Positions 1 to 64,000 of a stretch of 64,000 bases of DNA are shown here, one piece after another. This DNA comes from Thermoproteota archaeon (GTDB lineage Archaea; Korarchaeota; JAOZGF01; JAOZFZ01). The notes beneath the pieces are model-generated. The model did not search any database and had not been told where the DNA came from. It saw only the letters and a program-made list of their open reading frames with translations. Numbering within the stretch: position 1 is the first letter of the stretch; each line of letters starts with the position of its first letter. The stretch is from NCBI GenBank assembly GCA_027492035.1, contig JAOZFT010000004.1:473249-537248 (forward strand), in the 5' to 3' direction. Made by a program: the position numbers and the translations under genes.

Positions 1-1056
1 ATATCTCCAACCTGAAGAACCTGTTACCCATCCATTTTCATGGGTCTCTTTAACCTTTTTAATGAGTTGTCTTGGAGGCATTTTCTTCGTTTCAATGTTT
101 TTTATGTATAATGTATCAGCTAATTCACGGGCTGGATGATCTTGAGGCTGGTAAAGAGCATCAAAACACCAGAAAGCAAGCTCCACTATAGGACCTATGG
201 CTTCGGTGAAACCCATATCAAACCAGATTTCTCTGATTTTATCTGCAATTGAAAGGGTTGGGTGCAATCTACCTACCGCTGTAGGTGCAACAGGTGCGTA
301 AACGTCGTACTTTTTCAGGGTGACTTCACGCCATTTACCAGTTTCTATAAGTCCAGGGGTTAGGTTTGAAACTGTTATTTTAAGAGGAATCTCATAATTA
401 AGTAATTCTTTACCGAAAGAAGTTAGCTCAGCCCTCTCCTCCACAACTTCCTTCGTCACTAAAAGATTTCTTCTCTTCAAGGTTTTAATTAGTTCTTCTT
501 CATTCTTTATGCCTAAAGGTAATTCAACCCATGTACCTTTCCTCCATAAGGTCTTAAGCACTGTTTCCTCAGGGAAAAACGGAAGAAATTCACTACCTCC
601 ATTCTTAAGCCTGACAAATGGTTCGTTGTTTCTCTTGACAATTTCTATCAGCCCTTTCCTTTTTAACCAACCTAATGACCTATTAAGTTCAACTGTGTTC
701 TGGTCCAGGAAGTTTTTCAGTTCATCTAAAGATGCTTCACCACCAATTTTCTTTAGGTGCTCCAGCAACTTCTTTTCAGGTAAGTGTGTTTCAGCATACT
801 TTATTCCTTCTCCTGTTAATTTAGCCTTCTTTATTCTTTCTTTGTGTAAGGTGATTATTCCATATTTTTGCAACCTAAGTAAACCTCTAACCACCGCAGA
901 TCTATCCATTTTCAATGTTTCAACTAATAAAGAAGTTGTTAAAGTATGTGGTTGTTGTTTAAAGGCTAAAAGAATTTTTTTATCTTGTAAGGAGAACTTC
1001 TCTCTAATTTCCTTTAAAACTTGTTTTAAATCAACCTCTAAATTATCCCTATACAA
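1..1056 (-). CDS. pheS: Phenylalanyl-tRNA synthetase alpha subunit, C-terminus cut by window start
   Basis: Reverse-strand reading gives ...FDALYQPQDHPARELADTLY...ENGWVTGSSGWRY, typical of archaeal PheS; TTG start at 1056 preceded by AGGAGGGC. Confidence 0.88.
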   Translation of the reverse strand, partial: MYRDNLEVDLKQVLKEIREKFSLQDKKILLAFKQQPHTLTTSLLVETLKMDRSAVVRGLLRLQKYGIITLHKERIKKAKLTGEGIKYAETHLPEKKLLEHLKKIGGEASLDELKNFLDQNTVELNRSLGWLKRKGLIEIVKRNNEPFVRLKNGGSEFLPFFPEETVLKTLWRKGTWVELPLGIKNEEELIKTLKRRNLLVTKEVVEERAELTSFGKELLNYEIPLKITVSNLTPGLIETGKWREVTLKKYDVYAPVAPTAVGRLHPTLSIADKIREIWFDMGFTEAIGPIVELAFWCFDALYQPQDHPARELADTLYIKNIETKKMPPRQLIKKVKETHENGWVTGSSGWRY

Positions 1057-1253
1057 AGAAAACAGCCCTCCTTAACTTAGGTTTCTGAAGAAAAATATTC
1101 TGGTGAAGAAAAGGTGTTCTTAACTGCTTGTCTTAAGTTCATGGTTCTTATCATGTTTAAGTAAATTGGCAGAGCATCACATCCACCGAAAAAGGAAGTA
1201 TAATGTCTCCTTTAAAACATTAAATTTAAGGAGGAAATGGTTAAGTGGAAGGA

Positions 1254-1262
1254 TATTTATAT
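1254..1262 (+). promoter_or_regulatory. Putative archaeal TATA box upstream of pfkB
   Basis: TATTTATAT about 35 nt upstream of GTG at 1297. Confidence 0.4.
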
Positions 1263-1296
1263 CTTTAGGTTTTTCTAAGAAAAAGGGCGATCTGTT

Positions 1297-2226
1297 GTGA
1301 AAAAAATAGACTTGATTTCGGTAGGGAACTTAAACGTCGATATTACCTTGAAAGTTGATAAGTTCCCTGAACCTGACCAAGAAATAGAAATTAATTCTTC
1401 TTTAATTTCTCCTGGGGGATCGGCTTCAAACACCGCTGTTGCTGCATCAAGGTTAGGGTTGTCGGTTGGTTTCATAGGGAAAGTGGGAGACGATTTGATG
1501 GGTATCATGGCGTTGGAGGACTTAAAAAGAGAAAGAATAGATATTAGTCAAGTTAAAAAATTGAAGGGTATAGCTACAGGTTTAGTGGTTGTTTTTGTTT
1601 TTCCAGATGGACAGAGGGCCATGATTGCAAATCATGGTGCTAACTTACATATGGAGAAAAATGACCTAGAAAGTGAGTTTATAAAAGTAAGTGAGGCAGT
1701 TCATGTTGGAGGAGGGAAAATTGAAGTTGCTGAGGAAGCTTTGAAAATAGCTAAGGAACAGGGTAAGTTAACTTCCTTTGACCCAGGTTCAGTTCTTTCC
1801 TCTCTAGGTTTAGAAAAACTAAAGAAAATTTTGGAGAATGCAGACTTGGTTTTCCTAAACAGGAAAGAGTTACGAGCCATAACAGGCTTTGGAGATGAAA
1901 GGGGTTTAAAGAAAATTTTAGAAGCTGATGTGAAGCTAGTTATTTTAAAAATTGGTGAAGGTGGGTCCTTAGTTTTTAGTGAAGAAGGGAAAGTTGAAGC
2001 TAAGGCCTTCAGCGTCCCAGTTGTAGATACAACTGGAGCTGGAGACGCTTTCAATGCAGGTTTCTTAGCTTCATTTATAAAGGAAAGGGATGTTTTTAAA
2101 GCGTGCGTAGTTGGTAACGCTGTGGCCGCTTTAAAAATAACTGAAGTAGGAGCAAGATCCGGTTTACCTACTAAAAACGAACTTAACGAGTTTTTAAATA
2201 GTAAAGGATTTAAGTTCAACCTTTAA
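1297..2226 (+). CDS. PfkB/ribokinase-family carbohydrate kinase
   Basis: N-terminal GNLNVDITLKVD, GGSASNTAVAASRLG, C-terminal DTTGAGDAFNAGF signature; GTG start. Confidence 0.9.
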   Translation: MKKIDLISVGNLNVDITLKVDKFPEPDQEIEINSSLISPGGSASNTAVAASRLGLSVGFIGKVGDDLMGIMALEDLKRERIDISQVKKLKGIATGLVVVFVFPDGQRAMIANHGANLHMEKNDLESEFIKVSEAVHVGGGKIEVAEEALKIAKEQGKLTSFDPGSVLSSLGLEKLKKILENADLVFLNRKELRAITGFGDERGLKKILEADVKLVILKIGEGGSLVFSEEGKVEAKAFSVPVVDTTGAGDAFNAGFLASFIKERDVFKACVVGNAVAALKITEVGARSGLPTKNELNEFLNSKGFKFNL

Positions 2227-3996
2227 TTTATTAATTGCTTCTTCAATCTCTGTTTGCTGCTCTCTAAGTAACGTTTCTTTGTTTATCAAGAAGTAGAAAG
2301 GAATCTCATCTACTTTTTTGAAAGCAAACTCTGCAGTATAGTGTGTTTCCAGAAGAATAGAGTCTAGGTATGTTAGCCCTATTTCAGCCTCTCCACTCCT
2401 TACTGCTTGGTAAACAAAATGCTCATTTTTTAAAAAAATTTTCTTCGAGGTCTTAAAATCCTCCAAGAAACCAACTGGTAATGTGATTGAGGAAGGTAAG
2501 GCGATTACTTTACCCTTTCTTGAAAGTAAAGCAATGGACTCTTCTTTGAAAGTGAAAAGCACAATTTTCCTGTTAAATTTTCCCAAAACCTTTATTTCAG
2601 GACTTGTAGGTTTCTCCTTTGAGAAGGCGATGTGGCATTCATTTCGAAGTAATGAATCTTTTGCGAAGAAACTTGAACCATAAATTTTCCTTAAATTAAA
2701 GGGGGCTAGTTCAGCCAGTTTTTCAGTAAATAAACTTTTCTCACCTATCAATGTAATTTTTTCCCCTTCAAACCAAGGAAAAAGATTAACCTCAACTTTT
2801 TCTCCTCTATACAGTTGCTGGACTTCTCTTTTAACAAAAACATATCCATCAGCAAGAGAAAAAAGAGTTAAGTGGCCTGATATCCTCGACACCGGACACG
2901 CATAGGAACTATTCTTAAATTTAACAAGGTAAACATATAATATTTCATCCCTCTCAGGCCTCCTAAAAATTTTTCTTGAGAGCACAGCTGATTCTTTTCT
3001 TGTTTTTATTCTTTTACCTGAAAGTTTAGAAATGAAGGGAGCTGCTAACAAACTGTAAATTGTGAAGGAAGAGGTTGGTTGCCCAGGTAACCCCAAAATT
3101 AATTTGTTTTCTTTTACAGCTACAATTGTGGGTTTACCTGGCTTAGAAGAAAGACCATGGATAAGTAATTCAGGTTTTATGAAAGATTCTACAGCCTTTA
3201 AAGTTACATCCCCTTCCCCTTTAGAGGAGCCTCCAATAACAAGGATCATGTCGCTACTGCCCCATATGTCGAGAAGGGTTTCGCCTAAAAAGTTTTCATT
3301 ATCTTCCCTAACTGAGAAATACTTAACTTCTCCTCCTAAACTCTCTACTAACGCTCCTAAGGTGTAAGAGTTTATATTGTATACTTTCCCTTCCGACAGC
3401 GGTTCCCCAGGTTCCAAAATTTCAGGTCCTGTCGACACAATGGCAACTCTTGGCTTCTTATAAACTTTCACTATTTTCCTTCCTATAGAAGCCAATAAAC
3501 CTACCTCCACAGGCCCTATTTCAACTCCTTCACGTAAAACAAGTTCACCCTCACTTATATCTGAACCAGCTTTCAAAATATTCTCTCCAGGATAAGTTGG
3601 GCGGAAAACACTGACTTCAGAGTCCTTAACTGAAGTGTACTCTACCATTACTACGGAATCAGATCCTCTTGGTATCATTGACCCTGTTGCGACGTAAACA
3701 CAAGTCTTAGGTTTCAAAGAGAAGAGGCATTTCTCACCTACATTTACTTTACCTACCAACAACAACTTAACAGGGCTCTCTTCTTCAGCATTCAATGTAT
3801 CTAAAGAACGTACAGCGTACCCGTCAACCGTAGATCTATTGAAGGGTGGAACGTCGAAGGGAGAATAAATTTTTTCTGCTAACACTCTCCCAAAGGATTT
3901 CTCTAGGTTAATTTCTTCAACTTTCTTCTCCGCTGTAAGCTTGTTCCTTATTATTTTCTTGCATTCGTCAATGGTTAAGAGCGAGAGAAACTTCAA
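2194..3996 (-). CDS. moeA: MoeA-type molybdopterin molybdotransferase fused to C-terminal PBP-like/LysR-substrate-like domain
   Basis: MoeA motifs PFNRSTVDGYAVRS, GLPGQPTSS; about 200 extra C-terminal residues typical of the archaeal MoeA-PBP_like fusion. Confidence 0.87.
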   Translation of the reverse strand: MKFLSLLTIDECKKIIRNKLTAEKKVEEINLEKSFGRVLAEKIYSPFDVPPFNRSTVDGYAVRSLDTLNAEEESPVKLLLVGKVNVGEKCLFSLKPKTCVYVATGSMIPRGSDSVVMVEYTSVKDSEVSVFRPTYPGENILKAGSDISEGELVLREGVEIGPVEVGLLASIGRKIVKVYKKPRVAIVSTGPEILEPGEPLSEGKVYNINSYTLGALVESLGGEVKYFSVREDNENFLGETLLDIWGSSDMILVIGGSSKGEGDVTLKAVESFIKPELLIHGLSSKPGKPTIVAVKENKLILGLPGQPTSSFTIYSLLAAPFISKLSGKRIKTRKESAVLSRKIFRRPERDEILYVYLVKFKNSSYACPVSRISGHLTLFSLADGYVFVKREVQQLYRGEKVEVNLFPWFEGEKITLIGEKSLFTEKLAELAPFNLRKIYGSSFFAKDSLLRNECHIAFSKEKPTSPEIKVLGKFNRKIVLFTFKEESIALLSRKGKVIALPSSITLPVGFLEDFKTSKKIFLKNEHFVYQAVRSGEAEIGLTYLDSILLETHYTAEFAFKKVDEIPFYFLINKETLLREQQTEIEEAINKLKVELKSFTI

Positions 3997-4015
3997 AAAC
4001 TCATCACCTAAAGTC

Positions 4016-4684
4016 TTAATCTACAAATTGAAGTTCTCCTCTGTGCTTAGAGAAATTGAGTAGGAAATTGTTAAATTTAAAAATGGGTACGATAGAAACT
4101 CCGGAATACTTCTTTAAAACTTGCTCGAATGAAGTAACAAACACAGGAAACACATTCACAGGTTTCGGGTTATCTTTCTCAAGGTAATTTTTTAACTGTT
4201 CCACTTTAAAATGGAAATTTGAAACTCCTTTCTTAACTGAACTAAGCCTGCTTTTCCTCCACACGCTCCAATGTTTACATTCTATAGCAAGAAAAACGTT
4301 TCTTCTTTTTCCTAGTACATCTATTTCATATTTTCTGTGGTTCCATTTAAAAAGGAAATGTTTCCTTGTTTCAAATGAAAACTTCTCCAAACCTGCAGCT
4401 ACAATTTCTTCAAATTCTTTCCAAGTGAGGGAAAAAACAACATCCTCCTTTCTCTCACTTAAAGAGAAAAGTAGAACAGCTAATTTACTTCTTGAAAGAA
4501 ATAAACTTTTTCCTTTATCTCTTAAAAATTTACTTTTTACTATTGATAACTCAAGTAATTTCTCAATAGTTTCATTTCCTACAGCTTTTAGCAAATCATG
4601 GTTCAACGGTTGGTTAGGTATCGAGAACTTTAAAAGTTTAAAACAGCCATCTAGGAAACGTTGGCGATTGAAACTAATACTCAT
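4016..4684 (-). CDS. Predicted PD-(D/E)XK (Mrr/Holliday-resolvase-like) endonuclease domain protein
   Basis: EIDVLGKRRNVFLAIECKHW matches ID...(E/D)xK nuclease core. Confidence 0.6.
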   Translation of the reverse strand: MSISFNRQRFLDGCFKLLKFSIPNQPLNHDLLKAVGNETIEKLLELSIVKSKFLRDKGKSLFLSRSKLAVLLFSLSERKEDVVFSLTWKEFEEIVAAGLEKFSFETRKHFLFKWNHRKYEIDVLGKRRNVFLAIECKHWSVWRKSRLSSVKKGVSNFHFKVEQLKNYLEKDNPKPVNVFPVFVTSFEQVLKKYSGVSIVPIFKFNNFLLNFSKHRGELQFVD

Positions 4685-4784
4685 TTAACTTGAACCTCTT
4701 TTAAAAGAAAGAAACTTCCCCAAAAAAAGTTAATATTAAAGTGGGTGTATAGCAATAAAAAATTAGCTTTACATGGGAAGGTAG

Positions 4785-5792
4785 GTGGAGAATGTGGATC
4801 TTAGTTTTCTTCGGAGTCTTCAGTTTTCACGTATACTAGTAACTGGTGGAGCAGGTTTTATAGGCAGTCATTTAGTGGAGGAATTGGTTAGACAAGGGTT
4901 TCATGTAAGAGCCGTAGATAATTTATCCACGGGTAAAATTCGAAATTTAAAGAAGGTTTTGGGAAGCAGTAACTTTGAATTTTTAAAAGGAGACTTAACG
5001 GATTTAAGAGAAGCTGAACAGGCTTTAAAAAACATTGACATGGTTTTTCATTTAGCTGCTGAGCCCTCAGTTTTAGAAAGCTACCATGAACGCGCGAAAC
5101 ACTTCAAAAATAACTTTTTCTCAACATTTAATGTGTTAGAAGCTGCTAAACAAAATAGAACAGTTAAATGGATAATTTTCTCATCCTCTTCTACAGTATA
5201 TGGGGAAGCAGGGGTTCTGCCTACTCCGGAAAATTACGGCCCTTTACTTCCAATTTCTATTTATGGAGCCTCTAAATTGTCATGTGAAGCTTTGCTCTCA
5301 ACCTATAGCCATTACTTCGGTTTTAAAGTCACAATTTTCAGGTTAGCTAATATAATTGGGTCTAGATTGACACATGGAGTAATACTTGATTTCATAAATA
5401 AGTTAAGTATAGATAAGAAAAAATTGGAGATATTGGGGAATGGGAGACAAGAGAAGTCTTATTTATACATCAAAGATGCAATTGAAGGTTTTTTTTACGG
5501 CATAAGAAGTCAAGAAAGCAAAGAGACTAGTTTAGAAGTGTTTAATCTTGGTTCAAGTGACAGAATCACTGTAAATGAAATAGCTGAAATAGTAGTTAAG
5601 GAAATGGGACTAGAGAATGTGAGGTTCATTTATAGAGATGATGTGGGTGATGGGAGAGGGTGGCTCGGTGACGTGAGGAAAATGCATATTTCAATAATGA
5701 AGCTGCTGAAAACAGGTTGGAAGCCTAAACATACAAGTAGAGAAGCTGTTGAACACACAGTAAGGGAAATTTTGGAAGAAATTCAGAAATAA
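4785..5792 (+). CDS. NAD-dependent epimerase/dehydratase (UDP-glucose 4-epimerase-like, extended SDR)
   Basis: VTGGAGFIGSHLVEELV, YGASKL active-site motif. Confidence 0.92.
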   Translation: MENVDLSFLRSLQFSRILVTGGAGFIGSHLVEELVRQGFHVRAVDNLSTGKIRNLKKVLGSSNFEFLKGDLTDLREAEQALKNIDMVFHLAAEPSVLESYHERAKHFKNNFFSTFNVLEAAKQNRTVKWIIFSSSSTVYGEAGVLPTPENYGPLLPISIYGASKLSCEALLSTYSHYFGFKVTIFRLANIIGSRLTHGVILDFINKLSIDKKKLEILGNGRQEKSYLYIKDAIEGFFYGIRSQESKETSLEVFNLGSSDRITVNEIAEIVVKEMGLENVRFIYRDDVGDGRGWLGDVRKMHISIMKLLKTGWKPKHTSREAVEHTVREILEEIQK

Positions 5793-7715
5793 TTACTTTC
5801 TTCTATTTTTCTTCAGAACTTTGTTAACTTCCTGCTCAACCAGTCGGTAAACTGTTTCACCAGGCACTTTTCCCCTAAATTCCTGCATTACTATACCCAT
5901 TATTTTATTTATGCTTTTTTCTTTGAAGGAAAGAATTAAATCCTTCTTTTCACTCACCGTTTTCTCCACCGCCTTTTTAACATCTTCTTCTGAAACTTTT
6001 TTCAAGTTAAGTTGTTTAACAGCTTCTTCAGTTGTTAATTTGGGTGTTTCAGCTATTTTTTGCAGGATTAAGGGGATAGCTTCTTTACTTATTTTCCCTT
6101 TCTTGAAAAGGGATAATGTTTCAATTATTTCCTTTTTTTTCAAGTTTTTAATGGGGATTCCTTCTCTTTTCAGCGATTTCAAAGTGTTTAAAATCGTGAA
6201 AGCAACTGTTTTAGGTTCTGCACCTGAATACTCTACTGCTTCCCTAAACAATTCATCCTTATCCTCGATAAGCAGTTGTTTTGCTGTTTCTTCTCTTATT
6301 GAGTACCTTCTAGACAATTCTTTAACTAGTTCATCGGGTGAGGAAGGTATCTTTCTCCTTATTTCATTAATGTATTCCTCCCTTAATTTAATTGGAGATA
6401 TATCTGTCTCAGGGTACATTCTTGAGGGACCTGGTAGTGGTCTTAAGTATTCTGTAGTCCCATCTTCTAAAGGCTTTCTTGTTTCAGAGGGTACTCCTAT
6501 AAGGGCTTGTTTAGCCCGGTCAACAACTGCCTCCAAGGCTTTTTTAGCTTTTTTTAAGTCATCCACCACTAACACTGCAGCATCTTTCTCTCGGCAATTT
6601 AATTGTTTTAATAATCCCTCTGTTTCCTCCACCGAGATACCATAACTTGGTAACTCGTCACTGTGGAAAATTCCCCCAACTCCAGCTATCTTTTTTGCAT
6701 AAGTGGAAAGTTCGTAACCGAATGTTTTTCCTTCTTGAATTTCTAAACTGAGTAAATTTCTGAATTTAGGAAGTTTCACCGCTAAAGCTACTCCCCCCCT
6801 TCTTATTTGGTTCCTTACTATTTTGGAGGCTGTGTTCTTAAAGATGTTTGTTACCTCTATATAATTCATGGAAATTTCCTCCATGGTTAAGCCCCTCTTT
6901 CTTAATTCTTTCCGGATTTTGATAAGTCCTAGTTGCCTTCTTACTTCATTTTTCAGTATTTTAGGTATCAGTTCAAGCCTTTGAACTCCCTTTATTTCCT
7001 GTCTTGCCCCCTCCTTTATGCTCACGTTTATGTCTTGCCTTATACTCCCTAATCCCCTTTGAACCTTATGTGTTGCTCTGAAAATTAATCCCACCTTTTG
7101 AGCCACTTCTTTGGCATGTTCAGGGGTTTTTATGTCTGCGGCTGTAGCTACCTCAACTAAAGGTATACCTAACCTATCTAACCTATATTCTGCTTTAGTG
7201 GGGGATGAGGAAATTATGAATGCAGATTCTTCCTCTAAAGTTAATGTTTCCAGTTTTACATTTCCCTGTTCTGTATTAATTTTAGACCTTTCTGTACCTA
7301 GAGCTATTAATGCTGTCCTTTGGAACCCTGTTGTATTGCTTCCGTCAATAACTGTTTTTCTCATTACATGTATTTCATCTACAGGTTCCATTTGAAGCAT
7401 CAAAGAAATCATTAAAGCTATTTCTAATGCTTCCTTGTTAAGCTCATACGGGGGGCATTCATCAGCTTCCACTTCACAATTAACATCTGAATAAACATGG
7501 TAAATGAATTCCCTGTTCCTTACCTTTTCGAATTCAGCGGCAGGGTCTATTTCCCCCAGTTCACTCTTGGTAAGTGTCAACTTTCTCAGGAGCTTTATTT
7601 CAGCTTCGCGTGTTTGTAACTTTGAAGGACAATTACAGAAAAGTTTAGAAGTGTTAAGTCTCTGATGCCACTCTAAGCCAACCTTTAAACCAATTTTTTC
7701 ATAATCTATTTGCAT
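5793..7715 (-). CDS. gatE: Glutamyl-tRNA(Gln) amidotransferase subunit E
   Basis: KVGLEWHQRLNTSKLFCNCPS, RTALIALG, GatB/YqeY-like C-terminus; adjacent to gatD. Confidence 0.95.
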   Translation of the reverse strand: MQIDYEKIGLKVGLEWHQRLNTSKLFCNCPSKLQTREAEIKLLRKLTLTKSELGEIDPAAEFEKVRNREFIYHVYSDVNCEVEADECPPYELNKEALEIALMISLMLQMEPVDEIHVMRKTVIDGSNTTGFQRTALIALGTERSKINTEQGNVKLETLTLEEESAFIISSSPTKAEYRLDRLGIPLVEVATAADIKTPEHAKEVAQKVGLIFRATHKVQRGLGSIRQDINVSIKEGARQEIKGVQRLELIPKILKNEVRRQLGLIKIRKELRKRGLTMEEISMNYIEVTNIFKNTASKIVRNQIRRGGVALAVKLPKFRNLLSLEIQEGKTFGYELSTYAKKIAGVGGIFHSDELPSYGISVEETEGLLKQLNCREKDAAVLVVDDLKKAKKALEAVVDRAKQALIGVPSETRKPLEDGTTEYLRPLPGPSRMYPETDISPIKLREEYINEIRRKIPSSPDELVKELSRRYSIREETAKQLLIEDKDELFREAVEYSGAEPKTVAFTILNTLKSLKREGIPIKNLKKKEIIETLSLFKKGKISKEAIPLILQKIAETPKLTTEEAVKQLNLKKVSEEDVKKAVEKTVSEKKDLILSFKEKSINKIMGIVMQEFRGKVPGETVYRLVEQEVNKVLKKNRRK

Positions 7716-7751
7716 CTCTCCATTTTCCCTCTATTTCGCCATTTTATGTAT

Positions 7752-9089
7752 TTATTTGTTGGTTGGAGGGAAATAGCTTAGGGATAAGTGGGAATTTATT
7801 TCTCCTGCAACATTCTTTAAAAGATAGCTCTTAACCTCCTCTATGTTTTGGAAGCGACCTAATCCAATCATTAACTTAACAAGGGCAACTTCTGGCAACA
7901 TGTCTTCCCCAGGTATAACTCCCAACTTAAGCAGTTCTCTCCCCCTTCGGTAAACCCTTAAGTTCACTCTGCCATAAAGGCATTGGGAAGTTAGAACCAC
8001 CACAGTTTTTTCATCTATTGCTCTCTTTATAGGTTGCAGTAGCTGTTTAGGTACATGCCCTAAACCTGTTCCAGCTATGACTAATCCCCTATAGTTTTTG
8101 TCCAGGTAGAAATCTATTATTTCAGGGTTTATCCCTGGATGTGCCTGGATTAAACCCACTTTTGTTTCGACTCTAGTATCAGCTTGAGTTTCTTTTTGAG
8201 ACGCTTGCCGGTAGTTTGTTAAGAAAACCAATTTTTCCTGGTTTACTAGCCCCAAAATAGATGAATTAACAGGTAAGAATGCATCTCTTCTTGAAGTATG
8301 CATCTTTCTTACTTTTGTACCTCTATGAATGACGCAGAAGTTATCTGAAGGGGTTTGATGCATCACCACCACTACTTCCCCTAACTTGTGGTAAGAAGCA
8401 ACTCTTACGGATGAGAGGAAGTTTAAGTATGCATCTGTCGATCCTCTATCTGAGGACCTCTGCGCACCTGTTAAAACCACAGGGCCGCTTAATGTTTCCA
8501 GCATGAAACTTAAAGCGGCTGCAGTGTAATGAAGGGTGTCTGTCCCATGTGTCACTACCACCCCTTTAACTCCGGAATTTAATTCTTGAGATACCGTTTC
8601 AGCTATTTTAACCCATAAATGGGGGTCCATATCTTCACTCAGTATGTTAAATAGAAGTTTAGTTCTTATTTTAGCTATTCCCTTAACTTCAGGATACTTA
8701 AGGAGTAAATCTTTAGCAGTGAATTGGGGATAAACTGCTCCAGTGCTGTAATCAACTCTTGAGGCTATTGTGCCTCCTGTACCGATCACAGTCACTTCTG
8801 CATTTTCTATGTATTCCTCTCGATATTTTTTGATTTTTTCAACGGTTCTTTTAATTCCTTGCTTCTTCAAAACCTTGATTTTCTTAATTTTTTGAAGTCT
8901 AACACCTAAATTGTAGCCATTACTCAGTTTAATCACAACGTGATTATCATCTTCAAGCTCAGGTCGAGGAATCAGTATCCCTTCAAGGGTTTGTGTAGAA
9001 GTAATTATTTCAATTAAATCAAAATCTTCAATGTTGTTTTGCTTCAGTAATTTCCTAGCTCTTCCATGATAGTGAAGAGTCATTCCCAA
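7752..9089 (-). CDS. gatD: Glutamyl-tRNA(Gln) amidotransferase subunit D (asparaginase-like)
   Basis: VIGTGGTIASRVDYSTGAVYP, VVTHGTDTLHYTAAALSF, QRSSDRGSTDA. Confidence 0.95.
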   Translation of the reverse strand: MGMTLHYHGRARKLLKQNNIEDFDLIEIITSTQTLEGILIPRPELEDDNHVVIKLSNGYNLGVRLQKIKKIKVLKKQGIKRTVEKIKKYREEYIENAEVTVIGTGGTIASRVDYSTGAVYPQFTAKDLLLKYPEVKGIAKIRTKLLFNILSEDMDPHLWVKIAETVSQELNSGVKGVVVTHGTDTLHYTAAALSFMLETLSGPVVLTGAQRSSDRGSTDAYLNFLSSVRVASYHKLGEVVVVMHQTPSDNFCVIHRGTKVRKMHTSRRDAFLPVNSSILGLVNQEKLVFLTNYRQASQKETQADTRVETKVGLIQAHPGINPEIIDFYLDKNYRGLVIAGTGLGHVPKQLLQPIKRAIDEKTVVVLTSQCLYGRVNLRVYRRGRELLKLGVIPGEDMLPEVALVKLMIGLGRFQNIEEVKSYLLKNVAGEINSHLSLSYFPPTNK

Positions 9090-9242
9090 AACCTTTTTTG
9101 AAGGGCAATACTTAACTAAAAAATAATAATCTTTTCTTTTTTTTAAGCTTGAAACAGCTTTTTTAAAGCAAAATTAACGTTAAAATTTAATTTTCCCTCC
9201 CTGTCTATGTAAGGAACGTGGAGAAGAATTTTTAAACTTATG

Positions 9243-9254
9243 TTTTTATATTTT
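9243..9254 (+). promoter_or_regulatory. Putative TATA box upstream of 9269 gene
   Basis: TTTTTATATTTT ending about 15 nt before ATG, consistent with a leaderless or near-leaderless transcript. Confidence 0.4.
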
Positions 9255-9268
9255 GTTCATGATTAAAA

Positions 9269-10171
9269 ATGTACAAGCCAATTTTCGTGTTCCTTTGCTT
9301 AAATGGAAACCTGTGTGCGGAAGTAACATATAATACATTGAAAGAATTCTCAAAAAATTACTCTCTTGGAGATTATTACTCAGTTATGGATTTAGATTTC
9401 ACAAGTCAACTACTTACCAAAAAAATATACCCTAAGTTAACGATAAAGAATTTGGTGAACCCTGAGAAATATCCCTCATTAATTAATTACTTAATGGGTA
9501 GTTGCGAAGTTGAAGATATTGTTTACTTTTTAAAAGACAGGTTTATAGAGTCAACTTATTCAAACATTCTCTATGTGTTTCCGGGTTTTCTAAATTTAGA
9601 CTCATTTCAATTAATCAAGAATAGGAAAGATCTTTCAAAGAAATTAGAGAAATTAGTTGGTTTCCTTTCTTTAGAAAGTGAAGTTATTTTTGTCAATCAG
9701 CCTATCTTCCTTTCAGAACTTATTTTAAATACTCCACTGCACAATTTTGTTTATCTAATACCTGTAATTGATGGAACGGTTGAGTTAAAGATTTTAGAAA
9801 TGGAAATGGAAGAAAATGAAACTTTTAAACAGGAACACTTCACGTTACTAGGTTTAGTTTCTTTTTCATCTAATAAAGATGAAGAAAAAAATATGGGGCA
9901 TACATTGTCTCCCCCTGCCGCCGAATTAGAGAAGACAGGGCTTTTCCCAGTAATCAACCATAAAAACCCATATTCATCACTTCTTGCGAGAGAAGTGAAA
10001 AATTGTATTGAGAAACCGTTCAAGGAAAAATTGAAGGTTATGGATTTTCTGTATAAACTAAAAATTTTAGAAATGGAAAACATTCCTCCCCATAAACCTG
10101 CTAAATTAGAGAAGTTTGAAAGTGACTTAATTAAAGAAATAAATACTTTAGAAGAGATGCTTTCTCGATGA
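9269..10171 (+). CDS. Hypothetical protein, possibly a degenerate ParA/MinD-like NTPase fold
   Basis: Order of elements resembles MinD/ParA (P-loop position, VMDLDF, ILYVFPG, VIFVNQP, LLGLVSF, NPYSSLLAREV) but Walker residues are absent. Confidence 0.4.
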   Translation: MYKPIFVFLCLNGNLCAEVTYNTLKEFSKNYSLGDYYSVMDLDFTSQLLTKKIYPKLTIKNLVNPEKYPSLINYLMGSCEVEDIVYFLKDRFIESTYSNILYVFPGFLNLDSFQLIKNRKDLSKKLEKLVGFLSLESEVIFVNQPIFLSELILNTPLHNFVYLIPVIDGTVELKILEMEMEENETFKQEHFTLLGLVSFSSNKDEEKNMGHTLSPPAAELEKTGLFPVINHKNPYSSLLAREVKNCIEKPFKEKLKVMDFLYKLKILEMENIPPHKPAKLEKFESDLIKEINTLEEMLSR

Positions 10172-10614
10172 ATAGGAAAAGATTTAATGAATTGTTCATT
10201 TATCAAGCCTTAGCTAATTCAGTAAGGCTAGAAATAGTTAAAGAATTGAGAAAAGGTGCCAAAACCAAGAAAAACTTAGTAAACAGTTTAGCTAAACATA
10301 ATCTGAACTACTCGAAATTGACTCATCACCTAAGCAAACTAAAGAAAGCAGGTATAGTAGGTGAAACCTCCTTTATAAGGAACGGTAAAGAAGAGAATTT
10401 TGTTTATCTCAAAAAAGATATAAAATTGACTCTGCAACCCTTAGAAGAGCCCCTAATTAATTTACCTCTACTCAAGACAATAAACGAAATGTTGTTAGTG
10501 GTTAAGAAAATAAGGGAACAACTTGAAAAAGGTACTTTACCCAAAGAGGTAGGCAGAGTTAACTTAAATAAAATCAAGAAAATGTATATTCGTTTAAGAG
10601 AAGGCTTATGTTAA
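10168..10614 (+). CDS. ArsR-like winged-helix transcriptional regulator
   Basis: ALANSVRLEIVKELRKG...YSKLTHHLSKLKKAGIVGE; ATGA overlap with the upstream gene. Confidence 0.75.
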   Translation: MNRKRFNELFIYQALANSVRLEIVKELRKGAKTKKNLVNSLAKHNLNYSKLTHHLSKLKKAGIVGETSFIRNGKEENFVYLKKDIKLTLQPLEEPLINLPLLKTINEMLLVVKKIREQLEKGTLPKEVGRVNLNKIKKMYIRLREGLC

Positions 10615-10647
10615 ATTCTCGTTAAAACTATAAAAAAGGGCTGAAGC

Positions 10648-11829
10648 TTAAAAGGCAATTGTAAAAATGTATGGGATTGCAATAAACAACTTAAAAATTG
10701 ACTTCCTCATCAGGAAATAAGGAGAAAAAGACTTCTTAAATAAGTGAAACAAAAGTTTCTCTTGTGAATCAATATCCCATAAATTAATGATTTCACTTTC
10801 TGATTCCTTGATCCTCTGAAAAAAGCGTTCCAGCTCATTGGGTAAATAGTTCTCGAAAACTGTCCTTCCAATTAGTCCAATTCTTATTTTGTTCAACAAA
10901 AATTTCCTCCATTCTTTCTCATAAAGTGTTAATCTCTTGTTTTCTTCTAAAAACATAACTATATTTTTTGCAGCAATTTTTGCAGCACTTACCCCAAAAA
11001 AAATCCCCCCAAAACTTAATGGCTTATTTTGACCAGCAGCGTCACCTACTAACAACGTTCTACCTTTTACTGTTTTTCTCCTAGGTTTTGTTGGTAAAAA
11101 CCATGTAGAGAAACGTCTTGTCGTTAATTTCTTGTTTAAAGCCTCCTTTCTCAATAAATTCCTAACTGAACCAAAATTTATGTTTAAAGGGAAAACAATA
11201 CCCACTTTAACTTCCTTGGGGGAAGGGATAATCCAATAAAAAGTGTTTATTGAACCCAGCCTTAAAAAATGGACTTCGACGGAATCAAGGTCAGAAACGG
11301 GCCCTGCAATTAATTGCAAACCGAAACGAACAGGTAAAGGGGGAAAACCAAAAATTTTAGCTACTTTCGATAACGCACCATCAGCCCCGACTATAACTCT
11401 CCCTCTAAACCTTCTTCTGAGACCTGAGTAGGTTTTACAAATTATCTCTGGAGGCTGAAGTTTCGAGTAAGCTACACACCTAGTTGATTTATATGGAGAG
11501 ACACCTGTTTCCACTGCTGAAGCACATATTCCTTTGTCAAATACCGACCTGTCAACCACGTACCCTGTGAATTTAGGAATTTCAATTTCTTCCCCTTTAA
11601 ATGAAAAAATTTTGAAGGAAGAAACCTTTTCAATAATTGAATGGGAAGGTTTAATAGGTAAAGAATCCCAGGCCCTTTTTCCAAGCAATCCCGCACAATG
11701 GACAGGGATCCCTATCTCCCTATGTTCCTCAATCAAAGCTACATTGTATCCTTTCTTAGAAAGCAAATAAGATAATGTGGAACCTACTGGTCCCCCTCCT
11801 ACAATCACTATATCAAAAGAATCCGGCAA
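10648..11829 (-). CDS. Geranylgeranyl reductase family FAD-dependent oxidoreductase
   Basis: FDIVIVGGGPVGSTLSYLLSKKGY, VGADGALSKVAK, LVGDAAGQNKPLSFGGI. Confidence 0.85.
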   Translation of the reverse strand: MPDSFDIVIVGGGPVGSTLSYLLSKKGYNVALIEEHREIGIPVHCAGLLGKRAWDSLPIKPSHSIIEKVSSFKIFSFKGEEIEIPKFTGYVVDRSVFDKGICASAVETGVSPYKSTRCVAYSKLQPPEIICKTYSGLRRRFRGRVIVGADGALSKVAKIFGFPPLPVRFGLQLIAGPVSDLDSVEVHFLRLGSINTFYWIIPSPKEVKVGIVFPLNINFGSVRNLLRKEALNKKLTTRRFSTWFLPTKPRRKTVKGRTLLVGDAAGQNKPLSFGGIFFGVSAAKIAAKNIVMFLEENKRLTLYEKEWRKFLLNKIRIGLIGRTVFENYLPNELERFFQRIKESESEIINLWDIDSQEKLLFHLFKKSFSPYFLMRKSIFKLFIAIPYIFTIAF

Positions 11830-11850
11830 GTTCCATCACAGGTAATAATG

Positions 11851-12492
11851 TTAATCCCAAGGTGAGGAAATAAAAATTACCTTAAACGGTGAAAACGCCT
11901 TATTCTTTCTTAAATAGCCCTCTTTCTCTAGTTCCTTAATTTTTTTAGACACGGTTCCTGGACTTACATTTAGTTTAAAAGCTATTTCAGCGACAGTCAT
12001 TGGTTTTTCTTTCACTAAATCAAGAATTTTGAACTTTACATCCTTTACCTCTTGAGTTAGAAAGTGATGGATAAAGTTATTTTTTTCAACAAGTTTTTTT
12101 GTTAACAACTGAACATCTCTACTTTTCAACAAATCTTTAGTATCAATTGATACTTTGATAGGCTTAATTTCATTCCTTAATTCAGATGCTTCTTTTAGAG
12201 ATTTAATTTCCTCTTTTAACTTTTTATTTGATAATTCATAATCTTCAATTGTTAGACTTATTATTTCGGTTAATTTTTCACTTATTTCATCCAAGATTTC
12301 GTCAATAAAGGCGAATAGCACCTTCTTTAGAATTTCCCATTCATTCTTCGATAACCCTATCCTTCTCCTCAAAATTTTTAATTTGTCGCTGAAACTTTCT
12401 TTCTCTTCAGATCTAAGTTTCAAAAGTAAATTATCTAACCTTGCAAAGGCTTTCCCGGACTCTGTTAATTTAGACACTTTCTTAATCCCCAC
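11851..12492 (-). CDS. Coiled-coil protein with C-terminal winged-helix DNA-binding domain
   Basis: KPMTVAEIAFKLNVSPGTVSKKIKELEKEGYLRK; long charged helical middle region. Confidence 0.65.
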   Translation of the reverse strand: MGIKKVSKLTESGKAFARLDNLLLKLRSEEKESFSDKLKILRRRIGLSKNEWEILKKVLFAFIDEILDEISEKLTEIISLTIEDYELSNKKLKEEIKSLKEASELRNEIKPIKVSIDTKDLLKSRDVQLLTKKLVEKNNFIHHFLTQEVKDVKFKILDLVKEKPMTVAEIAFKLNVSPGTVSKKIKELEKEGYLRKNKAFSPFKVIFISSPWD

Positions 12493-13081
12493 TCTTTTTA
12501 ATCTTCACTAACTCATTACATTCTTCACAAAAAAAGTTCTTTTCAAATTTGTTTTCACTCACCAATTTTTTTAAAGGATGCCCCAGACGGCAAACATAAC
12601 CCACTAACCTGGCAGGGTTACCTATGACTAAACCGTTAGCAGGAATGTTTTTAGTCACTACTGAACCTGCTCCCACCATGCTGTAACTACCTATCTCCAC
12701 GCCACAAACCAAAACTGAACCTGCACCTATGGAAGCTCCCTTCTTAATTCTTGTCGGAATAATTCTCCACTCTTTATTAAATGCCCTGGGGTACTTGTCG
12801 TTGGTTGAAACAACATGTGGACCTATGAACACATCATCATCAACAATTACTCCTCTATAAAGAGAAACAAAATTTTGGATCTTAACGTTATTCCCTATTT
12901 TCACGTCACAATCTATGTACACTCCCTTACCTATGTTACAGTTCTTACCGATTTCAGCTCCTTCCCTTACATGGGCAAAGTGCCAAATCCTTGTTCCCTC
13001 CCCTATTTTAACATTCTCCTCTACCACTGCGGTAGGATGTACATAAATTCTGGACTTATTAAACTTAGACGTAGTCCCCAC
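12482..13081 (-). CDS. Left-handed beta-helix (hexapeptide) acyltransferase, WlbB/WbpD-like
   Basis: Hexapeptide repeats (IGKNCNIGKGVYIDCDVKIGNNVKIQNFVSLY...), VIGNPARLVGYV, C-terminal CEEC. Confidence 0.85.
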   Translation of the reverse strand: MGTTSKFNKSRIYVHPTAVVEENVKIGEGTRIWHFAHVREGAEIGKNCNIGKGVYIDCDVKIGNNVKIQNFVSLYRGVIVDDDVFIGPHVVSTNDKYPRAFNKEWRIIPTRIKKGASIGAGSVLVCGVEIGSYSMVGAGSVVTKNIPANGLVIGNPARLVGYVCRLGHPLKKLVSENKFEKNFFCEECNELVKIKKSGD

Positions 13082-13742
13082 CTACTAAAACACTTAAATC
13101 TTCCAGTAACTTACGTTTTAAAACCAATGCAATAACTAAACCTGCTAAAAAGCCTCCTATGTGTGCCCAATAAGCTACTCCCGATTGTTCACCTAAAAGA
13201 ATCAAAATAAACTGGTAGAAAAACCAGAACAGAATAAATGTTTTTGCACTTACTCTGGTGAAAGTGTAACCCCACCCTAAGTAAACTAGTGAAACTATTC
13301 TTGCGCGGGGATAAAGGACAAGATAAGCACCTAAAACACCACTTATAGCTCCACTTGCTCCAATAGTAGGTATTTTTGATGAAACATTAAGTATAAAATG
13401 AGTTAAAGCAGCTAGCACTCCACAAAACAGATAAAAAACTAGAAAAGGAATTCTTCTAAAAGCCGCTTCCACGTTGTCGCCGAAAATGTAAAGGTAAACC
13501 ATGTTCCCCATTATGTGAAAAAAGCCTCCATGAAGAAACATACTAGTTACTAAAGAATACAAATGCTCAAAAGGAGCTTCTGAAAATAAATAAGGGACAA
13601 AGCCAAACAGGTAAACAAAATATAAATTTTTTGGAGGCTGCAAAAGCAACTGATAAATAAACACAACCACATTAATAACTATCAAAGAAAGAGTAACAAC
13701 TGGTTTAATACCTGTTCTGTTCTCATCATATATAGGGATCAC
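13065..13742 (-). CDS. Rhomboid-family intramembrane serine protease
   Basis: GGFFHIMGNMVYLYIFGDNVE, GASGAISGVLGAY (GxSG), WAHIGGFLAGL. Confidence 0.9.
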   Translation of the reverse strand: MIPIYDENRTGIKPVVTLSLIVINVVVFIYQLLLQPPKNLYFVYLFGFVPYLFSEAPFEHLYSLVTSMFLHGGFFHIMGNMVYLYIFGDNVEAAFRRIPFLVFYLFCGVLAALTHFILNVSSKIPTIGASGAISGVLGAYLVLYPRARIVSLVYLGWGYTFTRVSAKTFILFWFFYQFILILLGEQSGVAYWAHIGGFLAGLVIALVLKRKLLEDLSVLVGGDYV

Positions 13743-13916
13743 TCCCCTTTCCCTCTAACTTACCTCCCAAACAAGTTCTCTAAGGAGTTTCTTTGCTAAA
13801 TTCTTTCACCTTTCTTGGTTGCGATACTTTTAAAAGATTATTCTTCCTTAAAAATAATTAGTTATTTCATGTTTAAAGGTTTTCAATATATCTTTAACTG
13901 AGAAAGGTTAGACCCC

Positions 13917-13924
13917 TTATAAAT
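13917..13924 (+). promoter_or_regulatory. Putative TATA box upstream of MoxR ATPase gene
   Basis: TTATAAAT starting about 25 nt before ATG 13942. Confidence 0.45.
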
Positions 13925-13941
13925 GCTAAAGTGCATAAGCT

Positions 13942-14850
13942 ATGCTCTCAAGCATGGAAAAAAATGTAAGAGAAATACAGGAAAAATACGGTGTTGTAGG
14001 AAGAAGTAAAGAATTGAAAGCTGCACTGCTTACTATCCTGAAAGGGAAACATTTATTAATAGAGGGAGATGTAGGGGTTGGTAAAACCACTCTCGCAATG
14101 GCTATTTCAAACTACTTAAAAAGGCCTCTCTACAGGATTGACGCTTCAGAAGTTTTCGATTCAACAAAATTAATTGGGTGGTTTGATCCTCCCCTCGTTC
14201 TAAAGAAGGGATACTGCTGGGAAAGCTTTATTAAAGGCCCCTTAACTGAAGCAATGCTTAAAGGAGGCATCCTTTTCATAAATGAAATAAATAGGTTACC
14301 TGAGGATACCCAAAATGTTTTATTGCCTGTGATGGATGAAAAGAAACTGGTTATTCCTAAACTTGGAGATATTGAATCCAAGAAAGGCTTTGTAGTGGTT
14401 GCTACACAAAACCCTGAAGCCTATATCGGAGCTACTTTGATAGGGGAGGCTTTAAAGGATAGGTTTGTTTGGTTAAAGCTTAATTACCAAAGTGAAGATG
14501 AGGAGGTGGAAATAGTTAAACAGAAAGTAAGTAAACAAGGCGAGCCATTCAATGAGGAAGTGGTAAGAACAGCTGTACGGATAGTTAGAAAAACAAGGGA
14601 ACATAAAGGCATTGAAAGAGGTTCTTCAATTAGAGGAGCTATAGACTTAGCTGAAATAGTTCTTGATGAATTCAAGAATGGACCGTTAACCATCGATCAA
14701 TGGGTGGAAGCAAGCGTAATGGCTTTGTCAACCAAAATCGAAATAAAGGAGTCCTTGAACAAGTCTGCCGCTGACTTAATAAAAGAAATCGTGTTGGATG
14801 AATTAGGGCTTAAGAAACAAGAAACCCGTTTTTTATGGAAAAACCCTTAA
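13942..14850 (+). CDS. MoxR/ChlI-type AAA+ ATPase
   Basis: LLIEGDVGVGKTTLA, GGILFINEINRLPEDTQNVLLPVMDE, ATQNP. Confidence 0.88.
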   Translation: MLSSMEKNVREIQEKYGVVGRSKELKAALLTILKGKHLLIEGDVGVGKTTLAMAISNYLKRPLYRIDASEVFDSTKLIGWFDPPLVLKKGYCWESFIKGPLTEAMLKGGILFINEINRLPEDTQNVLLPVMDEKKLVIPKLGDIESKKGFVVVATQNPEAYIGATLIGEALKDRFVWLKLNYQSEDEEVEIVKQKVSKQGEPFNEEVVRTAVRIVRKTREHKGIERGSSIRGAIDLAEIVLDEFKNGPLTIDQWVEASVMALSTKIEIKESLNKSAADLIKEIVLDELGLKKQETRFLWKNP

Positions 14851-15881
14851 AGAAAACTGTAGAGGAAGAAGTCTCGACCCGTAACTATTTAGGTTCAGTA
14901 CTGGAAACAAAAAGTTTATTGCAAGAAAGTGTGTTATCAAGTACCTCCTTTCCAAGGCTAAATTTCAGTGAAGCAAAGGAACTAGCTGAAAACTATCTGA
15001 AAAATCTGGAGATAAAGAACCTTATAGAAGTGACAAAGCTTAATATGTTTGCAGTGTCAAAGATTTTTGAGGAAGATGCTTCATTCACCTTCCTGGAGAA
15101 AGAAGCTGAAAAAGGAAACTTAGACATAGTTACTCTCTTCTTACTTTTAAGGAGTGAATTAAGGGGTGACTTGCTTGAAAAATTCAGAAACATAGCTGTT
15201 AAAACAGTGATCCAAGGTTCTTTTAAAGTTTTGTGCAAAGAAAGAGGTAAAATAAAGAAAAATGTTAAATACAAGCCAGGCAAAACAGATTTTGATGAAG
15301 AGAAAACGCTAGAGAATGCATTAGTTAAGGAAGTGTTAGGTTACGAAGACATAGTGGGCTTAGATAAAAGGAAGAAAATAAGTGGCGGAGTTGTTCTCTT
15401 GGATGTAAGCGGCTCTATGCATGGAAACAAAATAGTTAACGCTGCCTTAATAGCTTCTGTAGTAACCCATCAACTTAAATCAAGTGAATTAGGGCTTGTT
15501 GTTTTCAGTGAAAAAAGCGAAGTTGTTAAGGGGGTGAAAGAGAAAAAGCCCCTAATCAAAATTATCTCTGAAATTTTAAGTTTGAAACCTATAGGTTACA
15601 CTAACATAGAAAATGTACTCTTAACCGGTCTAGTTGAACTTAGTAAGATTAAAAAAAGAGATAAGTGGGGCCTTTTAATCACTGATGGGCTTTATAACCG
15701 AGGAAAGCCTCCTTACAGCGTTGCGAAACAATACCCTAAGCTCCACGTAATTTACACTCATGGTAAACAAGACTGGGGAAGAAAAACATGTATACGCTTG
15801 GCAAACTTAGGCAAAGGAAAATTTGCGTCAGTAACTAAAACCAACGAAATAGTTAAAGAAATAAGGAAAATGTTTAAGTAA
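14835..15881 (+). CDS. VWA-domain protein (ChlD/CoxE-like partner of the MoxR ATPase)
   Basis: MIDAS motif VLLDVSGSMHGNK; overlaps upstream AAA+ gene. Confidence 0.85.
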   Translation: MEKPLKKTVEEEVSTRNYLGSVLETKSLLQESVLSSTSFPRLNFSEAKELAENYLKNLEIKNLIEVTKLNMFAVSKIFEEDASFTFLEKEAEKGNLDIVTLFLLLRSELRGDLLEKFRNIAVKTVIQGSFKVLCKERGKIKKNVKYKPGKTDFDEEKTLENALVKEVLGYEDIVGLDKRKKISGGVVLLDVSGSMHGNKIVNAALIASVVTHQLKSSELGLVVFSEKSEVVKGVKEKKPLIKIISEILSLKPIGYTNIENVLLTGLVELSKIKKRDKWGLLITDGLYNRGKPPYSVAKQYPKLHVIYTHGKQDWGRKTCIRLANLGKGKFASVTKTNEIVKEIRKMFK

Positions 15882-15899
15882 TTATTCCTCCTAGCCTCA

Positions 15900-17015
15900 C
15901 TAAAACTTTTTCAGAAAATTTTTGACTTTTTCTGCGATGAAGAGAACCTGCTCCTTTGAAACTTCAGGATGTACAGGCAACTGCAAAATTCTTGAAGAGA
16001 CATTTACTGTGTTTTTTAATTCCTTAGGAATCTTAGATCTTTTTTTAAAGAAATCAATTGTGTGAAGGGGTTTCTCATAATATTTGCCTACCCCTACCCC
16101 CTCTCCTCTTAACTTTTTAAAGAGGAAATCTCTTAATCGGTTATCTTTAACTTTTAGGGTGTAAAGGTACCATGCGTGAGAAATATAGCTTGGAACAAAG
16201 GGAACATCAAGAGCTTCGGTTTCTTCCAACTCTTCAGTAAAAAGTGAAGCGTTTTCTCTTCTGCGACTTAATATTTTAGGGAGTTTAAGTGTTTGTACAT
16301 AACCTAAAGCTGCAGATAACTCACTTAAATGGTAATTATGACCGATCATTACAGTTAAATAAGGTTCCTTTTCTCCATGGGACCTAATCATTTTTATCTT
16401 CTCAAAATATTCTTCACGGTTGGTAATACACATTCCTCCTTCGCCGCAAGTAATATTTTTTGTTGCATAGAAACTGAAGCATTCGATGTCTGCAGTATTG
16501 CCTATTTTAACCCCCCTATACTCTGCTCCATGGGCCTGTGCAGCATCTCCAATAACTACTAAATTATTTTCTTCAGCAAATTCCCTTATTTCATTCATTT
16601 CAGATGGTAAACCATAAAGATGGACTGGTATAACAGCCTTAGTTTTCTTTGTAACAAGTTCTTTAAGTTGTGAAGGGTCTATACAGTAGGTTTTGGGGTT
16701 GATATCTGCAAAGATGGGCGTAGCACCGGTAAGGAGCACCGCCTCAGCTGTAGCTGAAAAAGTAAAGGATGGCACAATTACTTCGTCTCCTCTCTTGATT
16801 CCTGCACTTAACAAAGCTGCGTGAAGGGCTGATGTTCCTGAATTCAATGCAACAGCGTATTTTGCTCCCACAAACTTTCTAAAAGCCTCCTCAAATTTTT
16901 GGACATAAGGGCCGCTTCCTGTTTTATGTGTTAATATTTTGCTTTCGAGGACTTTAATTACTTCCTTCTTTTCTTCATCTCCTATGACGGGAATGTTTAT
17001 GGGTATCTCTTTCAC
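15900..17015 (-). CDS. DegT/DnrJ/EryC1/StrS family PLP aminotransferase
   Basis: VALNSGTSALHAALLSAGIKRGDEVIVPSFTFSATAEA, GDAAQAHGAEY, SFYATKNITCGEGGM. Confidence 0.94.
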   Translation of the reverse strand: MKEIPINIPVIGDEEKKEVIKVLESKILTHKTGSGPYVQKFEEAFRKFVGAKYAVALNSGTSALHAALLSAGIKRGDEVIVPSFTFSATAEAVLLTGATPIFADINPKTYCIDPSQLKELVTKKTKAVIPVHLYGLPSEMNEIREFAEENNLVVIGDAAQAHGAEYRGVKIGNTADIECFSFYATKNITCGEGGMCITNREEYFEKIKMIRSHGEKEPYLTVMIGHNYHLSELSAALGYVQTLKLPKILSRRRENASLFTEELEETEALDVPFVPSYISHAWYLYTLKVKDNRLRDFLFKKLRGEGVGVGKYYEKPLHTIDFFKKRSKIPKELKNTVNVSSRILQLPVHPEVSKEQVLFIAEKVKNFLKKF

Positions 17016-17065
17016 TTTTTCCCACTCCTTCCTGGAAGATTTAAGGGAGGATGGTATCCACCTAT

Positions 17066-18127
17066 TTAAAAGTATTCCTTAATTATTTCTGAAACAAGAG
17101 GGACTGCATCTTCTAATTTGTTAAGAAAGCCATATAAGTTGTTCTTTCCTTTTCTAATCCTAGGTTCTAAATTTAAGTTATTTTCATCAATTTCCATATA
17201 GCCCCAAACAGGAAGACCTGTTTTTCTTAATGAACTAAGTAAGGGGCCCCTTTCTCTATTTAGTGTAAGGAATACTGCTACTTTGTTAAGTATGGCTGAT
17301 TCTAAACAGATTTTGAAATCGACGCTTAGAACCAAATCAGAAGAAATTAATTGTTTTAAATAATCTCTTCTTTTAATGTAAGAAAGTGTTGTGTTTTTTC
17401 CTTTAAAAATTGGAAGAAGAATTTCAGTTCCTTTTCTGGGGTAAATATTAATTTTTAACTTTCTTGGGTTGATCTTTACCTGAAGGAAATGGAAAAGTTT
17501 ACTGTAAAGGAAATAAGGAAATGAATTTTTTCCTGTTAAAGGAAAGAGAGGGTTGTGGAAGAGAGATACTTCAAAGTAATCATTTTCAAGTTGGGTAGGT
17601 AGTAATTCAGCAGAAACCAAGTTCCTTAATTCCCTTTTTAGCCAAGATACTTCGTAAAGCCCTTTGAAACAAGCTGTTTTGTTCAAATAGATCCCTAAAT
17701 GTTTGTCGAGAGGAGAGAAAATGCTTTTCACTAGATGGTCAGCTAGTGAAAGAGAAATTTGGGTGAACGGTTTCCCATTAATTTGGTAAGGTATTAACCC
17801 AACGACGGGTTTAGATAACCCTGAAGCACATCTGAAAGCTGAAGGTGAAAGGAAAGAGACATGAATAACATCTCCTTCAAGTTCCTTCTTGATGGATTCG
17901 TAAAGATTAATTACTCTACTGGTGAAAAGGGCGAGTTCATTTTGGCCTGTTGAAATCTGTTTACCAACTACCTTAAAAAATATTCCGCTCCTAGACAGTT
18001 CTTCTTTCACTTCTTTTGTATCTACAGCTGTCACAACTAAATTAAAACCCTCCTTTTTCAGTTTCGAGTAAAGGGTACTTATAAAACCTACGTGGTAAGG
18101 GTTAGTTACATCAAACCAAATGAACAT
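17066..18127 (-). CDS. DUF354-like protein (predicted glycosyltransferase-like)
   Basis: N-terminal MFIWFDVTNPYHVGF resembles the DUF354 start motif. Confidence 0.6.
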   Translation of the reverse strand: MFIWFDVTNPYHVGFISTLYSKLKKEGFNLVVTAVDTKEVKEELSRSGIFFKVVGKQISTGQNELALFTSRVINLYESIKKELEGDVIHVSFLSPSAFRCASGLSKPVVGLIPYQINGKPFTQISLSLADHLVKSIFSPLDKHLGIYLNKTACFKGLYEVSWLKRELRNLVSAELLPTQLENDYFEVSLFHNPLFPLTGKNSFPYFLYSKLFHFLQVKINPRKLKINIYPRKGTEILLPIFKGKNTTLSYIKRRDYLKQLISSDLVLSVDFKICLESAILNKVAVFLTLNRERGPLLSSLRKTGLPVWGYMEIDENNLNLEPRIRKGKNNLYGFLNKLEDAVPLVSEIIKEYF

Positions 18128-18136
18128 AGGAAAACG

Positions 18137-18727
18137 TTACCTCTTCCCTAACCTTGAAATTGTGTAGTCAAAAGTTTTGATGTTTAGTTCTAAATTTTCG
18201 CCCTTAAACATTTCCTTCATCGTCTCCTTTAAAGAGTCTTCACCTAAAGGTAAAAACTTAAATGCAGTAGCAGCAGCCACTAGAGCTACATTGGCTGATA
18301 CGCTACTACCTGCCTCCTTAGCCATCTTTGTTGCATCAATAACTTCCATTCTCTCAAATTTATTCCTCAAATACTTCAAAACAGTCTCTGAACTCATTTC
18401 AATTTTGCTTAATGGAGGTTTAAGGAAGAAGTTGTTTAGGACTGCGTAGCAGTCATTATTTAGAACCCTGTAAGAGTACCTCAACGCTTCAAACAATTCC
18501 AAGGCTAAATAAAGACTGTTTCTATGAAAAGGAATTATTGGGCTTAAAATTTCCTCTCCAAACCTTACTTCAGCAATCACCGATCCCCCCCTTTGAGCCA
18601 TCCCATGTATTTCACCTATCAGGGCTTTGCTGAAACCTTGCTTCAGAGCAGTTCGAGCAAGTAACTGTGCAGTTGTCAAAACACCCATCCCTCCAACTCC
18701 TACAACTAATACGTTATACTCCTTCAT
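18137..18727 (-). CDS. iorB: Indolepyruvate ferredoxin oxidoreductase beta subunit
   Basis: VLVVGVGGMGVLTTAQLLARTA, GEIHGMAQRGGSVIAEVRFG; adjacent to iorA. Confidence 0.93.
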   Translation of the reverse strand: MKEYNVLVVGVGGMGVLTTAQLLARTALKQGFSKALIGEIHGMAQRGGSVIAEVRFGEEILSPIIPFHRNSLYLALELFEALRYSYRVLNNDCYAVLNNFFLKPPLSKIEMSSETVLKYLRNKFERMEVIDATKMAKEAGSSVSANVALVAAATAFKFLPLGEDSLKETMKEMFKGENLELNIKTFDYTISRLGKR

Positions 18728-18739
18728 TCCTTAACCCCT

Positions 18740-20605
18740 TTAACCCTTAACTCGTTTCCTAACTTCTTTTATAGCGTCAAAAGGACAAACTTGGGCACAT
18801 AAACTACATCCGCGACATAGATTACCCAAAATGAAAACTCTTCCATTTTTTAAAGTTAATGCAGGGCATCCTAGTGAATTTATACAAATCTGGCAACCTG
18901 TACATTTATCGGTAACCTCAAAAATTTTTGAAACAGGCCTTATTAAGGCGCATTTCTGCCTGAAAACAATTAAAGCTGGCCCCTCCCCCTTCCTTTTGAG
19001 TAACTCCTTCACTAATTTTATGCTTCGATTTATTTCATAAGGATCAACCGTAACAAAAGGAATGCCTAATGCTTCAGCTATAAATTCAGGAGTTAATACT
19101 TTCGTGGTTTCACCCCGAGCGGTTTTGCCTGTGCCTGGATTGACTTGGTGCCCAGTCATTGCTGTGGTTAAATTGTCAAGTACAACCACGAGCACATCAT
19201 GTTTATTATAAACTGCGTTAACCAACTCAGGAAGACCTGCATGCCAAAAAGTAGAGTCACCAATGAAGGCTACAGCTTTAGAACCTGTTTTAGCAATTCC
19301 TGAAGCTGCACCTATGCTTGAACCCATGCAGTAAAGTATGTCCGCCATTTTAAAAGGTTCATTCATACCTAAACTGTAACATCCTATATCTGAAGACCAA
19401 ATGGTTTTAGGGGGGAGAAGTCTCTTTATTATGTGATAACTTCCCATGTGTGGACATCCAGGGCATAAAACAGGAGGCCTGTTAGGTACTATGCTTCTAA
19501 CCTCCTCCATACTTTCCCTCATTTTTGCCAAATCTATTTCTTTTCCCAGATTCAAGGCTGCACTTAAACCATTTAATACATACACTACATTTAACTCTGA
19601 AACTCGAGGAAAGAATCCCTCATTTTTACCGACTATTTCAGTTCCTAACTTGTTTCTTTGTGCAATAGCTCTTATTTGTGTCTCTAAAATAGGTTCAAGC
19701 TCTTCCACTATCACTACCTTGTCTTTATTTTTCAGAAAATCAACTATCTTTCTCTCTGGAAGTGGATGAGTCATTCCAAGCTTTAAGACAGGTATTTCAA
19801 CGTCTAAGTTTTTTAACGCCTCCAAAGTATAAGAGTAAGCTGCTCCACAAGCAACTACGCCGTAAATGTTTTCCTTATTACTTTCTACAAAGTTGAAAAT
19901 TGATTTTTCAGAAAGTTCCTTTGCTTCAGACATTTTCTTAAGTAAAATTTTATGTCTTCCTCTTGCTACAGCTGGGACAGGAACAAACCTTGTTGGGTTC
20001 TTAACAAATTTTTTTGTAGGGATGTTTTCGATTCCCCCCAGAAACACCACTCCTCTTGTGTGAGAAACCCTTGTCGTAGATCTTACCAACACCGGTACTT
20101 CTAGTTTTTCCGAGATACTAAACGCTTCTTTAGTCATGTCCTTTGCCTCTTGGGGGTTACTTGGTTCAAGCAATGGTAAATTAGCTAAGTAAGCATAAAA
20201 ACGATTATCCTGCTCGTTTTGAGAAGACCAACAGTTTGGGTCGTCGCAAGTTATCACCACAAAACCTGAAGTGACACCTATATAAGCTGAAGTCATTAAA
20301 GCATCGGAAGCAACGTTTAATCCCACATGTTTCATGAAGGTTGCTGATCTATAGCCTGCAGCAGCAGCTGAAGCAGCTACTTCAAAAGCTACTTTTTCAT
20401 TTACAGAAAATTCGAAATAGTACGGTTTATCATATAATCTTGAAGTGACAGCTAAAGTGTTTCCGATCTCACTTGAAGGGGTGCCTGGGTAAGTAGTCAC
20501 TATTTGGGCATCGGCTTCTATTATCCCCCTGGCTATTGCTTCATTCCCCAAAAGAAAAAGTTTCTCTCCTTTCTCCCCTAAAGCTATCCTTTCATATAGG
20601 TTCAT
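18740..20605 (-). CDS. iorA: Indolepyruvate ferredoxin oxidoreductase alpha subunit
   Basis: TTYPGTPSSEIGNTLA, CPGCPHMGSYHIIKRLL, C-terminal ferredoxin cysteine motifs CTGCQIC / CRGCSLCAQVCP. Confidence 0.96.
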   Translation of the reverse strand: MNLYERIALGEKGEKLFLLGNEAIARGIIEADAQIVTTYPGTPSSEIGNTLAVTSRLYDKPYYFEFSVNEKVAFEVAASAAAAGYRSATFMKHVGLNVASDALMTSAYIGVTSGFVVITCDDPNCWSSQNEQDNRFYAYLANLPLLEPSNPQEAKDMTKEAFSISEKLEVPVLVRSTTRVSHTRGVVFLGGIENIPTKKFVKNPTRFVPVPAVARGRHKILLKKMSEAKELSEKSIFNFVESNKENIYGVVACGAAYSYTLEALKNLDVEIPVLKLGMTHPLPERKIVDFLKNKDKVVIVEELEPILETQIRAIAQRNKLGTEIVGKNEGFFPRVSELNVVYVLNGLSAALNLGKEIDLAKMRESMEEVRSIVPNRPPVLCPGCPHMGSYHIIKRLLPPKTIWSSDIGCYSLGMNEPFKMADILYCMGSSIGAASGIAKTGSKAVAFIGDSTFWHAGLPELVNAVYNKHDVLVVVLDNLTTAMTGHQVNPGTGKTARGETTKVLTPEFIAEALGIPFVTVDPYEINRSIKLVKELLKRKGEGPALIVFRQKCALIRPVSKIFEVTDKCTGCQICINSLGCPALTLKNGRVFILGNLCRGCSLCAQVCPFDAIKEVRKRVKG

Positions 20606-20799
20606 GAAACATCAGCCTTCCTTTTTTACTTTAAACTTTTCTTCTTAAAGTATTTAAGTTCCTGTTAAATTTATTTTAAAACAAGAATCTTAACCTTTAG
20701 TTATTGCCCTTTTCTTAGTTATCCTCCCCTCCAAATTTTTCTTTTTAAAAACATGGGAAGGGAAAGTAAAAAGTTAAGTTTAAAGGTTGGAAGAAGGAA

Positions 20800-21390
20800 T
20801 TGAACCCAACTAACCCGTCAAACAAGGAGTATAGGATTCTGATTACGGGCACACCCGGTACAGGTAAGTCCACAGTTTCTAAACTTTTAGCTTCAAAACT
20901 GAAAGTCAAGTATATAAACATAAATGATTTAGCTGAAAAAAATAACTGGTTCCTAGGTTTTGATGAAGAGAGAAAATCAAAGATTTTGGATGTTGAAAAA
21001 ATCTCAAATTACCTTTCCCAGGTAAGTGGCAGTTTAGTTATTGACACCCATGTTCCTGAAGCAGCTCCAAAAAACATAACTCATGTTTTTGTTCTCAGAA
21101 AACACCCTAAGCTTCTGTTTGAAGCTTTGAAAAAGAAAAAGTTTCCTGAAAAGAAAATATTAGAAAATGTGGAAGCTGAAATAATAGATTCATGCTTAAC
21201 TTCTTCCATTGAGAGGTTTAGTGAAGAAAAAATTTATCAATTAAATGTAACCAATCTAACACCAAAAGAAACAGTTAAAGAGATTATTTTGATTCTGAAA
21301 GGAGGGATGAAAAAGGGAAATATAGTCATTGATTGGGTAAGGGAGTTAGAAGAGAAAGGAGAAATAGAGAAGTACTTAAGTTTCAAGTGA
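20800..21390 (+). CDS. AK6/Fap7-type adenylate kinase
   Basis: ILITGTPGTGKSTVSKLLA, VIDTHVPEAAP, FVLRKHPKLLFEAL; TTG start. Confidence 0.85.
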   Translation: MNPTNPSNKEYRILITGTPGTGKSTVSKLLASKLKVKYININDLAEKNNWFLGFDEERKSKILDVEKISNYLSQVSGSLVIDTHVPEAAPKNITHVFVLRKHPKLLFEALKKKKFPEKKILENVEAEIIDSCLTSSIERFSEEKIYQLNVTNLTPKETVKEIILILKGGMKKGNIVIDWVRELEEKGEIEKYLSFK

Positions 21391-21396
21391 TTTTTT

Positions 21397-21978
21397 ATGA
21401 AAGAAAGGAATATTTTTCTGGGAATAACAGGGGCAAGTGGAGTAATTTACGGAGTTAACATCTTGAAGGAACTGCACAAAAAGGGTTGCAAAACTTACTT
21501 GTCTATTTCCGAATGGGGGAAAGAATTGTTGAAATATGAAACAGGGTTGACAATAGAAGAACTGAAAAAGTTTTCCCACCAATATTTTGAAAACAAGAAT
21601 TTAGCGGCACCTGTTTCAAGTGGTTCCTTCAAGTTAGAGGCTGTAATTGTAGCTCCTTGCTCAATGGCTACTTTGGCTGAAATTGCTTCAGGTTACTCAA
21701 AAAGCTTAATAGGTAGAGTGGCTGATGTAGCCTTGAAAGAGGGGAGGAAACTCATTCTTGTTCCAAGAGAAACTCCCTTAAACGCCATTCATCTTCAAAA
21801 TATGTTGAAACTTTCTAAATTGGGGGCAGTAATTTTAGTTGCTTCTCCAGCTTTTTATCATAAACCATCTGAGATCCAAGATCTGGTTAATTTTATTGTA
21901 GGGAAGGTGTTAGACCAATTGGATATTAAGAATGACTTATTTAAAAGATGGTATGGATCCCGCTGCTCCATAAAGTAA
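21397..21978 (+). CDS. ubiX: UbiX-family flavin prenyltransferase
   Basis: IFLGITGASGVIYGVNIL, PCSMATLAEIASGYS, LILVPRETPLNAIHLQNMLKLS. Confidence 0.93.
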   Translation: MKERNIFLGITGASGVIYGVNILKELHKKGCKTYLSISEWGKELLKYETGLTIEELKKFSHQYFENKNLAAPVSSGSFKLEAVIVAPCSMATLAEIASGYSKSLIGRVADVALKEGRKLILVPRETPLNAIHLQNMLKLSKLGAVILVASPAFYHKPSEIQDLVNFIVGKVLDQLDIKNDLFKRWYGSRCSIK

Positions 21979-22113
21979 ACTTAACTCAATATATATTTCC
22001 CTTAACTTCCCCTTTCACAGGTAAAAGCTGTTTTTCGAAAAGCATTTAAAAATGAGGTCATGTCTTTTCTCTAACTCATCTTCCTAATCTATTAATTGTT
22101 GAGGTGTTCTTAA

Positions 22114-22947
22114 GTGAATAAAAAGTTTGTTTCAGCTGAAAAACCAGAAACTGTTGAAAGGATGCAGTACCACATTTCAGTAAAGCCGGGAGAAATTGCA
22201 AGGTATGTACTCCTCCCTGGAGACCCTGAAAGAGTTGAAAAAATAATTAAACTATGGGATCAAAACAGGTTCGTGGCTAAACATAGAGAATATTTAACTT
22301 ATACTGGAACTTTTAAAGGAGCTCCTATATCAGTTACTTCAACAGGAATAGGTTCTCCTGCCGCTGCAATAGCTGTTGAAGAACTAGCTAATGTGGGAGC
22401 TGACACGTTCATTAGGGTAGGAAGCACAGGTGTAATTCGTAAAGAAATAAATATTGGGGACCTAGTAATTACTACTGCAGCTATTAGGCTTGAAGGTACC
22501 ACTAAGCAATATGTTTTTCCAGAGTATCCAGCAACTGCTCATTATGAAGTGGTTTTAGCCCTCATTGAAGCAGCTGAATCATTAGGTTACAGGTATTTTG
22601 TAGGAGTAACAGCTACAACTGATTCCTTCTACCCTGGACAAGCTAGGCCGGGTTTCAAAAATTACTTCCCAAGCATGGCAGCTTCCCTGCTTTCAGATTT
22701 AATGAAGGCTAATGTTATAAATTTCGAAATGGAGGCTTCCTCCATATTTACATTGGCAAGTATCTACGGGTTAAGGGCTGGGGCAGTTTGTGCCGTTTAT
22801 GCGAACCGGGTTACCAATGAATTCGGTGTTGAAGGAGAGAAAGAGGCGGCTGAAACAGCTTCTACAGCTGTAAAAATACTTTATGAATGGGATCAATTAA
22901 AAGAGGAAAAGGGGAAGAAACATTTCTTCCCTTCTCTACTTAAATAG
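22114..22947 (+). CDS. udp: Uridine phosphorylase-like nucleoside phosphorylase
   Basis: YVLLPGDPERVEKI, TSTGIGSPAAAIAVEELANVGADTFIRVGSTG, NFEMEASSIFTLA. Confidence 0.92.
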   Translation: MNKKFVSAEKPETVERMQYHISVKPGEIARYVLLPGDPERVEKIIKLWDQNRFVAKHREYLTYTGTFKGAPISVTSTGIGSPAAAIAVEELANVGADTFIRVGSTGVIRKEINIGDLVITTAAIRLEGTTKQYVFPEYPATAHYEVVLALIEAAESLGYRYFVGVTATTDSFYPGQARPGFKNYFPSMAASLLSDLMKANVINFEMEASSIFTLASIYGLRAGAVCAVYANRVTNEFGVEGEKEAAETASTAVKILYEWDQLKEEKGKKHFFPSLLK

Positions 22948-22959
22948 CTGCCTATAAGG

Positions 22960-24204
22960 CTAATACTTTGGGATGGGGTGAACTTTCACAATTTCTCCCT
23001 TTTCCAAACCCTCTTTTTTTTCAGGAATAAAAACTATGCCATCTGCTTTCTTTATTGAGGACAGCAAACTTGCCCCCTTTATTCTTATAGGTTCGGCGTA
23101 AATTTTTCCCTTAACATTTTTCAGTTTTACCCTTAACGCGTCCATTCTTCCCAGTCTTGAAGGGTAGTTGCTAATCATTTCAGCTTCCAGCGCCTCTTCT
23201 TTTGCTTTATTACAAGTCATCTTCGAAATTATTGGGATTGCAAAGTAGATAAAGGCTATTAAGCACGCAGCTGGTGAACCTGGTAAACCTAAAACTACTT
23301 TTTTATTTATGACTGCACCTAAGCTAGGTGTTCCGGGCCTTATAGTTACTCCGTGAAACAGTATTCTACCTAATTCTTCAATAGCTTTGTGAGTATGATC
23401 CCTTCTCCCAGCTGACATTCCTCCACTTGTTATTATTAAGTCACACTTTAAGTTGCTTCTTATCTTCCTCTTTATTTCATTTAAATCGTCCGGGACAACT
23501 TCTGCTTTTTCCACTATGCACCCATAGAACTTAGCTAAGTTTGAAAGTAATGTAGTGTTTGATTCAAAGATTTTCCCAGGTTTCAATCCTCTATCTGGGC
23601 TTACTAACTCTGACCCTGTGACTAGAACCGCCACCTTAGGTTTTTTAGAAACTTTGATTTTTCCAATTCCAAGCGAGGAAAGCAGGGAAGCTGTTGCAAT
23701 AGTTACTCTTTCTCCCTTTTCTAAAACAACATCTCCCTTCTTGATATCTTCTCCTACACGTGAAACATTTCCCCATTTTGAAACAGGCTGAAAAACCTTT
23801 ATAAAACACCCCTCTTTTTCTACTTCTTCGTATTTTAGGACAGTGTCGATGTTTTCTGGGAGTGTAGCTCCTGTCATAACTTGAACAGCTTCTCCCCTCT
23901 TTATTTTCCCCCTAAAAATTTCTTCAGCATGAATTAAACCCTTTACTCTTAATTTAATAGGTGACTGGATAGAAGCATTTTTTATATCCTCAAAACTTAC
24001 TCCGTAACCGTCCATCATTGCTTTATTTGTATTTGGTTTGTTTATTTGGGAAACAATTTTTTGAGAAGATACCCTGCCTACTGAATGAATCACTTCTATT
24101 TCTTCAACCTCTAAAGGTTTCACTTCTTTCAAAATCCTCTTTAATGCTTCAGAGGCTGGGGTTAGGTGTTTAAATCCTTCTCCTTCTAGCTTAGCCATAT
24201 TCAT
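22960..24204 (-). CDS. moeA: Molybdopterin molybdotransferase MoeA (second copy, no PBP-like tail)
   Basis: NTNKAMMDGYGV, VMTGATLPENIDTVLKYE, TSGGMSAGRRDHTHKAIEELG, GLPGSPAACLIAF. Confidence 0.92.
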   Translation of the reverse strand: MNMAKLEGEGFKHLTPASEALKRILKEVKPLEVEEIEVIHSVGRVSSQKIVSQINKPNTNKAMMDGYGVSFEDIKNASIQSPIKLRVKGLIHAEEIFRGKIKRGEAVQVMTGATLPENIDTVLKYEEVEKEGCFIKVFQPVSKWGNVSRVGEDIKKGDVVLEKGERVTIATASLLSSLGIGKIKVSKKPKVAVLVTGSELVSPDRGLKPGKIFESNTTLLSNLAKFYGCIVEKAEVVPDDLNEIKRKIRSNLKCDLIITSGGMSAGRRDHTHKAIEELGRILFHGVTIRPGTPSLGAVINKKVVLGLPGSPAACLIAFIYFAIPIISKMTCNKAKEEALEAEMISNYPSRLGRMDALRVKLKNVKGKIYAEPIRIKGASLLSSIKKADGIVFIPEKKEGLEKGEIVKVHPIPKY

Positions 24205-24953
24205 TACCGATTTAATACTATCTTCACGACTTCTTTCAAATTATTAATTACGAAATCAGGTTTCACCTTCAAGTTAAAACTGAACTGTCCACTCAAGAAA
24301 CTGGGTGTGGTGTGTTTAAAGTAAACCCCGGTCATTCCAATTCTTTTCGCCCCATAAATGTCAGTAAATAATGAATCCCCCACCATTACGGCTTCTGTAG
24401 GTTTGGTTTCCTTTAAGTTTAGGACGTGTTTAAATATTTTTTCGGCAGGTTTGTAACTTTTTGCAGAGTCTGAAGTAACTAACTCCTCCTTGCTGAAGTA
24501 CCGGTTTAAACTCCATTTCTCTACATTGGCTACAAGGGTTTCTTCTAACCCGTTAGAGACTACTGCCATTCTTAAACCGTTACTTTTAAGCAGATTCAGT
24601 GTTTCATAAACTTCAGGGTAAAGTGTGGATTCTTCTTTAAAGATATTTAACGATTTAATTACATATTTTTTCACTTCTTTTTCACTAGTTTTTAACCCGT
24701 ATTTCTTGATTGCTGACAGAAAAGCTTTCATGTTTAAGCTGTAAAAATCTTCAAATTCATTTTTTTGAACCTTCTCGTTTATTAACCGATTTAATTCAAT
24801 GTCTACGTGTTTATGAAAATCAATAGCCATGTTTAGGCTATGTTTCTTTCCTAGAAACTCATTTATAACTTTCTGGTGACATCCCTCGCATTTAAACAAT
24901 GTCCCAAATGCATCGAACACGACAAGTTTGTATTTTATGTTTCCTTCATTCAT
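24204..24953 (-). CDS. HAD-superfamily hydrolase
   Basis: VVFDAFGTLF, AVVSNGLEE, EAVMVGDSLFTDIYGAKRIGM. Confidence 0.88.
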   Translation of the reverse strand: MNEGNIKYKLVVFDAFGTLFKCEGCHQKVINEFLGKKHSLNMAIDFHKHVDIELNRLINEKVQKNEFEDFYSLNMKAFLSAIKKYGLKTSEKEVKKYVIKSLNIFKEESTLYPEVYETLNLLKSNGLRMAVVSNGLEETLVANVEKWSLNRYFSKEELVTSDSAKSYKPAEKIFKHVLNLKETKPTEAVMVGDSLFTDIYGAKRIGMTGVYFKHTTPSFLSGQFSFNLKVKPDFVINNLKEVVKIVLNR

Positions 24954-25000
24954 TCCTGAGTTTCCCCCAATTTTCCTCCAAGCCCTTTTCTTTCTTTAAT

Positions 25001-25612
25001 TTAATTCAATCCCTCCTTATTGAGCAGGTGCGCCTCTCTGTTTTTAATTGTGAAATGGAAAAGGGTTTTTCTAGTGATGCTTCCACAAACTTCTACAAAA
25101 TTATTTATAATTGATTCCCCTTTTACTTCCGGGTGGAATTGGACACTGTACTGGTTCTTCCCTGCAACTTTTAAAGCCTGTATCTTACATTTGTCGCTAC
25201 TTGCATAATTCTTCAATTTCTTCGGAAGCTTAAAAAGTCCGTAGTCGTGATCTTCATAAACTGTCATCTCCTTCACTCCACTTGCTAAAGGGTATTCCTC
25301 ATGAAACTTTATTTTAACTATTCCCCTTTCATGGATTTTCAATATTTTTGCTCCATAACAGTAACCGAGGATTTTATGTCCTAAACATATTCCCAAAAAA
25401 GGTTTCTTCAATTTACTTAGAAAGACTTTGTACCATCTCAAGATTTCATGGTGGCCCTTTCTCGGTAAAACTCCTCCAGACGCTATTACACAGTCAAAAG
25501 CTGAAAAATTCTCCCTAGGTTTCTTTATGTCTATTCCCACCCTTTTCCTCTTAAGCAATTTAATTAAATCTTCAAGGTACTCGCTTCCATGGTCAAGGAT
25601 TAAAACTTTCAA
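25001..25612 (-). CDS. Class I glutamine amidotransferase (stand-alone GuaA N-terminal-like subunit)
   Basis: LILDHGSEYLEDL, FLGICLGHKILGYCYG, QFHPEV. Confidence 0.8.
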   Translation of the reverse strand: MKVLILDHGSEYLEDLIKLLKRKRVGIDIKKPRENFSAFDCVIASGGVLPRKGHHEILRWYKVFLSKLKKPFLGICLGHKILGYCYGAKILKIHERGIVKIKFHEEYPLASGVKEMTVYEDHDYGLFKLPKKLKNYASSDKCKIQALKVAGKNQYSVQFHPEVKGESIINNFVEVCGSITRKTLFHFTIKNREAHLLNKEGLN

Positions 25613-25771
25613 TTTTTCATGCTCCCCGTGAACGGCTTCAGCTGTGGAAAAATAAATTAAAAAGGTGCAGGTTAAAAGGTAAAGATGGAAAATAGTAAAA
25701 TAGTAAAAAGTTTTTGTTTTTCTATTTTTGGTTAAGCAGGCTTAAAATTATTCTTTTTTAAGGGTGGTTTC

Positions 25772-26482
25772 TTGAGTTCCATGGACGAAATAAGGGTGGT
25801 TGTTGACCACAGAGAGTCAAGAACACTTGTATCTAAGTACCTAATGGAGCTACAGATTAATTTAACGTTTCAATCTTTAACAGTTGCCGATTACGTGGTT
25901 TCAAACAAAGTAGCTGTTGAAAGGAAGGAAGTAAATGACTTCATCAACTCCATTTTTTCAGGTAGGTTATTTAGTCAATGTCAACGTTTGAGAGAAGCTT
26001 ACGAGAAACCTATCCTTGTTGTGGAAGGAGACTTGAAAAAGGCCTTGCTTCTAAGGAACATAAAACTTTCTTCACTCTACGGAACCCTTTCAAGTGTTGT
26101 TTTGGACTACGGAATACCTGTTGTGCCTTCACCCACCAGTAAAGCAACAGCTATTTTCATTTATAGGTTAGCTTATAGGGAGCAAGTGTTGAGAGATGAA
26201 GTTTTAAGGGTTAGGTCTAAACCTAAACTCATAGATTTAGAGAAGAAACAAGTTTTCTTTCTTTCAGGCCTTCCTAGGGTGGGAAATAAATTGGCTTTAG
26301 AACTATTGAAAAGTTTCAGTAACCCCTACAACGCTTTGAAATCAATCGTTGAAACAAAAATTATTCAATCCTCCTCAGGAAAAACTTTGAAAGTTGAGGG
26401 TCCAGTGAACAAAGTCAAGGGGTTTGGTCCTCTTAAAATAAAGGAAATAAAAAAAGTGTTATTGGGAAGCGATGAAAAATAA
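25772..26482 (+). CDS. ERCC4/XPF-type nuclease with HhH, no helicase domain
   Basis: VVVDHRES, ERKEVND (ERKx3D), SGLPRVGNKLALELL HhH region; TTG start. Confidence 0.85.
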   Translation: MSSMDEIRVVVDHRESRTLVSKYLMELQINLTFQSLTVADYVVSNKVAVERKEVNDFINSIFSGRLFSQCQRLREAYEKPILVVEGDLKKALLLRNIKLSSLYGTLSSVVLDYGIPVVPSPTSKATAIFIYRLAYREQVLRDEVLRVRSKPKLIDLEKKQVFFLSGLPRVGNKLALELLKSFSNPYNALKSIVETKIIQSSSGKTLKVEGPVNKVKGFGPLKIKEIKKVLLGSDEK

Positions 26483-26582
26483 TCTAGGAAATTTAAAAAT
26501 TTAAATTTTTAAAGAACATTCAAACATGTAAAAAATGTTTTAAGAATTTTTAATTACTATTCACTTCACCTTTCTAGGATTA

Positions 26583-28727
26583 ATGGGGTTTTTGATGAAG
26601 AAATTTTTTCGGTTTATGATAATTTGTGGTACAATAACTCTGTTGACTCTATCCCTCCTTAATTCAAACTTGGTAAGCAAAGGATTCCCTCAACCTGCTA
26701 GTTACCCTACTGGTTCATGGCCTCTAGCTGGATGCGATGCTCAAAATTCCAGATTTCAGAAAAGCCCTGGAAGAATCTCAGTCCCTACTGTTTATTTAGA
26801 CAAATACTTGGGTGAAAAGATTTGCAGTATACCTTTAATTGGGGACGTGGATTGCGACGGCGACCCTGAAATACTTATAACTACATTAAATGGCAGCCTG
26901 TTTGTGGTTGATGGTGAATGCAAAGACATAAAATGGAGTGTGTCCTTCAGTTCTCCTATTTACTCAAGCCCAGCATTCGGGAAATTATTCTCTGGAAATG
27001 GTTTCGGAATAGTTGTAACTTTATACTCGGGTGAAATATACTGTTTATCAAGCTCAGGGGAAACTGTTTGGAAGTATTCAACACACTCATTAATTAAGGC
27101 GTCACCGGTTTTAGCTGATATAAACAATGATTACTGGCCTGAAGTCATAGTTGGTGGAGAAGACGGGGTCCTTTACATTCTATCTCATTCAGGGACCTTA
27201 ATTAAGGAAATGCATTTAAACCACTCCATCGAAACCCGGGTGGTTGTTGGGGATGTTGACATGGACGGTGGACTTGACACCATTTTTGTTACTCTAAAAA
27301 ATTACGCAGTTTATAGTGTAGACAGCCAAAATTTTTCCATCAACTGGAAAACCTATTTCAACGTAATTGAGAAGCCGCCTTTCTTTGGTGACGTGAACAC
27401 TTCAAACCCGGGGATGGAATTGCTTGTTTCAGCTGGGCCTTTGACCATTTTAAATGCAAGCAATGGAGTTAAGCTTTGGAGAAGCAGCATAGCTTGGAGT
27501 GAATTAGTTTCTCCATCTCTTTCTAACCTTGACAGGTTTTATCCTTTAGAAATTATTTCAGTAGATTCTTCAAGTATTTTCTGTTTAAAAAGCACAGATG
27601 GCGGGTTAAACTGGATATTCAGTGGCCTCAGCCCCTTCTCTAACGAGTTCTCAACTGTAGATATAGATGGCGACGGCTATTTAGAAATAGTTGCTGTAAC
27701 TGTCAATGGAGAAGTTTGCAGTATTAACTGTACAGGCAAAGCTGACTGGGTTTATAATTCTTCACGGGAAGTAAGTGGTGGGTTATCGGTCGGAGACGTA
27801 AATGGTGACTCTCTTTCTGAAATTGTTTTCGGAACATTGGATGGTCACTTAATTGTTCTCACTGGAGCTAAGGGATGGGTTACCCCCGCTCCAGACCTGG
27901 CAGTTTCGCAAGTTGAATGCCCAGATGTCTTCTTAGTAGGGGAAAAGGCAACTTTTCAGGTCACTGTTTCTAATCTTGGATCAAAGGATGCTTATAACTT
28001 CAATGTTTCTCTTTTCCAGAACGGAAATGAAGTATCGTTTCAAAAAATTAATCACTTACCCAGCGGCTCCTTTAAAGACATCACTTTATCCTGGGTCCCT
28101 AACTCCACTGAACAAGTTTCTTTAAGAATAGTTACTGACCCGGAAAACGTAGTTATCGAACGTTTCAAATGGAATAATGAATGGGTTCTAACTGTTACAC
28201 CGGAAGAATTAACTCTTTCCCTTTTAAAGAAAATCAAACATTTCGTTGTGATCGTCAATTTTAATTCTTCTGATCTTGATTCTTCAAGCTATCTCTACCC
28301 CACTTTAACTACAGAGTTAAAGGATGCAACCTATAATAACTTTAAGGAGTCCCTTAATGTTTTCTTTGTGGGAGGCCCTCTCTCAAACCCCTTAATTAAT
28401 AAATATAACCTGTTAAAGGGGTTTAAATTTGAATTCTTTAAGGAGAAAATTGTTTTCTTAACTAAGAAAAGCAAGGTGGAACTGAATAGAAGCCTCTTTA
28501 AAAGTGAGGATTACGGCGTTATTTCTGTCTGTTTTGACAGAAACAAACTCATAGTGTTAATTGAAGGTATAACAAGGTATGGTACTGCAGCTGCTTGTAA
28601 ATACCTTATGGAGAACTTCAATTCTCTGCCAGACTCCCAAACCATAATTTTGAAATGGATTGATGTTGACAGCAGCAGAAGCGTTACACCAACTGATTCA
28701 ATTGAGGTCTACAAAACAGAAAAATGA
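26583..28727 (+). CDS. Secreted beta-propeller (FG-GAP/PQQ-like) protein with CARDB-like domain
   Basis: N-terminal hydrophobic signal; repeated GDVDxDGxxE / DINNDYWPEV / DIDGDGYLEI; CARDB-like PDLAVSQVECPDVFLVGEKATFQVTVSNLGSKDA. Confidence 0.75.
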   Translation: MGFLMKKFFRFMIICGTITLLTLSLLNSNLVSKGFPQPASYPTGSWPLAGCDAQNSRFQKSPGRISVPTVYLDKYLGEKICSIPLIGDVDCDGDPEILITTLNGSLFVVDGECKDIKWSVSFSSPIYSSPAFGKLFSGNGFGIVVTLYSGEIYCLSSSGETVWKYSTHSLIKASPVLADINNDYWPEVIVGGEDGVLYILSHSGTLIKEMHLNHSIETRVVVGDVDMDGGLDTIFVTLKNYAVYSVDSQNFSINWKTYFNVIEKPPFFGDVNTSNPGMELLVSAGPLTILNASNGVKLWRSSIAWSELVSPSLSNLDRFYPLEIISVDSSSIFCLKSTDGGLNWIFSGLSPFSNEFSTVDIDGDGYLEIVAVTVNGEVCSINCTGKADWVYNSSREVSGGLSVGDVNGDSLSEIVFGTLDGHLIVLTGAKGWVTPAPDLAVSQVECPDVFLVGEKATFQVTVSNLGSKDAYNFNVSLFQNGNEVSFQKINHLPSGSFKDITLSWVPNSTEQVSLRIVTDPENVVIERFKWNNEWVLTVTPEELTLSLLKKIKHFVVIVNFNSSDLDSSSYLYPTLTTELKDATYNNFKESLNVFFVGGPLSNPLINKYNLLKGFKFEFFKEKIVFLTKKSKVELNRSLFKSEDYGVISVCFDRNKLIVLIEGITRYGTAAACKYLMENFNSLPDSQTIILKWIDVDSSRSVTPTDSIEVYKTEK

Positions 28728-28866
28728 ATTCTTTACTTTTATATTAAACATAACCCTAAAACGTTAAATTTTTGAAGAGTTAAAAGAGAAATCATTTATT
28801 TAGAGATGATTAAACCGACCTGCACTGAGTTCTGCTATGATGCTATGCACCACCACTGATCTATTT

Positions 28867-31062
<2,196 letters not shown>

Positions 31063-31216
31063 TTATCCCTTAAACATAACAAATTAAGTTAGGGCTTCAT
31101 TAAGACCTGAATTTCCTCTCTCCCCCATTTTCAAGCTTAATGATATCTTTCAATTGTTTGCTTAAAAAACTTTCCCCAAAAACTTGAAACCCCTTTTTCT
31201 AAAAAACTATTCTCCC

Positions 31217-33121
31217 TCACATTTTTTCAGGTGCTGGAATGCCTAATAAGTTAAGTCCATTCTCCAAAACCTGCTTAACTCCCTTAACCAACTCTAACCT
31301 GAATCTTTTATTTCCCCCCTTTTCAGCTTTTAAAACAGGTATATTTTGGTAAAACTTGTTGAAGGTAAGAGAAAGTTCTGTTAAGAATTGACAAATCACT
31401 TGGGGTGAAAGGGTTTCTCCGGCTTTTTTAACTATGGAGGGGAACTCATAAAGCTTCTTCAAAACCTCCTTTTCCATATCCTTCAACTCTTCAAATTCAT
31501 TTGACTCCTCTATTTCTTGTTCCTTTGCTTTTTCAATTATCCTATTAGCTCTGGCGTAGGTGTACTGGATGTAAGGGCCTGTGTTTTCTTTTAACTCCAG
31601 TGCTTTCTTAATATCAAAGACAACCCATTTCTCCCTTGAGGTTTTAAGCAGCTCAAACTTTAAAGCACCTACAGCCACTTCCTCAGCTTTTTCTTCAACC
31701 CATTCATCAGGTTCATCTCTATTCCTCCTCCTTGTTTCAATTCTTGTTAATTTTTTAAGTTCATCTAACACATCGTCAGCGTTCACAACTAGCCCCTTTC
31801 TGCCAGACATTTTCACAGCTTTCTTTAAATCTTTCCTCTCCTTCTGTTCGTTCTCCAACAGTTCTTCAACTGTTTCTCGGCTTAAAGTTAACAAGCCGTA
31901 ACTGTAATGTAAGTACTTTTTTTTACACCCTATCAAATTAAGAGATGTTTTCACCACTCTCTGCGCATGTTTCTGTTCAGAACCTATAACTGCGATAGTG
32001 TAGTCAGCATCGCTCCATAGATATTTACCTGTTTCTCTAGGTACGGTAGTGAATAACGAAACCTTGTTTGGTTGTAAACAAAATTCTTTAATGAAAAATT
32101 TATGCTTCTCCCTTAAGCAGTTAAGTTTCCACATTGCAAAGGCTATATCTTTAGCCACATACACTGATGTTCCATCGCTCCTAACCAAAACTTCTTCTGC
32201 ATCCTTTTGCTTGGAAAAGAAGGGGTCTTTTGACAAATCAAGAATCCAGCACCCCTTTTTCTCACCTTCATTTTTTTTAATTATTTTACCCGTTTCTTTT
32301 AATTCATTAAAAGCTTTCTCCCATAAACCAGACTTTAAAATATCTGTCTCCCATATTAAATAATTAAAGTATACCTTTATCCTCCAGCAGGTTTCAAGTT
32401 GGGATTTAACAACTTTTTCAGCTAATTCTCTAGCAAATTTCGAATAAGTATTGTTTCCCTCCTCAATTTTAGCAATTATTTCCCTAAGTTTCTTCTCAAA
32501 TTCAGGTTTCTCTTCCACTATCTTAAAAACTTGGGAATAAACTTTTCCGCAATAATGGTCAAATTTCTCTTTCTTTTTCGACTGCAGAGGAAAACCTAGT
32601 TCTGTGTGGGCGAGGACGTTGTAAGCCATTTGGACGCCGCTATCATCAATGTAGTTAACAACCGTTACATTGTAACCTGTAAATTTCATTATCCTTGCTA
32701 AGGCATCTCCCAAACAAGTGTTTCTAAGTATTCCTACATGTAAAGGTTTATTAGGGTTGGCGCTTGTATGTTCAAGTAAAACTTTCTCTCCCTTACCTAA
32801 ATTAACCTCGCCATACCTCCCTTTCTTACTGGAAATTTCACTAAAAACAAATTTAGAAACTTCTCTCCAGTTAAGAAAGAAATTTAAGTAGCCATTTACC
32901 GCCTCCACTTTCTGAATAATTTTTGAAGGCTTGATTTTTTCTGCTAGTTCTTCAGCTATTCCTCTAGGATCTTTTTTTTCTCTTTTTGCTACTTGAAAAG
33001 CTATTGTGGAGGTGTAGTCTCCATGCTGCGGAGAGTCAGGTTTTCTCACAGTTTTTTCGATATCTTCTCGGGGATAAAACCGGGAAAGTACTTCAACAAT
33101 TTCTTTCTTAAGGTCCATCAT
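31217..33121 (-). CDS. argS: Arginyl-tRNA synthetase
   Basis: EHTSANPNKPLHVGILRN (HIGH-like), VRSDGTSVYVAKDIAFAMWK, C-terminal DALR region. Confidence 0.95.
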   Translation of the reverse strand: MMDLKKEIVEVLSRFYPREDIEKTVRKPDSPQHGDYTSTIAFQVAKREKKDPRGIAEELAEKIKPSKIIQKVEAVNGYLNFFLNWREVSKFVFSEISSKKGRYGEVNLGKGEKVLLEHTSANPNKPLHVGILRNTCLGDALARIMKFTGYNVTVVNYIDDSGVQMAYNVLAHTELGFPLQSKKKEKFDHYCGKVYSQVFKIVEEKPEFEKKLREIIAKIEEGNNTYSKFARELAEKVVKSQLETCWRIKVYFNYLIWETDILKSGLWEKAFNELKETGKIIKKNEGEKKGCWILDLSKDPFFSKQKDAEEVLVRSDGTSVYVAKDIAFAMWKLNCLREKHKFFIKEFCLQPNKVSLFTTVPRETGKYLWSDADYTIAVIGSEQKHAQRVVKTSLNLIGCKKKYLHYSYGLLTLSRETVEELLENEQKERKDLKKAVKMSGRKGLVVNADDVLDELKKLTRIETRRRNRDEPDEWVEEKAEEVAVGALKFELLKTSREKWVVFDIKKALELKENTGPYIQYTYARANRIIEKAKEQEIEESNEFEELKDMEKEVLKKLYEFPSIVKKAGETLSPQVICQFLTELSLTFNKFYQNIPVLKAEKGGNKRFRLELVKGVKQVLENGLNLLGIPAPEKM

Positions 33122-33341
33122 AGTCCTTCCCTTACCTTGAAAGATTTAGGTAGAGATACTGGAAACCATCTTAAATTGGAAAGGTTTCTAAATCTTTTTC
33201 CTCCTACATTCTTTCATTTACCGAAAAAAGGAGTGAATTATATAAGTGTTAAAATAAAAATTTTTTAAACCTTTTAAATTTAAGCTCCCCTCTAAAGTCA
33301 AAATAGATTTTGAAGAGTAAAGGGAAGGTGGATTTTTAAAG

Positions 33342-34646
33342 ATGTTTAACCAAAAAATCCTTTTGTTAATATGCGACGGGATGGCTGACAGGCCTTTAAG
33401 GGCATTCAATAATAGAACTCCATTGGAAAAAGCTGAATCGCCTAACCTCGACTTTCTTGCAAAGAAAGGAGTTACAGGGTTAATGGATCCTATTTCTCCA
33501 GGTGTCTCCCCTCCCAGCGACTCATCTCACCTCTTCATTTTCGGTTATGAAAGTAAAGATCATCCTGGAAGAGGTGTAATAGAAGCTTTGGGGGCCTCAA
33601 TACCTTTAAATAGGGAATCTGTGGCTTTCAGGTGCAACATAGCTACAGTTGAAAGAAAAAGTAACCAATTAATTGTGAAAGATAGGAGAGCTGGAAGAAT
33701 AAAAGGGAAAGATGCGGAGGAAGCCGCTAAAATAGTTAATGAAATAGGAGAAATCGACGGTGTGAAAGTTAAATTCTTTCATACGTTAGAGCATAGGGGC
33801 GTTCTGGTTTTAGAGGGTAACTTGTCAAGTCAAGTGACAGACATGGATCCTCAAGTCACAAATTTGCCCGTGGCTAAAGCTAAACCCAAAATTGAAGCTG
33901 GGAAAGATTTGAAAGCAATTAAAACCGCTGAAGTATTGAACAAATTCGTTTTAAAAACATTCACTTTGCTTAATGAGGCGTCTTTTAATGTCGAAAGGAC
34001 AAGTAAAGGGTTGCCTCCTGGAAACATAATTCTACTCAGGGGAGCAGGCAAATTGACTTTTGCAAAGAGTTTTAGTGAAAAATGGGGGTTAAAGTCGGCA
34101 GCAGTTGCCGGGGCTCCGCTCTACAAAGGGTTAGCTAAATTTGCAGGTATGCAGCTCCATGAAACACCTGGTGCGACAGGTTTAGTAGATACAGATTACA
34201 AGGGAAAAATAAATAAAGCCTTAGATTTACTTGGAGAATATGATTTCGTCTTTGTCCATATAAAGGCTTCAGATGTGGCAAGCCATAAAAAGGATTGCTT
34301 GTTGAAAAAGAAAGTCATTGAAAAAATTGATGAAGCTGTTGAACCGTTGGTTGAAACAAAGGATGTGTTAAAGATTATAACAGCTGATCATACAACCTCT
34401 TCAGAGCTAGGTATCCATACAGGTGAACCTGTCCCTCTACTAATTAATGGTTTATCTGTCAGAGTGGATAAAGTAGAAAAATTCGGTGAAAGAGAAGCAG
34501 CTAATGGTGGATTAAACAGAATTAAGGGACTAGATTTAATGCCTATTTTAATAAGTTTATCGAATCGTTCAATTGAGTACGGAGTAAGGGTTACTCCAGA
34601 AGAGAAGTTGTTTCTTGACACTAATTATGAACCTCTTAAGCTGTGA
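33342..34646 (+). CDS. apgM: Archaeal 2,3-bisphosphoglycerate-independent phosphoglycerate mutase
   Basis: LLLICDGMADRPLRAFNNRTPLEKAESPNLDFLAKKGVTGLMDPI, TADHTTSSELGIHTGEPVP. Confidence 0.95.
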   Translation: MFNQKILLLICDGMADRPLRAFNNRTPLEKAESPNLDFLAKKGVTGLMDPISPGVSPPSDSSHLFIFGYESKDHPGRGVIEALGASIPLNRESVAFRCNIATVERKSNQLIVKDRRAGRIKGKDAEEAAKIVNEIGEIDGVKVKFFHTLEHRGVLVLEGNLSSQVTDMDPQVTNLPVAKAKPKIEAGKDLKAIKTAEVLNKFVLKTFTLLNEASFNVERTSKGLPPGNIILLRGAGKLTFAKSFSEKWGLKSAAVAGAPLYKGLAKFAGMQLHETPGATGLVDTDYKGKINKALDLLGEYDFVFVHIKASDVASHKKDCLLKKKVIEKIDEAVEPLVETKDVLKIITADHTTSSELGIHTGEPVPLLINGLSVRVDKVEKFGEREAANGGLNRIKGLDLMPILISLSNRSIEYGVRVTPEEKLFLDTNYEPLKL

Positions 34647-34663
34647 AAAAGGTTTGAGGGAAA

Positions 34664-35842
34664 ATGGAGGAATATGACGTTGTGGTTGTAGGGGCAGGGC
34701 CAGCTGGATGTACAGCAGCTTATTATTCCTCACGTCAAGGATTAAAAACGTTGTTGGTTGAAAGAAAGAAAAGAGTAGGGTTTCCTGTCCAATGTGGTGA
34801 ACTTATGCCTACTCTTGAGCTTGTTAAGAAAATATTTAAAAACCTTCCAAACCCTGAAGAGCTCTTCATTTATCCAGAAAATGTAGTTGAACAGGAAATA
34901 AATGAATTAGCTGTTGGAGACTCTGAAAAAATACATTTTACAATTGAAATGAGTCTTTGTTCAATTGATAGGGAAAAATTCGATAATTACCTATTTAGGA
35001 AAGCTAAGGAATCAGGGGCCTATACAATGACATCAACTTACTTCTCAGACATGAAAAATGATGGAACCATCCTTTTAAAAAGAAGAAACGAGGAATTCAA
35101 AGTTAAAACGAAACTGGTCATAGGTGCAGATGGTATCTTCTCAACAGTAGCTAAAAAAAACAATCTTTCAAGAAATGAAAAAGCTTATCCTACTCTTCAG
35201 TACACTTTACAAAATACGAAATTAGAGGATGACAGAGTTTACATGTTTTTTGATAGGATGAACTCCCCTGACGGATTTGTTTGGTTGATTCCGAAAAAAT
35301 CAAGAAGAGTAAACGCTGGTTTAGGGTTCCCGAAATATGCAGCAGAACTCACCAAACTAAAAACTCAACTTGACAACTTCATTTCAAATCATCCTGCTAC
35401 GAAGTCAAGCTTAGAAGGTGCAGAGGTTGAAAAAGTCACAGCTGGATGGGTTCCTGTTGGGGGGCCGCTGAAAAAAACATGGTCTGAAACAAAGGAGGTC
35501 AAAGTAGTCTTGATTGGTGACGCAGGGGGTTTTGTAGCTGCCCACAATGGTGCAGGCGTACCTGGCGCCTTAATAACTGGAAAAATCGCTGGTGAAATTG
35601 CTTATTTAAATATAAAAGAGCATAAAAGTATTTCTTTATATGAGAGAAAATGGAGAAGAGAAGTAGGTAAACCACTCTTCAATTCATTGAAAATTTTGAA
35701 TATGGTTTTGCCTCTCTACCAAAACAAAGAGAAATTTGAAAAACTTTTATCGAGGGTAAATAAAAAATTGATCGAGAAAGCTTTTTATACAGAGATTCCT
35801 TGGCAGTTTCATTTATTCCCATTACTTAAAATAATACTCTAG
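34664..35842 (+). CDS. Geranylgeranyl reductase family FAD-dependent oxidoreductase (second copy)
   Basis: YDVVVVGAGPAGCTAAYYSSRQGLKTLLVERKKRVGFPVQCGE, IGDAGGFVAAHNGAGVPGALITGK. Confidence 0.9.
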   Translation: MEEYDVVVVGAGPAGCTAAYYSSRQGLKTLLVERKKRVGFPVQCGELMPTLELVKKIFKNLPNPEELFIYPENVVEQEINELAVGDSEKIHFTIEMSLCSIDREKFDNYLFRKAKESGAYTMTSTYFSDMKNDGTILLKRRNEEFKVKTKLVIGADGIFSTVAKKNNLSRNEKAYPTLQYTLQNTKLEDDRVYMFFDRMNSPDGFVWLIPKKSRRVNAGLGFPKYAAELTKLKTQLDNFISNHPATKSSLEGAEVEKVTAGWVPVGGPLKKTWSETKEVKVVLIGDAGGFVAAHNGAGVPGALITGKIAGEIAYLNIKEHKSISLYERKWRREVGKPLFNSLKILNMVLPLYQNKEKFEKLLSRVNKKLIEKAFYTEIPWQFHLFPLLKIIL

Positions 35843-37497
35843 TATGGTGGTAATTCCCCTCTTCTTCTTAAGGATAAATTCTCATCTATGCTTTTTGCAG
35901 CAATTATTTCTATCAGTTTAGCTTTTCTTCCCTTTTTACGCATTATCCGCCCAAGTCTTTGCAAATATTGCCTTGTGGAGCCTGTGCCGCTGAGTATAAT
36001 TCCGACTAAAGCGTCAGGAACATCTATTCCTTCATCTAAAACTTCACCTGAACAAATAACATTTATCTCTCCCCTCGAAAACATTTCTAAAATTTTTCTC
36101 CTTTCATCTCTCGGGGTTTCATGGGTGATTTCAGGTATAAGGAAGGTTCTAGATATTTTCTTCACTAAATCTACATACCTCGAAAAAATAATTACCTTCT
36201 CCCCCCTGAATTTCTCAAGAAGCTTCTCTAAAACATCTATTTTTCTTTCAGCATTTAAAGCTATTTGATTGGCTTTATTTTTAGCTCTTAAGGCTTCTAA
36301 AGCTTGTTTATTATATTTAGCCTTTCTCAAAACTAAATTGAAGGCTTCAATCGGACTTTTCACTTGTGGAAAATTTTGCCTAACAAAGCTCCAGTAGTGG
36401 TTCATCAATTTTCTATATTCCCTTTTCTCCTTTTCAGTTAAGTCTACAAAGATTTTCTCTTCTTCAAACTCTTCTATATATCCCTTCCTTTGCAACTCAG
36501 TTGTTTCTGCAGCGACAATGAAGGGACCTATTAACTTAGGCATTTCTAAATGGAGAACATCCTTTCTTACAGGCGTAGCTGTTAATCCTAACCTAAAAGG
36601 TGAAATTGTGAATTTTAAAGCTGTACTGTAACTTGGTGAAACAGAATGGTGGCATTCATCCGCAATTATTAAACCAAATTTATCAGTTATTCTTCGGACA
36701 TATTTAGAAGCAGATTTGTAGGTTGCAACAGTTATTTCATTTACATTTCTTTCTCCTCCACCCAAAATACCTATTTCACATTCCTCTACTGCCAAATATT
36801 TCACTATCCTTTCTTTCCATTGATGAAGCAAGTCGATTGTGGGAACTAAGACAATTGTCTTCATTTTCAAATCATAAATTGCTTTTAAGGCTATGAATGT
36901 TTTGCCACTGGCCACTGGACTTACAATTACCCCCCTACAGCCCTCCCCTTTCCACTGATTGTAAGCTTTTATTTGGTAGTCTCTAAGCTTAAATTTAGGT
37001 TCATTACTTAATGGAAAGGAGAGTTTAAAGTTTAATTTAGAGTTTGTTTTGGTTTTAAAACCTAATTTCTCCAGTTTACTTTTTAGCTGAGGAAATAAGT
37101 AAGGATAGGTCCGGAAGGTGTTTGAAGCTATTTCATAAACTAGAGGATTTATCCCTGAATTTCTTAGTTTAGTTACTGCGTTGCGGAATTCAGGTGAAGA
37201 AATAATTAAATCAGAACCCTGTAGTTTTATATAGATAACGTGTTTACCTCTTTCTCTCTCCTCAATGTACCTCTTTAATTCCTTACTAAGATAGAAACCA
37301 TTTTCTTGAAGAATTTCTTCCAATAATTCTGTTTTACCTACGCATTTTTCCAGGTTCAACTTGAAAATATAACCTTCTCCATCGAAACCAACTGAATCAG
37401 AAAAACTTAACAATTTCGTGAGTTTGTTGCTTGTTAACTCCCTAACTTTAAAATATTTATTTTTTAAAGTTAATACTTTACTGTCACTTTTACTCAT
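35839..37497 (-). CDS. XPB-like SF2 DNA helicase
   Basis: RDYQIKAYNQW, VSPVASGKTFIALKA, IIADECHHS, GLTATP, QYLQRLGRIMRKKGRKAKL. Confidence 0.9.
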   Translation of the reverse strand: MSKSDSKVLTLKNKYFKVRELTSNKLTKLLSFSDSVGFDGEGYIFKLNLEKCVGKTELLEEILQENGFYLSKELKRYIEERERGKHVIYIKLQGSDLIISSPEFRNAVTKLRNSGINPLVYEIASNTFRTYPYLFPQLKSKLEKLGFKTKTNSKLNFKLSFPLSNEPKFKLRDYQIKAYNQWKGEGCRGVIVSPVASGKTFIALKAIYDLKMKTIVLVPTIDLLHQWKERIVKYLAVEECEIGILGGGERNVNEITVATYKSASKYVRRITDKFGLIIADECHHSVSPSYSTALKFTISPFRLGLTATPVRKDVLHLEMPKLIGPFIVAAETTELQRKGYIEEFEEEKIFVDLTEKEKREYRKLMNHYWSFVRQNFPQVKSPIEAFNLVLRKAKYNKQALEALRAKNKANQIALNAERKIDVLEKLLEKFRGEKVIIFSRYVDLVKKISRTFLIPEITHETPRDERRKILEMFSRGEINVICSGEVLDEGIDVPDALVGIILSGTGSTRQYLQRLGRIMRKKGRKAKLIEIIAAKSIDENLSLRRRGELPPY

Positions 37498-37532
37498 TTA
37501 TGTGAAGACCTTTTATTTTCCAGTTTCTAAAA

Positions 37533-38255
37533 CTAGATGAGACCTTTTTCCTTGTATATCTCTATTAATTTTTCTGCTGTGAAATTTAAGTTTGTTATCT
37601 TTACCCCTAAAGGACCTGTTTTCAAAGTAATTACGTGGTTTACTAGTAAAGGAGTAATAACCTCTGGGATTACAGAGTTTTCTAATGGACCTCCATCAAT
37701 AGGTCTTAATCCGGGAATTAATCTGACAAGTTCCATAACAACTTTCTTAGCTTCTTTCTCACCGCAAACAATTATATCGCAGTTTATCTCCCTCCTGTTT
37801 AAGTCTTGAACAGCTGCTGCACCTACATTATGGAAAGCTGAAGCTACTCTAACATGAGTTGGTGTAACTTTCCTTATTTCGTTTGCTACTGATCCCTCTT
37901 TTGAAAGGACAGGCTTTAAACCATACTTTCCCTTCACCATAGGTACAATGGTTGAAACCAGTATACTCCCTTCCTTAAAGTTTTCTTTCAATCCCTCCAC
38001 TGTTTTTGTATGATAAGGGTAAGGGACTGTTAAGAATGAAACATCCGCCACCTTTACTGCTTCATTGTTCACCATGCCTTTCACCCTGTTTTTAGTGTAC
38101 TTCTTCAAAATCTCATTTGCATCGTTTGCTCTCCTTAAAGCTTTCTCTTGCTTTCTTGAACCTATTATAACTTCTTCTCCAGCTACAGCAAATCTCAAAA
38201 CAAGTCCAAAACCTAAGTCGCCAGTGCCTCCCAACACGGCAATTTTTCTTTTCAA
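37533..38255 (-). CDS. npdG: F420H2:NADP oxidoreductase-like protein (NpdG)
   Basis: IAVLGGTGDLGFGLVLRFAVAGEEVIIGSR; NPAVGDLGFGL-type Rossmann and CGEKEAKKVVMELV...GPLENS. Confidence 0.85.
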   Translation of the reverse strand: MKRKIAVLGGTGDLGFGLVLRFAVAGEEVIIGSRKQEKALRRANDANEILKKYTKNRVKGMVNNEAVKVADVSFLTVPYPYHTKTVEGLKENFKEGSILVSTIVPMVKGKYGLKPVLSKEGSVANEIRKVTPTHVRVASAFHNVGAAAVQDLNRREINCDIIVCGEKEAKKVVMELVRLIPGLRPIDGGPLENSVIPEVITPLLVNHVITLKTGPLGVKITNLNFTAEKLIEIYKEKGLI

Positions 38256-38369
38256 TTTTAAGCACCTTTAATCAAATTTAAATTCTTAAAAAGGAAGACA
38301 TTTCTTAAGAAATGTTTTTAACTTGTCCTTTAACAAACTCTCATTTGATTTTTTTCCTTTATAAATTGT

Positions 38370-39029
38370 TCATTCACCGAAGGCCCGGTCACCTGCATCA
38401 CCTAAACCTGGGACAATATACCCTTTACTGTTAAGCTCAGGATCTATTGCTAAAGTGTAGATTTCCACGAAGGGGAATCTGTCAAGTATCCTCTTTACCC
38501 CTGTCTCTGCAGAAACAACACAAGCAACTATTAACCTCTTAGGTTTCTTTATTTTTATGATTTTCTCTATTACTGCTTCTAAAGTGGATCCTGTAGCCAG
38601 CATGGGGTCAGAAATAATAACTACGGTGTCTTCATGGATGCTTGGAATTTTTACGTAGTTTATTTCAATGTCGAACTTCTCTCCACCCCTGTAGCTTTCC
38701 TCCATCCTTCTTGCACTAATTATTCCTTGTCTTGAAAGGGGAAAAATCCTTATTAACCCCTCTGTTAAAGGTATAGCTGCCCTTAAAACAGTTATTATCA
38801 AAACTTTATCTATCCCCTCTATTTTCACGCCTTTGGTTTTGGCTAAAGGAGTTTCCACTAAAACCTCTCTTTTTTTAAAGGATTTAAGTATTTCGTAACC
38901 CATGTACCTCCCTATTCTTACCAAACTTCTCCTGAACTCTATCTGGCTTAAGTTCTTGTCGCGGACTCTAGTTAATTCTTGTTGCAGGAAAGGATGGTTT
39001 AAAACATGTACTCTTCCATTAACACCCAC
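38370..39029 (-). CDS. upp: Uracil phosphoribosyltransferase
   Basis: VHVLNHPFLQQELTRVRDKN, ISDPMLATGSTLEAVIEKI, YIVPGLGDAGDRAFG. Confidence 0.95.
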   Translation of the reverse strand: MGVNGRVHVLNHPFLQQELTRVRDKNLSQIEFRRSLVRIGRYMGYEILKSFKKREVLVETPLAKTKGVKIEGIDKVLIITVLRAAIPLTEGLIRIFPLSRQGIISARRMEESYRGGEKFDIEINYVKIPSIHEDTVVIISDPMLATGSTLEAVIEKIIKIKKPKRLIVACVVSAETGVKRILDRFPFVEIYTLAIDPELNSKGYIVPGLGDAGDRAFGE

Positions 39030-39639
39030 TTAAAACCTCCTCTTTCAAATATTTAGCTATAAAATATATTTCAGCGCTTCTAGCTCTGGAAGCCTTAGGT
39101 TTAAACCTTTTAACTTGTTTAAAATAGTTTTTAACTTCCTTAAAAAAACTTTCTGATGAGGAACCCTGAAACACCTTCACAACAAATTTTCCATTTCTTT
39201 TCAAAACTTTTCTAGAAATGTTTAATGCTCTCTTTGCTAAAAGAATTTGTTTTAGGTGATCTAGTTCCCAGTGACCAGAAACATTTGGTGCTAAATCGGA
39301 CAATACCACATCTGCTTTTTGAGGAAGTGCTAACTGAATTTTTTCAACTGCGTTAGGGTTGTTGATGTCCGTTAACAAGAATTTTATGTTTTTATACGGA
39401 AAAACCGTGACAGGTTTAATATCTACAGCTAAAATGAATCCTTCATCACCTGAAAGCTTTCTTGCTACTTCAGTCCAGCCGCCTGGGGCTGCACCTAAAT
39501 CAACTACTACATCTCCTTTTCTGAAAATACGGAACTTCCTGTCTATTTGGAGGAGTTTAAACGCTGCTCTACTTCTAAAATTTTTTTTCTTAGCTAGCCT
39601 GTAATAGTAATCCCTCCTTATGTAGGGCCTACTCCCCAT
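39019..39639 (-). CDS. rlmE: FtsJ/RlmE-type rRNA 2'-O-methyltransferase
   Basis: YYRLAKKKNFRSRAAFKLLQID, VVDLGAAPGGWTEVA, VLSDLAPNVSG. Confidence 0.93.
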   Translation of the reverse strand: MGSRPYIRRDYYYRLAKKKNFRSRAAFKLLQIDRKFRIFRKGDVVVDLGAAPGGWTEVARKLSGDEGFILAVDIKPVTVFPYKNIKFLLTDINNPNAVEKIQLALPQKADVVLSDLAPNVSGHWELDHLKQILLAKRALNISRKVLKRNGKFVVKVFQGSSSESFFKEVKNYFKQVKRFKPKASRARSAEIYFIAKYLKEEVLSGC

Positions 39640-39677
39640 CTTCTCTCCCTTCTTTTTAAAGAAACAAGGAACTAACT

Positions 39678-39977
39678 CTAAGAGCCTCCACCAACAGGAG
39701 GGAAAATAGCTATCCTCTCTCCTCCCTTGAGTTTCGTTTCCAAACCTTTAAGAAAAATAATGTTCCTTCCATTAACAAAAACTCTAAAATGTTCACTAAC
39801 CCCCCCTTTTCTTTCATCCAAGATTTTACGCGTTAATTCCTTCCCGTACTTTTCTCCAAGTTTAAAGATAGCTTCCTTAACAGTTGAACTTTCAGGTAAC
39901 TCTAAAACAGCTTCTTTACACTTAGCTATCTCTCTAAGAGAGGCAAAAAGTGCAAAGGTAACTTTTACTTTTTTCAT
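39678..39977 (-). CDS. MoaD/ThiS-family small ubiquitin-like protein
   Basis: FALFASLREIAKCKEAVLELPESSTVKEAIFKL, RIAIFPPVGGGS. Confidence 0.88.
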   Translation of the reverse strand: MKKVKVTFALFASLREIAKCKEAVLELPESSTVKEAIFKLGEKYGKELTRKILDERKGGVSEHFRVFVNGRNIIFLKGLETKLKGGERIAIFPPVGGGS

Positions 39978-40177
39978 TTAATCCCCTTCCCTACTTTTTT
40001 TTCTTTCCTCTAAAAACTAATTACATCTTGTTACTAGAGAGAAAAGGCTAGAGTTACTTTTTTCTTCCAGTTTTTTTGGAGGAGGTGCACCCCAATCTAA
40101 TTTGTTATTTTTTGAAAACTTGATTACTTGTTTTTATTTTAAAAGGAAAATTTAAAAATAAATTTTTCATTATTTTA

Positions 40178-40197
40178 ATATAGGTAAATATAGGCAA
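40178..40197 (+). repeat. Two tandem 10-bp near-identical copies upstream of inositol-phosphate synthase
   Basis: ATATAGGTAA ATATAGGCAA. Confidence 0.6.
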
Positions 40198-40243
40198 GGA
40201 CATTATCCCTTCTCCTACATTCTTCAATTCAATAAATGTCCTT
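40196..40243. repeat. 9-bp inverted repeat AAGGACATT / AATGTCCTT
   Basis: AAGGACATT at 40196-40204 and AATGTCCTT at 40235-40243, spacer 30 bp. Confidence 0.55.
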
Positions 40244-40271
40244 TACTGTTTAAGTTCTTTCCTACCGTATT

Positions 40272-40280
40272 CTATATAAT
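40272..40280 (+). promoter_or_regulatory. Putative TATA box upstream of inositol-phosphate synthase
   Basis: CTATATAAT about 60 nt upstream of ATG 40335. Confidence 0.45.
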
Positions 40281-40334
40281 CCGCTAAAAATTATCTTTTA
40301 TTATTTCCCCTAAAAAACTAAGAGGTGTTTTGCA

Positions 40335-41426
40335 ATGAATAAAATAAAAGTAGCAATAGCTGGAATAGGAAATTGTGCCTCATCCCTTATACAAGGCGTT
40401 TATTATTATAGAAACAAGAAAGAGGGAGATTGTTTCATTCCAGGATTAATGCACTTAGATTTTGGCGGGTACAAAATAGGAGATATCGAATTCGTAGCTG
40501 CTTTTGATGTTGATGAGAGAAAAATAGGAAAAGATTTAAGTGAAGCGATTTTATCAAAACCTAACTGCGTACCTAAGTTCGCTGAAGTGCCAAAATTAAA
40601 CGTGGAAGTTTTGAAAGCGCCAGTGCTTGACGGTGTAGCTCCCCACATGAAAACTTTAAAATACGGAGAAGGATTCCTTGTTAATGACGAAAACGACCCT
40701 GTTGACGTAGTCTCTGTACTGAAAGAAACAGATGCTGAAATGTTAATCAATTTCACGCCTGTGGGTTCTCGTGAAGCAACAAGGTTTTTTGCTGATGCAG
40801 CTTTAAAAGCTAAAGTGGCTTTCATAAACGGAATACCTGAGTTCATAGCTTCAAACCCTGAATGGGCATCCAAATTTGAAAAAAACAAGTTACCGGTAGC
40901 TGGTGACGATATAAAAAGCCAAATTGGAGCCACGATCTTGCACAGAGTAATAACGCAGCTTTTAAAGGATAGAGGAATAAAAATAGATGAAACCTACCAA
41001 TTAAATATAGGAGGGAACATGGACTTCTTAAACATGATAGAAGAAGATAGGCTAAAAACTAAAAGGATAAGTAAAACAGAGGCAGTGACAAGCTTACTCG
41101 ACTATGAAGTTCCAGTAAGGATCGGACCCAGTGACTATGTTGGTTTTCTAGGGGATAGAAAAATTTGTTACATTTGGGTGAAGGGAAGGAACTTCGGTGA
41201 GTTCCCTGTCTACATAGATATTAAACTAAATGTTGCAGACTCCCCAAACTCTGCAGGTGTAATGATAGATGTTGTAAGAGCTGTCAAAATAGCGTTGGAC
41301 AGAGGAGTAGCAGGTCCTCTCATAAGTATCTCTTCTTACGCCTTTAAACACCCACCCTTGCAATACCCCGACGACATAGCTAAAAGAATGGTTCAGGAGT
41401 TTATTGAAGGGAAGAGAGAGCGTTAA
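40335..41426 (+). CDS. Inositol-3-phosphate synthase
   Basis: VAIAGIGNCASSLIQGVYYYR, NFTPVGSREATRFFADAAL, AGDDIKSQIGATILHR, NIGGNMDFLNM. Confidence 0.94.
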   Translation: MNKIKVAIAGIGNCASSLIQGVYYYRNKKEGDCFIPGLMHLDFGGYKIGDIEFVAAFDVDERKIGKDLSEAILSKPNCVPKFAEVPKLNVEVLKAPVLDGVAPHMKTLKYGEGFLVNDENDPVDVVSVLKETDAEMLINFTPVGSREATRFFADAALKAKVAFINGIPEFIASNPEWASKFEKNKLPVAGDDIKSQIGATILHRVITQLLKDRGIKIDETYQLNIGGNMDFLNMIEEDRLKTKRISKTEAVTSLLDYEVPVRIGPSDYVGFLGDRKICYIWVKGRNFGEFPVYIDIKLNVADSPNSAGVMIDVVRAVKIALDRGVAGPLISISSYAFKHPPLQYPDDIAKRMVQEFIEGKRER

Positions 41427-41450
41427 TTCAAAGCGACTCCCCCCTATTTT

Positions 41451-42143
41451 TTAGCAGCAATTGAAAACTTTTTTCATTGCTTCAAGGAATCCCTCACCAA
41501 ATTTATTTCTTGTCACATAATTTGCTCTCTTCCTCAACTCTATTGGAGAATTAGCTAAAGCTATAGAGTATCCAACTGCTTTAAACATTGGTAAATCCAT
41601 TAGTGAATCCCCTATTGCAACTGCTTCTTCAGGTTTCACCCTTATAAGGTTTAAAGCTTTAATCAAGGCTTTTCCTTTATCTGTCCTTTTATCTAATAAG
41701 TGAATAGCGAATTTACTGTCAAGAACCCTAACAGGGTAATCCTCCAGGGCTAACCTCAATTTTTCAATATCCACCTTCCTCTTAATAGCTAAATCACTAA
41801 CCCTAAATCTGTTGGAGAAATGTTCCTCAATTAACCCACTAAATCTTTCATTTAAAGCTTTCAAGGCCTGTGCAACAGCTTCTAAATTTCCTAACCTGTA
41901 CATTTTATTCCGATAATAAACTACACCTCCAGATTCAGCGATAACAGGGCCGCTTGTTCCAATATACCTTTTTAAACAAATAAGAAAGGGTAAAGCATTG
42001 CCTGAACTTAAAATAAACTTCACACCCTTCTCCTCAAGCTTACGTATAGCAATAATTGCCTTAGGTTCTATCCTTAAACTCGTATCTGTTAGTGTTCCAT
42101 CTATGTCTGTGGCAACAACCTTAAATTTATTCATTTCCTTCAC
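41451..42143 (-). CDS. Archaeal phosphoglycolate phosphatase / HAD Cof-type phosphatase
   Basis: VVATDIDGTLTDTSLRI, LSSGNALPF, AVAIGDSLMDLPMF. Confidence 0.88.
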   Translation of the reverse strand: MKEMNKFKVVATDIDGTLTDTSLRIEPKAIIAIRKLEEKGVKFILSSGNALPFLICLKRYIGTSGPVIAESGGVVYYRNKMYRLGNLEAVAQALKALNERFSGLIEEHFSNRFRVSDLAIKRKVDIEKLRLALEDYPVRVLDSKFAIHLLDKRTDKGKALIKALNLIRVKPEEAVAIGDSLMDLPMFKAVGYSIALANSPIELRKRANYVTRNKFGEGFLEAMKKVFNCC

Positions 42144-42158
42144 TCTTCTAAATTGTTT

Positions 42159-42731
42159 TTAAACTTTCCCCTGTTTTGTTTCCAGTTCTTTCTTAATAAC
42201 TGAATCAATTACGTGTTTGCATCTTAAACAAAAGTTAGGTCCTTTAAAGTCAGTGTCAAAAATGGTGTTGCTAAAATACATAACACATTTCCTGTTAATG
42301 CAATGTCTTAAGCCTAAAGTGTGCCCTAACTCATGTAAAGCCTCCTTTAAAGCCCTTTCTAATAACAGGTTTTCATCATATTCTAAGCCGTAAAAGGTTT
42401 GGTTTAATCTAGCAAGAGAAATTAAAGACAAAGGACCGTTAAACAGGGCTTCACCGAAAACAAAGTTTAAGTTATTAGAGTAAGTGTCTTCACTCACTAC
42501 AATTAAAGTTCTCCAATATCTTTTCAAGGTTTGTAGCATAGAGAAATGATTTATTATTAAACTTGAATTGTATTGTTTCCTGTGAGGGTTAAAAGCTGAA
42601 GGGGGAATATTAAACCTTTCCCCGATCTTCACTTTTACCTCTACAAGAAACAAAGGAAGTTCTGTTTTTAAGTATTCCAAAACCGAACTAGGCACTTCTC
42701 CTATAGGCAAAATAAGAATTACAGGCTTCAT
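42159..42731 (-). CDS. amzA: Archaemetzincin metalloprotease
   Basis: HELGHTLGLRHCINRKCVMYFSN...CLRCK matches HExxHxxGxxH-Cx4CxM-Cx2C. Confidence 0.92.
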   Translation of the reverse strand: MKPVILILPIGEVPSSVLEYLKTELPLFLVEVKVKIGERFNIPPSAFNPHRKQYNSSLIINHFSMLQTLKRYWRTLIVVSEDTYSNNLNFVFGEALFNGPLSLISLARLNQTFYGLEYDENLLLERALKEALHELGHTLGLRHCINRKCVMYFSNTIFDTDFKGPNFCLRCKHVIDSVIKKELETKQGKV

Positions 42732-43002
42732 ACAAACCTCAACGCATCCTCTTTAACACTTAACAAATTCATTCTAGCTTTTTTTAAACTTCTATTTCCA
42801 AAGCATAAATTGGTCAAAATTTAAGTGGATAGTTTTATCCTGCCTCTTTTCGTTTTTCTCCATTATCTCTGCTTATTAACTCTCGTAAGCTTTTTAATAT
42901 TCAATAGCTTAACAGAACCTTTAATCCATACTTTAAAGAAGAACATTTAATTCTTTAATAAAATTAAATAACAATTTTTACTTAGAAAAATAGTCCTCTT
43001 TC

Positions 43003-43020
43003 AGTAATTTTTTAATTACT
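43003..43020. repeat. Short inverted repeat upstream of the HTH-CARF-like gene
   Basis: AGTAATT-TTTT-AATTACT. Confidence 0.45.
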
Positions 43021-43093
43021 TTAAAAAAAAGAAAATAAAACAGTAAAATTTTTAATCAAAAAAGAAACAATTAAATTATTGAAAAAGAAAATG

Positions 43094-43102
43094 CTATAAA
43101 TA
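43094..43102 (+). promoter_or_regulatory. Putative TATA box upstream of the HTH-CARF-like gene
   Basis: CTATAAATA about 90 nt upstream of ATG 43187. Confidence 0.45.
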
Positions 43103-43186
43103 TGTAAAGGCTTTTTCTCTGTTTCATTTTTAAAACTTAACTTTTAAACTAGAGTCAAGGTTTTAAGAAAAAAGGGGAGAAAAGCA

Positions 43187-43825
43187 ATGAAGGAGTTAAA
43201 TCTAGAAAAATTAAGAGAAATCTTGAAAAACCCCACAAAAAGAAAAATAGTTGAGTACCTCTGTTTAAAGGGAAAAGGGGACTTTGCAGAAATTACCAGA
43301 AGTATACCTACCTCCAAAAGAGTAGATTACCATGTTAGATTCCTATTCTTGGAAAGGGTACTGGAAAAGTTAGGCCGCGGAACCTACACTGTAAACCCAA
43401 CAATTCTCTGCATGGTTAGGTCAATATTGGCAATACAGAAACCGTTAATGATTGTAGGGGGAATAAAAGATGAAATGGAGTATAATCTAGATGTGTATTC
43501 GTCTCTAGAACCTTATGGTTATAAACCGGACAAAATAACCTATTTTGCGCCTTCAGAAACACGGAAGAAGCTAACAGGAAAAATTAAGAAAGGAGTGGAA
43601 TTTAAGACATACCCTGAAGAAGTTCTTAAAAATGACTTAAGGAAAGTTTCAAGGGAAGTGGAAGAATTTATCCTGGAAAACCTTCAGAACTATGAACTCT
43701 TAATAGATTTAACGAGTGGAACAAAGCCTGTCATTATTTCTTTATTGCAAGATTCCATAAAGTACAACTTAAAGGCGCTTTACTTTAGTGGACGTCGTGT
43801 TGACTGGGTTAACCAACCCTATTAA
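43187..43825 (+). CDS. N-terminal HTH plus C-terminal CARF-like domain regulator
   Basis: N-terminal NPTKRKIVEYLCLKGKGDFAEITRSIPTSKRVDYHVRFLFLERVLEKLG (wHTH); MIVGGIKDEMEYNLDVYSSL first strand/loop; LLIDLTSGTKPVIISLL (D-x-T-x-GTK CARF/DUF1887-type motif). Confidence 0.7.
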   Translation: MKELNLEKLREILKNPTKRKIVEYLCLKGKGDFAEITRSIPTSKRVDYHVRFLFLERVLEKLGRGTYTVNPTILCMVRSILAIQKPLMIVGGIKDEMEYNLDVYSSLEPYGYKPDKITYFAPSETRKKLTGKIKKGVEFKTYPEEVLKNDLRKVSREVEEFILENLQNYELLIDLTSGTKPVIISLLQDSIKYNLKALYFSGRRVDWVNQPY

Positions 43826-44001
43826 TTAGCTCTGTCTCTCTATTTAACCCGAGTTCTTATAATTTAGTGTTAATAATAAAATACTTCAATAAATTTATAA
43901 ACACAAACATTCGTAACTTAACTATAACTCACCTATACTTGTTATATACTTCTGGAATTATATCCAAAAATAAAATAAACACAAAGGAGTCACCCTGCCT
44001 G

Positions 44002-44015
44002 CTGATTTAAATCAG
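44002..44015. repeat. 14-bp perfect palindrome downstream of the HTH-CARF-like gene
   Basis: CTGATTTAAATCAG. Confidence 0.6.
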
Positions 44016-44433
44016 TTTAGGGAATTCAATATTAAAGGCCTTTTACTCTTGAAAAGAAGCTTAAGGAGCTGGAAGGAAATAACAACAGGTGAAAACGTTA
44101 GGATGCTGTGAGAAGGTCGAAACTTATTTTTCAGCTTTCAAAAGCAATAAAAATTTTCTCTCTTAAAATGTGGCCGATAACCAGCAAAGCAGCTTTCTGA
44201 CTTATTTGTACCAAGATAAAAAAGTTAATGATTCTTTTTGGATTTCACCAATTTTCGACAAGTCAAAAATGGAAGTGTAGGAGTTTCCAAGTTAAATCCA
44301 GCCCCTAATTTTGAAAGAAGAAACAAAGTAAAAATCCTTCGAGGGTCGAGGGATCTAGGACCAAAGACGCCTAATGAACTTTCAACTTTTTGATAAAACC
44401 CCTGCACTTCTTAGTAGAGTTTTTGTTGATTCC

Positions 44434-45093
44434 TCAAATTAAAATTTTAGTGCAGAGAGTTTTCTTTTCTTCCAAGACTTTCAAAACTCTTTCGGGATAC
44501 ATACCGTTAACTATAAAGCATTGTGTAACAAAACGTCTTAAAAGAAGTTTTGGAAGGTAATTATCTACACATGAACATATCTTGGAAAGGGTTTCGCAAC
44601 TGATTTCATGTAACAATTTAGCATTTCTCTTCTTCTTTGGGTCTTTCTCAAAGATTCCATCTACATCTTTAACGAGGACAAGTTTCGGTGCACAAAGTAA
44701 ACTTGCGATGTAGCAAGAGATGGAGTCGGAGGTTACTTCCCATGAATGTTTTAACGCGTCTGTAGAAAAAATAAGATTTGAAGGAAGTAGAATAGGTAAT
44801 TTACCTCTTGAACTTATTTTTTTTACTTCCATAAGGGTTCTGCATAAAACAGCTTCAGGGTACAAGCTGTTTAAAAGAAAACCGTATTGATCCATGGCTA
44901 GAACAGCCATTTTATGCGCCGCAGAATCTGTCAACTTTAATTCCTCACTAACCTTTCTAACAGTGTCCGCGAAAACGCCTCCTCCAGGTATGACCAACAC
45001 TTTCTTTCCTGTTTCAGCCAGTAACTCTAAGATTCTCCTTATCTTTTCAGGATGTTTCAGTAAACTTCCCCCTATTTTCACAACTGCCTCCAA
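44434..45093 (-). CDS. mfnE: Amino-acid-kinase-fold protein, MfnE-like (methanofuran pathway kinase)
   Basis: VVKIGGSLL, VIPGGGVFADTVRK, SWEVTSDSISCYIASLL, LVKDVDGIFEKDP, IVNGMYPERVLKVLE. Confidence 0.75.
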   Translation of the reverse strand: MEAVVKIGGSLLKHPEKIRRILELLAETGKKVLVIPGGGVFADTVRKVSEELKLTDSAAHKMAVLAMDQYGFLLNSLYPEAVLCRTLMEVKKISSRGKLPILLPSNLIFSTDALKHSWEVTSDSISCYIASLLCAPKLVLVKDVDGIFEKDPKKKRNAKLLHEISCETLSKICSCVDNYLPKLLLRRFVTQCFIVNGMYPERVLKVLEEKKTLCTKILI

Positions 45094-45173
45094 ATTGCCT
45101 CCCTTTCTGGGAAAAAAAGTTTTAAAAAAAATATAAAGTGAAAGTTTTTTTAAAAGGTAAAAAATAGTTTTCT

Positions 45174-46103
45174 TTATTTCTTTTTGTATATTTCCGCTAT
45201 TTTAAGGTACTTCTCCCAGTTCTCATTAATTAATTCTTGGTAATATTCAATTTTCTCCTTTGACTTAATTATTTCTTTAAACCTCCCCTGTAGTTTTAAG
45301 TAACTTTCCACAGGTTTCTTTTTAGCTTTTCCCTCAGCTATCATTTTGCTGAAACCAGTAAACTGGAAAACTCCATCTTCAAATTCCCAAAGAATCCATG
45401 CTCCTGTTTGAACAGCTAATTTACCTATTTCTATCGTGAACCCAGGGTCATATCTCCAACCAGGTGGGCAGGGGCTTAAATCTATTACTACTCTACTTCC
45501 TTTCCTCTCTTTAGCTTTCTGAAATTTACTGTAGAAATCCATTAAGTAGGAAGGCGTGACAGTGGCCACATACCTTGCACCATTCGCAATCATAATAAAA
45601 CCCAAATCCTTTCTTTTCTCTGTTTTGCCTTTAGGTGTAGTAGTTGTCCAAGCCCCGTAAGGAGTAGCTCCACTTCTCTGTATTCCAGTATTCATGTAAG
45701 CTTGATTATCATAGACAAGATAAATTATGTCTTCATTTCTTTCAACAGCACCACTTAATGCCTGTATACCTATGTCATATGTTCCCCCATCCCCCGCTAT
45801 TGCTATCACGTTGACATTCTTACCTTGAACTCTGTACCCTGCCTTTATGCCGCTTGCCATTGCCGCAGCTGAAGCGAAAGCTGTGTTTTTAAGAGGAACA
45901 TCAACAGCTGTTTTCGGGAAAATACCTTGAATAACGGAAAGGCAGCAAGCCGGAACTGTCACTGTAGTATTTCTCCCTAAAATTTTAAGTACATGTCTAA
46001 CTGCTAAAGCCATTGCACATCCTGCACAGGCCGCATGTCCAGGCATTAAGTACTCTTGCAAAGGTATATCTTTGATAGACTTGACTTTACTCATCTTTTT
46101 CAC
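45174..46103 (-). CDS. porB: Pyruvate ferredoxin oxidoreductase beta subunit
   Basis: GHAACAGCAMALAVRHV, GDGGTYDIGIQALSGAVERNED, NQAYMNTGIQRSGATPYGAWTTTTP. Confidence 0.96.
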   Translation of the reverse strand: MKKMSKVKSIKDIPLQEYLMPGHAACAGCAMALAVRHVLKILGRNTTVTVPACCLSVIQGIFPKTAVDVPLKNTAFASAAAMASGIKAGYRVQGKNVNVIAIAGDGGTYDIGIQALSGAVERNEDIIYLVYDNQAYMNTGIQRSGATPYGAWTTTTPKGKTEKRKDLGFIMIANGARYVATVTPSYLMDFYSKFQKAKERKGSRVVIDLSPCPPGWRYDPGFTIEIGKLAVQTGAWILWEFEDGVFQFTGFSKMIAEGKAKKKPVESYLKLQGRFKEIIKSKEKIEYYQELINENWEKYLKIAEIYKKK

Positions 46104-47275
46104 ACCTTTAACTGTACGAAAATAGGTTCTGTTACTTTCTTTCCTTCTGTTACTTTCTTCTTAGCTATTTTGTGGAATGAAACTATATCCTTAAAAGTTA
46201 CGTCTCTTCCGCCTAAACCTACTATGAAGTTCAAAACTGGGGGTCTGTTTTCACTTGGGTAAAGAGTTGACTTAACTTCTATTGAAAGAGGGCCTTCATG
46301 TCCATAAGAAACACTTCTATCCATAACCACTACAAGAGATTTATTTTCTAAGGCTTCACGTATTTCCTTGTTAGGGAAGGGCCTGAACATTTTAACCTTT
46401 ACTAGACCAACTTTTTCACCTTCTGCTCTTAACCTGTCTACTGCAACCCTTGTTTCTTCGGCCATTGTCCCAAGTGCTAAAATAACTGATTCAGCGTCTT
46501 CAACTCTATACTTCTCAATTTTCCCAGTTTGCAGCAAACCTGAAACTTTCTCGTACTCTCTACTTATTTCATCAAAAATTTCACCGGCATTTCTATGGGC
46601 TTGATCCATCATTTCTGAAAATTCGTAATAATGCTCAGCTGTGGTTATTCCTCCAACTGAAAACGGGTTTTCGGGGTCTAATTTCCATAAAGGCTTGTAA
46701 GGTGGTAGAAAAGAGTCTGTTTCCTCGGGTGTTAAAATTTTCACAGGTGCAAATGTATGCGACAAAAGGAAGGCATCCATGCAAATCATTACAGGCATTG
46801 AAACTTTCCTGTCTTCACCTAACCTGTAACCCTGTAGAACCATATCGTAAGCTTCTTGGTTGTTTGAAACATAAATTTGGATCCATCCAGTATCTCTATG
46901 GCTCATGGTATCTGTGTGGTCCACCCAAATAGACCATGGTGGAGCTAAAGCCCTATTTACTACAGGCATAACGATTGGAAGCCGTGCCCTTGCAACCCAG
47001 TGCACCATTTCACTCATGTAAAGTAAACCATGGGAACTAGTGGCTGTAAAGCTTCTTACACCTGTTGATTCAGCCCCTGTAACAGCTGCCAAAGCTGAAT
47101 GTTCAGATTCAACAGTCATAAATTCAGCATCCATCTTTTTGCTTGAGATGAATTCAGATAACATTTCCACGATTGTTGTTTGAGGGGTAATAGGGTAAGC
47201 TGCAACGAATTTAACTCTGCTTGACCATGCCCCGTAAGAGACAGCATGATTAGCTGTTAAAATTAAGGTTTCCAT
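46100..47275 (-). CDS. porA: Pyruvate ferredoxin oxidoreductase alpha subunit
   Basis: VAAYPITPQTTIVEMLSEFI, FMTVESEHSALAAVTGAESTGVRSFTATSSHGL. Confidence 0.96.
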   Translation of the reverse strand: METLILTANHAVSYGAWSSRVKFVAAYPITPQTTIVEMLSEFISSKKMDAEFMTVESEHSALAAVTGAESTGVRSFTATSSHGLLYMSEMVHWVARARLPIVMPVVNRALAPPWSIWVDHTDTMSHRDTGWIQIYVSNNQEAYDMVLQGYRLGEDRKVSMPVMICMDAFLLSHTFAPVKILTPEETDSFLPPYKPLWKLDPENPFSVGGITTAEHYYEFSEMMDQAHRNAGEIFDEISREYEKVSGLLQTGKIEKYRVEDAESVILALGTMAEETRVAVDRLRAEGEKVGLVKVKMFRPFPNKEIREALENKSLVVVMDRSVSYGHEGPLSIEVKSTLYPSENRPPVLNFIVGLGGRDVTFKDIVSFHKIAKKKVTEGKKVTEPIFVQLKV

Positions 47276-47278
47276 CTT

Positions 47279-47590
47279 CTACTCACCAAATTCCTCCACA
47301 ACTTTATCAATAGCTTTAACAGGGCATTCATGGAAACAAATTAAGCATCCTTTACACCATACATAATCAACTTCAACTTTTCCATCATCTCGAAGTTTTA
47401 TCGCTCTGTCTGGGCAGTAAGCCCAGCAAATTCTGCACCCTGTACATTTGTTTAAATCTACAACTGGCCTATATGTTCTCCAAAGACCTGTTTTACCACC
47501 AGCTCCTTCAGCGGGTTTAGATAATGGAGCAGGTGGGTATTCCTTCACTGATTTCAAACCCATTTCTTTATCTACCTCTACCTTCCTCAA
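47279..47590 (-). CDS. porD: Pyruvate ferredoxin oxidoreductase delta subunit (2x[4Fe-4S])
   Basis: CTGCRICWAYCPDRAI and CKGCLICFHECPVKAI. Confidence 0.95.
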   Translation of the reverse strand: MRKVEVDKEMGLKSVKEYPPAPLSKPAEGAGGKTGLWRTYRPVVDLNKCTGCRICWAYCPDRAIKLRDDGKVEVDYVWCKGCLICFHECPVKAIDKVVEEFGE

Positions 47591-48192
47591 CTTAACTTTC
47601 TCGTTTCGTCATATGCTCTTTCAGCAGCTTCAATATTAAGTTTAAGGGCTTTAGGATTAAGTTTTTCACTAAAGTATTCCTCTATTCCTTTCGTTACACT
47701 TTCTAAACTGACAAGCTTAGAAGACTTAGCGACTGCGCCTGTCATGGGCATATTTACCACAGGGAAACCTGCAACTTGAAGGTTTAGATCTAAACAAATC
47801 TTAGTTGCATCTACAACCCATGTCTCCACTTCCCCTAATCCAAACTTTTCCTTCAAAATTTTTTCAGATAAATTGGTGTTAATTGTTAAAACTCCTCTCT
47901 CTTTCAAATTCTCGAACACATTAACCATTTTCAGAAGCCTTTGATCCAAAATAACAACGTAATCTGCTTTATAGATTAAACTGTGTATATAAATTTGGTT
48001 ATTAGAAATCCTGGTAAAAGCCTTTATAGGTGCACCTCTCCGTTCAGCGCCAAACAATGGAAAGGCTGTTGCATACTTACCTTCTAGAAAAGAGGCTAAA
48101 GCCAGAATTCTAGATGCTGTGACTCCTCCTTGACCTCCCCTTCCTAACCACATTATTTCTATTAAGTCATTCATTTTTTTCCCCTTCTTCAA
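47587..48192 (-). CDS. porC: Pyruvate ferredoxin oxidoreductase gamma subunit
   Basis: WLGRGGQGGVTASRILALASFLEGKYATAFPLFGAERRGAPIKAFTRI. Confidence 0.96.
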   Translation of the reverse strand: MKKGKKMNDLIEIMWLGRGGQGGVTASRILALASFLEGKYATAFPLFGAERRGAPIKAFTRISNNQIYIHSLIYKADYVVILDQRLLKMVNVFENLKERGVLTINTNLSEKILKEKFGLGEVETWVVDATKICLDLNLQVAGFPVVNMPMTGAVAKSSKLVSLESVTKGIEEYFSEKLNPKALKLNIEAAERAYDETRKLS

Positions 48193-48400
48193 ATTCTTTT
48201 TGGCCTAAATAAGAAAAAGGGATTGATTTTTTCCCAAATGAAGGGGTTTACCTTATATTTTAAAGTTTTTGTAAAAGAAATTTTCTTACCTCCGAGGCTA
48301 ATGTTTTTCTATTTTCCCTTTATGGAAAGGGTTTCCGAATGATTCATTCAGAAAATATTTAAACATAATTTTTTTTTTCCTTCTTTGGTGAACTTGAGCG

Positions 48401-49033
48401 ATGCTTGGTGCTCTACGTTTAGATTTGATTCTGGAATTAATCAGTGCAACTGTGAGTTTTTTAGTTGGTTATTTTTCTCTGAAAGCCTATAAAACAGTTG
48501 GAAACAAAAACTTACTCTACCTTTACTTCGGATTTATTATATTGGGTTTAGGTATGCTTTTCCGTGTAGTGTCACTAACTTTCCTTTTCGGAACTTTTAA
48601 GGCTTCAGAATTGTCTATTCCAGCCGTTAAAACACTCATAAATTACATGTCCCTAATTTACATTTTGTTGAAAATAATTTCGTACTGTTTTTTTGCATTT
48701 GTAGCGGTTGAACAAATAAAGGAGTCAAGTTTCTTACCCTTTGTTTTTTCACTCGCACCTGTCTTCATTTACCATGCACAATTAGAGCTTATTTCTTTTG
48801 TTTTAATTTGTTTCGTTGCTATTCAGTACCTTTTCAATTTCTTAAATAAGAGAAGCATGGATAGATTACTTGTGTTTCTAGGTTTTGCTTTCATCACTAT
48901 AAGCCACGTCTTCTTTGTTTTTACACCGGTAAGGACTAGTTTATTCATTTTTGGGCATGTATCCCAGTTTGTTGGTTTTATTTGTTTATTGATAATGCTT
49001 TTTAGGATAAGTGGAGTGGAAAAGGGTGCCTAA
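48401..49033 (+). CDS. Polytopic membrane protein, unknown function
   Basis: About six to seven hydrophobic segments; overlaps downstream HTH gene. Confidence 0.65.
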   Translation: MLGALRLDLILELISATVSFLVGYFSLKAYKTVGNKNLLYLYFGFIILGLGMLFRVVSLTFLFGTFKASELSIPAVKTLINYMSLIYILLKIISYCFFAFVAVEQIKESSFLPFVFSLAPVFIYHAQLELISFVLICFVAIQYLFNFLNKRSMDRLLVFLGFAFITISHVFFVFTPVRTSLFIFGHVSQFVGFICLLIMLFRISGVEKGA

Positions 49034-49310
49034 CAAAGCCAGATACCGTTCTAAGATAAGGATAATGGTTGACATCTTAAGGGTAGTACAGAAGGAAGGC
49101 GAAACAAGGGTTACAAAGATTCTTTATGGTGCAAATTTGTCTCATGACAGATTAAACAAGTACTTGGGTGAACTAATGAGCAGAGGATTAGTAACTTCTT
49201 TTGATCAGGAGGGATTAACCTTCTACTCCTTAACTGATAAAGGAAAAAGGTTTCTTTTTGAGTTTAGAAAATTTGAAAGATTTGCTGAAGCATTCGGTTT
49301 AGAAATATAG
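49011..49310 (+). CDS. Archaeal winged-helix protein (HTH_45-like)
   Basis: RYRSKIRIMVDILRVVQKEGETRVTKILYGANLSHDRLNKYLGELMSRGLV...YSLTDKGKRFL. Confidence 0.75.
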   Translation: MEWKRVPNKARYRSKIRIMVDILRVVQKEGETRVTKILYGANLSHDRLNKYLGELMSRGLVTSFDQEGLTFYSLTDKGKRFLFEFRKFERFAEAFGLEI

Positions 49311-49345
49311 TTTGTTCAGAAAGGCCTTTATTTTTTCAATAGGTT

Positions 49346-49627
49346 TCAACCTTTTTCCTCATCCACAAACCTTATTAAAGGTTTTTTCTCCAGCCCAATG
49401 ATTTTTGCTCCAGGGTACTGCTTCTCAATGGCTTCCCTTAACTTCTCTTTATCAATGTTTCCTTGCGTTTTAACGTGAACTACTGGTTTACCCGTGCCGT
49501 CATAAGTTACAGAGATTGAGTAGCTTCCTCCCCCTTCAGTTAACTCTCCAATGCCCATATCTGAATCAAAGAATTCATCAAAACCGAAAAAATTGAGGAA
49601 ACCCTTCCTTTTCTTCTTTCCCTCCAT
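49346..49627 (-). CDS. Small conserved-looking hypothetical protein
   Basis: 93-aa ORF with acidic N-terminus and SYSISVTYDGTGKPVVHVKTQGN strand-rich region; AGGAGG-like site (ggagggtgatgt) before ATG. Confidence 0.55.
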   Translation of the reverse strand: MEGKKKRKGFLNFFGFDEFFDSDMGIGELTEGGGSYSISVTYDGTGKPVVHVKTQGNIDKEKLREAIEKQYPGAKIIGLEKKPLIRFVDEEKG

Positions 49628-49783
49628 TACATCACCCTCCTTCCATCGGGAAAGGGAGGTAAAACTTTCTTCTTTTAAATATGGGTTAAAGTTTTTACTT
49701 TATGTAAAGAATACTCTCTACCAATTAAAATTTTTTGTCTCCATTTATTTGCAGCCCTATCTCTGTGAAGAGTTTGTGGGGTA

Positions 49784-50536
49784 TTGGTGGTGTGTCCAGT
49801 GATTAAAACTTTAACATTCGATTTATGGCAAACCTTATTTCTTTTCACGAGGGAATACGGGGATAAACTGCGGAGATTACGTTCAAAAAATTTACAAATA
49901 ACTTTGGGTAGGTATGGTTTCTCTGCCTCGGAAGCAGAAACAGTTTATAATTTGTTTAGGAAAGAAATGGAGAATAAGTGGCTTCTTGGTTTAGATTTAG
50001 CATCGGAGGAGAGATTCAACCTTTTTCTAAAGATTTTGAAGGGAAGGAAAGCTATAATTTGTGAAGAAGGACTATTTCAGGAGTTAGAGGGGGACATTGC
50101 ACTTCCCTTTATCCAAAATCCTCCTGAAATAGAAGAGAAAGCTGTATTTGTTTTGGAAAAATTGAAAAAGGAAAACTTCAAAATAGGTTTAGTTTCCAAC
50201 ACTGGTGAAACTGTTGGAAAAGCAATAAAGGAAGTTCTTGACGAAAAAGGCTTAATTAACTTCTTTGATGCCCTGATTTTCTCCGATGAAGTTAAGTATA
50301 GGAAACCTAAGAAAGAAATCTTTCTGTATGCATTGAAAAAATTAAATGTTTCACCTGAAGAAACTCTTCATGTAGGAGATGATTTAGGAACAGACATAGT
50401 TGGTGCAAAAAGTGTAGGCATGCAAACATGTCTTTTAAGAAGAAATAAAAATGTAGAAGCTGACCTCTTGAACATAAAACCTGATTTTACGATAGAAAAA
50501 TTGGCAGAGATTTTGGAAATTGTGGAAGTAACATGA
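49784..50536 (+). CDS. HAD-superfamily hydrolase
   Basis: TLTFDLWQTLF, GLVSNTGET, ETLHVGDDLGTDIVGAKSVGM. Confidence 0.86.
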   Translation: MVVCPVIKTLTFDLWQTLFLFTREYGDKLRRLRSKNLQITLGRYGFSASEAETVYNLFRKEMENKWLLGLDLASEERFNLFLKILKGRKAIICEEGLFQELEGDIALPFIQNPPEIEEKAVFVLEKLKKENFKIGLVSNTGETVGKAIKEVLDEKGLINFFDALIFSDEVKYRKPKKEIFLYALKKLNVSPEETLHVGDDLGTDIVGAKSVGMQTCLLRRNKNVEADLLNIKPDFTIEKLAEILEIVEVT

Positions 50537-51333
50537 TAAAGGCGTTAACCATGAAAAATAACAATTCAGGCTTATTTAAAAGATTTAAAGGCTTTAAAAA
50601 CCACGAAATATTCCAAGACTTAAAAATACCTGGAAACATTTACTTCTTTGTTCGATGTGACGGAAGGAACTTCAAAAAACTCCTTAATGAATTAGGTTTC
50701 AGAAAACCTTTTGATGAAGATTTTATGAGAAAAATGGTTGAAACAGCTAAGGAAGTTTTCAGGGCAGGCTTCAACCCCCTCATAACTTATTTATTCTCTG
50801 ACGAAATAAATTTCCTTTTCTACAACCCCCCTTTCAAGGGGAGGCTTGAGAAATTAAACTCAATTATTCCAAGCATTTTGAGTAGCAAATTAGCCCTTCT
50901 TCTGAAAGAAAGAAATAATGAACCAATAGCTTTTGATGCGCGCCTAATCTTACTTGATAAAACAGAAATTATTAAGTACCTAAATTGGAGACAGAAAGAA
51001 GCATGGAGAAACCATAACAATAGTTACGCATTTTATCTCCTTCTTAGAAAGGGGTACACTAAAAAAGATGCCTCGAAAAAACTTCACAAACTAAAAACAG
51101 CTCAACTTCATGAACTTGTTTTTAATGAAGGGATAAACCTTGCAGAAACTCCGACTTGGCAACGGAAAGGGGTTTTAATTTACAAAAGAAAAGTAAGGAA
51201 GCAAGGTTTCAATCCTCTACTAAGAAAAAAGGTGGAGGTTGAACGTAAAATTGTATATGTAGAATTCAATCCTCCCCTTTTCGGCAGCGAAGAAGGATCA
51301 AACTTAATAAATTCAATTGTTTCATCTCCTTAA
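50533..51333 (+). CDS. Thg1-family tRNA(His) guanylyltransferase-like protein
   Basis: IYFFVRCDGRNFKKLL, KPFDEDFMRKMVETA, YLFSDEINFLF, GRLEKLNSIIPS; true start may be internal Met. Confidence 0.85.
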   Translation: MIKALTMKNNNSGLFKRFKGFKNHEIFQDLKIPGNIYFFVRCDGRNFKKLLNELGFRKPFDEDFMRKMVETAKEVFRAGFNPLITYLFSDEINFLFYNPPFKGRLEKLNSIIPSILSSKLALLLKERNNEPIAFDARLILLDKTEIIKYLNWRQKEAWRNHNNSYAFYLLLRKGYTKKDASKKLHKLKTAQLHELVFNEGINLAETPTWQRKGVLIYKRKVRKQGFNPLLRKKVEVERKIVYVEFNPPLFGSEEGSNLINSIVSSP

Positions 51334-51368
51334 CTTCAAAATCTAAAAAAGGGTGGAGGAAGGAGGTT

Positions 51369-52019
51369 TTGAGCATTAAAACAAGAATTATCGATTACTA
51401 TCTCACCTTTTTACATCAGTTTCAACCTAGGAGAACGGTTAAAATTTTGGGGAGAAAATTTATTGTATGCCCAAAAGTTTTCAGTCCCACAGGAGTAGTT
51501 TCTACAAGTTTCTTCATTAAACACATGAGAATAAAGGAGACAGATGTAGTAGCGGAAATAGGTTGCGGAGCAGGTGTCCTTTCAGTTTTTGCAGCCTTAA
51601 AAGCAAGAAAAGTTTTCGCTACGGACATAAATCCCTACGCTGTAAAATGCACGAAAATAAATGCTGAAATAAACTTTGTTAATGTTCATGTGAAACTCGG
51701 AGACCTGTTTACCCCCCTCCCTTCAAAGCTTAGATTCACCGTAGTAATAACCAATCCCCCTTATCTCCCACTTAGGCCGTTAACCTTGTTAGAGAAAGCA
51801 TGGTGCGGTGGGGAAAAACTAAATTTCTTAGAAAAATTTTTTAAGGAGGCACCTAAACATTTAAGCAAAAACGGAAACATACAATTTACAGCTTCAACTC
51901 TTTCCGGCATAGAAAGAGTTAAGGAATTACTGAGGAAGAGAAACTTTTCATATTCCATAATAGCTAAAACAAAAACACCTATCGATGAAATATACTTTTT
52001 TAAAGCATGGAGGAAATAA
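51369..52019 (+). CDS. HemK/PrmC-like class I SAM methyltransferase
   Basis: DVVAEIGCGAGVLSVFAALK, VVITNPPYLPL. Confidence 0.85.
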   Translation: MSIKTRIIDYYLTFLHQFQPRRTVKILGRKFIVCPKVFSPTGVVSTSFFIKHMRIKETDVVAEIGCGAGVLSVFAALKARKVFATDINPYAVKCTKINAEINFVNVHVKLGDLFTPLPSKLRFTVVITNPPYLPLRPLTLLEKAWCGGEKLNFLEKFFKEAPKHLSKNGNIQFTASTLSGIERVKELLRKRNFSYSIIAKTKTPIDEIYFFKAWRK

Positions 52020-52106
52020 AGAAGTTTTAAAGCTTTGCAGTGGAAGTATGGTACATTTAAAAACTTAAAATTTAAAAGAAGTAAAGAAGGGTGTGCGTGG
52101 CTGAAA

Positions 52107-52559
52107 ATGGAAAAATATGAAATAATAAGTATTCCCATTATAGTTGCTTTAACAATGCTTGGTTCACCTTTTCTAGGCGTCTTTGCAGCAGGTTTCTTAA
52201 TAGGTTTCGCCGGAAGAAGAGAAAATAAAATAAAAAACATCTTCTCTTCAATGTATCGTTCCTTTTTCTTCAGCACAATAGGTGCTGTTTGTTCAGTAGC
52301 TGTAGTGGGTGGTGCACTGTACATCAGTTTATTCATAATTGAAACAGTGAGGCTTTACCTCAGCATACCCCCCATTACTTTAGGGACTTTACCTCTAACA
52401 AAATTTTTCCTTGTTTCCTTTTTATCAGTGTCTATTATTTTAATGCTTCTGTCAGGAATAATTGGAGGACTAGGTGGAGCATTAGGTTTTTATGCCTCCA
52501 ATTACCTACTTTCACCTATCGAACACAATCCGGAAAAGGAAGAAAACACCTCAGACTAA
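52107..52559 (+). CDS. Small membrane protein (DUF5518-like), unknown function
   Basis: Hydrophobic helices with Gly-rich AAGFLIGFAG and GIIGGLGGALGFYAS; ORF track start 52035 is probably too far upstream. Confidence 0.55.
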   Translation: MEKYEIISIPIIVALTMLGSPFLGVFAAGFLIGFAGRRENKIKNIFSSMYRSFFFSTIGAVCSVAVVGGALYISLFIIETVRLYLSIPPITLGTLPLTKFFLVSFLSVSIILMLLSGIIGGLGGALGFYASNYLLSPIEHNPEKEENTSD

Positions 52560-52631
52560 AAACTTAATAATGCAGAGAAGTTTTCCTTTTTTTAAAAAAA
52601 GAAGAAGTGTAAATGAATGGAGTAAAGTAAA

Positions 52632-53756
52632 ATGTTAGTTTCTGATTTCCCAAAAAGAAAAGTACATAGAATAAATGGAAATAACACAGTTTCTGAAGCT
52701 ATAAGTTTAATGGAGAAAACGAGCCCAAGGGCACTTTTTGTTTTCGAAAACAAAACATTTAAGGGAGTTGTGACTCAAAAAGAACTTTTGGGGATAGTTA
52801 AACCCCATAAAACAAAAATTTCAGCTGTTTATAGGTCATCTCCAAAACTAAGCCCCTCCACCACGGTAGAAGAAGCAGCAAGGCTAATGGTGGAAAACGA
52901 CTTAGAGGTCTTACCATTAATGAAAAATAAACAAATAACTGGTGCAGTAGTCATTGATGACGTCTTAAAAGCCTTGGTGAAAGGAGAATTCCAAAGAGTG
53001 AAAATAAAGGAAATAGGGGAAAAAGAAGTTGTAACGGTAAATCCTCAAGATAAACTAATGAAGGCTTATGAAATGTTTAAAAAGTACCATTTCTCATGTT
53101 TACCGGTCACAAAAAACAAAAAATTAGTTGGGATCATAATCTACGACACTATTGCTCAAATATTCGGCAAGCCTCAATCAAGGCTTTCCTTCGGTGAATT
53201 TACAGGAGAAAAAATAAAACCTCTAGAAACACCTATCTTTTCAATTATAGATCCTGTCACAGCAACTAGTACAGGAGAATCCACTTTGAAAGAAGCAATA
53301 GATACAATGTTAAAAAATCACATTTCCCATTTAGTAATCACAGACACAAAGGGGAAAGTGCAAGGTATATTAACGAAAAAGGACGTGCTACGTTACATCT
53401 TAGCTAAGAAAGAAAAAAGGAAACTGAGAATCCAGTTTTCAGGGGACGTTGATAAAATAGAAGATTTACAAAAAGAAGAAGCGAAGTCTCTAGTGGAAAA
53501 ATTAAATACGAAAATAGGTGTCGAGCCAGGGAGCACAATGTTTGTAAATGTTAAAGTTAGAGGAACAAATGAAAACCCGCAATTCATTGTTAAACTAAGG
53601 CTTTCAACACCTAAATCAAGAATATCGGCCGAAGAAGTAAATTGGGCTTTTGACACAGCTTTTGAAACAGCTTTAAGCCGTATTGAAAGACAAGTACTGA
53701 AAAAATTAGGGAAGGAAAGAACTCTACATAGGCAAGAAACAAAAAGATATGTTTAA
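52632..53756 (+). CDS. Four-CBS-domain protein with C-terminal alpha/beta extension
   Basis: Repeated VSEAISLME/ VEEAARLMVENDLEVLPLM / KAYEMFKKYHFSCLPV / LKEAIDTMLKNHISHLVI CBS signatures; about 110-aa non-CBS tail. Confidence 0.85.
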   Translation: MLVSDFPKRKVHRINGNNTVSEAISLMEKTSPRALFVFENKTFKGVVTQKELLGIVKPHKTKISAVYRSSPKLSPSTTVEEAARLMVENDLEVLPLMKNKQITGAVVIDDVLKALVKGEFQRVKIKEIGEKEVVTVNPQDKLMKAYEMFKKYHFSCLPVTKNKKLVGIIIYDTIAQIFGKPQSRLSFGEFTGEKIKPLETPIFSIIDPVTATSTGESTLKEAIDTMLKNHISHLVITDTKGKVQGILTKKDVLRYILAKKEKRKLRIQFSGDVDKIEDLQKEEAKSLVEKLNTKIGVEPGSTMFVNVKVRGTNENPQFIVKLRLSTPKSRISAEEVNWAFDTAFETALSRIERQVLKKLGKERTLHRQETKRYV

Positions 53757-53789
53757 CAACCCAAAACTTAGGAGGAAGGTGTTTCCCAC

Positions 53790-54977
53790 TTGTCAAGTAA
53801 AGAAAACTATGAATTGAAACTTTTAAGTAAACTTGTTGAGTTTGACACAAACTCCATAGAAAAAAATTATGTTGAATGCTCTAAATTTATTGCTAAAGAG
53901 CTTGAAAGAATAGATTTAGAGACAGAAGTGATAGATCCACGTGAAAAGGGGGAAAGCAAGGTAACTATCCCAAACATTGTTTCAAGAATAAATGTTGGAG
54001 CTGAAAAAACAGTGGCAATAGCGGTACATTACGACGTGGTTCCAGCTGAAGGAAAATGGAAATATCCCCCCTTTAAATTAACAGTGGAAAACGGAAAAGC
54101 TTATGGAAGAGGTGCTTCAGATGATAAAGGATCAATTGCCGCTTTGATTGCAGCCATTAAAGAAATAAACTTAAAGAAACTAAAATATAACGTGGTAATG
54201 TTAGTAACAGCTGAAGAAGAAGTTGGAGGGAAACTGGGTTTAGGTTACACACTAAAAAACTTGAAAGAAAAAATAGATTACGCCATTATACTTGACGCAA
54301 GTCCCTTATTCGTCAGTGTAGGAGCCAGTGGAATAATATGGGGCAAAATATTGGTTAAAGGTAGAGGAGGACATGCCGGTTATCCCTTCAAAGCCGACAA
54401 TCCAATAATGAAGGCTTCAAAAATAATTCTTAAACTTGAAAAATACAGAGAAAAAATTGCTAAAAAGAAAAGTAAAATCAAAGCTCCACCTGGTACCCCA
54501 TCCAGAAACCTTTACCCTAGATTCACCGTAACAATGGTTAAGGCATGGGAGAAAGAGAATGTTATTCCTTCAACATGTGAACTTCGATTTGACAGGAGAT
54601 TAATACCTGAAGAAAGGAAAGAAGAAGTAGTTAAGGAATTAGAGCAAGAAATAAATAAAATAGGCAATGAATTAAATGTTGAGGCAGAATTCACAGTTTT
54701 AAGCAAAGGAAACGGTTACGCTACAGACCCAAACCTTTCTTTCGTTAAAGAATTTAAGGGAGTAGTGGAAAAGGTAACAGGTGAAAAAATTCCACTTTGC
54801 GGTGAACTAGGGGGAAATGATGGACATTTCTTTGCTAAAAGGAAGATTCCAGTGATATGTTTTGGAAACATTAGGCCCAGCAATAACATTCACACAGTGA
54901 ACGAACACGTAAACCTTTCTGATCTTAAACTCGTGAAAAACGTGATCATAAACTTCCTTCAGCTAAAAACACTTTAA
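53790..54977 (+). CDS. M20-family peptidase (ArgE/DapE/ACY1-like)
   Basis: AIAVHYDVVPAEGKWKYPPF, YGRGASDDKGSIAALI, VTAEEEVGG; TTG start. Confidence 0.93.
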   Translation: MSSKENYELKLLSKLVEFDTNSIEKNYVECSKFIAKELERIDLETEVIDPREKGESKVTIPNIVSRINVGAEKTVAIAVHYDVVPAEGKWKYPPFKLTVENGKAYGRGASDDKGSIAALIAAIKEINLKKLKYNVVMLVTAEEEVGGKLGLGYTLKNLKEKIDYAIILDASPLFVSVGASGIIWGKILVKGRGGHAGYPFKADNPIMKASKIILKLEKYREKIAKKKSKIKAPPGTPSRNLYPRFTVTMVKAWEKENVIPSTCELRFDRRLIPEERKEEVVKELEQEINKIGNELNVEAEFTVLSKGNGYATDPNLSFVKEFKGVVEKVTGEKIPLCGELGGNDGHFFAKRKIPVICFGNIRPSNNIHTVNEHVNLSDLKLVKNVIINFLQLKTL

Positions 54978-55445
54978 TTTGGTACATTTCAACATTTATG
55001 TGTCATGAGCACTTAAGAATTCATACATCCTTTACACTCTCTCTTAATTAACCTATGTCCCCCTTTGTTTCAATTCTCCCTTGAACTTTTCGCTTCTTGC
55101 CCACATCTGGAGATATCTGGCACTAGCGCTAAAGACTCATAACTCCCTTTTTTCCGTAATCCTCTTCATCAAAAAATCAATATAAGCCAATATAAATCCA
55201 CCATGAAACACCTGCAGAAACTTACTAATTCTGAAACTGTTTCTTTGCCCTTCTCACTTGCACTCCATCCACTTTTAAAGTTTTTGAAACATTCCTCCTT
55301 GATTACTTGATGTTACAGGATGGTTTGTGTTTAAAAAGATCTGCAGAAAACATTCTAAATTTACGAAAAATTGAAAAACATGTTCATTCTACTTAAGAAG
55401 AATAATTTCTTAGAGAAATGCAAAGAAGAAGTAAGAAGTGATGTT

Positions 55446-56201
55446 ATGTCCTATGCAATAGAGGTCAGGGATCTAACAAGGAAATATGGGGAACTTGTGG
55501 CGGTTGATCATATCAGCTTTCAAGTTGAAGAAGGGGAGCTGTTCGGTTTTCTAGGTCCTAATGGGGCAGGGAAAACCACAACCATTAAAATACTTACGGG
55601 CATCATAAAACCCACTTCTGGCTCCGCCAAAATCTACGGTTATGATTTATTAGAAAACCCGTTGAAAGTAAAGAGTATCATAGGTTACACACCAGAATAC
55701 CCAATCCTCTACGATACATTAACAGCTAGGGAGTTCCTAGATTTCGTGGCAGCTCTTCACAATGTGCCTCGAACACATAGAGCTGAGAGGGTTCAGGAGA
55801 TAATCGACCTCTTTGGGTTAACAGATGAGGCGGATCAACAATTGAAAAGTTTCTCAAAGGGGATGAAGAGAAAAGTAACTTTAGCAGCTGCTTTCATTCA
55901 TAGACCCAAGCTTGTTTTTTTGGATGAACCAACAATGGGTCTAGATGCCAAAACAGCTCGCTTTATTAAGGATTTATTGAAGGAATTTGTAAAGCTGGGT
56001 AAAACCGTCTTTATGACCACTCATGTGTTAGAGATAGCTGAAAAAATTTGTGAAAAAGTTGCAATAATAAATAGGGGGAAGATAATCGCTATAGGCACCC
56101 TAAATGAGCTTAGAGCAAAAGAAAAACTTTATAGTTTGGAAGATATATTCCTTAAATTGACTGGAAGCCTTGAAGAGAAAGACTTAGCTAAATATCTTTA
56201 A
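55446..56201 (+). CDS. ABC transporter ATP-binding protein
   Basis: GFLGPNGAGKTTTIKILTG, KSFSKGMKRKVTLAAA, LVFLDEPTMGLD; internal Met at 55446 preferred over track start 55371. Confidence 0.93.
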   Translation: MSYAIEVRDLTRKYGELVAVDHISFQVEEGELFGFLGPNGAGKTTTIKILTGIIKPTSGSAKIYGYDLLENPLKVKSIIGYTPEYPILYDTLTAREFLDFVAALHNVPRTHRAERVQEIIDLFGLTDEADQQLKSFSKGMKRKVTLAAAFIHRPKLVFLDEPTMGLDAKTARFIKDLLKEFVKLGKTVFMTTHVLEIAEKICEKVAIINRGKIIAIGTLNELRAKEKLYSLEDIFLKLTGSLEEKDLAKYL

Positions 56202-56222
56202 AAAAAGGCGCAGGCGGGATAA

Positions 56223-57890
56223 ATGATCAATTGGGAAACAGTTTTTAATTTGGTAAACGTTGAAGCTAAATTTCTTCTCAGGCAAAATCCTTACGGGAGA
56301 AAGATGAGTGTTTTTTTAATAATGTTTATGAACGCAATTTTTTCTTTTCTACTTGGTTTGGCGGGTTTAGGCGTCAATTTCTTGTTGAAAGCGGGGATTC
56401 TTCCCAAGGAGCTGATTTCAAACATGGTTTTAGTAGCCATGAACATTTTACTATTTGTGGTGTTTTTCTTCGGTGTTATTGAATCTTTAGCTGTTTTTTC
56501 AAGGGATTCCGACCTTTACATCCTCACACCTTCCCCTGTCAATGTAAGCGACATAGTATTGGGGAAAACCCTGTGGATTTATTTCTCTTTCCTAATTTAT
56601 GTTTTAGCATCTGTTTCTGTTTTTTTCGCTTTTTTAACTGAATTCCTTGGTTATTTATGGTTTTTGGGGGTTTTTCTAAGTTCTTTAACAGTTATTTTTA
56701 TAGGGTCCTGTTTCTCTGTTTTAGTTGGAATCTTACTTCTAAAACTTATAACCCCGAAAAAATTGAAAAATAAGCTTTACGTTCTGATTTCCTTCCTTTC
56801 TATATTTACCTATTTTATTTTTCAATTTTCTATCGGTAAATTTGCTGAGAAACCTCATGAATTAATTAGTTTTCTCACTTTTAATCCGAAAAGCTTGTTT
56901 CTTTACTTATCTCCGGCTTCTTGGAGTTACTTATTTACAAATGGGCTACTGAGCTTTTCGTTAACAGCTTTGACAGGTTTCCTGGGTTTAACGTTTTTCG
57001 CACTCCTTTCCTTCGAAATAAGTTACCTCTTCTCCACTAAAAATTATCAATCAATCCTTTATGGTTTAGATTTGGTTCCTGTAAAAACTTTAAAGAAAAA
57101 GCAAGTGGTAAAGTATCCTCTACACTTTTTAAAATATTTAATAAACGAAAAAACATATTTTTTCTTCCTTAATGAAGCGAAGTTCACGAAAAGAGACGTT
57201 TACCGCCTAATGAATCTTTTAATGTCAACCATATGGATAATTTTCGCTTTAATCCCTATTTTTTCAAGTGGGCCAACTTCAACGAACACATCTTTTGCTA
57301 CTCATAAGTTGCCCATGTCCTTTTTTTTGGGAATGATTGGTCTTGTTTCGTTAGTTGTGGGGATCCTTGCTGCTCAAAGTATAGGGTTTGAAGGAGACGC
57401 CTTCCAAGTAATTAAATCCTTACCAGTAAAAGGTAAAAACGTAGTTGTAGGTAAATGGCTATTTTATTTATTTTCAGCCCTAATTCTTTTAGTTATAAAT
57501 TTCCTCCTCATCTCAGTGATTTTTTCAAAAGTTTTTTCAGTAACCTTTAAATTATCTGTTACTCTTTTAACGTTTATATCTTTAGTTATAGGGTCAATAG
57601 GGGTTGTTTCATTTAACATGTTTGTAGCTGTTTCTTTTCCTAACTTTAAAGGAGTCACCACTTCCTTTTTCGGTTCAAGAAGGCAAGGTGTAACGTTTAT
57701 AGGAGGCTTACTTTCCACCTTCCTCCCAATGGCTCTCTTTTTCTTTCCTTTCCTCCTTTACCCCCTCATAACCACATTTATTAATTTACCTGAGTGGTTA
57801 CTGCTTTTGCCAGGGTTTATCATGTTTATTATTGGTTTAATAGCTTTTAAAGCAGCCTTTAAAAGAGTGGAAGAGTTAGAAGTCAAATAG
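56223..57890 (+). CDS. ABC-2-type transporter permease
   Basis: About a dozen hydrophobic segments; directly downstream of the ABC ATPase. Confidence 0.8.
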   Translation: MINWETVFNLVNVEAKFLLRQNPYGRKMSVFLIMFMNAIFSFLLGLAGLGVNFLLKAGILPKELISNMVLVAMNILLFVVFFFGVIESLAVFSRDSDLYILTPSPVNVSDIVLGKTLWIYFSFLIYVLASVSVFFAFLTEFLGYLWFLGVFLSSLTVIFIGSCFSVLVGILLLKLITPKKLKNKLYVLISFLSIFTYFIFQFSIGKFAEKPHELISFLTFNPKSLFLYLSPASWSYLFTNGLLSFSLTALTGFLGLTFFALLSFEISYLFSTKNYQSILYGLDLVPVKTLKKKQVVKYPLHFLKYLINEKTYFFFLNEAKFTKRDVYRLMNLLMSTIWIIFALIPIFSSGPTSTNTSFATHKLPMSFFLGMIGLVSLVVGILAAQSIGFEGDAFQVIKSLPVKGKNVVVGKWLFYLFSALILLVINFLLISVIFSKVFSVTFKLSVTLLTFISLVIGSIGVVSFNMFVAVSFPNFKGVTTSFFGSRRQGVTFIGGLLSTFLPMALFFFPFLLYPLITTFINLPEWLLLLPGFIMFIIGLIAFKAAFKRVEELEVK

Positions 57891-57923
57891 CAACTTTTTC
57901 AAGGGAAAGAGGAAGAAAATAAG

Positions 57924-58334
57924 ATGAGTAAAGGAGTAGATATAACGTTTTTGAAGGGGGAAAAAATCAAGAGATCTTGTGAAGCAAACTTTTATTCAAA
58001 ACCTAATTTCTTCGCACAAACAGGGATAGGAAGGGTCTATTTAACAAATAAAAGACTAATTTTAGCAATGAGGAAATCAAGTTTGAAAAGGTGGTTAGTG
58101 ATGGGTTTCTTGACATTGTTGTTCAAAAAGGTAATTTATATCCCCCATAGCGACATAGTTAATGTTTCTCTAATCAAATCTTTCAAAACAAGTTTGATAG
58201 GTCTGACTTTTATAGGTGAAGGAGGGGGGAAAGAAAAAATTTACCTAGAACTCTCTCTACAGAGTTCAAGAAACAACTTGGAAAAGAAAAGAAAGGAATG
58301 GTTTAGGGAATTAAAGAAGATTTCGAAGAATTAA
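57924..58334 (+). CDS. GRAM/PH-like domain protein
   Basis: GIGRVYLTNKRLILAMRKS...IYIPHSDIVNVSLIKSFKTSLIGLTF resembles PH/GRAM fold pattern. Confidence 0.6.
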   Translation: MSKGVDITFLKGEKIKRSCEANFYSKPNFFAQTGIGRVYLTNKRLILAMRKSSLKRWLVMGFLTLLFKKVIYIPHSDIVNVSLIKSFKTSLIGLTFIGEGGGKEKIYLELSLQSSRNNLEKKRKEWFRELKKISKN

Positions 58335-58371
58335 AAATAGCTCTTAAAGACTCCTTTTTTAACTAATTTTT

Positions 58372-58974
58372 TTAAATGCTTCCCCAAACTTGTTTGAAAT
58401 ACTCCTCTTCAATTTCTCCTACTTTTTTACTTATGAGTAAAAGGCTTGCCTCATGGTTCCTAGTCATTGCGTAATAACTAAAATTATGGGAACCTACAAT
58501 TACAATATACCCGTCAATTATTATTAGTTTATCATGTGTAATTTTTGATTTTTCATCCCACTTTACATTTACCCCCTCCTTTTCTAACCAATTGTAAGTG
58601 TCTTTATTTGGAGCGACAGACCCCTCAAGTATCACTTTAACATCCAACCCCTCTTCTGATTTATTAATTAAGTACCCAGCCACTATATCTGGTGGTCTTT
58701 CAGGGGGTCCAGCTTCGTTGTATGTCTTAAATTCGTAAATAATTATGTGTATGGACTTGTTTGCTTTGGAAAGCCAATGTGTTAAATTCAAGAAATAACT
58801 TTGGTCATTTAAAACCTTGACTGTAGCGTTTCCGCTGCAGCGTAAGTATTTGTTTCTGTAACTTAAAGCCTCCTTTTTGAACTCTATAGATTTCTCATAA
58901 AAGTAAGCAGTAGTGAACAATAAGAAAAAAACAATCATCAGAAGGAATGAATTAAAGGTTTTCCTTCTTGCCAA
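58372..58974 (-). CDS. Membrane-anchored phospholipase D-like nuclease (single HKD)
   Basis: ITHDKLIIIDGYIVIVGSHNFS (HxKx4D); N-terminal hydrophobic anchor. Confidence 0.85.
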   Translation of the reverse strand: MARRKTFNSFLLMIVFFLLFTTAYFYEKSIEFKKEALSYRNKYLRCSGNATVKVLNDQSYFLNLTHWLSKANKSIHIIIYEFKTYNEAGPPERPPDIVAGYLINKSEEGLDVKVILEGSVAPNKDTYNWLEKEGVNVKWDEKSKITHDKLIIIDGYIVIVGSHNFSYYAMTRNHEASLLLISKKVGEIEEEYFKQVWGSI

Positions 58975-58991
58975 AGAAACCCCCCTTTTCC

Positions 58992-60074
58992 TTAAAAGCT
59001 CCAGTAATCAGCCAACTTGTTTTTTAATTCATTAAAAACTCTTTCAGCTTTATTTAAAACATTTTCAGAAGAAAAAGTTTCCTTTTCAGGAACATTGTAA
59101 GGTATGTCTGCCATCACTGACACAGAAGCAAGTAAAGAAGATTTTAAACCTTTACCGTAACCTCCCTCCAGAGTAGCTGCAAATCTTCCGCTACATTTCT
59201 CAACTGCTATTTCCAAACCTTTCTTAAAAGCTAGTTTGTAACCATTCGCTGACAAATTCATGTCTGTTATTGGATCAGCTTTATGTGCGTCAAAACCTGC
59301 AGAAACAAGTACAAATTGGGGTGAAAACTGTTCAGCAACTGGCAAAATTATTTCCTCTAAGGCCCTCTCATAAACATCATCTCCTGTCTTTGGTGGGAGA
59401 GGTATGTTTATGTTGAATCCCTCCCCCTCATTGGACCCTATTTCGTCTGTGAAGCCTGTGCCGGGGTAAAGGGTTCTTGGATCTTGGTGAAGACTTATGA
59501 ATAGAACATCTGGTCGATTATAGAATATTTCCTCGGTTCCATTACCGTGGTGGCAGTCCACATCCAAAATTAAAACCCTTTTAATTCCTCTATTCCTCAC
59601 TAAATTCTCAGCAGCTATTGCAATGTTGTTAAATACGCAGAAACCGGCTGTAGGGGCGTGTAAAGCCTTTCCATTAAAGCCTGCATGATGACCTGGTGGC
59701 CTAACTAAAGCAAAACCATTTAAGAACTTCTTTTTCAATATTAAATCCGTTAACCCAGTCAATCCCCCTGCTGCATATAATGCAGCTTCAAAACTTCCTG
59801 GAGAGACAGGAGTGTCACCGTCAAGATATCCTCCTCTTTCTGTCGTAAATTTTACAAATTCTACGTAATCTTCCTCATGTACAAGAAGAATATCTTTTAA
59901 AGAAGCCTTTTCAGGTTTTTGTAAAGTGCACCCTTTCTCAAAAAAATTTTGGCTTCCTAATGCATCTAAAGCGTCTATGAGCCTCTTTGGTGATTCAGGG
60001 TGAAATGAGCCTGTCTCATGTTTCAGGTAAATTTCATCATAAACTATAGCTGTTTTTTCCATGTTTAAAAACAC
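58992..60074 (-). CDS. Histone deacetylase/acetylpolyamine amidohydrolase superfamily
   Basis: FALVRPPGHHAG, VLILDVDCHHGNGTEEIFY, LEGGYGKG. Confidence 0.93.
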   Translation of the reverse strand: MFLNMEKTAIVYDEIYLKHETGSFHPESPKRLIDALDALGSQNFFEKGCTLQKPEKASLKDILLVHEEDYVEFVKFTTERGGYLDGDTPVSPGSFEAALYAAGGLTGLTDLILKKKFLNGFALVRPPGHHAGFNGKALHAPTAGFCVFNNIAIAAENLVRNRGIKRVLILDVDCHHGNGTEEIFYNRPDVLFISLHQDPRTLYPGTGFTDEIGSNEGEGFNINIPLPPKTGDDVYERALEEIILPVAEQFSPQFVLVSAGFDAHKADPITDMNLSANGYKLAFKKGLEIAVEKCSGRFAATLEGGYGKGLKSSLLASVSVMADIPYNVPEKETFSSENVLNKAERVFNELKNKLADYWSF

Positions 60075-60275
60075 CAGGTAAGAGAAGAAAAATTTTCAGC
60101 AACACTCATTTGTGAAAACTAAGGGGTTTTTAAAAATTTTTATCCTCGGGACTTCTTATAATAGGGGAGGACTTTTAATTTTAAATGTGCCTAATCCGAG
60201 TGGGAAAACCTGTTTTCGGTTTATAAGGTTATGTTGATGACTAGTCTCAGAGGAAACATTAACTTTTCCTTATGG

Positions 60276-61262
60276 TTAAGGTATTCTCTCCTCTATAACT
60301 GAGCCGGTTAATGCAGGCTGGGTTTCATAAACAGGATAATTTAAACTTTTTATTCTTTCTAAAACATATTCTTTATTCTTAGGGTCTGTTAATATAAGTA
60401 CACATCCTCCTCCGCCCCCTCCCGTTAATTTAGCACCTAAGGCACCTACTTTAGAAGCTGTTTGAACTATTTCGTCAAGTTCTTTCGTGGAAACCCCTAT
60501 CGACGAAAGTAAACCGTGACTGATAAACATTAACTCACCTAGTTTGCTCCAGTCTCTTTTCTTTAAAGCTTTCTCACCTTGTAAAGTTGTTTCTTCAATT
60601 GCTTCCATTACCTTACCAATTATTTCAGTGTTTCTTTCAAACCTCTCCCTTACTTTCCTAATCATTTCTTTTGTTGAGGTTTTCTTCTTTGTCCAAGCTA
60701 TCAGTAAAGGCATATCTACCCCTTCCTCCAATTTTTTTGTCTCCATTACGTCCCCGCTCCAAAAAACTTTCACTAATCCGCCATATACTGCACACGCTGG
60801 CCCTGTTTTTGAGGCTTTTCCATGAATTTTCTCCTCCACTTCATAAACCCTCTCCAGTAACTCTTTATTTCTTAGTTCTTTCCCGGTTATGGCTGAAACA
60901 GCTTTAAAAATACTTGCAGAAACTGAGGCAGAGCTAGCCATTCCACTACCTACAGGCACCTCTGAGGTTATTTTCAAGTTTAGCCCTTTCTTGTACCCTG
61001 TTTCATCCAAAAACTTAAGCAATGGGTTTATAAAAACCTTTAAGTCTTTTAAACCCTTTATTTCAACTTCTCCATTTCTTTCGTTCGCTTCAATAAATCC
61101 TTTAAAATTAACTGAGTAAATTCTTACTTTCTTTTCACTTATTTCTTCAGCTTCTACTTTAGACCTAATATTTACGCTACAAGCTAAAGCTGGTTTTCTA
61201 TAAAGTACGGCGTGTTCACCGAAAAGAAAAGCTTGAGAAGGTGAAGAAGCTACAACCTTCAT
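60276..61262 (-). CDS. mvk: Mevalonate kinase
   Basis: FLFGEHAVLYRKPALACSV, VPVGSGMASSASVSASIF, GALGAKLTGGGGGGCVLIL. Confidence 0.95.
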   Translation of the reverse strand: MKVVASSPSQAFLFGEHAVLYRKPALACSVNIRSKVEAEEISEKKVRIYSVNFKGFIEANERNGEVEIKGLKDLKVFINPLLKFLDETGYKKGLNLKITSEVPVGSGMASSASVSASIFKAVSAITGKELRNKELLERVYEVEEKIHGKASKTGPACAVYGGLVKVFWSGDVMETKKLEEGVDMPLLIAWTKKKTSTKEMIRKVRERFERNTEIIGKVMEAIEETTLQGEKALKKRDWSKLGELMFISHGLLSSIGVSTKELDEIVQTASKVGALGAKLTGGGGGGCVLILTDPKNKEYVLERIKSLNYPVYETQPALTGSVIEERIP

Positions 61263-61335
61263 TTTTCCTTGCCCCTTTGCTCATGAAAAATAGGAGAAAA
61301 TTAATTTTTAAAACCACGCTACCCTCCAAAAACTT

Positions 61336-61890
61336 ATGAGTCTAAAAAATATTAAAATAAAATTTAAAGTTTGGCTTGAGTACGAAGGTGAAGCAGTGCT
61401 TGGGAAGGGGGGAGCTTCGTTGCTTAACGCTGTTAAAAAATACAGAAACTTGGTGAAAGCCGCTAAATATACAGGGATGTCTTACCGTAAGGCATGGTTT
61501 TACCTTAAAAGAATGGCTGAAGTACTCCATGAACCTGTGGTTGAAACACGTCACGGAGGGTCGGGAGGGGGTGGTGAAACTAAACTTACTGCATTGGGTG
61601 AATTTATTCTTCAAAAATATCAGAAATTTGAGAGTTTCATAAAATACGCTTTAAAGAATTCTTTTCTGTGGACAGGTGTAAGTTTGAGAAGCGAAAAAGT
61701 AAACGTTGTTGAGGGTGAAGTTTCTTTTGTGAAAGAGGGGAAGGATGCTGTGATGGTTGAGGTGGAGACAAAGTCCCCTGTAACAATTTCATCAATTATA
61801 ACTGTTGAAGCTGTTGAAGAATTAAAGTTGGAAGTGGGCAGTGAAGTCCAGGCTTTCTTGAAAGCTACTGAGGTGAACATTACAACTTGA
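61336..61890 (+). CDS. ModE-type molybdate regulator: N-terminal HTH plus a single Mop/TOBE domain
   Basis: AVKKYRNLVKAAKYTGMSYRKAWFYLKRM...ETRHGGSGGGGETKLTALG (ModE N-term), then SLRSEKVNVVEGEV...VGSEVQAFLKATEVNI (Mop). Confidence 0.88.
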   Translation: MSLKNIKIKFKVWLEYEGEAVLGKGGASLLNAVKKYRNLVKAAKYTGMSYRKAWFYLKRMAEVLHEPVVETRHGGSGGGGETKLTALGEFILQKYQKFESFIKYALKNSFLWTGVSLRSEKVNVVEGEVSFVKEGKDAVMVEVETKSPVTISSIITVEAVEELKLEVGSEVQAFLKATEVNITT

Positions 61891-62102
61891 AAGATAGAAA
61901 AGTTAGTGCAAGAAACATATTCAATGTAAAGGTAAAAAATATTGAAAAAGGGGATAACTTGGCTTTAGTAACCTTAAAAACAAAGGAAAAAATTAAAATA
62001 AGAGCTTTAATCGACTCCGAAGCCTTTAAAACATTTATTTTAGAGAAAGGTCAGAAAGTAAAAGTTGTTTTTAAAGCAACTGAAGTTCTTCTTCAATCTT
62101 AA
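61887..62102 (+). CDS. Stand-alone Mop/TOBE molybdate-binding domain
   Basis: SARNIFNVKVKNIEKGDNLALVTLK...KGQKVKVVFKATEVLL; TTG start overlapping the TGA of the ModE ORF. Confidence 0.85.
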   Translation: MKDRKVSARNIFNVKVKNIEKGDNLALVTLKTKEKIKIRALIDSEAFKTFILEKGQKVKVVFKATEVLLQS

Positions 62103-62127
62103 TTTCTTCAAAATTTCCTTTACGACA

Positions 62128-62610
62128 TTAAGCCACTTTCTCAAGCTCTATTTTTCCCTTTACTTCAGAAACCCAGTATTCTCCTTTCTCAGTTGTTTCT
62201 TTCTTCCATATTGGGGTTTCGTTCTTTATTTCGTCAATTATTTCTTCAGCCACTTTGAAAGCCTCTTTCCTACATTCAGCCGCAACCAGTATATAAACTA
62301 TGTCTTCACCGGGGGATAAATCATCTACAACATGTGTAATAAGTATTTCTTTCACTCCGTTCCTTAAATGTTTCTTCCTTATTTCTTCCAAGCTTTTACT
62401 GGCTGACTCCCTATCTGTCTCATAATGGATGCTTTTTAATGGTGAACCATCATGTCCAATTCCTCTTACAACCCCCAAAAAAATAACTACTGCTCCACAT
62501 TTCTTGAAATCTTCCCCCCTTTTTATTTTGTTAAATAGAAGGGTTAAGTTAACTTCACCCTTCTTAACTACCTTAACTTTCTCCTCTATTCCTCCATTAC
62601 CCTTACTCAT
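62128..62610 (-). CDS. moaE: Molybdopterin synthase catalytic subunit MoaE
   Basis: CGAVVIFLGVVRG, IHYETDRESASKSLEEIRKKHL, DIVYILVAAECRKEAFKVAEEIIDEIKNETPIWKKE. Confidence 0.93.
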   Translation of the reverse strand: MSKGNGGIEEKVKVVKKGEVNLTLLFNKIKRGEDFKKCGAVVIFLGVVRGIGHDGSPLKSIHYETDRESASKSLEEIRKKHLRNGVKEILITHVVDDLSPGEDIVYILVAAECRKEAFKVAEEIIDEIKNETPIWKKETTEKGEYWVSEVKGKIELEKVA

Positions 62611-63064
62611 CTTTCTCTTGCTCTCTCTTAATTTTACTTAAAACTCTTAAATTAGTTATTCTGGTTTCAGGGTATTGTCCCTTTTCATCTTTCTCGTACT
62701 TTTTCACCATATCCCAGACGGTGAGCAAACCGATTGAGACGCCTACTAGGGCTTCCATTTCAACACCTGTTTTCGCTACGCCTTTAACCCTAACTTTAAC
62801 AATTACTTCCTTATCTTCCACCTCCACTTCTGTATGGACGTTTGTCACGGGGATCGGGTGGCAGAGAGGAATAAGTTCAGGTGTTTTCTTAACTGCTAAA
62901 ATAGAAGCTATCTGAACCGAGGACTTTATATTTCCCTTCTCCACTTTCCTAGATTTTATTCTTTCAATTGTTTCTTTTTTCAGCCTTATCCTTCCCGTTG
63001 CCTCTGCTTCACGGTAAATTTCCTTTTTAGAACTTATGTCAACCATTCTTACTTCCTCAATCAA
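62603..63064 (-). CDS. moaC: Cyclic pyranopterin monophosphate synthase MoaC
   Basis: MVDISSKKEIYREAEATGRI, PELIPLCHPIPVTNV, GVEMEALVGVSIGLLTVWDMVK. Confidence 0.95.
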   Translation of the reverse strand: MIEEVRMVDISSKKEIYREAEATGRIRLKKETIERIKSRKVEKGNIKSSVQIASILAVKKTPELIPLCHPIPVTNVHTEVEVEDKEVIVKVRVKGVAKTGVEMEALVGVSIGLLTVWDMVKKYEKDEKGQYPETRITNLRVLSKIKREQEKDE

Positions 63065-63092
63065 CTTAAAAACACCTCTCCAGTAACTTCCT

Positions 63093-64000
63093 TTATTTAA
63101 AGAATGGTTCTCTCCTACTTACTGCTTTTAAAAAAATCATTTTAACCCTTTCTGTATCTCCTCTCCTTAATTCGTCAATAAACTTAACGTGGTTGTCGTT
63201 TCTCATTAAACAAGGTTTAAAGCTTCCGTCACTCGTAACTCTTATTCTTTTACAGTATTTGCAGAAACTTGTGTTATGCATAGGTCTAACAATTTCTACA
63301 GTTGCTCCATCAGGTAAATAATATTGCTTCCTGTTCTGCATTTCTCTATTCACAACCTTCTCGGCTTTCTTCATTAACTCCATTTCAATTTCTTCCATGT
63401 CCCAGTGGTATTTCTTAAAGAATTCATTGTTAACATTTATAGATTGAAGTTCTATTAGTTGAAGAATCACTCCCATATCATGTGAAAACTTTATTGCTTC
63501 CTTTATTTCCTTCTCATTTAATCCTTTCAAAACCACCATGTTCACTTTTACAGGTTTTAACCCAGCTTCAATAGCTTTTCTTATTCCCCTTTTAACTTTC
63601 TCGACATCACTGACTGGGTTAAGGCTTCCAGTTATCACTCCATAAACTTTAGGATCTAAACTAGGCAAACTGACATTAACTCTATCCAACCCATTCCTTT
63701 TCAACTCATAAGCTAATTTTTCCAGCAGTAAACCATTTGACACTAATGAGACATCCTTTACTTCCTTAACCGATTTCACTTCCTTAATTATTTCGCAAAT
63801 GTCCTTCCTTAACAGAGGCTCCCCTCCCGTTATTTTCACTTTATTTATTCCATATCCTGCAGCAATTTTAACTATTTCATGGATTTCCTTGGGTGTCAAG
63901 TAAGCGTCTTTTGCGTTTAACTGGTCCCCTTCCATGTGACAGTAGATACAGTTTAAGTTGCATCTCTTGTTTACTGAAATCCTTATATTTGTTAATGGTC
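63093..64000 (-). CDS. moaA: GTP 3',8-cyclase MoaA, N-terminus cut by window end
   Basis: Reverse strand continues beyond the track start: TNIRISVNKRCNLNCIYCHMEGD (radical SAM Cx3Cx2C); TGGEPLLRKDI; C-terminal CKYCKRIRVTSDGSFKPCL. Confidence 0.95.
   Translation of the reverse strand, partial: PLTNIRISVNKRCNLNCIYCHMEGDQLNAKDAYLTPKEIHEIVKIAAGYGINKVKITGGEPLLRKDICEIIKEVKSVKEVKDVSLVSNGLLLEKLAYELKRNGLDRVNVSLPSLDPKVYGVITGSLNPVSDVEKVKRGIRKAIEAGLKPVKVNMVVLKGLNEKEIKEAIKFSHDMGVILQLIELQSINVNNEFFKKYHWDMEEIEMELMKKAEKVVNREMQNRKQYYLPDGATVEIVRPMHNTSFCKYCKRIRVTSDGSFKPCLMRNDNHVKFIDELRRGDTERVKMIFLKAVSRREPFFK

Follow-up and report, generated by a model that had tools for sequence, protein, structure and literature searches.

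Csa3, whose CARF dimer binds cA4 while the wHTH domains move (PMC8699464, PMC8844856), is described in a 2022 review as the sole experimentally characterised non-nuclease CARF effector (PMC9704534), and in most families the wHTH lies C-terminal of the CARF domain (PMC4012209). The gene described here lies in a 64-kb stretch of DNA (the window), which belongs to contig C9 (666 kb) in the 1.87 Mb, 42-contig genome of an archaeon, 93% complete. Its product resembles Csa3 in combining a CARF sensor with a wHTH and is likewise predicted to be a dimeric regulator responsive to cyclic oligoadenylate (cOA); however, Csa3 carries the CARF domain first (PMC8699464), whereas in the window protein the wHTH (residues 6-69) precedes the CARF domain (residues 85-212), and its best match is to a different CARF family. 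The two proteins also differ at motif II, which is L-x2-G-hydrophobic-R in Csa3 (PMC8844856) and DLTSGTK in the window protein. Card1/Can2 and Cdn1, which provide its best CARF fold matches, have a nuclease domain where the window protein has a DNA-binding domain instead. The initial annotation, exact as to open reading frame, strand, length and quoted motifs (MIVGGIKDEMEYNLDVYSSL, residues 88-107, and LLIDLTSGTKPVIISLL, residues 171-187), had called the domain order inverted; it is indeed opposite to that of Csa3 (PMC8699464), but alignments of the relatives identify it as the normal layout of the protein's own family, kept by all full-length relatives examined.

Profile searches assigned the window protein to the CARF_m5 family. 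This PADLOC model (PDLC01987) was the best match and spans most of the protein, with an E-value of 1.1e-22 compared with 2.4e-8 for the runner-up CARF model. A total of 21 PADLOC families matched, including many weaker Csx1/CARF models; nearly all of the weaker CARF and Csx1 models aligned with the C-terminal half, the HTH was matched by one CasR model, and no Csa3 model was among the 21. The protein has its best significant match to the CARF_m5 profile and, like other members, an N-terminal wHTH. The family name reportedly stems from the 2020 classification of the CARF superfamily. Additionally, TIGR02710 of NCBIfam, a CRISPR-associated CARF family, was matched below its cut-off (E 4e-4), as is Pfam CARF_Card1 by relatives of the protein, and a Pfam search with the window protein alone gave no match. 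A search for viral relatives found none.

Searches against the PDB with a profile of eight relatives (A1) matched the N-terminus to ArsR-type wHTH structures (E 2e-7, best over positions 12-89) and the C-terminus to the CARF nuclease Cdn1 (8z4i; E 0.002, positions 117-215). An AlphaFold model built from a two-sequence alignment, which is of low confidence (pLDDT 53, pTM 0.51), consists of a wHTH at 6-69, then a linking helix at 71-80 and, from residue 87 onwards, a domain in which strands and helices alternate; a single-sequence model was discarded (pLDDT 40). When the two-sequence model was compared with the PDB by Foldseek, Cdn1 with cA3 (E 4.9e-4) or cA4 (E 6e-3) occupied ranks 1 to 3, Card1 with cA4 came seventh and the ring nuclease Crn1 ranked lower, with only the top match under E 0.001 and other Rossmann-type folds close behind. 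The comparison with CARF structures proposed in the initial annotation returned a CARF protein as top match, from a low-confidence model in which the Rossmann-like domain carries motif II after the fourth strand, as in the CARF superfamily. These fold matches support the sequence evidence for CARF, short of proof. That the protein is not a CARF at all was rejected on the PADLOC, PDB-profile and fold searches. PADLOC, PDB profile, model and Foldseek agree on wHTH first and CARF second, and they support the earlier prediction of a likely nucleotide-responsive regulator encoded outside a CRISPR locus. Feature coordinates are collected in Table 1. Upstream of the regulator, on the opposite strand (42159-42731), is a gene for an archaemetzincin-like protease (Pfam Peptidase_M54, E 1e-25).

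Table 1. Features of the window gene and its product (positions are those of the window).
Feature	Position	Strand	Basis
wHTH-CARF open reading frame (CARF_m5 family)	43187..43825	+	212 aa; PADLOC PDLC01987, E 1.1e-22
Winged HTH, ~residues 6-69	43202..43393	+	Secondary structure of two-sequence model; ArsR-type wHTH profile match
Recognition-helix region, residues 43-56 (SKRVDYHVRFLFLE)	inside winged HTH	+	79% identical to C37 paralogue
CARF domain, ~residues 85-212	43439..43822	+	Strand/helix alternation in model; PDB fold and profile matches
GGI loop after first CARF strand, residues 91-93	43457..43465	+	GGL/GGI in most CRISPR-linked relatives
CARF motif II DLTSGTK, residues 174-180	43706..43726	+	Predicted ligand-contacting motif, from sequence
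Candidate archaeal TATA box tataaatat	43095..43103	+	Inspection only
Candidate ribosome binding site ggggag, 7 bases before ATG	43174..43179	+	Inspection only

No CRISPR-like repeat array and no Cas10, RAMP or Cas1 match was found in the window, in agreement with the earlier report of neither a cas gene nor an array within the 64 kb. The accompanying description of the gene as an orphan holds locally but fails genome-wide, as a 20.9 kb contig (C37) carries a type III-D-like operon together with a paralogue of the regulator; this locus answers the call for a type III search elsewhere in the genome, and an organism without CRISPR was accordingly rejected. RAMP matches were confined to C37, and Cas10 matches to C37 plus one weak match on contig C21. 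A cas1 gene was not found in the genome, and the one repeat pattern tried genome-wide for CRISPR arrays gave a single match, equal to the reversed-control count. C37 encodes Cas6, several RAMP/Cas7 proteins, Cas10, a Csm2-like small subunit of the III-D kind, a Csx1-like CARF-HEPN protein with RNDINH (an RxxxxH motif) and a PD-(D/E)xK-type protein. Its Cas10 has GGDD at residue 637, so that a predicted cOA-producing enzyme is encoded in the same genome bin as the window gene. Near cas6 in this locus (L016:2364-3139) we also observed a pair of ribbon-helix-helix-like and PIN-like genes, toxin-antitoxin-like by sequence appearance only.

The GC content of C37 (36.1%) agrees with that of the window (36.3%) and tetranucleotide frequencies are close, hence C37 probably belongs to the same organism; on these grounds a contaminant contig is not favoured, though C37 may still have been misbinned. 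The cas6/HTH-CARF end of C37 (L016:1-2036) shares 95% DNA identity with a contig from a genome of a different genus (L018), and such identity across assigned genera suggests a recent transfer or a binning problem of this end. The same regulator is present between cas6 and cas2-cas4 on a 3.7 kb contig (JAOZFL010000176.1) of a relative of the same family (G001).

The C37 paralogue (G000:C37:385-1041, minus strand) is 43-44% identical to the window protein over the whole length, has the same motifs, and matches CARF_m5, the wHTH part of the profile included, with an E-value of 2.5e-34, the window copy scoring lower. The two genes differ in setting: the paralogue is divergent to cas6 across a 263-bp intergenic region in the type III-D-like locus, whereas the window copy is unlinked, with neither cas genes nor arrays adjoining. 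Compared with an overall identity of 43%, the recognition-helix region is 79% identical between the copies and the region from motif II to the fifth strand 68%, whereas mid-CARF residues 120-165 are only 30% identical. That the recognition-helix and motif II regions are better conserved than the protein as a whole suggests, at the level of sequence, a ligand and an operator common to both copies. In a formal test for an over-conserved recognition helix, no 14-residue stretch exceeded 11 identities, a count found at the helix and also close to the last strands; permutation gave 0.088 for 12 or more identities in 14, so that conservation of the helix is suggestive only. A shared palindromic operator upstream of both copies was rejected, as shuffled sequences reached the score in 106 of 200 cases for the window copy and 21 of 200 for the C37 copy; upstream of the window gene (455 bases), the C37-palindrome pattern matched only once, with 2 mismatches, at the very AT-rich positions 42959-42978.

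On balance, we consider it probable that the window protein is a duplicated, unlinked, cOA-responsive CARF_m5 regulator that controls the type III locus, and perhaps other genes, in trans. In the mechanism for which we infer dimerisation, ligand, operator and direction of regulation, the protein would be a homodimeric one-component transcription factor of CARF_m5 type, its C-terminal CARF domains forming the dimer and binding cyclic oligoadenylate that Cas10, encoded on another contig, would synthesise once the type III complex encounters foreign RNA. The bound ligand would shift the N-terminal winged helices and so alter binding at target promoters; both cOA reading and this change in promoter binding are proposed by analogy with Csa3. 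The protein presumably originated in a recent duplication shared with the regulator divergent to cas6, and since conservation is comparatively high in the DNA-reading helix and the ligand motif, the operator on which it acts in trans would most likely be that of its paralogue or one resembling it, and it may have additional targets. A role in buffering or degrading the signal, in which the CARF domain binds or cleaves cyclic oligoadenylate as a ring nuclease or sponge and the wHTH is secondary, appears improbable to us: it has a precedent in Sso1393, a ring nuclease of CARF-wHTH build from a CRISPR locus (PMC8699464), and K180 corresponds to the motif II lysine with which ring nucleases bind cOA (PMC8844856), but the similarly built Csa3 proteins show no such nuclease activity (PMC8699464, PMC8844856) and conservation of the recognition-helix region is high.

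The PDLC01987 model was searched in overlapping genome sets: 29 from the window's phylum, 394 relatives, 231 from another archaeal phylum and 23 from a third. The neighbourhoods of homologues, which the initial annotation had proposed to survey, included type III-linked and actin-linked ones. In other archaea, related copies have Cas10, Csm3-like or Csm2 genes or CRISPR-like arrays as neighbours, among them one beside a Csm1-type Cas10 (G252), one, read only as a CARF-sized open reading frame, near a Csm3-like gene, cas2 and an array (G130), and copies beside type III genes or arrays in three further genomes (G505, G528, G485). A tree of 30 proteins, in which the long-branch rows G252 and the second G466 copy are placed unsurely, paired the window protein with the C37 copy at 100/97, and a 99/97 branch separated all CRISPR-linked members and the window protein from all actin-linked members. 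Members of the CRISPR-linked clade mostly have (D/E)(L/I)TG(G/S)TK and GGL/GGI, whereas motif II is altered in most of the actin-linked clade, mainly to GSR, GTR, GPP or GGK.

Within the pair, branch length is 1.05 for the window copy and 0.39 for the C37 copy, and by this sequence measure the longer branch allows a changed ligand or changed targets. The window gene was present in one genome only, with no orthologue in the nearest relative, G001 (94% complete). Although this distribution and the long branch are what a decaying relic of a duplicated regulator would show, the open reading frame is intact, without stops, and preserves both functional motifs, and we regard decay as highly improbable.

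The 231-genome phylum, which we take to be Asgard-like because 204 of its genomes have a eukaryote-type actin at E 1e-50 or better, contained 47 CARF_m5 genes less than 3 kb from an actin gene, every one of them (47/47) divergent to it. Five further divergent CARF_m5/actin pairs were read directly, and the other CARF_m5 genes in this phylum had other neighbours or no listed actin on the contig. Divergent wHTH-CARF/actin loci include L042, L043, L044, L046, L048, L051, L053, L092, L094, L099, L101 and L105, among others. In L095, L096, L098, L092 and L094, a 2-phosphosulfolactate phosphatase (ComB-like) gene adjoins the wHTH-CARF gene, as called by Pfam for the L095 copy and by first-residue resemblance for the other copies. 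Near full wHTH-CARF genes, L090:7334-7765 and L102:8445-8873 encode shorter proteins of ~142 aa that match mainly the CARF part and are possible CARF-only partners. A link of the window gene itself to actin was rejected; the only actin-like gene found in its genome is ~332 kb away on the same contig. The window copy shares the wHTH-then-CARF order of the CARF_m5 family but differs in lying beside neither cas genes nor actin.

The existence of a sister clade tied to actin rather than to cas genes makes a non-CRISPR use seem possible in this family, and bears on a further reading, in which the duplicate has been re-purposed, its CARF domain still binding a nucleotide and the protein regulating non-CRISPR genes or itself via cOA or another small molecule. 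The unlinked position of the window gene among genes of housekeeping appearance, its longer branch and the low identity in residues 120-165 point the same way, as does the activation by Csa3 of DNA repair genes besides cas genes (review PMC9704534). Against this, motif II is preserved and the recognition-helix region closely resembles its counterpart in the CRISPR-linked copy, and we consider re-purposing rather unlikely, if less so than a ring nuclease or sponge. We continue to prefer action in trans on the type III locus.

HTH-first CARF proteins are already covered by the CARF_m5 model. In the literature searched we found no paper using CARF_m5, "HTH-CARF" or "wHTH-CARF", although the HTH-first order may have been mentioned earlier, and none joining Asgard, actin and CARF, although the actin link may likewise have been mentioned before. 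HTH-first CARF regulators represent a second design beside Csa3, apparently untested; two are encoded in this genome, one within the cas locus and the other away from it, alongside a Cas10 that could feed them. More surprising than the window gene is the actin-linked sister clade. With the scales tipping slightly towards doubt, we propose that the HTH-first CARF regulators of CARF_m5 are used in two ways: some would serve type III loci of several archaeal phyla, others would control the eukaryote-type actin gene of the Asgard-like phylum. The window gene would then represent the CRISPR side in unlinked form, possibly with non-CRISPR targets. If this is true, a CRISPR-alarm-type sensor and an actin gene regulator would be of one origin, which raises the question of whether a nucleotide-sensing regulator controls Asgard archaeal actin.
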